Under the pieces are notes generated by a model. That model had not been told where the DNA came from. It made no database searches and was given only the letters and a program-made list of their open reading frames with translations. Made by a program: the position numbers and the translations under genes. Shown piece after piece: positions 1-22,829 of a DNA stretch of 22,829 nucleotides. Each line of letters starts with the position of its first letter. The stretch's first letter is position 1. This stretch comes from a virus. The stretch lies in the IMG/VR virus record IMGVR_UViG_3300017746_000179, positions 1 to 22,829 of that record; one strand, written 5' to 3'.

Positions 1-1480
1 ATGCGCTGGCTGATGCAATCGTTGTATTCGTCCAGGAGTTAACTTTAGAGCTAGTTAAGTTTAATAGTTCGTAGTTAGGACCAGGTAAAAATACTGCGTG
101 AACTGCCCAATCAAATATTTGATCTAAATTCCAATTATGATAATCTTCTGTCCATAAATCATTTTTATATGATCCAGATAATTTAGGAAATGGCTGTATC
201 GCGGACCTTGACCAATCATGGATTCCACCACCATTGGATCCGCTAGTAGTATTATATTTACTAACTGAACCGCTTTCGAAGTATAACCATTTTTCAAAAT
301 CATCAAACTCATTAATTAACTTAACCTTTTTATCTACCCAAGTTTTTTGATATTGTTTTACATATTTAGAGCCATGTGAGCCGGTATATTCATAAACATA
401 CAAATCACTTGCAGGGTATTCACTATAATCATACGTACGTGCATTATTATCGAAATTGCGAATCTGCTTTAATTTGTATATAAAATTATTAACCCTCGTC
501 TCAGCTGAGCTAAAATGTACGTAATTTTCTAATACACTGTAGTCAATATTCAGGCGTACACCATCGAGGCTAGAACTAACATTATTTAATATGTTAGATT
601 TTGTATCACTATCACTACCTAACACTTCATTATAATTCTTAAAGTCTGTCTGTACTCTAGGTGTTTCGTCTAGACATAGATCAAAATTAGGTCCACGTAA
701 CGAATTACCAACGAACTCTACTTCTGATTCTAACTGTACTCGGTTTATTGCAGGCTGGGTTGCGTCAGCTACTAACCAGCCTATCTGTTCTTTAGTTATA
801 TCAAGAGGTAGAGGTTTTAATAGTTTTAAAACTATAGTTTCTGGTTGGTCTTGTATCAGTGGGAATACATCATCTATTACCCATGCAGTTATATGATATA
901 ATCTATTATACCCAAAATTTATGGACATGTTAGTCCATAAAGGATTATTAGGTATTGCTTGGACTTGATATGGTGCTTGAACTGTTGAGGTAGTTTTTAA
1001 TTTCTGAAACCTACTAAAGAATGATTCTAAAAGTTCATCACCACTATCTTCTGCAAATACATCTGTAGCTACTAGTCTTAATTCAGTACGTGACTTACTT
1101 ATAGCTTCAACTTTAAATTTAGGTCCAACAGGTGCTCCTGCTGCGTCTCTATGAAAATTATAAACTACAGTAAATACACCTTGGTTAAATCCTGCAGCTC
1201 TTAAATTTTCATTAATATTAACATTTACTTGAGGTGCCCCATCTTTATCTGCATCAATCATCCATCCATCAACTTTGTGGTTAGATTGAAGTAAATTTTT
1301 ATTTATATCATATACGTGGAGTTCAACTCTATCAAAATCACTAAAACCAAAACCCGGATTTTGGAGATAACCATTTACAGGATCTAATAATCTTAACTTA
1401 TTAGGAGTATAGTATTGAGCTCGTAACTCACCTTCAGTTATATCTATATCACTATTATTATTATAATAATTTAACGGCAT
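1..1480 (-). CDS. Large virion structural protein, C-terminus cut by window edge
   Basis: An open frame starts at ATG 1480-1478 and runs without a stop to the left edge, giving 493 codons and a truncated C-terminus. The start overlaps the stop of the upstream gene (TAATG), so translation is probably coupled. The protein begins MPLNYYNNNSDIDITEGE and is rich in aromatic residues, Asn and Asp, with no signal peptide or membrane segment, as expected of a beta-rich phage particle protein. Around residue 400 lies an FDDFEKWLYFES segment resembling those in large virion proteins of marine T4-like phages (from memory). Its position at the end of the baseplate run suggests a baseplate-peripheral or fibre-connecting role. 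This is inferred from context only, and I do not recognise a named T4 gene. Confidence 0.75.
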   Translation of the reverse strand, partial: MPLNYYNNNSDIDITEGELRAQYYTPNKLRLLDPVNGYLQNPGFGFSDFDRVELHVYDINKNLLQSNHKVDGWMIDADKDGAPQVNVNINENLRAAGFNQGVFTVVYNFHRDAAGAPVGPKFKVEAISKSRTELRLVATDVFAEDSGDELLESFFSRFQKLKTTSTVQAPYQVQAIPNNPLWTNMSINFGYNRLYHITAWVIDDVFPLIQDQPETIVLKLLKPLPLDITKEQIGWLVADATQPAINRVQLESEVEFVGNSLRGPNFDLCLDETPRVQTDFKNYNEVLGSDSDTKSNILNNVSSSLDGVRLNIDYSVLENYVHFSSAETRVNNFIYKLKQIRNFDNNARTYDYSEYPASDLYVYEYTGSHGSKYVKQYQKTWVDKKVKLINEFDDFEKWLYFESGSVSKYNTTSGSNGGGIHDWSRSAIQPFPKLSGSYKNDLWTEDYHNWNLDQIFDWAVHAVFLPGPNYELLNLTSSKVNSWTNTTIASASA

Positions 1481-2673
1481 TACCTTTTCCCTAATAATTC
1501 TGTGAACGTTGTATCAACTGTTCGCTTGTATTGATTAAAATTAAATGCTTGAGATCGTAAGCTAATACTTAACTTTGATGAATCTTCTAAATCTAGATAA
1601 ATTATACCTCTATCATTTCTGATAATTTCCTTCTTTATCTTTTCTTTGTCACCTATAATTACAATATCTTCATCAGATCCTAGTCTTTTATCAGACGCGA
1701 GTTCACCTAACTCATTACGTATATCTTTCCTATCTGATATATCTTTATCTTCTAAAGATAATATAATATCACTATCCTCTAAAGCAGGTCGAGTTACATC
1801 ATTAACTAACTGTAATGTAGCTTGTATCTGTGTACCATCTGGTAGGGTTGCAAAACCTCCTCCTGGTACTCCACCAAACTCGGGTATTTGCTCTGTTTTT
1901 ATTACTTCTTCTTTAGTAACATCAAATAATGGAGCTCCATGAGAATCTACAAATGTCACTACATCTGGAATGTTTAATTCTATAGGTTCCGGTTCATTAA
2001 GTGCGACTGGGTCACCTGTACCTACAGGCTCATATACACATGAATCATCATCGACTTCAGCTGCAGGATCATAATTTAATGCATCAGGATCAGTACAACC
2101 ACGTAGTGCTTCATTTACTGTTAGAACTGGGGCTGAACTAGCTGTAGCGCTAGCTGATAAGTCTATGCTAGGATTGAAATTATTTACTATGTTTATATTT
2201 GGTATTTCTGATTCTTTTTCACAATTAGCTTGCGCTTCTAACACTAACTCAGTAGGTGTTATAGCTGCTGGAGGTTGTACTATATCCTGCGAAGGCTGTA
2301 CTGGTGGTCTAGCAGGATCTTTATTTACTTCTACTTCTCTAACCACTTCTTTAGAATCTTCAATAATTTTATCTATTTCTGTCTTAACAGGTGATTCTGG
2401 TAAAGGTCTTTCAGGGTCTGGTTTTGGAGGTGGAGGTGGTATATTTTTAATATACTCCCTATTAGGCTTCCCATCCTTGATAGGGGAAATGTATGCTGGT
2501 CTACCGATTGGAGTTACTATAACTGGTTCTTCTACTGGTCTCTTAACTGGCGATACGGGTGGTACCTCCTTACCTACAAATGCATTTGCCTTCTGTATTG
2601 GAGTTTTTGTAGCGCTAACAATTTGTCTAGCTCTCTGTATATTACTTTTTTTATTTGATTTTCTAACTGCCAT
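1480..2673 (-). CDS. Proline-rich virion protein with a Bacteroidota-type Cys/Asp motif
   Basis: A 397-aa protein with a basic N-terminus (MAVRKSNKKSN) and a Pro-rich low-complexity stretch at residues 38-140. At residues 192-215 is a GCTDPxALNYDPAAxxDDDSC motif. The C-terminal half (about 230-397) is acidic and mixed. GCTDPxAxNYxPxAxxDDGSC repeats are common in secreted Bacteroidota proteins and also occur in some marine phage virion proteins (from memory). The start overlaps the upstream stop as TAATG, and the gene's own stop overlaps the next start in the same way. The location among baseplate genes supports a structural role. The Pro-rich part may be an extended linker. Specific function unknown. 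Confidence 0.75.
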   Translation of the reverse strand: MAVRKSNKKSNIQRARQIVSATKTPIQKANAFVGKEVPPVSPVKRPVEEPVIVTPIGRPAYISPIKDGKPNREYIKNIPPPPPKPDPERPLPESPVKTEIDKIIEDSKEVVREVEVNKDPARPPVQPSQDIVQPPAAITPTELVLEAQANCEKESEIPNINIVNNFNPSIDLSASATASSAPVLTVNEALRGCTDPDALNYDPAAEVDDDSCVYEPVGTGDPVALNEPEPIELNIPDVVTFVDSHGAPLFDVTKEEVIKTEQIPEFGGVPGGGFATLPDGTQIQATLQLVNDVTRPALEDSDIILSLEDKDISDRKDIRNELGELASDKRLGSDEDIVIIGDKEKIKKEIIRNDRGIIYLDLEDSSKLSISLRSQAFNFNQYKRTVDTTFTELLGKR

Positions 2674-3785
2674 TACCTAACCTTGAAATAAAAATTTTCA
2701 TCGTATATTACAACAGATTGATCTGATTGTGTAACTTGAAAGCATAATTTATAATACCGCTCACGCATGAAAGAACTCATATCAAGATTAAAATAATTAC
2801 CATTTTCATCACAACTTAGTTTAGTACCCTTACTACTGTATGGTACAATAAATTCATCAGTCAGTGCATCTTTAATACTATAATACGATGATGTAGGTAG
2901 AAAATCTATATTCTTAAAATTTGATTGAGTAGAGAACGTTTTAACTGGGTAGCGCGGTCTACCAAGTACTCTAATTTTAGGTGTCTCTTTATTAGAATAC
3001 TCATGTTTTAAGTTTTTAACATAAACTACACCCTGGTCTGAAATTAGTTCAGATAAACCAGTTGAGTTAAATGATGAGTCATCGTATACTATTTCTAGTC
3101 TAGGTTGGTATACTGTATTAGTTTCTCGGGAAAAGAATTTAATATTACCATATGGATCAGTGTTTGTTTCTTGAGATCCAGATCGTTTAAGTATAACACC
3201 ATCATTAGATCTACTACCGGTTAGGAGGTAACGTATGACTGGAGTTATATCCATTCTTACATCAGATGATTCTCCACTAAATGATTGAGTACCGAAATAA
3301 TTTTTATACCATGTACCACCACCTGTTACGTTAGAGTATATCATTTCAGAATCTATATGTAGAGAGCGTGATGTCCATTGAAGGTCCTTGGATGGCATAT
3401 ACTCAATTCTATCAGATTGTTTATTTCTATATGTCCATGAAACACCCTCTCGATTTACACCGTTAAGCTTTGTAGGCTCTACTGCCCTACCAGCTCCATT
3501 AGCCCATGATTGAGATAATGGGTGACAAATTAAAGTATAATCACGAGGTATTGTCGAGGTTTCACTCTGATAAAGATTTAGGTAAAATGATGGATTACTT
3601 ATCTTACCAGAAGCTACTGAAGCACTTACCTCTTCTAAAGGAAACTTAATCAATATCCTTGAGGTAAACACACCTGCTGAAGAAGATATTTTTGATAGCT
3701 CTAAAATAGAGTCGATTCCAGTATTCATACTGCTAGACTGCTCATAAATAGATGCATCAATTAAAGGGTATGTAGATTTAATCAT
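2673..3785 (-). CDS. Virion structural protein with DNRLRE-like N-terminal beta-sandwich
   Basis: A 370-aa protein immediately downstream of gp6, with an AGGAGA ribosome-binding site 6 nt before ATG 3785. Residues 1-235 show the pattern of DNRLRE/CBM-like sandwiches: an early RILIKFPL strand, a DITPVIRYLL segment, NDGVILK, and a closing PRLEIVY strand near residue 233. The C-terminal 130 residues form a second beta-rich domain (YVKNLKHEYS, IRVLGRPRYP). This fold class occurs in secreted and phage structural proteins. The position between gp6 and the Pro-rich protein suggests a baseplate-associated or fibre-attachment protein. The fold assignment is by pattern only. Confidence 0.75.
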   Translation of the reverse strand: MIKSTYPLIDASIYEQSSSMNTGIDSILELSKISSSAGVFTSRILIKFPLEEVSASVASGKISNPSFYLNLYQSETSTIPRDYTLICHPLSQSWANGAGRAVEPTKLNGVNREGVSWTYRNKQSDRIEYMPSKDLQWTSRSLHIDSEMIYSNVTGGGTWYKNYFGTQSFSGESSDVRMDITPVIRYLLTGSRSNDGVILKRSGSQETNTDPYGNIKFFSRETNTVYQPRLEIVYDDSSFNSTGLSELISDQGVVYVKNLKHEYSNKETPKIRVLGRPRYPVKTFSTQSNFKNIDFLPTSSYYSIKDALTDEFIVPYSSKGTKLSCDENGNYFNLDMSSFMRERYYKLCFQVTQSDQSVVIYDENFYFKVR

Positions 3786-3795
3786 TAATTATCTC

Positions 3796-5682
3796 CTATA
3801 TGTTTACTATACGACCTTTTATATTAGAATTAGGATACTTGACTTCAAAAATACTAGGATCAAGTGATGGGTATATTACCTCGTTACGTGTAGCAAGTGA
3901 TATATCATATATATTGCCAGAATATCCAGCTTGCTTATCGTGTAAATTAAATATCTCTGTGTTTATTATACTCTGTACGCCTTTTATTTTTGCAAGCTCA
4001 GTATACATATCAGCTAAAATTATTGGTTGATTAATTTGCCATCTATCTATATTAAATATTTCTTTCATTTTAGATATACATCTAAGTAAAACATCGTTAC
4101 TGTTAAACCCTGGTAAGGATATTACCTCGAAATCTATACCGATATTAATTATATGAGCATTTTTTATAGTAATAGAGTCAGTTAGTAATCTATAGGGTGA
4201 TAAGTATTCTTTAATATTTTCTTTAGTAGCTGCATTTGATGTAATAAGTTGCTTGTCTTTATTATATGATAAAGTATATAAACTTACTGCAAAAGGGTTA
4301 CGTATTCTAGATACAGCTTGCGATGTATTTAATTTCTCATCTTGAGTAGCATATACTTTAGCTACTGTTCCGTATATAGATGGCATCGTGAGAGTCCGTA
4401 TCATGTAATCATCTTTACTAACTACTCGACCTTGAGCATTAAAAAATGCTAGTGCATTATTTCTTATCTCTTCTACTGTTTCAGTACCTCTACCACCTTG
4501 TGCAGGTGTAGGGTTAGTAGCAGCTACTGAATTTTTAGTGCTATTAAATAAAACTTTATCAACACCAGCTCCGTTACTAATATATTGTATAAAATCAATA
4601 TCAGTTATATTACCTGATTCAACATTATCTTTAACTCCGTTTCCGGTACTGTATTCAACTGTAAGAGTTGTGTTAGAGGGTGCTTCACCATATGCTTTAG
4701 TAAACATAAAGTTAGATGGGTCAATAAATGCTCGACTCATCGGTGTAGCAGTCGGAAGCATTGAACCAGCATTCAATGGATTCGGTACTATCTCTTCATC
4801 TGGCCGAGTTGATGTGCCTGATCCAAATTCAAGTACCATTTTACCATCTTCTCTAATCTTAACTGTAAACCTTTTAGATGTCTTTTTTAATTTTAATAAA
4901 TAAGGCGTCTCTGCGTTATATTGAGTAAATTCTGGATCATTATACTGATTATTATTTATCCGTTTAAAAACTGTATCTTGAGCTATGAATGGTACTTCAG
5001 ACCATTCGTTACCATCAGAATCTGTAACTTTATCAATTGATATAATATTTGTTCTATTTAAAGGTAGTTGTAAGTATGCTTGTGCAGCACCAACTGTAAA
5101 GGTCTGTGAGTTACGATTACCAGATTGAAAAGATTCTCTTTTACGAAGTAAATAAAAAGTAGGTTCACCTGTTGTTTCATCTGTAGTAAATACTGATACA
5201 TCTGTTGGGTTAGCTGATCCAGATATAGAGAAATCTATCGGTGCTTCTCGTCTAAATGTTGTACCATTACCGGATTTAACTCTCATACCACCTTTTATAG
5301 CTAATGCATATTTAAAGTCGGGTCTATTTGAATTACCAGATCCTATAGAGGGAACTGTTTGGTAAATATCAACGTCTACTAAAGATGCTACTGCTTGCTT
5401 CGGTAAGTAACCTAGAGCTTGTGATAGTAGATTAATATTTTTACGTTCAGTAGCATAAGGTAGTAGTGATTCTTTAAATTGTTTATCTAAATAGAAGCTT
5501 AAAACATCACCAACATATGCAGTAGTTTCTAAAAACATCATCCCTGGAGATGATTCATTAAAATCATTAAAAGTTGAAGGATAATAAGTTTTAGCAAAAT
5601 TAATAAGATTTTTTCTTAAAGTAGGAAAATCTTTACCTATATACTTTACATCTTTTGATATTTTTTCGTTTACGTATGACAT
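3796..5682 (-). CDS. 6: Baseplate wedge subunit gp6-like
   Basis: A 628-aa protein close in length to T4 gp6 (about 660). The N-terminus has the gp6/baseplate_J signature: KDFPTLRKNLINFAKTYYP, then NESSPGMMFLETTAYVGDVL, then a KQFKESLLPYATERKNI helix and LSQALGYLP at about residues 85-93. The middle is beta-rich. From about residue 400 a VSKDDYMIRTLTMPS segment precedes a C-terminal domain typical of J-like wedge proteins. In T4, gp6 dimers with gp7 and gp53 build the wedge and connect neighbouring wedges around the hub. The gene follows gp25 by 7 nt, as in other T4-like baseplate clusters. Its ribosome-binding site is weak (AGGAAT). The family call is firm. Confidence 0.93.
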   Translation of the reverse strand: MSYVNEKISKDVKYIGKDFPTLRKNLINFAKTYYPSTFNDFNESSPGMMFLETTAYVGDVLSFYLDKQFKESLLPYATERKNINLLSQALGYLPKQAVASLVDVDIYQTVPSIGSGNSNRPDFKYALAIKGGMRVKSGNGTTFRREAPIDFSISGSANPTDVSVFTTDETTGEPTFYLLRKRESFQSGNRNSQTFTVGAAQAYLQLPLNRTNIISIDKVTDSDGNEWSEVPFIAQDTVFKRINNNQYNDPEFTQYNAETPYLLKLKKTSKRFTVKIREDGKMVLEFGSGTSTRPDEEIVPNPLNAGSMLPTATPMSRAFIDPSNFMFTKAYGEAPSNTTLTVEYSTGNGVKDNVESGNITDIDFIQYISNGAGVDKVLFNSTKNSVAATNPTPAQGGRGTETVEEIRNNALAFFNAQGRVVSKDDYMIRTLTMPSIYGTVAKVYATQDEKLNTSQAVSRIRNPFAVSLYTLSYNKDKQLITSNAATKENIKEYLSPYRLLTDSITIKNAHIINIGIDFEVISLPGFNSNDVLLRCISKMKEIFNIDRWQINQPIILADMYTELAKIKGVQSIINTEIFNLHDKQAGYSGNIYDISLATRNEVIYPSLDPSIFEVKYPNSNIKGRIVNI

Positions 5683-5689
5683 ATAATTC

Positions 5690-6121
5690 CTATAAATTCT
5701 CTACTATTACTTGACCATCAGAACCGAATACAAATGTAATATTAGTAAATTTAGTAATATCATCTATTACTGAAACCTCTAAAGCTATTCTGATTTTATA
5801 TTGATCAATCTGTTCTATATCTCTAGTTATATTAAGAGTACCTATACTAATAAAAGGTAACCAGCGTTTAATAGTATCTAATATCTCATTCCTAATCTCT
5901 CCCTCCATTTCCTGCGTATTTGGTTGAAATAGAAATCTCCTTAAATTAGTACCATAATTAGGTTGCATGTATCTCTCACCTTTGTGAGTTAGTAAAAGAT
6001 TTACTAAATCAGTTTTAGCTTGATCTAAAGTCGTATAATTCAATTCAAAATTAGACTGACCAGAACCAAACGGTAATTTAATTCCTAATGCAATATCTTC
6101 TGTACCAAATAAGTTTGTCAT
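5690..6121 (-). CDS. 25: Baseplate wedge subunit gp25-like
   Basis: A 143-aa protein of the GPW/gp25 family (T4 gp25 is about 132 aa). It has the family pattern: an N-terminal extended segment (IALGIKLPFGSG), a helix (TTLDQAKTDLVNLLLTHKGE), the loop GERYMQPNYGTNLRRFLF at about residues 48-65, then EIRNEILDTIKRWLPFI and paired strands (IRIALEVSVID). In T4 this protein nucleates sheath polymerisation at the baseplate wedge. It sits directly before gp6, the usual neighbour. The ATG is preceded by AAGAAG. Confidence 0.92.
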   Translation of the reverse strand: MTNLFGTEDIALGIKLPFGSGQSNFELNYTTLDQAKTDLVNLLLTHKGERYMQPNYGTNLRRFLFQPNTQEMEGEIRNEILDTIKRWLPFISIGTLNITRDIEQIDQYKIRIALEVSVIDDITKFTNITFVFGSDGQVIVENL

Positions 6122-6123
6122 TA

Positions 6124-6654
6124 TTACTTCTTAAATTTCTTTACTAATTCACTATAATCTCTAGTTAAAGCTTTCGCTACACTAGGATCAACTTCTACAT
6201 TATGCTGAGCGCCTCCGCTAGTATTACGATCTGGTACCATTTCTTGAATTGAAGGTGCTCCATTAGGAATCATATCACCGTACCCCATTTTAGCTGCTAA
6301 CGAATTTCTATCAAACGCTGGAGCATTAGCGGAGTTTAATCCTTGACCACCCATAGTTGGATAAGAATCAGTTTCAGGTGATAATCTTGAACCTCTTCCT
6401 GCCGCTATCTCTCCTGCTGTTTCGTTAAGTATAGCATTTAACATTTTATTTTTGGTATACTGTTGCTCTACCTTAGGCTTTTTTGATCTACGCTCTATCT
6501 CATCAGTTAACCCTAATGCATGCTGTAAGCCTGTTTTAAATTCTTTTTTAGTAACCTTTGGTTTAGATTGTTCATTTAATAGTTGACGTACTTCTTTGCG
6601 AACCTCTTCACGAACAATTTTTCGTATAACTTGTGCTAATTTATTTGTTGACAT
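6124..6654 (-). CDS. Hypothetical protein of the baseplate cluster
   Basis: A 176-aa protein. Residues 1-65 are highly charged and helical (VIRKIVREEVRKEVRQLLNE), likely a coiled coil. Residues 75-140 are Gly/Ser/Asn/Pro-rich and look disordered (TMGGQGLNSANAP). A short helix (KALTRDYSELVKKFKK) ends the protein. The ATG has a good AGAGGAGA site. It lies between the 200-aa protein and gp25, 2 nt from the latter, so it is probably expressed with the tail genes. I do not recognise a family. A virion or assembly role is inferred from position only. Confidence 0.7.
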   Translation of the reverse strand: MSTNKLAQVIRKIVREEVRKEVRQLLNEQSKPKVTKKEFKTGLQHALGLTDEIERRSKKPKVEQQYTKNKMLNAILNETAGEIAAGRGSRLSPETDSYPTMGGQGLNSANAPAFDRNSLAAKMGYGDMIPNGAPSIQEMVPDRNTSGGAQHNVEVDPSVAKALTRDYSELVKKFKK

Positions 6655-6675
6655 AGTTCTCCTCTATATATACTT

Positions 6676-6695
6676 TATCATATATAAATATGATA
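6676..6695. other. Short perfect inverted repeat in intergenic gap
   Basis: The two arms TATCATAT (6676-6683) and ATATGATA (6688-6695) are perfect complements around a 4-nt spacer. The repeat lies in the 66-nt gap between the 200-aa protein and the 176-aa protein. As RNA it would be an AT-only 8-bp hairpin about 20 nt upstream of the AGAGGAGA site at 6654. It has no following T-run, so it looks more like an mRNA end or processing structure, or a chance AT palindrome. Confidence 0.35.
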
Positions 6696-6720
6696 TAGTC
6701 TAATTTATCGTTTAAAATAC

Positions 6721-7323
6721 CTATGAAACACCCATCCATGGAATAGGGGTTGGAATTGGTGGTCCACCAGGTACTGGAACTAATCCAGTATATATTCCTG
6801 ATATCATAGTTAAATGTTGTACAAACCCTGATACTAAAATAGGGGCAATAGCTGCACAATTGTTTGAATGAAATGCGTCGTTAATTGTTGATGCTAATCC
6901 AGGTATAGCACCTGCGCCTGGGTCTAGTTGAGTCACTCCTGGTGCTGGTGCTATCGATGGAGGGTGTGGGGGTAATGGTTGGTATTGAGCTGATGCCCAA
7001 GCATTTACCGTTCCAGTAGCTGCTGGTATCCAGTTTGGTACACCGATATCTAAACCTTCTGGTGGTATACTAGCTGAATCAAATACTAACTTAAATGATG
7101 TTTTCCAACCGCTTTCCATAGTAGCTTTAACCCATCCACTAGATAGTAAGTTACCATACGGAATTATTCCAGCTAAACCGGTTATAGCTAACTCGTACTC
7201 GTCTGCTATCTTTTTAGCTGTAGGAGCTCCTGCTGCTTGCCAATCTTCATCTGTGTCTCCTTTTGCGTTACCACAAAACCACGGGTTCATTGCTGCTGTA
7301 AATCCTGGCCATAATGCTGGCAT
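6721..7323 (-). CDS. Ala/Gly/Pro-rich protein downstream of the hub gene
   Basis: A 200-aa protein starting MPALWPGFTAAMNPWF with a strong AAGGAGA site 8 nt upstream. The N-terminal third is helical (KKIADEYELAITGLAGIIPYG), and the C-terminal half is very rich in Pro, Gly and Ala (QYQPLPPHPPSIAPAPG; VPVPGGPPIPTPIPW). There is no signal peptide. It directly follows the gp5-like hub gene, where T4-like marine phages often carry spike-tip or hub-associated proteins, but no PAAR motif is visible. A virion role is an inference; the family is not recognised. Confidence 0.7.
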   Translation of the reverse strand: MPALWPGFTAAMNPWFCGNAKGDTDEDWQAAGAPTAKKIADEYELAITGLAGIIPYGNLLSSGWVKATMESGWKTSFKLVFDSASIPPEGLDIGVPNWIPAATGTVNAWASAQYQPLPPHPPSIAPAPGVTQLDPGAGAIPGLASTINDAFHSNNCAAIAPILVSGFVQHLTMISGIYTGLVPVPGGPPIPTPIPWMGVS

Positions 7324-7339
7324 AAATTATCTCCTTAAA

Positions 7340-7352
7340 GTCGCTCAGCGAC
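7340..7352 (-). other. Intergenic hairpin between hub gene and next ORF
   Basis: GTCGCTGAGCGAC on the minus strand forms a compact GC-rich hairpin (5-6 bp) just after the stop of the gp5-like gene. It is followed by TTT and then the AAGGAGA site of the next gene. It may be a weak terminator or an RNA 3'-end stabiliser that separates hub expression from the gene below. The T-run is too short for a confident terminator. Confidence 0.45.
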
Positions 7353-7353
7353 A

Positions 7354-8808
7354 TTATCCATTTCTTTGTACCCATACAGTATCACTATAGCTAGTAGCTA
7401 ACGACGCTTTAAGAGTTGCTATATCTGATTGCTGACCTGCATATTGAGGTGCTTGTATCGGGGGACCTGATGGTCCTGCCGGTGTTGGGTGTATCTCGCT
7501 TTGCAGTGTTGTTAGCATTGCATCTATAATATCACATAGAGTACTTTTCCATAAATCATCTTCATCCCCTAGTACAAGCGGATGACCTTTAGTAGCTTGA
7601 GTAGCTCCTACACCTCCATCATCTTCTGATTGTTGTGATTTACCTAGATAGATAAGTGGAGCTTCTATTTCTAACTTTTCAGTTGCGTTTAAATATATTG
7701 AAGGTGTATCAACTAAAAATTCACTACCAGCATCAAAAGTCATGTCAGTTTCAGTAGTTAAGCCTATACCTCCTCCTCCGAAAATATATGTACCTGCTTC
7801 ACGGCTATTAAATATTAACCTATTTGACGTTAACAGTATTTGACCCAAACGTTCACCTTCTTCATCAATTAAACTATCACTAGTAGGAGCAGTTAAATCT
7901 TCACCAACGGTATTTTCACCTGCTTCAAAAGATAAAGCATCATATTTTGTAGAACCGAAAGTTAATGGCACTGTTTGACCTCGAGTCATCCAAATAGAAG
8001 AAGCTGCAGTGTCTGGATTTTCAATTACATGTTCACCACCATCTTCAAGATCTTGATCTTGACCATTTCGTATAATTAATATCGGTTCTGTTGGGTCGTC
8101 AGTTGATGGATCTGACCATGTATTTTCAGGAGTACCTTTAACTGCTGAGCCAAATCTTATTGAATGTCCAAACCGTCCTTCGATAGTTAAATCACCTTCA
8201 TATGGCTGTATTGGTCTAATTTTAGGTTGCTCTTTAAAAGTATCTCCTAATTCTATATCACTACCTTCATCACCTGCTACATTTGGATTTCCAAACCCAG
8301 CTGATTTATATTCTTCTATTTTAGATTCATTCTCTTCGTCTGATGCAGGATCTGGTATGCTCAAAAACGGTAATGCGTTATGATGAACTGACCCCCATAG
8401 ATTTAAAATGTCGTGGTAGTATATAATTTCAGCATCAGGACTCTCTACACTCTGTTTACTAACATGTGTAGTTACTAATACTATCTCGTGAACAACAGGA
8501 TACTGTTTTATATTTCTAGTTAATGGTACTGCCCATGGTAAGTTCTCTTGATCAGTTAAGTTTTGATCAGAGTGTATACGACGGATTTGTATCATACCAA
8601 TCTGCTCTTCTGGATCAGGTATAGTAGAATCAAAATGAGCGTGCTCAGTATTTAATATTACATCAATTACTTCTGCTGGTTCAGTATTAATCTCTGTTTC
8701 ACGAAGACCAGCTGCATGCTCCATATCAGCTGGAGTGATAGGTGCTTGAGGTCCTACTGGATTGTAAAACTTAGTTTGATTATTTTTTATTTTTTTGTAT
8801 GGTGCCAT
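7354..8808 (-). CDS. 5: gp5-like baseplate hub/spike protein without lysozyme domain
   Basis: A 484-aa protein. Residues about 45-170 match the OB-fold N-terminal part of gp5-type hub proteins: a beta-rich segment including IGMIQIRRI, LPWAVPLTRNIKQYPVVHEIVLV and a YYHDILNLWGSVHHNALPFL block. A GDLTIEGRFGHSIRFGS segment at about 204-220 follows. The later part repeats short strands (RLIFNSREAGTYIFGG; FLVDTPSIYLNATEKLEIEA) ending near LVLGDEDDLW, as in spike beta-helices. T4 gp5 (575 aa) has a lysozyme domain between these parts, and I see none here, as in many marine T4-like phages. The gene overlaps the upstream ORF by 29 nt. Confidence 0.85.
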   Translation of the reverse strand: MAPYKKIKNNQTKFYNPVGPQAPITPADMEHAAGLRETEINTEPAEVIDVILNTEHAHFDSTIPDPEEQIGMIQIRRIHSDQNLTDQENLPWAVPLTRNIKQYPVVHEIVLVTTHVSKQSVESPDAEIIYYHDILNLWGSVHHNALPFLSIPDPASDEENESKIEEYKSAGFGNPNVAGDEGSDIELGDTFKEQPKIRPIQPYEGDLTIEGRFGHSIRFGSAVKGTPENTWSDPSTDDPTEPILIIRNGQDQDLEDGGEHVIENPDTAASSIWMTRGQTVPLTFGSTKYDALSFEAGENTVGEDLTAPTSDSLIDEEGERLGQILLTSNRLIFNSREAGTYIFGGGGIGLTTETDMTFDAGSEFLVDTPSIYLNATEKLEIEAPLIYLGKSQQSEDDGGVGATQATKGHPLVLGDEDDLWKSTLCDIIDAMLTTLQSEIHPTPAGPSGPPIQAPQYAGQQSDIATLKASLATSYSDTVWVQRNG

Positions 8809-9175
8809 TATTTATACCCTTAACTTTATCGTCTATCACTTTACCACTCTGCTCAATAGCATTTAATTCATCAAGTAACTGGTTTTTCTCTTCTTCAGAT
8901 ATTCCAAAATCACTTTCGCCTTGAGCGTTGTTACCAATAAGTCGTTGAACTACTGCTAGCAGTTTAGCTAGTTGATCATCATTCTTTACACTTACTTCAA
9001 GATAGTCTTTTATTAAAGGTACTATAATAGTAGCATCACCTATATTACTGACAAATGGCTTTAGTTCTGATATTAATAGGTTTATTTGTGATTCCTTCTT
9101 TTTTGAAGCACCATACAAATCCTTAGCTATATCAGAAAAGCTTTTTCCTTGAAATATTTCTGTATCTTTATCCAT
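8780..9175 (-). CDS. Conserved-looking helical protein before the hub gene
   Basis: A 131-aa predominantly alpha-helical protein (FQGKSFSDIAKDLYGASKKK; LAKLLAVVQRLIGN; EEEKNQLLDELNAIEQSG). It has no cysteines, signal peptide or membrane segment. Its 3' end overlaps the hub gene start by 29 nt, and it begins 9 nt after the sigma-factor stop, so it belongs to the late operon. Similar small helical proteins sit before gp5 in marine T4-like phages (from memory). Assembly or structural roles are possible, and no specific function can be assigned. Confidence 0.7.
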   Translation of the reverse strand: MDKDTEIFQGKSFSDIAKDLYGASKKKESQINLLISELKPFVSNIGDATIIVPLIKDYLEVSVKNDDQLAKLLAVVQRLIGNNAQGESDFGISEEEKNQLLDELNAIEQSGKVIDDKVKGINNGTIQKNKK

Positions 9176-9184
9176 ATATAATAA

Positions 9185-9982
9185 TTAGAAATATTTCGAG
9201 TTTTGTTCATTAGAAGGAAGCTTACCTGTGATATTATATTCTTCCCACATATGATTATATATCTTCCTCATTTGATTTACTACTTTAGTTATGTATTGCG
9301 TTTTGACATCCGCCATTTCACGTATCATAATATATAATGCTTTCTTATTATATATCTCTATATTTTCACGTCTCCTAAATAATTCTGCAATTGCAGCTGC
9401 TACTCTTATATCCTTCTTACGTGTAAATATAGTGGTTAAGTTAGTATCCCAATACTCAACCATTAAATCTGTAAAATCTTTTTTAGATTCAGTATAGTCT
9501 CTACGAGCTACCTCATTAGCAATATTACGTTTAAGATCAACTGCATCGAGATTTGTACGTTGCTTCATCTTTTTGTAATTTTCATTATTATTATATATAA
9601 GATAGTTTTTAGCTACTATACTAAAATATGAATAAGCTTTAGATCCTTTACTAGCATCGTATTTATCTATTTTCTCAATTAAATATGCTACTACTTCAGC
9701 TTGAACATCTGCGTAACTGTCGTCAAAGCAATAAAATTTAAAAGTATGGATTATATTCTCTGCTAGTTTCATGAAGGGTTTATGTATATGTTGAGTATAA
9801 ACCTTATTCTTTAAAGCGAAGCTTTCTTCTAAATTATAAGCTATAATCGCTTTTTCATTTTCTTCATGAAAATACCCCCTCCGTTTTTTAGCTTTGGTAG
9901 CTTTTCTATCTGCTTCAAACTTACTATGCCATACATAAAATTCCTGTACTGGTGATAAGCTAGCGCTTACTTGTTGTATCAT
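9185..9982 (-). CDS. 55: gp55-like late-transcription sigma factor
   Basis: A 265-aa protein with a sigma70 region 2-like core at about residues 65-150: a helix (FMKLAENIIHTFKFYCFDD), then DVQAEVVAYLIEKIDKYDAS, then a Gly-Ser-containing turn and AYSYFSIVAKNYLIYNNN. This matches the pattern by which sigma factors bind the core RNA polymerase clamp and the -10 element. T4 gp55 (185 aa) is a minimal sigma directing late transcription together with gp33 and the sliding clamp. The basic N-terminus (residues 22-35) and the C-terminal helices make this version longer. The start overlaps the preceding ORF by 23 nt. It directly precedes the tail genes it would be expected to activate. Confidence 0.8.
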   Translation of the reverse strand: MIQQVSASLSPVQEFYVWHSKFEADRKATKAKKRRGYFHEENEKAIIAYNLEESFALKNKVYTQHIHKPFMKLAENIIHTFKFYCFDDSYADVQAEVVAYLIEKIDKYDASKGSKAYSYFSIVAKNYLIYNNNENYKKMKQRTNLDAVDLKRNIANEVARRDYTESKKDFTDLMVEYWDTNLTTIFTRKKDIRVAAAIAELFRRRENIEIYNKKALYIMIREMADVKTQYITKVVNQMRKIYNHMWEEYNITGKLPSNEQNSKYF

Positions 9983-10250
9983 CTTCTTCTCCGAGTGTGT
10001 CTAATTTACTTATAATTGCTTTGAGCTCTTTAAAGAAGTAGCCTACTTCATCATCTGCTGAGAAAGACCCTTTATTGTCTATCTTCTTGATCTCTCTGTT
10101 CATATCAGTAATAGTTTTTGAAAACTCCCTTACCCAAGTTTCTAAATTTTCTATATACTCTTCTCCTTGCTCATACTTGCGTAACAGGTTATATATAATG
10201 TATAAAGTACTAGCAAGAGCTAGTGTCAGTAATATAATAGCTACTATCAT
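9960..10250 (-). CDS. Small N-terminally membrane-anchored protein
   Basis: A 96-aa protein with one hydrophobic segment at residues 2-22 (IVAIILLTLALASTLYIIYNL) followed by a charged helical region (ENLETWVREFSKTITDMNRE) likely to form a coiled coil in the cytoplasm. The start overlaps the stop of the HD-domain gene as ATGA, so translation is coupled. The end overlaps the sigma gene by 23 nt. Function unknown. Confidence 0.7.
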   Translation of the reverse strand: MIVAIILLTLALASTLYIIYNLLRKYEQGEEYIENLETWVREFSKTITDMNREIKKIDNKGSFSADDEVGYFFKELKAIISKLDTLGEEDDTTSKR

Positions 10251-11068
10251 CCGAATAACTCATCAAATAATTTACTAGTATCAGCTCCTGAGTTTAACTG
10301 TGACGTTGGGGTAGGTTTCTTTTTAGGCGTAGGTTTAGGAGTACTAACTGGTTTCTTAACTACATGCTTCATCATTTTATCTTGAGATACATCGGTTAAA
10401 GTTCTAGTACCTTGTAATCCATTCTCACCATACTTCCACCTCTCCCACTCGACACGCGAAGCCATCATATCAGCTTGATGTAATATTAAAGGTAGGTTAG
10501 ATCTAAGTCTAGAATCTGGATTAAAACTTACTAAGTAAGGTTTATTTGCTTCCTCATACATACCATCATGTATCCTTATACCAAGGAACTCGTTCCAAGA
10601 ATACTTGATACCGAAATGCTGTAATAGAAATAAGCTCCTATCTGGAACTAAACTAAACTCAGTCTTGGGATTGACTGTGTATAAGGCACCTTGATTTTTA
10701 CGATGCCACTCAGACTCATTTGGTATATAAGTATCGTTTTCTAAATCACCTACCTTACCTAAATCATGATTTAGTGCAGCAAACATTAGTTCTTCAACTG
10801 AATAATTATCTGTATGTGCACCTTGCATCATCCAAGAGTTATAGAGATCGAAAGCACAATCCATAACTCGTAATACGTGATCAACATACCCTCCTGGAAA
10901 GCAATTATGGTAATGTTCTCTAGAGCTTGCTGGTGCAAACATCATCCTATCTGCAAAATGATTATACATCGCGAGAAGCTTCTCTTGACGTTCACCACTA
11001 AATTGGTGAGTAATACGTCCTAGTAAATCATCCCAATTTTCTTTAATTTGTTTTTCGTTTAATTTCAT
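10247..11068 (-). CDS. HD-domain metal-dependent phosphohydrolase
   Basis: A 273-aa protein with an HD superfamily metal site: H64 in GGYVDHVLRV, the H101-D102 pair in LNHDLGKVGD, a second His-Asp at 167-168 (IRIHDGMY), and D200 in LILHQADMMASR. Such proteins hydrolyse phosphodiesters or nucleotides, for example dNTPs, NMPs or cyclic nucleotides, and the substrate cannot be read from the sequence. The C-terminal 40 residues are a Lys/Pro/Thr-rich linker ending in KLFDELFG, which may be an interaction tail. It lies 3 nt after clpP and overlaps the next gene by 4 nt. A role in nucleotide metabolism or anti-defence signalling is possible but unproven. Confidence 0.85.
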   Translation of the reverse strand: MKLNEKQIKENWDDLLGRITHQFSGERQEKLLAMYNHFADRMMFAPASSREHYHNCFPGGYVDHVLRVMDCAFDLYNSWMMQGAHTDNYSVEELMFAALNHDLGKVGDLENDTYIPNESEWHRKNQGALYTVNPKTEFSLVPDRSLFLLQHFGIKYSWNEFLGIRIHDGMYEEANKPYLVSFNPDSRLRSNLPLILHQADMMASRVEWERWKYGENGLQGTRTLTDVSQDKMMKHVVKKPVSTPKPTPKKKPTPTSQLNSGADTSKLFDELFG

Positions 11069-11071
11069 ATA

Positions 11072-11731
11072 TTAATTTATTATACCGTCAATAACGCCTA
11101 ATTTCTGAGCGTCTTTAGCTGATAAGTAAAGGTCAGTCTTTGACTGCTCTGACCAGAACTTCTTATCTTTGTTTGTCTTATCACCTAGTATAGAGTTAGC
11201 CATCGATTCTAGATGTGAATTATATTTATGCGCTGCTTTTAAATCTGAAGATTTACCTGCTTGCATGGATGAACCTTCGTGAATCATAATAGTGGATCTC
11301 TTACTGGCTAAACGTTTACCTGTACCACATGCTAGAATCATTGCAGCTGCACTCATAGCTTTCCCTCTACAAATAGTGTTTACTTTAATATTACTGTTTA
11401 TTTCTAAACTCTCAATATAGTCTATAATACCAAACATCTCATATACATCACCACCTACTGAATCTATTACAACATTTATAGGAGAGTCATCCCCTTCAGC
11501 TCTATTTCGTATAATAGATCTACATCTTACCATAAAATCATATAAACCGAAATCTTCAATCTCACCTACTATATAAACGATGCTATCCTCTACATCTACA
11601 GCAAACTCTATTTCTTTATAAAGATGCTTCTTTTCAAGATCTTCTTCATAATATTCATCTTCAGTAGATGTATTTAACTTATCCTCTAGTTCTTCTTGCT
11701 CTTCGTAACTACCGTAAATGTTCTTTGACAT
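11072..11731 (-). CDS. clpP: ClpP-like serine protease
   Basis: A 219-aa protein with the full ClpP catalytic triad: S127 in GKAMSAAAM, H151 in IMIHEGSS and D200 in TDLYLSAKDA, which aligns with the D-x-x-L-S-A segment of cellular ClpP. The oxyanion segment VIDSVGGDVYEMFGIIDYI is also present. Residues 1-40 are an acidic extension absent from typical bacterial ClpP (EEQEELEDKLN), perhaps a prodomain. ClpP rings degrade proteins fed by a Clp ATPase, and none is encoded in this window, so a host ClpX or ClpA partner is likely. Clp-family proteases in some phages act in head maturation, and other marine T4-like phages carry ClpP-like enzymes too. The phage-encoded tmRNA makes the gene more interesting. 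Confidence 0.9.
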   Translation of the reverse strand: MSKNIYGSYEEQEELEDKLNTSTEDEYYEEDLEKKHLYKEIEFAVDVEDSIVYIVGEIEDFGLYDFMVRCRSIIRNRAEGDDSPINVVIDSVGGDVYEMFGIIDYIESLEINSNIKVNTICRGKAMSAAAMILACGTGKRLASKRSTIMIHEGSSMQAGKSSDLKAAHKYNSHLESMANSILGDKTNKDKKFWSEQSKTDLYLSAKDAQKLGVIDGIIN

Positions 11732-11733
11732 AT

Positions 11734-11943
11734 TTAACCTTTTAAAATTCGTTTTAATTTATCTATAGGTGTTGATTTACCTTCAAATGTATCTTCAACA
11801 CTAGCACTATCATAACCTAATGCACAAGCTAATCTTTTACACACTCTTTTAAATTCATGTATGTCTATATTTTCATTAACATCTAATTCAACTTTCTGAA
11901 TTTCATTAGAATACGTACCACGATTATAAATTAGTTTATCCAT
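11734..11943 (-). CDS. Small hypothetical protein with putative leaderless start
   Basis: A 69-aa protein (MDKLIYNRGTYSNEIQ...) ending in KLKRILKG, 2 nt before clpP. It has no membrane segment or recognised motif. No Shine-Dalgarno sequence precedes the ATG. Instead, a promoter-like TATATT box ends 7 nt upstream, so the message may begin at or very near the start codon. It probably heads the clpP-HD-gp55 operon. Function unknown. Confidence 0.6.
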   Translation of the reverse strand: MDKLIYNRGTYSNEIQKVELDVNENIDIHEFKRVCKRLACALGYDSASVEDTFEGKSTPIDKLKRILKG

Positions 11944-11950
11944 ATTGTAT

Positions 11951-11979
11951 AATATACGAAAAATAAACTTATAATCAAA
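11951..11979 (-). promoter_or_regulatory. Promoter-like element copy A (TTTG-N19-TATATT)
   Basis: On the minus strand, TTTG (11979-11976) is followed by 19 nt ending in TTTTTCG and then TATATT (11956-11951), 7 nt from ATG 11943. The 13-base core TTTTTCGTATATT recurs at 12495-12507 and 15165-15177. The TTTG-N19-TA spacing resembles Bacteroidota promoters (-33 TTTG, -7 TAnnTTTG), although the downstream box lacks the final TTTG. Confidence 0.55.
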
Positions 11980-12487
11980 CTATTTTAATCTTTAATTTTC
12001 TGCTAATTTTTCTGATTTTGACTTCGATAGATTTTTTATCTTTCTTAAGAGTAGCTTTTTTAAGTTGCTTTTTAAGATCATATAACTCTGCCATTAACGT
12101 ACGCTTTAGAGCTTCTCGCTCTCGTTTAGTAACTCGCTTCTTTGTAGTTTTAGAAGTGATTTTAGTAATAGGTAAAGTACCTCTTAAGCTTGGTTGCTCT
12201 ATTCCTTTAAAATATACAGCACCATCTTTATCTACAAACTCATTCATCCACTGCCAACCTTTTGGTCGACCTGTTGGTTTATATCTTGGAGTAAATGTAG
12301 GAGGTTCAGTTACTTTGTTAACACATTTATAGCATAATGTAGCGGTTACATCAATTCCAACTTCATTCCACTCACCACAAAAATTACCTCTCCACCATCG
12401 ACCACCTTCTACACTATTTTGACAGATCATATACCTTTGACCTTTGTCAATATAACTTTTATAAACTGTTTTAGATTTCCTTGCCAT
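11975..12487 (-). CDS. Putative zinc-binding basic protein with leaderless start
   Basis: A 170-aa protein with C22, C37, C52 and C55 spaced C-x14-C-x14-C-x2-C (ending LCYKCVNK), a plausible four-Cys zinc site. A Pro/Gly/Lys segment follows (PRYKPTGRPKGWQWMNEF), which reads like a nucleic-acid-binding loop. The C-terminal 55 residues are strongly basic and helical (KRVTKREREALKRTLM), consistent with RNA or DNA binding. No Shine-Dalgarno sequence is present. A TATATT promoter-like box ends 7 nt before the ATG, exactly as for the gene below. Family not recognised. The zinc and nucleic-acid roles are inferences. Confidence 0.65.
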   Translation of the reverse strand: MARKSKTVYKSYIDKGQRYMICQNSVEGGRWWRGNFCGEWNEVGIDVTATLCYKCVNKVTEPPTFTPRYKPTGRPKGWQWMNEFVDKDGAVYFKGIEQPSLRGTLPITKITSKTTKKRVTKREREALKRTLMAELYDLKKQLKKATLKKDKKSIEVKIRKISRKLKIKIV

Positions 12488-12494
12488 ATAATTA

Positions 12495-12523
12495 AATATA
12501 CGAAAAAAAAATTAACTAACCAA
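12495..12523 (-). promoter_or_regulatory. Promoter-like element copy B (TTGG-N19-TATATT)
   Basis: The minus strand has TTGG (12523-12520), 19 nt ending in TTTTTTTTTCG, then TATATT (12500-12495), 7 nt before ATG 12487. Core sequence, spacing and distance to the ATG match copy A. A transcript starting about 7 nt downstream of the TATATT box would have essentially no leader. Confidence 0.55.
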
Positions 12524-12524
12524 C

Positions 12525-13796
12525 TTATCCTCTGTAAGGGTTTGGATTGTGACCTTCGTCACCAGGTTTAGGTAGTGTAGGTTTACGTACTCGCTTCTTA
12601 CGATCTACCTTTTTACGACGTTTATCATTAGAACTTAATGATTTATTACTTGATGCATCACCATGGTAAAGTGCATGCTCATCTGATTCATCTACTTTAG
12701 ATTTTTCAGTTATATCTAACTCCTCTTCTTCGAGTACATCAATCCAAGCATCTAGACCTGTCTGCACTTTCGCGGTAGCTAGTATTTCTTCATTAGTTTT
12801 TATAGCAGTCTCTAAGTCATCTACTATTAAATCCTTTTTTTCTAGTTGTATACTTTCCGTTATACTAGTTTTTAATTTATCTTGATTTTCTGCGACACGC
12901 TGCTTTAGTTCTGAAGAAGGTATCTCCCACTCTGTAGGTATAGGATATGGAGTGTTAAATTTCTTACCCTCGGGTACTGACATTATAATATCTTTAGATT
13001 TTACCTGAGCAAACGCCATATTAGCTGCGACTACGAGAGCGATAGCTAATGGATCAAATACAAATATGATAAGTAATAAAAACCAGTTTACTACTACTCC
13101 CATATCTTGTCCAGTCGTCTCTGCTAAATACTTTAATGGACCTAACTCACTTTCTGCTTCATTGGATATCTCTTTGTCTAATAAAGCCATATCAGTCTTA
13201 TTAATTGAATCCATTACAGCCTCGATCCTAATATTAATATTATCTCTGTTACCTGTAGCAATAGTTAATTCGTTTTGTAAAGCTCTACGTGCTGAAGATG
13301 ATGATGTAGTAATTAATGTACCGGATTCTTTATCTATATACTGCACTTGAGCTGGATTAGATAATGCTATACGTAAATCAGATATAGATTTAGATAAGCT
13401 AGTCTTTTCTATTTTAAGATCCTGTTTTTGTTCCTCAAATCTAACTTGCTTCTGATTAAGAATCATTAATGATTTATCTAGTAACTCTGATTGAGTAGCT
13501 GTTGATTGATACGCTCCAGATAAAAATCCATATATTCCACCTGATGTTATTAAGATTAAAACAAAACAAGCTATTGCTAGATAAGCTCTTAAACCTTTAT
13601 TAATAGTATCCCAGTACTGATATAGTAAAGATGCTACTACTAATTTTGCAAACTCTAAACTACCAGCCATGATCATAACCTGTAAACTAGCTCCAGCAAA
13701 TAATTTACTTAAACCATATACAGAGTAAAAAGCAGCACTACCGGAAACAGCAAATGCACTTAATGCAATTAATAAAGGAAATAAACGCTTTTGCAT
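12525..13796 (-). CDS. Multi-span membrane protein with periplasmic-type coiled coil
   Basis: A 423-aa protein with hydrophobic segments at about residues 5-27, 38-60, 71-95 and 232-262. Between the third and fourth lies a roughly 130-residue helical region (ELLDKSLMILNQKQVRFEEQ; KIEKTSLSKSISDLRIALSN) likely to be a coiled coil. The C-terminal 160 residues are charged, with a basic, Ser-rich end (DKRRKKVDRKKRVRK) and a PKPGDEGHNPNPYRG tail. The overall plan recalls DUF4407-type or other inner-membrane coiled-coil proteins, without a firm match. It starts 1 nt after the 57-aa gene's stop. Function unknown; a role in reorganising the host envelope or lysis timing is only a guess. Confidence 0.75.
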   Translation of the reverse strand: MQKRLFPLLIALSAFAVSGSAAFYSVYGLSKLFAGASLQVMIMAGSLEFAKLVVASLLYQYWDTINKGLRAYLAIACFVLILITSGGIYGFLSGAYQSTATQSELLDKSLMILNQKQVRFEEQKQDLKIEKTSLSKSISDLRIALSNPAQVQYIDKESGTLITTSSSSARRALQNELTIATGNRDNINIRIEAVMDSINKTDMALLDKEISNEAESELGPLKYLAETTGQDMGVVVNWFLLLIIFVFDPLAIALVVAANMAFAQVKSKDIIMSVPEGKKFNTPYPIPTEWEIPSSELKQRVAENQDKLKTSITESIQLEKKDLIVDDLETAIKTNEEILATAKVQTGLDAWIDVLEEEELDITEKSKVDESDEHALYHGDASSNKSLSSNDKRRKKVDRKKRVRKPTLPKPGDEGHNPNPYRG

Positions 13797-13797
13797 T

Positions 13798-13971
13798 TTA
13801 TCCCTCTAGATCAGCAAAGTTTTCTATCTCAGCAGTTATTCGCTTTAATTTACTAATTAATTTTACAGCTTCTACTTTACTGATAGCATTTGCTTGTAAT
13901 CCGCGCTCTAGCGTCTCAAGTAGATTAGTAATTGCTTCTGTCCTAGTTTGTATTTGTTCTTTATATCTCAT
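13798..13971 (-). CDS. Small helical protein (57 aa)
   Basis: ATG 13971 with a strong AGGAGA site (spacing 7) opens a 57-codon frame ending at TAA 13798. The product begins MRYKEQIQTRTEAITNLLE and ends ENFADLEG. It is a single charged amphipathic helix pattern, likely a coiled-coil dimer. One base separates its stop from the next ATG, so the two are probably co-translated. Short proteins with this pattern are common in marine T4-like phages. Function unknown. Confidence 0.7.
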   Translation of the reverse strand: MRYKEQIQTRTEAITNLLETLERGLQANAISKVEAVKLISKLKRITAEIENFADLEG

Positions 13972-13983
13972 GTTATTTCTCCT

Positions 13984-14130
13984 ATTATAAATATCTATTG
14001 TTATTATATTTAATTACAAATAGATTATATTATTATTATACTAATATATGTATTTATATATAAATTATATTATTATATTTAATTATTATTATTTATTACT
14101 ATTATAAATTATAGAATATAATTAAAATAT
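13984..14130. other. Extremely AT-rich non-coding spacer
   Basis: About 150 bp consists almost only of A and T (runs of TTATTATTATA and ATTTAATTATTATTATTTATTA). It contains a 7-bp inverted repeat, ATCTATT (13993-13999) with AATAGAT (14019-14025). No gene is visible on either strand. It precedes the SD-led 57-aa gene and could hold promoters or an easily melted region. Confidence 0.6.
14051..14058 (-). promoter_or_regulatory. T4-late-type TATAAATA box candidate
   Basis: The minus strand reads TATAAATA 80 nt upstream of ATG 13971, which would leave a leader of about 70 nt containing the AGGAGA site. TATAAATA is the T4 late promoter recognised by gp55, and a gp55-like gene is present here. The surrounding DNA is so AT-rich that a chance match is quite possible. 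Confidence 0.3.
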
Positions 14131-14148
14131 ACCGTAAAGGCAACTGTT

Positions 14149-14379
14149 TTATAATATTTCTACAGATTTAATTTTCTCACAGAATAGAAATACTCCGTCT
14201 TTACTGAAAACCTTCTCAACATTATTACAGTTATCACGTAGATACTCTACCCAAACACGTACCATTTTATTTATATCATCAGAATTATATCCTAATGATC
14301 TTGGCGTCATTTGATGATCAGGTATACTTCTATGTATCACCCAATAATCATCCTCGTACTTCCATACTTTTTTATTCAT
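14149..14379 (-). CDS. Small hypothetical protein
   Basis: A 76-aa soluble protein starting MNKKVWKYEDDYWVIHRSI, with PDHQMTPRSLGYNSDDINKM in the middle and ending in FCEKIKSVEIL. It has no membrane segment or recognised motif. No clear Shine-Dalgarno sequence precedes the ATG, which lies 34 nt after the DUF2061 gene. Function unknown. Confidence 0.6.
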   Translation of the reverse strand: MNKKVWKYEDDYWVIHRSIPDHQMTPRSLGYNSDDINKMVRVWVEYLRDNCNNVEKVFSKDGVFLFCEKIKSVEIL

Positions 14380-14399
14380 ATTGTATTGTTAAATTGACG

Positions 14400-14409
14400 T
14401 GCGGGTCAG
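14400..14409. repeat. GC-rich inverted repeat, left arm
   Basis: TGCGGGTCAG on the plus strand, whose exact reverse complement CTGACCCGCA occurs at 15132-15141. The two arms bracket the Hsp20-DUF2061 gene pair, both in non-coding DNA, and stand out in this AT-rich sequence. Confidence 0.4.
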
Positions 14410-14413
14410 CTTT

Positions 14414-14653
14414 TTAGTTTTTTTCTATAACCTTTTTTACGTTTTTGTCTATTCCGTATTTGTTTCGTACCCAAGCACGTTCATGGAAATAGTACAAAAT
14501 CATTTTTGTAAGTATCTCTAGACCGCTGACTGTTAATCCGGCAGTAATACTACCTGTTACAAGCCAAGTTAGTAAAAGAGTATCTAAGCTGGCGACTGTC
14601 CTCCAACTTATAGTCTTTAATAAACTTCTTTTTTTACTAGCAAACATCATCAT
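14414..14653 (-). CDS. DUF2061 family small membrane protein
   Basis: A 79-aa protein with the DUF2061 pattern throughout: LLKTISWRTVASLDTLLLTW (residues 11-30), TGSITAGLTVSGLEILTKM (33-51) and YYFHERAW (54-61). Two hydrophobic stretches suggest a hairpin in the membrane. The biochemical role of DUF2061 is unknown. It occurs in marine bacteria and phages. It starts with three consecutive ATG codons 8 nt after the Hsp20 stop, and I take the first. Family call is firm, function open. Confidence 0.85.
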   Translation of the reverse strand: MMMFASKKRSLLKTISWRTVASLDTLLLTWLVTGSITAGLTVSGLEILTKMILYYFHERAWVRNKYGIDKNVKKVIEKN

Positions 14654-14661
14654 AATAAACT

Positions 14662-15075
14662 CTACTTAATAGTTATAGATTTTGGTTTAGCTTCATCAGC
14701 AAGTGGTGCATATAAGTGAAGTAAACCATTCTCTAAATTAGCTTCAAGTACTGATAAATCAAACCGTCTACTAATTCTCCATCCAAAGTTAAATGCTCGT
14801 TTAGCTATATTTCTTTGAATGTATTCTGCCCCGTTATGGCCAGCTTCTTTTTTATATTCTACTCGAAGTACATCTCCCTCAATAGTGAGTTCAATATCTT
14901 CTTTAGTTAAACCAACACAAGCAATATCAATATTAAGCCCATCACTGGCCTCATATATATCTACTGGGTGGTTAAGTTTAGTTGTGTCTGCAAACTGATA
15001 ATCTACGTCTGCTTTGAAAAAGTCCTTGAAAAGGACGTCGAATGGCGATGTGCCGAATGGTGTTAAATTTCCCAT
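14662..15075 (-). CDS. Hsp20/alpha-crystallin small heat-shock protein
   Basis: A 137-aa protein close to the typical small heat-shock length. The alpha-crystallin domain spans about residues 36-130: HPVDIYEASDGLNIDIACVG, LTKEDIELTIEGDVLRVEY, the RNIAKRAFNFGWRISRRFDL loop and the signature ANLENGLLHLYAPL (112-125). The tail ends in KSITIK, which carries the I-x-I-type oligomerisation motif. These proteins hold unfolding proteins in solution without ATP. T4-like cyanophages also carry one, where a role in particle assembly or folding has been proposed. The start has a strong AAGGAGA site and a leader of about 80 nt behind promoter-like copy C. Confidence 0.93.
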   Translation of the reverse strand: MGNLTPFGTSPFDVLFKDFFKADVDYQFADTTKLNHPVDIYEASDGLNIDIACVGLTKEDIELTIEGDVLRVEYKKEAGHNGAEYIQRNIAKRAFNFGWRISRRFDLSVLEANLENGLLHLYAPLADEAKPKSITIK

Positions 15076-15131
15076 AATAAATCTCCTTAGATAATTTTAA
15101 TTATTAAACATTATTGTTTTAATATAACTTA

Positions 15132-15141
15132 CTGACCCGCA
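15132..15141. repeat. GC-rich inverted repeat, right arm
   Basis: CTGACCCGCA on the plus strand, the exact reverse complement of 14400-14409. It lies in the Hsp20 leader. In the transcript the two arms could pair over about 720 nt. Confidence 0.4.
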
Positions 15142-15164
15142 GTATCAATTAGTTATTTAATATA

Positions 15165-15193
15165 AATATACGAAAAATTTATTTAACATGCAA
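15165..15193 (-). promoter_or_regulatory. Promoter-like element copy C upstream of hsp20
   Basis: The minus strand has TTGC (15193-15190), 19 nt ending in ATTTTTCG, then TATATT (15170-15165). The 13-base core is identical to copies A and B. Unlike them it is followed by a leader of about 80 nt with an SD site, so it is probably the promoter of the Hsp20-DUF2061 pair. Confidence 0.55.
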
Positions 15194-15194
15194 C

Positions 15195-15761
15195 TTAATA
15201 GTGAATTATAGGAGTCGTAAGCACAGGGGGAATTGATACAATTCCGTTATAAATTTGAAATGCTGGATCCGTGCAACAAGCCCCTCCACCACCTGTCCAT
15301 CCACCAGTTGTACAATCATCTATTACCAACATGCTAATATTTAGATTATCAGCTGTACATGTAGGTCCTACTGTTACTTCAAAACTCATCGTGAACGGTC
15401 CTTGGGATGACGTACCCCAATCAGGATCAAATGCATTAACAAATCTCCACCCTGGTCCGAAGTTTAAACCACCAATAAATGTATGCTGCAAATCCCATAA
15501 CCAATTACCAGTTGATCCTGTAGGATTAAGTGGAGTAGTTATTGGAGTAAGATTGATCCAACTTGGTGATAAATTAATTTGAAATGCATGAATCCAATTT
15601 ATATTAATTCCTGTAAAGTTTCCTAATGTGTATGTAACCGTTACAACATCACCTGGAGCATATGGTCCAGCTGGAGTCATGCTACCGATCTGAGTATTAA
15701 TACACTGTGAGCTAGCATTTAAGTTAAAGAATAAACTTATTATGATTATTAATTTTTTCAT
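15195..15761 (-). CDS. Secreted beta-rich protein of the T9SS cassette
   Basis: A 188-aa protein with a signal peptide (MKKLIIIISLFFNLNASS, cleavage near residue 19). The mature part is beta-rich, Gly/Thr/Pro/Trp-rich and Lys-poor, with a long segment about paired strands and aromatic residues (WLWDLQHTFIGGLNFGPGWR). Cysteines lie in a GGGACCTDP segment near the end. Style and composition are those of Bacteroidota extracellular proteins. There is no clear sorting tail, so it may stay in the periplasm, reach the surface through a partner, or be a virion-surface module. The ATG overlaps the preceding stop (ATGA), so it is coupled to the T9SS-tail protein. Confidence 0.75.
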   Translation of the reverse strand: MKKLIIIISLFFNLNASSQCINTQIGSMTPAGPYAPGDVVTVTYTLGNFTGININWIHAFQINLSPSWINLTPITTPLNPTGSTGNWLWDLQHTFIGGLNFGPGWRFVNAFDPDWGTSSQGPFTMSFEVTVGPTCTADNLNISMLVIDDCTTGGWTGGGGACCTDPAFQIYNGIVSIPPVLTTPIIHY

Positions 15762-16288
15762 CTTACTAATGTTATAGGTCTAATAAACCTATTATTTTTT
15801 ATAAAAACATTTATGGTATAAACACCTATAGGACTATCATTACCATCCCATGGTATATTACTAGTAGCTTCAAATACCCTTTGACCCCATCTATTATAAA
15901 TTGCAATATATTCTATATCATCTACTGATTTACCACCAACACTGTATTGCTCATTTATGCCGTCCCCGTTAGGAGTAAATGAATTTGGAAAAAATAGAGT
16001 AGTGTAGGGGCAAGGATCTATAACGACTTGATATTGAGAAGTATCTCCTTCACATCCAAATCTCATCGTATAAACTGAAATGAAGTACTCTCCTGCACTA
16101 TCAGGCCATTGTACTGTAATAGTATTGTTGAAGGTAGAAATTACATCTCCGTTAGATATTGACCAGTAATAGTTCTTATCAGCATCATAATCTACTTGAT
16201 AGGATTGTGGCTGTATACTTTCACAATCGTTATAGGTTTCTTGAGCTAATAAGTGAAAGGGTAATAGTATTAATACCCACCATCTCAT
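15758..16288 (-). CDS. Secreted PKD-like protein with T9SS type B sorting domain
   Basis: A 176-aa protein. I choose ATG 16288, 1 nt after the upstream stop, because it begins directly with a signal peptide (MRWWVLILLPFHLLAQ). The 12-codon longer start at 16324 would bury it. Residues 27-92 are PKD/Ig-like (YYWSISNGDVISTF, TVQWPDSAGEYFISV). Residues 97-176 match the gliding-motility-associated type B C-terminal domain: FFPNSFTPNGDGINE, YIAIYNRWGQRVFE, IPWDGN and GVYTINVFIKN. In Bacteroidota this tail routes proteins from the periplasm to the surface by the type IX system, often in partnership with a PorP/SprF-type protein. It sits mid-operon between two other secreted proteins. Finding it in a phage is unusual. 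Confidence 0.88.
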   Translation of the reverse strand: MRWWVLILLPFHLLAQETYNDCESIQPQSYQVDYDADKNYYWSISNGDVISTFNNTITVQWPDSAGEYFISVYTMRFGCEGDTSQYQVVIDPCPYTTLFFPNSFTPNGDGINEQYSVGGKSVDDIEYIAIYNRWGQRVFEATSNIPWDGNDSPIGVYTINVFIKNNRFIRPITLVR

Positions 16289-16289
16289 A

Positions 16290-16859
16290 TTAAAAGTGTT
16301 GGATTGGACCAGTAACAGGTCCATTGTTAACGGTTACATTTATTGTTGTATTACATCCTGCCATAGAATAGGTTAATACATAATTACCAACACCAGTAGA
16401 TGGTTGAAAATTATTACCCACAACTCCTGTACCTGACCAGGATCCTCCTGCAGGGCTTCCTATTAGTGGTGTAGTTGGATCACCTGGGCAAAATGGTCCT
16501 ATAGCATTACCGGATAAATCTAGAATAAATACATCTAGGAGTTGTGGTATACCAGGACATCCAGCCGCATTAGATTCTATTACTTCAACTGCGTTAGGGT
16601 AGAGACCAGATACACCTCCCCAGTCTACAGTAATTGAGTTTGTTGTTTGACCAGTTTGTAAAACACCACCACCACCTGTAATAGTCCATTGATAGGTTGA
16701 TGTAGGTGTAACTGCAACTAAATACTGTTCACCTGTTGCATTAGCACACACTGTATCTGGATTGATAGTTGTCTGACCAAATGTAAATATGGTAGCTGTC
16801 ATCATTATCATTGTGATAAATAATGTTAATAATAATTGTTTGTTTTCTTTGTAATTCAT
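16290..16859 (-). CDS. Secreted PKD/Ig-like repeat protein
   Basis: A 189-aa protein with a signal peptide (basic MNYKENKQ, then LLLTLFITMIMMTATIF, cleavage near FGQ). The mature part reads as two PKD/Ig-like modules in the style of large Bacteroidota adhesins: PDTVCANATGEQYLVAV with TYQWTITGGGG, VDWGGVSGLYPNAVEVI and a second part with a GSPAGGSWSGTGVVG strand pair ending in ACNTTINVTV. It ends 1 nt before the T9SS-tail gene and has no own sorting domain. It resembles the repeat part of an adhesin whose sorting tail sits on the next gene, so the pair may be a split or two-subunit surface protein. Confidence 0.78.
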   Translation of the reverse strand: MNYKENKQLLLTLFITMIMMTATIFTFGQTTINPDTVCANATGEQYLVAVTPTSTYQWTITGGGGVLQTGQTTNSITVDWGGVSGLYPNAVEVIESNAAGCPGIPQLLDVFILDLSGNAIGPFCPGDPTTPLIGSPAGGSWSGTGVVGNNFQPSTGVGNYVLTYSMAGCNTTINVTVNNGPVTGPIQHF

Positions 16860-16875
16860 AATAGTTCTCTTTAAA

Positions 16876-17568
16876 TTAAGGTTTTGAAAATATATATGTA
16901 TATATCACCTTACCGTTAGCATTTTCTTTTTTGCGATAATCACGTAGTATACTACCATGTCTTATCATATGTGTTTTAGCTTTTGAAAGCCTTGATTCAT
17001 CTGTACAACTAATACACAATAAACCATTAATTGAAGTAGCGCGTATAAGATCATCATCTATGTTATCATAGACTTTTCCTAATATATCAGTAACCTCTTG
17101 CTCAGTTAGTGTGCTAGAAGTATTAGGAGTAGTAAACTCTAATGGCATTAAATTCTGCTTACTCATTACTCGTGTCATATAAAAATCAACATCAGTTGGG
17201 TCTAAACCTGAGAACCAGTTGCTAAATTGCCGAAGACTATTATTAAATAAATCAACTTTATCTTGTGCACTTATTAGATCCCAAACCATTGAGATTATTA
17301 TACGATTTGATTCATCTATCGCTTTTGCATACTGCCTCTGTTTATTAACTGGTAATTTATCAAACCAATTATCAAAACTGTCTTGATAATTTGATGTGTC
17401 AGAAGGTGTCCATTTACCACGCATATCTACATCATTAAAGAATTCTTTTCGGAAAGCAGGCGGCTCTGGTAGATAATCATCATCGATAGAGTTCCATAGC
17501 TCGAGATTATACACTGTGTTGTTGTATTTAATCTTTTTAGTTAAAATTGGTCTACTCATCATATCCAT
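16876..17568 (-). CDS. Hypothetical soluble protein after the tmRNA gene
   Basis: A 230-aa protein beginning MDMMSRPILTKKIKYNNTVY. It has an acidic and aromatic N-terminal half (WNSIDDDYLPEPPAFRKEFF), a helical middle (QRQYAKAIDESNRIIISMVW) and a basic C-terminal segment (RHGSILRDYRKKENANGK). Two cysteines occur in LLCISCTDES. There is no signal peptide or membrane segment. The AAGG site before the ATG sits about 17 nt after the tmRNA gene. Family not recognised. It may be cytosolic and is the first protein gene after tmRNA on the same strand. Confidence 0.65.
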   Translation of the reverse strand: MDMMSRPILTKKIKYNNTVYNLELWNSIDDDYLPEPPAFRKEFFNDVDMRGKWTPSDTSNYQDSFDNWFDKLPVNKQRQYAKAIDESNRIIISMVWDLISAQDKVDLFNNSLRQFSNWFSGLDPTDVDFYMTRVMSKQNLMPLEFTTPNTSSTLTEQEVTDILGKVYDNIDDDLIRATSINGLLCISCTDESRLSKAKTHMIRHGSILRDYRKKENANGKVIYTYIFSKP

Positions 17569-17584
17569 AATATTACCTTATAAA

Positions 17585-17598
17585 GGTCCACCTCCACC
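17585..17598 (-). repeat. GGTGGAGGTGGACC at the tmRNA gene 3' end
   Basis: The minus-strand segment contains GTGGAGGTGGA (17597-17587), an exact 11-base reverse complement of TCCACCTCCAC at 17763-17753, which is the whole 3' acceptor strand, A73 and one flanking base of the tmRNA. It would compete with the acceptor stem in an unprocessed transcript. Confidence 0.6.
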
Positions 17599-17735
17599 GG
17601 GCTTATACGACTTGCCCTGTTAATGCCGTTCGGGTCTGAGTGCTTTATTAAGCAGCCATTGCCATTTCAACATGTTCGCCTGTTATGCGTGACCTTCCTT
17701 AAATCCTTACCTCTCTGTCAAAGCCATTCACCCCC
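17599..17735 (-). ncRNA. ssrA: tmRNA coding piece (5' acceptor strand, tag frame)
   Basis: The mature coding piece should begin at G1 (17735) with GGGGGTG, followed by AATGGCTTTGACAG, the conserved D-side block of tmRNA. A purine-rich stretch (17718-17690) can form part of P2 with the acceptor piece. The tag frame opens at GGC 17680 and ends at TAATAA 17650-17645, and the stops lie in a TGCTT-AATA-AAGCA hairpin (P5-like). Past it are CCCG/GGGC-rich segments (17637-17599) that could form a pseudoknot and a 4-bp GGGC/GCCC hairpin. The exact 3' end is unknown. Confidence 0.88.
17645..17680 (-). other. tmRNA proteolysis-tag reading frame
   Basis: GGC GAA CAT GTT GAA ATG GCA ATG GCT GCT TAA TAA encodes GEHVEMAMAA. 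The GE start resembles Bacteroidota tags such as GENNYALAA (from memory), and the hydrophobic AMAA end is of the kind recognised by ClpX/ClpA. The double stop and its hairpin setting are typical. The central HVEM residues differ from host tags I know. Confidence 0.88.
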
Positions 17736-17753
17736 ATGATGTAAATCGTTTAG
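17736..17753 (-). other. tmRNA intervening segment
   Basis: The 18-nt spacer CTAAACGATTTACATCAT joins the acceptor 3' end to the coding-piece 5' end. By analogy with known permuted tmRNAs it should be removed by RNase P at 17735 and by 3' processing at 17754, with CCA added afterwards. Confidence 0.75.
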
Positions 17754-17811
17754 TGGAGGTGGAGGGTTTCGAACCCTCGTCCAAAAGAGTAGCTAATAAA
17801 AGTACTAGCGG
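17754..17811 (-). ncRNA. ssrA: tmRNA acceptor piece (T-arm and 3' acceptor strand)
   Basis: GGACGAGGGTTCGAAACCC is the strongly conserved 3' block of tmRNA. The T-stem is GAGGG/CCCTC with the 7-nt loop TTCGAAA, followed by acceptor strand CACCTCC and discriminator A (17754). Upstream, TACTCTTTT can pair with AGAGAGGTA of the coding piece (8 bp with one bulged G), a P2-like helix. The 5' end is not determined, and I place it after the stop codon of the upstream gene. Confidence 0.88.
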
Positions 17812-18063
17812 TCAATTTATCGTATGTTTAATCTTTACTAATTCTGCACACTTCTCATACTCCTCTGTCTCAGTAAAGTAGCTAATCAGTTGATCAATAG
17901 TTGCAACACGCCTTGGACGTCTTAACATCCAAGTACCTGCAGGTAAATCTTCACGAGTAATATCACTAATAAGGTACTCGTAGGTATTACTAATAGCTGC
18001 GTGAAGTAGCTCTTCGTCTTTACCGTCATCTTGTTTATCTATAAATTCTTCATACCCATCCAT
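17812..18063 (-). CDS. Small acidic protein with UVR-like C-terminal motif
   Basis: An 83-aa protein. I choose ATG 18063 (AGGTGG site, spacing 9) over TTG codons upstream at 18072 and 18069. The N-terminal half is acidic (DKQDDGKDEELLHAAISNT). The C-terminal 30 residues (IDQLISYFTETEEYEKCAEL) are closely shared with the small protein at 21410-21646, and the EEYEKCAEL pattern resembles UVR/McsA-type helical hairpins that mediate protein contacts. The stop lies immediately before the tmRNA acceptor piece, so tmRNA may be co-transcribed. Function unknown. Confidence 0.65.
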   Translation of the reverse strand: MDGYEEFIDKQDDGKDEELLHAAISNTYEYLISDITREDLPAGTWMLRRPRRVATIDQLISYFTETEEYEKCAELVKIKHTIN

Positions 18064-18065
18064 AG

Positions 18066-18119
18066 TCAACAACCACCTTTACAATGTGCAGTTCTGGGTA
18101 ACATAAATCTTCGTATCAT
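18066..18119 (-). CDS. Possible 17-residue leader ORF
   Basis: ATG 18119 follows an AAAGGGA site and opens a 17-codon frame (MIRRFMLPRTAHCKGGC) ending in TGA at 18066, 2 nt before the ATG of the 83-aa gene. Placement and ribosome-binding site suggest a translated leader coupled to that gene, but a frame this short can arise by chance. Confidence 0.3.
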   Translation of the reverse strand: MIRRFMLPRTAHCKGGC

Positions 18120-18137
18120 ATCATTCCCTTTATAATA

Positions 18138-18153
18138 ATTAGTAATTACTAAT
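18138..18153. other. Perfect 16-bp palindrome at a gene end
   Basis: ATTAGTAATTACTAAT is a perfect palindrome overlapping the TAG stop of the 154-aa gene. It has no loop, so it looks more like a dimeric protein-binding site than a terminator. It is AT-rich, so chance cannot be excluded. Confidence 0.35.
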
Positions 18154-18613
18154 CAAATAATTGTTTAATCTGTTTATGTTTTTTATAAAGTGTATTCATC
18201 TTCTTAAGATCCTCTTTATCTACCTCACTCGTAGCATGAATCTTAAATACAGTATCAGTAATATACATTCTATCAACTCTATACTCTTCAGTATCAAAAT
18301 TTCTTTTATCCTCTGTACTCATTATATTAAATATAATTAATTGTTTAAGAGTTTTTAATTTACCTAAAACACCTTCAACTTTAGTGCTGAAAGTATCTTT
18401 AGGTACTTCTTCTGAAATATTAAATACATCGCCAAGCTTACTCAACAGTTGTGATGACTCTGAATTAGATTCACCAACCTTACCGAGTGCTTCGATATTC
18501 TCGTAATGTTCTAAAAGCTTATTTGCTCGTTTAGAGAGATTACTAGATATTTGTTTTTTTAACGTTGGCTGTCGTTTTTTTCCGAGTTGCTTTCTTGACT
18601 GCTTTTTTGCCAT
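18149..18613 (-). CDS. Lys-rich coiled-coil hypothetical protein
   Basis: A 154-aa protein starting MAKKQSRKQLGKKRQPTLKK. After the basic N-terminus it is helical (SKRANKLLEHYENIEALGKV; KLKTLKQLIIFNIMSTEDKR), with a Lys-rich end (MNTLYKKHKQIKQLFD). Its first 71 nt overlap the end of the membrane-protein gene upstream in another frame, and both frames encode Lys-rich tails. The ribosome-binding site is weak. A start further downstream would lie near residue 98, making a short product, so I keep the first ATG. Family not recognised. Confidence 0.6.
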   Translation of the reverse strand: MAKKQSRKQLGKKRQPTLKKQISSNLSKRANKLLEHYENIEALGKVGESNSESSQLLSKLGDVFNISEEVPKDTFSTKVEGVLGKLKTLKQLIIFNIMSTEDKRNFDTEEYRVDRMYITDTVFKIHATSEVDKEDLKKMNTLYKKHKQIKQLFD

Positions 18614-18794
18614 TTGATCCGTTTGTTTTCTTTTTATAAGTCGAACGTCTCTTATATAACTGATTTTTAACTGATTTTAATTTTTCTTGTGTAGCTTCTA
18701 ATGTAGTATTAATTACATCTAAATCTTTTGTGTTTTTAAAGTGCATAGCTGCTGCACCTATTAGTAACCCAATTACTATTCCTAAATATAACAT
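18543..18794 (-). CDS. Small membrane-anchored protein with basic tail
   Basis: An 83-aa protein with an N-terminal hydrophobic anchor (LYLGIVIGLLIGAAAMHF, residues 2-19), a helical linker (NTTLEATQEKLKSVKNQLYK) and a very basic C-terminus (NGKKAVKKATRKKTTANVKK). The plan is the same as the 66-aa protein at 19755-19955, with an anchor, a short helix and a Lys/Thr tail, so the two may be related. The basic tail could bind nucleic acid or acidic proteins at the inner membrane. Function unknown. Confidence 0.6.
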   Translation of the reverse strand: MLYLGIVIGLLIGAAAMHFKNTKDLDVINTTLEATQEKLKSVKNQLYKRRSTYKKKTNGSNGKKAVKKATRKKTTANVKKTNI

Positions 18795-18825
18795 TTGTTA
18801 TCTCTTACCTTTATTTGTGTAGATC

Positions 18826-18857
18826 CGCCTCGAGTCCGTTTAATAAAACTCGAGGCG
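18826..18857 (-). terminator. 10-bp hairpin downstream of the two-span membrane gene
   Basis: CGCCTCGAGT and ACTCGAGGCG form a perfect 10-bp stem around a 12-nt AT-rich loop, starting 19 nt after the stop at 18876. It is the strongest GC hairpin in the region. No T-run follows on the minus strand, so it may end transcription inefficiently or protect the 3' end of a processed mRNA. Confidence 0.6.
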
Positions 18858-18875
18858 TCTACTAGTTGTTAACTA

Positions 18876-19100
18876 TTACTTCTTTACAAAGAATGAAGCT
18901 ACTAATAGTAATACGATAAGTCCTACGAACCCACCATTTCCTAATGCAGTAACGATAGCAGTTAAATTAGCTATTACGTCCATTCCGAATACTGAACCGC
19001 CTGTTAAGACTGTCCAAAGGATTGTTACTGGCAATACTGCCATTAAGATAGTCATTAGACCACCAAAGAATCCTGTTACATATTTGATTACATTTTCCAT
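18876..19100 (-). CDS. Small two-span membrane protein, holin candidate
   Basis: A 74-aa very hydrophobic protein with two likely membrane spans (about residues 13-36 and 45-71) joined by a short GGSVFGMDVIA turn and ending in FFVKK. Size, hydrophobicity and the charged tail fit a class II-type holin, but no lysin gene is adjacent, so the call is tentative. A strong AGGAGA site, a 100-nt leader and a 3' hairpin suggest a separately and strongly expressed mRNA. Similar small proteins of unknown function occur in marine phages (from memory). Confidence 0.65.
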   Translation of the reverse strand: MENVIKYVTGFFGGLMTILMAVLPVTILWTVLTGGSVFGMDVIANLTAIVTALGNGGFVGLIVLLLVASFFVKK

Positions 19101-19154
19101 GTTATAAATCTCCTATATTTTGTATTTGTCGAATACTAGTTTTGTGGCACAATT

Positions 19155-19184
19155 GCCGTTGCTTTACAAGGGTTGATCCCATTA
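19155..19184 (-). other. Small hairpin downstream of the barrel gene
   Basis: ATCCCATAATGGGAT (19184-19170) forms a compact hairpin about 16 nt past the barrel gene's stop. The following GATCAACCC offers an alternative pairing with GGG. It is a possible mRNA end without a T-run. Confidence 0.35.
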
Positions 19185-19199
19185 TGGGATATTAATTAC

Positions 19200-19634
19200 T
19201 TAGAAACGGTACGCCAACCCTAGGTTGAATGTACCTTCTCTATCTCCGTTTGAGTCTTCTTTAAGACCCATAGTATAATTAGGTTCTACTGCTAACCCTT
19301 TCCATACGTTAAATGAATACCCTAACCCTAAAGTTAAGTTGTCCATCATTTCTTCGGTTGGTGCTTGAACTGAAATGTACATATTTGTATTCCAGTTATA
19401 ACGACCAAAAAGGTCGTAAGAAGCATCACCTAAAGAATCTTCTCCAGCTGTGATTAAACCAACTGTCCAAGTATCGTTTAATGCGTACCCAATACCCATG
19501 TTGTCAGTTAAGCTAGACATTTCCCACTCTGCGCCTTCTTCAGCTGCAGTGTAGGTTGTAACTACTATAAAATTCTGTGCTGATGCGAACATAGTTGCAA
19601 AGCCCAGTGCTAATGTTAAAAATAAATTTTTCAT
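19200..19634 (-). CDS. Small outer-membrane beta-barrel protein
   Basis: A 144-aa protein with a signal peptide (MKNLFLTLALGFATMFASA, cleavage near residue 19). The mature chain shows alternating strands (NFIVVTTYTA; MGIGYALNDTWTVGLI; DLFGRYNWNTNMYISVQA; LTLGLGYSFNVWKGLAVEP; GTFNLGLAYRF) that suggest about eight strands, the size of OmpX/OmpW-like barrels. It ends in Phe, the usual BAM assembly signal. An AGAGGAA site and a long leader with an inverted repeat precede it. In the host it would insert into the outer membrane. A role in superinfection exclusion or altered permeability is possible. Family not identified further. Confidence 0.8.
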   Translation of the reverse strand: MKNLFLTLALGFATMFASAQNFIVVTTYTAAEEGAEWEMSSLTDNMGIGYALNDTWTVGLITAGEDSLGDASYDLFGRYNWNTNMYISVQAPTEEMMDNLTLGLGYSFNVWKGLAVEPNYTMGLKEDSNGDREGTFNLGLAYRF

Positions 19635-19692
19635 ATATTTCCTCTTTTTATTTAATTTAAGTTAACCCTTGTAATAGCATGTTAAATCTGTT

Positions 19693-19729
19693 GCATATAT
19701 AAATAAACTATTAAGTTATTTACATATGC
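19693..19729 (-). promoter_or_regulatory. 14-bp inverted repeat in the barrel-gene leader
   Basis: Minus-strand GCATATGTAAATAA (19729-19716) pairs with TTATTTATATATGC (19706-19693) over 14 bp around a 9-nt loop. The only imperfect pair is G-U in minus-strand RNA, but A-C on the other strand, favouring function in this transcript. It lies about 60 nt upstream of ATG 19634, with no T-run. Confidence 0.5.
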
Positions 19730-19754
19730 CCCGGATTTATTCTATACGCAACCT

Positions 19755-19955
19755 CTATTTAGTTGCTTTAGTTTTTTTACTTGTTCTCTTGTTAACGACC
19801 TTTCTTGTAGACTCATCTGCCCTAGTTTTAAGTAAACTAATTACTAGAGACTTATCATGACCTCTCTCAGTTAAATCGTTAATTGTCTGTTTAGCGTACC
19901 AGTAGGTACCTATAGCACCTAATAACGCTCCTAATATAAATAATAATATACCCAT
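19755..19955 (-). CDS. Small membrane-anchored protein with basic tail
   Basis: A 66-aa protein with an N-terminal anchor (MGILLFILGALLGAIGTYWY) followed by a helical segment (KQTINDLTERGHDKSLVISL) and a Lys/Thr/Arg tail ending TSKKTKATK. The plan matches the 83-aa protein at 18543-18794. An AAGAGAT site precedes the ATG. Function unknown. Confidence 0.6.
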   Translation of the reverse strand: MGILLFILGALLGAIGTYWYAKQTINDLTERGHDKSLVISLLKTRADESTRKVVNKRTSKKTKATK

Positions 19956-19966
19956 ATCTAATCTCT

Positions 19967-20284
19967 TTATACCATATCAAGAGCCTTACCGGTCTTGTAT
20001 GCTTCTTTACCAATTGCAATAGCTTCAATAAGTTTAGTACACTCAGTCCACGTTAGTGAAACCTTGTAATTACCGATCGATAACTCTCCAATTGTTTTGT
20101 TATTATACCCGTCTTTACCATCACCTCTAACTCCCTCTCTAGGTGAGAAATCGATATGACTCCATAAGTTACCGTAACGTTGTTCTCTAGGATGAGTGTG
20201 TAAACCTCCCTGCATTACACCAATTCTGTTATCAGTTTTTTTAGGCATTTTCCATTCTTTGTTGTTTTTGTTGTCGTATGACAT
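19967..20284 (-). CDS. Hypothetical soluble protein
   Basis: A 105-aa protein. I take ATG 20284 (MSYDNKNNKEWKMPKKTDNR); a longer reading from TTG 20308 lacks a properly spaced ribosome-binding site. A central Gly/His/Arg-rich part (GGLHTHPREQRYGNLWSHID) precedes a short alpha/beta end (ELSIGNYKVSLTWTECTKLI). It may be a small DNA- or nucleotide-related protein, but no family is recognised. Confidence 0.6.
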   Translation of the reverse strand: MSYDNKNNKEWKMPKKTDNRIGVMQGGLHTHPREQRYGNLWSHIDFSPREGVRGDGKDGYNNKTIGELSIGNYKVSLTWTECTKLIEAIAIGKEAYKTGKALDMV

Positions 20285-20369
20285 AATAATTTTAGTGGTG
20301 AGCCACAACCTTTTAGTTAATAAAAAATTTTATTATTGTTAATATAGTAATTTAATTTCATATAAACAA

Positions 20370-20705
20370 CTATTCTTTGAAACGATTTCCTCTACGTCTG
20401 TTAATACGCATAACCTTAGCTTCAGCTTTATCGCTTAACCCTTTACTAGGATGTGTACGTAATAAGTTTTGATGTAATTTAATTCCATACTGAAGGGCAA
20501 ACTCCCAAGCATCCCACACGCATTTAGCTGGTGGTAACATATAGTCTTCTCCTATAACACTTCCGTAACCATCTGTGATATAAAATTTACCATCACTATT
20601 CACTCGAGTTGTTGCGTTTGGATATCTTTTTAAAACCTTCTTTTTAATTTTTTGAAACTCCTTCCTACGTCGCTCTACAGGAAGGTCATATAACCTTTTA
20701 TTCAT
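20370..20705 (-). CDS. Basic hypothetical protein
   Basis: A 111-aa protein with a basic helical N-terminus (RRRKEFQKIKKKVLKRYPNA), a short beta part (KFYITDGYGSVIGEDYMLPP), a helix (CVWDAWEFALQYGIKLHQNL) and a basic end (MRINRRRGNRFKE). The charge distribution suggests nucleic-acid contact. It follows the zinc-ribbon gene by 5 nt. Family not recognised. Confidence 0.6.
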   Translation of the reverse strand: MNKRLYDLPVERRRKEFQKIKKKVLKRYPNATTRVNSDGKFYITDGYGSVIGEDYMLPPAKCVWDAWEFALQYGIKLHQNLLRTHPSKGLSDKAEAKVMRINRRRGNRFKE

Positions 20706-20710
20706 TTATT

Positions 20711-21154
20711 TTATTTTAATAATTTAACTTTGTTTTCTATTAAGTCTTCTTCTACCCATTTACCTAGATATTCCCCTTCAGCACATAGATACGTTAATTT
20801 AGCTACAGACAATTCAGTTGAACGCTCCTTAACATTTAGCCTAAAATTAACTAGATCTTCATCTGTAGGTACTGGGCCTAACTGCTTGCCGAGTGCACCC
20901 TTCTCTTTTAGAGTATATGAAGCAACAGGTACTATAGACTCTGTACGGTATTTAGGCTTCCAGCTCTTTTTCTGTTGACCCTTCTTCTTACCTGATTTAT
21001 ATTTCGAATCATCCCAGTTATCAACTACATACCGTACTTGATGCCCACATCTAGGACACATAAAATAATCTTCCGTTGTTCTTGTTTGAAATTCGTGGTA
21101 CCCGTGTTCGTAACCACACCTTTGACATTCTGCTTCTTGACTTACTGTTGCCAT
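20711..21154 (-). CDS. Zinc-ribbon protein
   Basis: A 147-aa protein with an N-terminal zinc ribbon: C10-x2-C13 (ECQRCGYEHG) and C33-x2-C36 (MCPRCGHQ). A basic linker follows (KYKSGKKKGQQKKSWKPKYR), then an alpha/beta C-terminal half (KEKGALGKQLGPVPTDEDLV). Such ribbons occur in phage transcription modulators and nucleic-acid enzymes. The start is 5 nt after another Cys-rich gene's stop, so the two are co-transcribed. Function unknown. Confidence 0.65.
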   Translation of the reverse strand: MATVSQEAECQRCGYEHGYHEFQTRTTEDYFMCPRCGHQVRYVVDNWDDSKYKSGKKKGQQKKSWKPKYRTESIVPVASYTLKEKGALGKQLGPVPTDEDLVNFRLNVKERSTELSVAKLTYLCAEGEYLGKWVEEDLIENKVKLLK

Positions 21155-21159
21155 AACTT

Positions 21160-21378
21160 TTATTTTAAATATTTTTCTAATTCAACTTCTGATGGATAAC
21201 CTACAACTGCTGAACACTCATTACATACCCATCTTGTACTCGTTTGACATCCTTCGCCAAGCGTTACTTGTTTGATTGCTTGCTCACTATGACTACAATT
21301 CTCTTGCATCATCCTAAGCTCACGCTCAATTTTACTTTTTTGATCGAGAAGTTTCTCAACCCGTTTATTAGCTGCCAT
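21160..21378 (-). CDS. Small coiled-coil zinc-finger-like protein
   Basis: A 72-aa protein. Residues 4-26 form a charged helix (KRVEKLLDQKSKIERELRMM). A Cys/His group follows: C28, H30, C44, C52 and C55 (NCSH ... VCNECS), a likely zinc site. It ends in PSEVELEKYLK. The pattern resembles small DksA/TraR-like or RNA-polymerase-binding phage proteins, but the spacing does not match those families clearly. Function unknown. Confidence 0.6.
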   Translation of the reverse strand: MAANKRVEKLLDQKSKIERELRMMQENCSHSEQAIKQVTLGEGCQTSTRWVCNECSAVVGYPSEVELEKYLK

Positions 21379-21409
21379 GGTTCCCTAAGTACTTTAATGT
21401 AACTTACCT

Positions 21410-21646
21410 TTACCATTGTTTTAACTTTACAAGTTCTGCGCATTTTTCATACTCCTCGGTACTAACAAAATGCTCTACTAACTCATCTATTAATTGTCGC
21501 TTCTTATAATTAGTACCCTGCATATCTTTTAGAAACGTTTTATCAGTGGATATGTATTTGTACATTAATTTACACCAACCTGAGTGTAGCATATCAATTT
21601 GATTGACTAAATCTGCTGCAGTTATATCTCTTCCATTTATATTCAT
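21410..21646 (-). CDS. Small protein sharing a UVR-like motif with 17812-18063
   Basis: A 78-aa protein with an N-terminal helical part (DITAADLVNQIDMLHSGWCK) and a C-terminal motif (LIDELVEHFVSTEEYEKCAE) nearly the same as in the 83-aa protein beside tmRNA, so the motif has been duplicated or shared. The EEYEKCAEL helix resembles UVR-type hairpins. A weak ribosome-binding site precedes the ATG. Function unknown. Confidence 0.65.
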   Translation of the reverse strand: MNINGRDITAADLVNQIDMLHSGWCKLMYKYISTDKTFLKDMQGTNYKKRQLIDELVEHFVSTEEYEKCAELVKLKQW

Positions 21647-21702
21647 ATCAATTATTTTACTTAACGCTCTCGTTAGTTTGTAGTGTATAGTTAACTCTCA
21701 TA

Positions 21703-22829
21703 TTACTTAGCTAAAAACATTTTATTTAACGTCTTAGCTAATGGTACAAGACTAGTAACATCTATCGTTTGAGCAGATTTACCATACATTCTAGTAAATT
21801 CATCTTGAGAGCCGTAAGTATTTTGACCAATAAAGTAACTCAATACTTTAATTCCTCTCTTTCTCATATTATCAACTTGCTTTCTAGTATGCTGTATAGC
21901 TGATTCACCCCAGTATTGATACCCTTTAGGCTCACAGTATGGCATCCCATCACTAAAATTAATAAAGTAACTCTCTTTATCACCGGATGCAGTAACTAGT
22001 TCGTTTTTTATAGCCTCAAAAGTTAATCCTTCTGGTGTTAAATTAGAAGCACATATATGCTTGAATAAGTTAGTAATTTTTCTGAAGCTATCTACTCTAG
22101 AATCATAAGCGATTAAGATAATCGGCTTATCTCCTGTAGTAGTTCTATAAGATACTTGAATATCTAAGTTATCAATCATACTAGCTGCTTTAGCTATTGC
22201 TACAACTGCTGTTTGACAGTTCTCAAATCTAGATCCAGCCATAGATCCAGAAGCATCTATTGTAATATGCACATTAGCAGGAGTATATTTATCATTCATA
22301 ACTTGCTGAAATATTCTCTCTGCACCAAACCCTAGAGTGCTAATCAATCTCTTATCTATTTTACCAGAATCTAACCTAGAGAACTTAGTATTTCGCTCTT
22401 CGCTTCTCATCTTAAGCTTCTTACCTAACTGTCTACCAAGAGTAACACCTTTATTAATAGCATTACTTAATGTTTCTCCTTTAGATCTCCATACTTGACC
22501 GTTTAGGAAATTATATCCTGCGTTATCAATAACGTTCTGAGTAAGTTTCTTTACAACGATACATTCAGTTTCGTAAACTCTTCCATTATACTTGTTAGTA
22601 GTCTTACCAACCTTTTTAATCTCTGAACCCGACTCTTCTAAAGCCTTCATCTTCTTCTGTTCAGTCTTATTAAGTTTAGTCTTTTTGATATTATTATTGA
22701 TAAAATCTTTCTGCTTCTGAATAGCTTTAGCTAATTGCTTTTCTTGACGAGGAGATAACTCAGGTAGATCTGATCCTCCTGACCCTCCAGCACCATTACC
22801 TTGAGCGGTACCTGTAATAGCTTCGTCTC
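21703..22829 (-). CDS. CobT-like von Willebrand A domain protein, N-terminus cut by window edge
   Basis: The frame is open from the right edge to the stop at 21703, at least 374 residues; the internal Met at 22650 is not a convincing start. The first visible part is a Gly/Ser linker and a Lys-rich helix (SPRQEKQLAKAIQKQKDF). A VWA domain follows with all MIDAS elements: DASGS (D132, S134 and S136 counted from Met 22650), T205 in NLTPEG and D234 in NFSDG. The organisation matches the C-terminal VWA of CobT-like proteins, which work with the AAA+ protein CobS. CobS-like genes are common in T4-like marine phages. Magnesium- or cobalt-chelatase chemistry is not implied, and the phage partner would be an AAA+ protein outside the window. 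Confidence 0.82.
   Translation of the reverse strand, partial: DEAITGTAQGNGAGGSGGSDLPELSPRQEKQLAKAIQKQKDFINNNIKKTKLNKTEQKKMKALEESGSEIKKVGKTTNKYNGRVYETECIVVKKLTQNVIDNAGYNFLNGQVWRSKGETLSNAINKGVTLGRQLGKKLKMRSEERNTKFSRLDSGKIDKRLISTLGFGAERIFQQVMNDKYTPANVHITIDASGSMAGSRFENCQTAVVAIAKAASMIDNLDIQVSYRTTTGDKPIILIAYDSRVDSFRKITNLFKHICASNLTPEGLTFEAIKNELVTASGDKESYFINFSDGMPYCEPKGYQYWGESAIQHTRKQVDNMRKRGIKVLSYFIGQNTYGSQDEFTRMYGKSAQTIDVTSLVPLAKTLNKMFLAK

Follow-up and report, generated by a model that had tools for sequence, protein, structure and literature searches.

Is the tmRNA gene on this viral DNA truly permuted, and from what kind of ancestor did its two-piece form arise? Three bacterial lineages have been described in which tmRNA is split by permutation. 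A first-pass annotation of the DNA analysed here, a 22,829-base viral fragment from IMG/VR (hereafter, the window), had described a permuted, two-piece gene of a T4-like phage at 17599-17811. It had left two options for the gene's origin, acquisition from a different lineage or independent permutation. Here we demonstrate the order of the parts of this gene, its covarying structure, its conserved tag frame, its synteny and its Bacteroidota signature.

Identification of a permuted tmRNA gene

The window contains a complete permuted ssrA gene on the minus strand at about 17814-17599. According to ARAGORN, the window encodes a permuted tmRNA (tmRNA*). The Rfam model of permuted tmRNA, RF04321, matched with 65.7 bits (cut-off 47; E-value of 7.3e-11 for the whole window) and was the sole Rfam match at curated thresholds across the window. 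The two-piece models of Alphaproteobacteria (RF01849), Betaproteobacteria (RF01850) and Cyanobacteria (RF01851) yielded no match in the window at the gathering threshold. 

The acceptor piece lies upstream of the coding piece, with a short spacer between them. Every element named in the annotation (T-arm block, acceptor strand, spacer, stem, tag, stops and hairpin) was found on reading the minus strand. Specifically, GGACGAGGGTTCGAAACCCTC-CACCTCC-A ends at 17754 and is followed by 18 nt (17753-17736) and by GGGGGTG-AATGGCTTTGAC from 17735. The gene extends slightly beyond the annotated interval on its 5' side, where a strand of the long-range helix, TGACC, occupies 17814-17810. One neighbour is a small gene whose end lies at 17812, and the other is a 230-aa gene with its start at 17568. 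The features are as follows:

17810-17814, minus strand: 5' strand (TGACC) of P2b, a long-range helix between the acceptor and coding pieces; pairs with GGTCA at 17694-17690; CG/UA/AU covariation in 44 sequences, with two-sided changes in 17 cells
17810-17814 or just upstream, minus strand: 5' end of the acceptor piece
17792-17809, minus strand: small hairpin of the acceptor piece, GCTA...TAGC; 94% of cells paired, one-sided changes only
17784-17789, minus strand: 3' strand of P2a, CTCTTT; partner AGAGAG at 17716-17711; two-sided changes in 4 of 6 pairs among relatives
17762-17778, minus strand: T-arm, GAGGG-TTCGAAA-CCCTC, preceded by GGAC; from the RF04321 alignment; a stem pair covaries (AU/UA/CG), 100% paired
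17754-17761, minus strand: acceptor 3' strand, CACCTCC, and discriminator A; one stem pair varies as CG/UA/GC, G3-U70 invariant
17736-17753, minus strand: intervening segment of 18 nt, expected to be removed; from the sequence
17717-17735, minus strand: 5' end of the coding piece, comprising acceptor 5' strand GGGGGTG and D-loop AATGGCTTTGAC; from the RF04321 alignment
17711-17716, minus strand: 5' strand of P2a, AGAGAG; covariation in the 44-sequence alignment
17690-17694, minus strand: 3' strand of P2b, GGTCA; covariation in the 44-sequence alignment
17645-17680, minus strand: tag frame GEHVEMAMAA and double stop TAATAA, with resume codon GGC at 17680; from the sequence and ARAGORN
17642-17653, minus strand: stop-codon hairpin, GCTT-AATA-AAGC; UA/CG covariation, 99% paired
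17599-17629, minus strand: post-tag pseudoknot, ACGGC (17629-17625)/GTCGT (17611-17607) and GGGC (17617-17614)/GCCC (17602-17599)
16876-17568, minus strand: conserved, syntenic gene downstream of the tmRNA, 230 aa
15758-16324, minus strand: CHU_C type IX secretion signal domain protein, a host marker; PF13585, 40.8 bits

IMG/VR scans located the same RNA in more than 45 further viral records. RF04321 was over threshold in six records fetched as relatives by gp6, and pattern scans raised the number of non-identical window-type members to 46, other types being excluded; the alignment comprised 44 sequences.

The RF04321 score is by itself no proof of permutation, as several genes that ARAGORN classes as standard exceed its cut-off. 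These standard-order genes, L203-L208, score above the gathering score of the model. The proof of permutation therefore lies in the order of the parts and in the absence of a downstream T-arm: in each of the 46 members, the roughly 500 nt that follow the tag are free of a T-arm plus acceptor strand, which excludes the normal gene order. That the locus is nevertheless a normal-order ssrA, or a chance resemblance to a tRNA, is so improbable as to be negligible. Such a reading could draw on the standard genes that pass the RF04321 cut-off and on the standard tmRNA model, RF00023, which reached 34.2 bits on an overlapping stretch. That score is, however, below the cut-off of 47; moreover, covariation in the acceptor stem follows the permuted arrangement. 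Overall, the RF04321 E-value, the ARAGORN call and the covariation in 44 relatives establish that the permuted tmRNA gene in the window is real, far beyond chance.

Conserved structure of the two pieces

The comparison with relatives bore out the annotated architecture: among the 44 aligned sequences and 46 members, the acceptor stem and the tag frame are conserved and the T-stem covaries. CACCTCC and GGGGGTG form a 7-bp stem, which is 100% paired in 44/44 sequences and includes G3-U70, the alanine identity pair. Strong covariation was also observed in the two helices that link the pieces, P2a and TGACC/GGTCA. In the 44-sequence MAFFT alignment, 93.6% of cells were paired under the window-derived structure. 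Covariation of this structure amounted to 0.244, versus 0.122 on shuffling (reached in 0 of 500 cases) and at most 0.079 with slid partners; as the structure was taken from one aligned sequence, it has an advantage in the slide control with regard to paired cells, and less of one with regard to two-sided changes.

One pseudoknot was identified after the tag. Its first helix is 98% paired in the 44 sequences, with the variants GU/GC and CG/UG/UA. The second helix, misaligned in the MAFFT alignment and judged by eye, reads GGGC/GCCC, GAAGC/GCTTC or GAGGT/ACCTC across relatives. The D-loop is TTTGAC or ATTGAC in 46/46 members. The window does not encode CCA, having CTA instead; the site is CTA or CAA in 43/46 members and CCA is unencoded in 44/46. 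Spacers of 16-23 nt separate the pieces in most relatives. In L051, L052, L082 and L086, an AT-rich spacer of 69 nt with inverted repeats lies between the two pieces.

The acceptor strand CCACCTCCAC is perfectly complementary to GGTGGAGGTGG at 17598-17588. This complementarity was considered as a switch and rejected, as it is not kept in L051 and L052. Since GGTGGAGGTGG precedes the next gene, it may well be a ribosome-binding site, and such a site would look like the complement of any CACCTCC.

Tag reading frame

The annotated frame GEHVEMAMAA, ending in TAA TAA within a hairpin, is present at 17680-17645. Its codons are GGC GAA CAT GTT GAA ATG GCA ATG GCT GCT (17680-17651), followed by the stops at 17650-17645. 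The tag called by ARAGORN, EHVEMAMAA, begins one codon late. In 46/46 members, the frame begins with GGC and has the hydrophobic C-terminus -AMAA; 44 of the tags are 10 residues long. These ten-residue tags occur in 23 distinct DNA versions that encode 7 peptides, and the codons of Ala7, Ala9 and Ala10 differ solely at third positions. TAA, TAG and TGA are all used as tag stop codons among the members.

Two window-type members, L122 (8451-8696) and L150 (9943-10189), have a 37-residue tag, GTQIKSVKAG...AMAA, which ARAGORN mispredicts in both.

Synteny and distribution

The product of the 230-aa downstream gene had no match in Pfam or PHROGs, and its AlphaFold model (pLDDT 74) had no PDB match with E <= 0.001. 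The idea that it is SmpB-like was rejected on the lack of a Pfam match and of a significant fold match. Used as a query independent of the tmRNA, in a search that ran on two narrow alignments, this protein retrieved 20 records. Eighteen had room upstream, L219 and L228 being cut off there, and the tmRNA was present in 18/18 (according to ARAGORN in 16 and to RF04321 in L213 and L214). No SmpB gene was found in 37 phage records; host SmpB would therefore be used. Near the tmRNA, the window also encodes a ClpP-family protease (11072-11731; a head maturation protease according to PHROGs) and an Hsp20 (14662-15075). A link between this ClpP and tagged proteins would be conjectural.

A similarity search with the window region against 50,697 phage records gave no match. 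With a relative as the query, the same search gave T-arm-sized matches only, which pointed to Chryseobacterium phage MA9V-3 and crAss-like phage cr50_1. A narrow scan by pattern (fixed motifs, spacer of 8-38 nt), run over 84,980 genomes of bacteria and archaea, detected the window type a single time; the gene lay on a phage-like contig of 6443 bases (L160, CAJQJC010000010.1) binned with a Candidatus Pelagibacter MAG. The gene at L160:486-731 scores the same as that of L122. The MAG has its own permuted tmRNA (L202; 96 bits), a different one located on another contig, so L160 is likely a case of misbinning or an infecting phage.

Phage type and probable host

The gp6 and gp25 baseplate wedge genes mark the phage as a T4-like myophage, and the cargo points to Bacteroidota, both as the first-pass annotation had stated. 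The nearest named relatives of gp6 are in Microcystis phage Mel-JY01 (45% identity) and Flavobacterium phage immuto (41% identity). One gene of Mel-JY01 (PP395634.1) bears the annotation 'major paralogous domain', and the recorded Microcystis host of this phage may be doubtful.

The CHU_C domain belongs to a Bacteroidota secretion system. It was found in 10/48 window-type records, including one of 153 kb, versus 0/31 phage records with other permuted tmRNAs. An 80-kb relative (G025) encodes a Por_Secre_tail, a T9SS sorting tail. Because of the CHU_C counts, this sorting tail and the kinship of gp6 with that of immuto, the host is probably a marine Bacteroidota. Shine-Dalgarno-like sites precede 10/35 window genes versus a 10% background, which is above a pure Bacteroidota translation style. 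The protein encoded at 1480-2673 contains a CTDPDALNYDPAAEVDDDSC repeat, which we take to be of the sort in secreted marine Bacteroidota proteins. This type of repeat was found in 2/49 loci by a strict pattern and was left out of the host evidence.

Ancestry of the permuted gene

To place the gene, we compared it with one-piece tmRNAs that have Bacteroidota-type tags, a set drawn from IMG/VR prophage and phage contigs and not from named chromosomes. One such gene that was checked has in its vicinity an integrase in which PF13102 is combined with PF17293, as is known from Bacteroidota elements. In 14/14 of these one-piece tmRNAs we found TTGAC, a resume codon in the sequence GGCGA and a tag starting with G, as in the window type. 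The two groups further share GGGGnTGACTGGnTTTGACAG, the resume context AACTGGCGAA and a GE tag start. Permuted genes from whole alphaproteobacterial genomes have TCGAC, a resume context like GCAAATG or GCCAACG, an A tag start and another T-arm. The alpha-type features, namely the GGACCCGGGGGCGGTACCCGG T-arm, TCGAC and an AND- tag, do not occur in the window gene.

A tree was then computed on 81 columns from the tRNA-like domain and the resume region, with the parts set in one order and the cyanobacterial and betaproteobacterial permuted genes left out. In the four-group tree (window type, alpha, gamma and Bacteroidota), the window type grouped with the Bacteroidota one-piece genes with support of 100/100. 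When all phage sets were in the tree, support fell to 93/69 for a larger group. Forcing the permuted genes into a clade with the alphas was 20.3 log units worse in the four-group set and was not rejected (p-AU of 0.144); forcing all permuted genes together with all phage sets was 45.7 log units worse and borderline (p-AU of 0.049). A separate permutation is therefore favoured, not proven. Of the two origins first offered, the signature motifs and the tree favour independent permutation over acquisition from a different lineage. The best reading of these sequences is that a one-piece Bacteroidota tmRNA was permuted independently, apart from the alpha, beta and cyano cases. We lean, by a little, towards a permutation confined to phages, in which viruses would have remodelled the gene of a one-piece Bacteroidota ancestor and the hosts would have retained it in one piece.

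Two further types of permuted tmRNA in viral contigs fall close to the Bacteroidota genes in the tree, namely type Y (L140, L149 and L156) and type Z (L117, L120, L134, L136, L137, L139, L144 and L151), with tags such as GNNTIQINNYVGLMSA and GTYNTPLALAA. Together with MA9V-3 and cr50_1, these types may represent additional permutation events in Bacteroidota phages. One viral contig (L166) carries a standard Bacteroidota-type tmRNA (tag GEYNYAIAA) and 24 tRNA genes.

Alternative explanations

It is unlikely that the phage lineage instead took up the gene in permuted form from bacteria whose ssrA is permuted, for example Alphaproteobacteria (SAR11), as proposed for the Melnitz gene, and that the motifs of the gene became Bacteroidota-like afterwards by convergence. 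Permuted tmRNAs of alphaproteobacterial type do occur in marine relatives of SAR11 phages (PMC9004378); a window-type contig was binned with a Pelagibacter MAG; and a single origin of the permuted form was not rejected on 81 columns (p-AU of 0.144). However, the window type departs from the alphas and agrees with the Bacteroidota one-piece genes in its T-arm, its D-loop, the context of the resume codon, the start of the tag and a CCA that is mostly unencoded, and the binned contig is phage-like, in a MAG whose own gene differs.

Slightly less credible still is a molecule other than a working rescue RNA, whether a copy that was captured or is in decay, or a decoy by which SmpB is titrated, like the tRNA-like-only molecule of DS6A. 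A phage tmRNA-like molecule that lacks a tag frame inhibits tmRNA (PMC4131195, PMC11915505), and hosts normally possess a tmRNA of their own. Yet conservation across a diverse family extends to the tag frame, the stop codon and its hairpin, the pseudoknot and G3-U70, and a decoy requires none of the tag features.

Proposed mechanism

We consider it highly probable that the window carries a phage gene for a two-piece tmRNA of Bacteroidota one-piece ancestry that would work in ribosome rescue; of this reading, we infer expression, the host and, from established tmRNA biology, processing, charging and rescue. The permutation would have arisen in the phage lineage or in an unsampled host. The RNA would be made as a single precursor transcript that begins with the acceptor piece, continues with the 18-nt spacer and ends with the coding piece. 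Cleavage before G17735 would fall to host RNase P, and the 3' end would be trimmed after A17754, with loss of the spacer; because CCA is not encoded, host enzymes would add it. The pieces would be held together by three helices, namely the acceptor stem, P2a and TGACC/GGTCA, and host AlaRS would recognise G3-U70 and charge the RNA with alanine. During infection, the charged RNA would join host SmpB and EF-Tu in entering ribosomes that have stalled, where it would add the tag (A)GEHVEMAMAA and so release them. The -AMAA end would direct the tagged fragments to ClpXP-type proteases. As to what the phage might gain, we speculate that ribosomes are kept free during mRNA destruction and that amino acids are recycled, an idea shared in part with PMC9004378.

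If true, the descent of a phage-only family from a one-piece Bacteroidota gene would provide an example of a topology change that is separable from the host's own gene, and would open the question of why a rescue RNA in two pieces is preferred by viruses. The family also provides a comparative set of more than 45 records with conserved synteny for a compact two-piece tmRNA, in which one post-tag pseudoknot was identified, as well as two members with 37-residue tags.

Comparison with known systems

Permuted tmRNA in phages is already known; what is new is the probable Bacteroidota-type ancestry of the window gene. In PMC9004378, ARAGORN is reported to have found the two-piece form in 53 of 133 phage tmRNA structures, mostly marine or aquatic. 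The Melnitz gene of that paper and the window gene are both permuted ssrA genes encoded by marine T4-like myophages, with a tRNA-like domain and a tag. The Melnitz gene, however, is reported there to be of alphaproteobacterial ancestry and linked to a glutamine riboswitch, whereas the window gene has Bacteroidota signature motifs and no Rfam riboswitch was found in the window.

The first-pass annotation knew of no permuted ssrA in Bacteroidota. That statement needs correction, since two Bacteroidota phages, MA9V-3 (L162, PV245944.1) and cr50_1 (L163, MT774375.1), carry permuted tmRNAs, annotated as 'tmRNA' only. They share the permuted order with the window type, but their tags (GNVIDINKYVAKLEVAA and GNNFVTDYTAIGA) are unrelated to the window tag, their phage groups differ as recorded, and they fall outside the window type in the tree.

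The permuted ssrA genes of bacteria (alpha, beta and cyano; RF04321, formerly RF01849-RF01851) have the same order of pieces, a spacer, a tRNA-like domain and a tag frame. Compared with sampled alpha genes, the beta and cyano ones not being directly compared, the window gene differs in its T-arm, its TTTGAC D-loop, its AACTGGCGAA resume context and its GE...AMAA tag. Relative to the bacterial permuted genes, it also has one identified post-tag pseudoknot. The one-piece Bacteroidota tmRNAs, with tags such as GENNYALAA and GEYNYAMAA, differ from the window gene in their normal order and their length of about 355-400 nt. They resemble it in GGGGnTGACTGGnTTTGACAG, in AACTGGCGAA and in the G-E start of the tag, and their CCA, where the site is readable, is often unencoded too.
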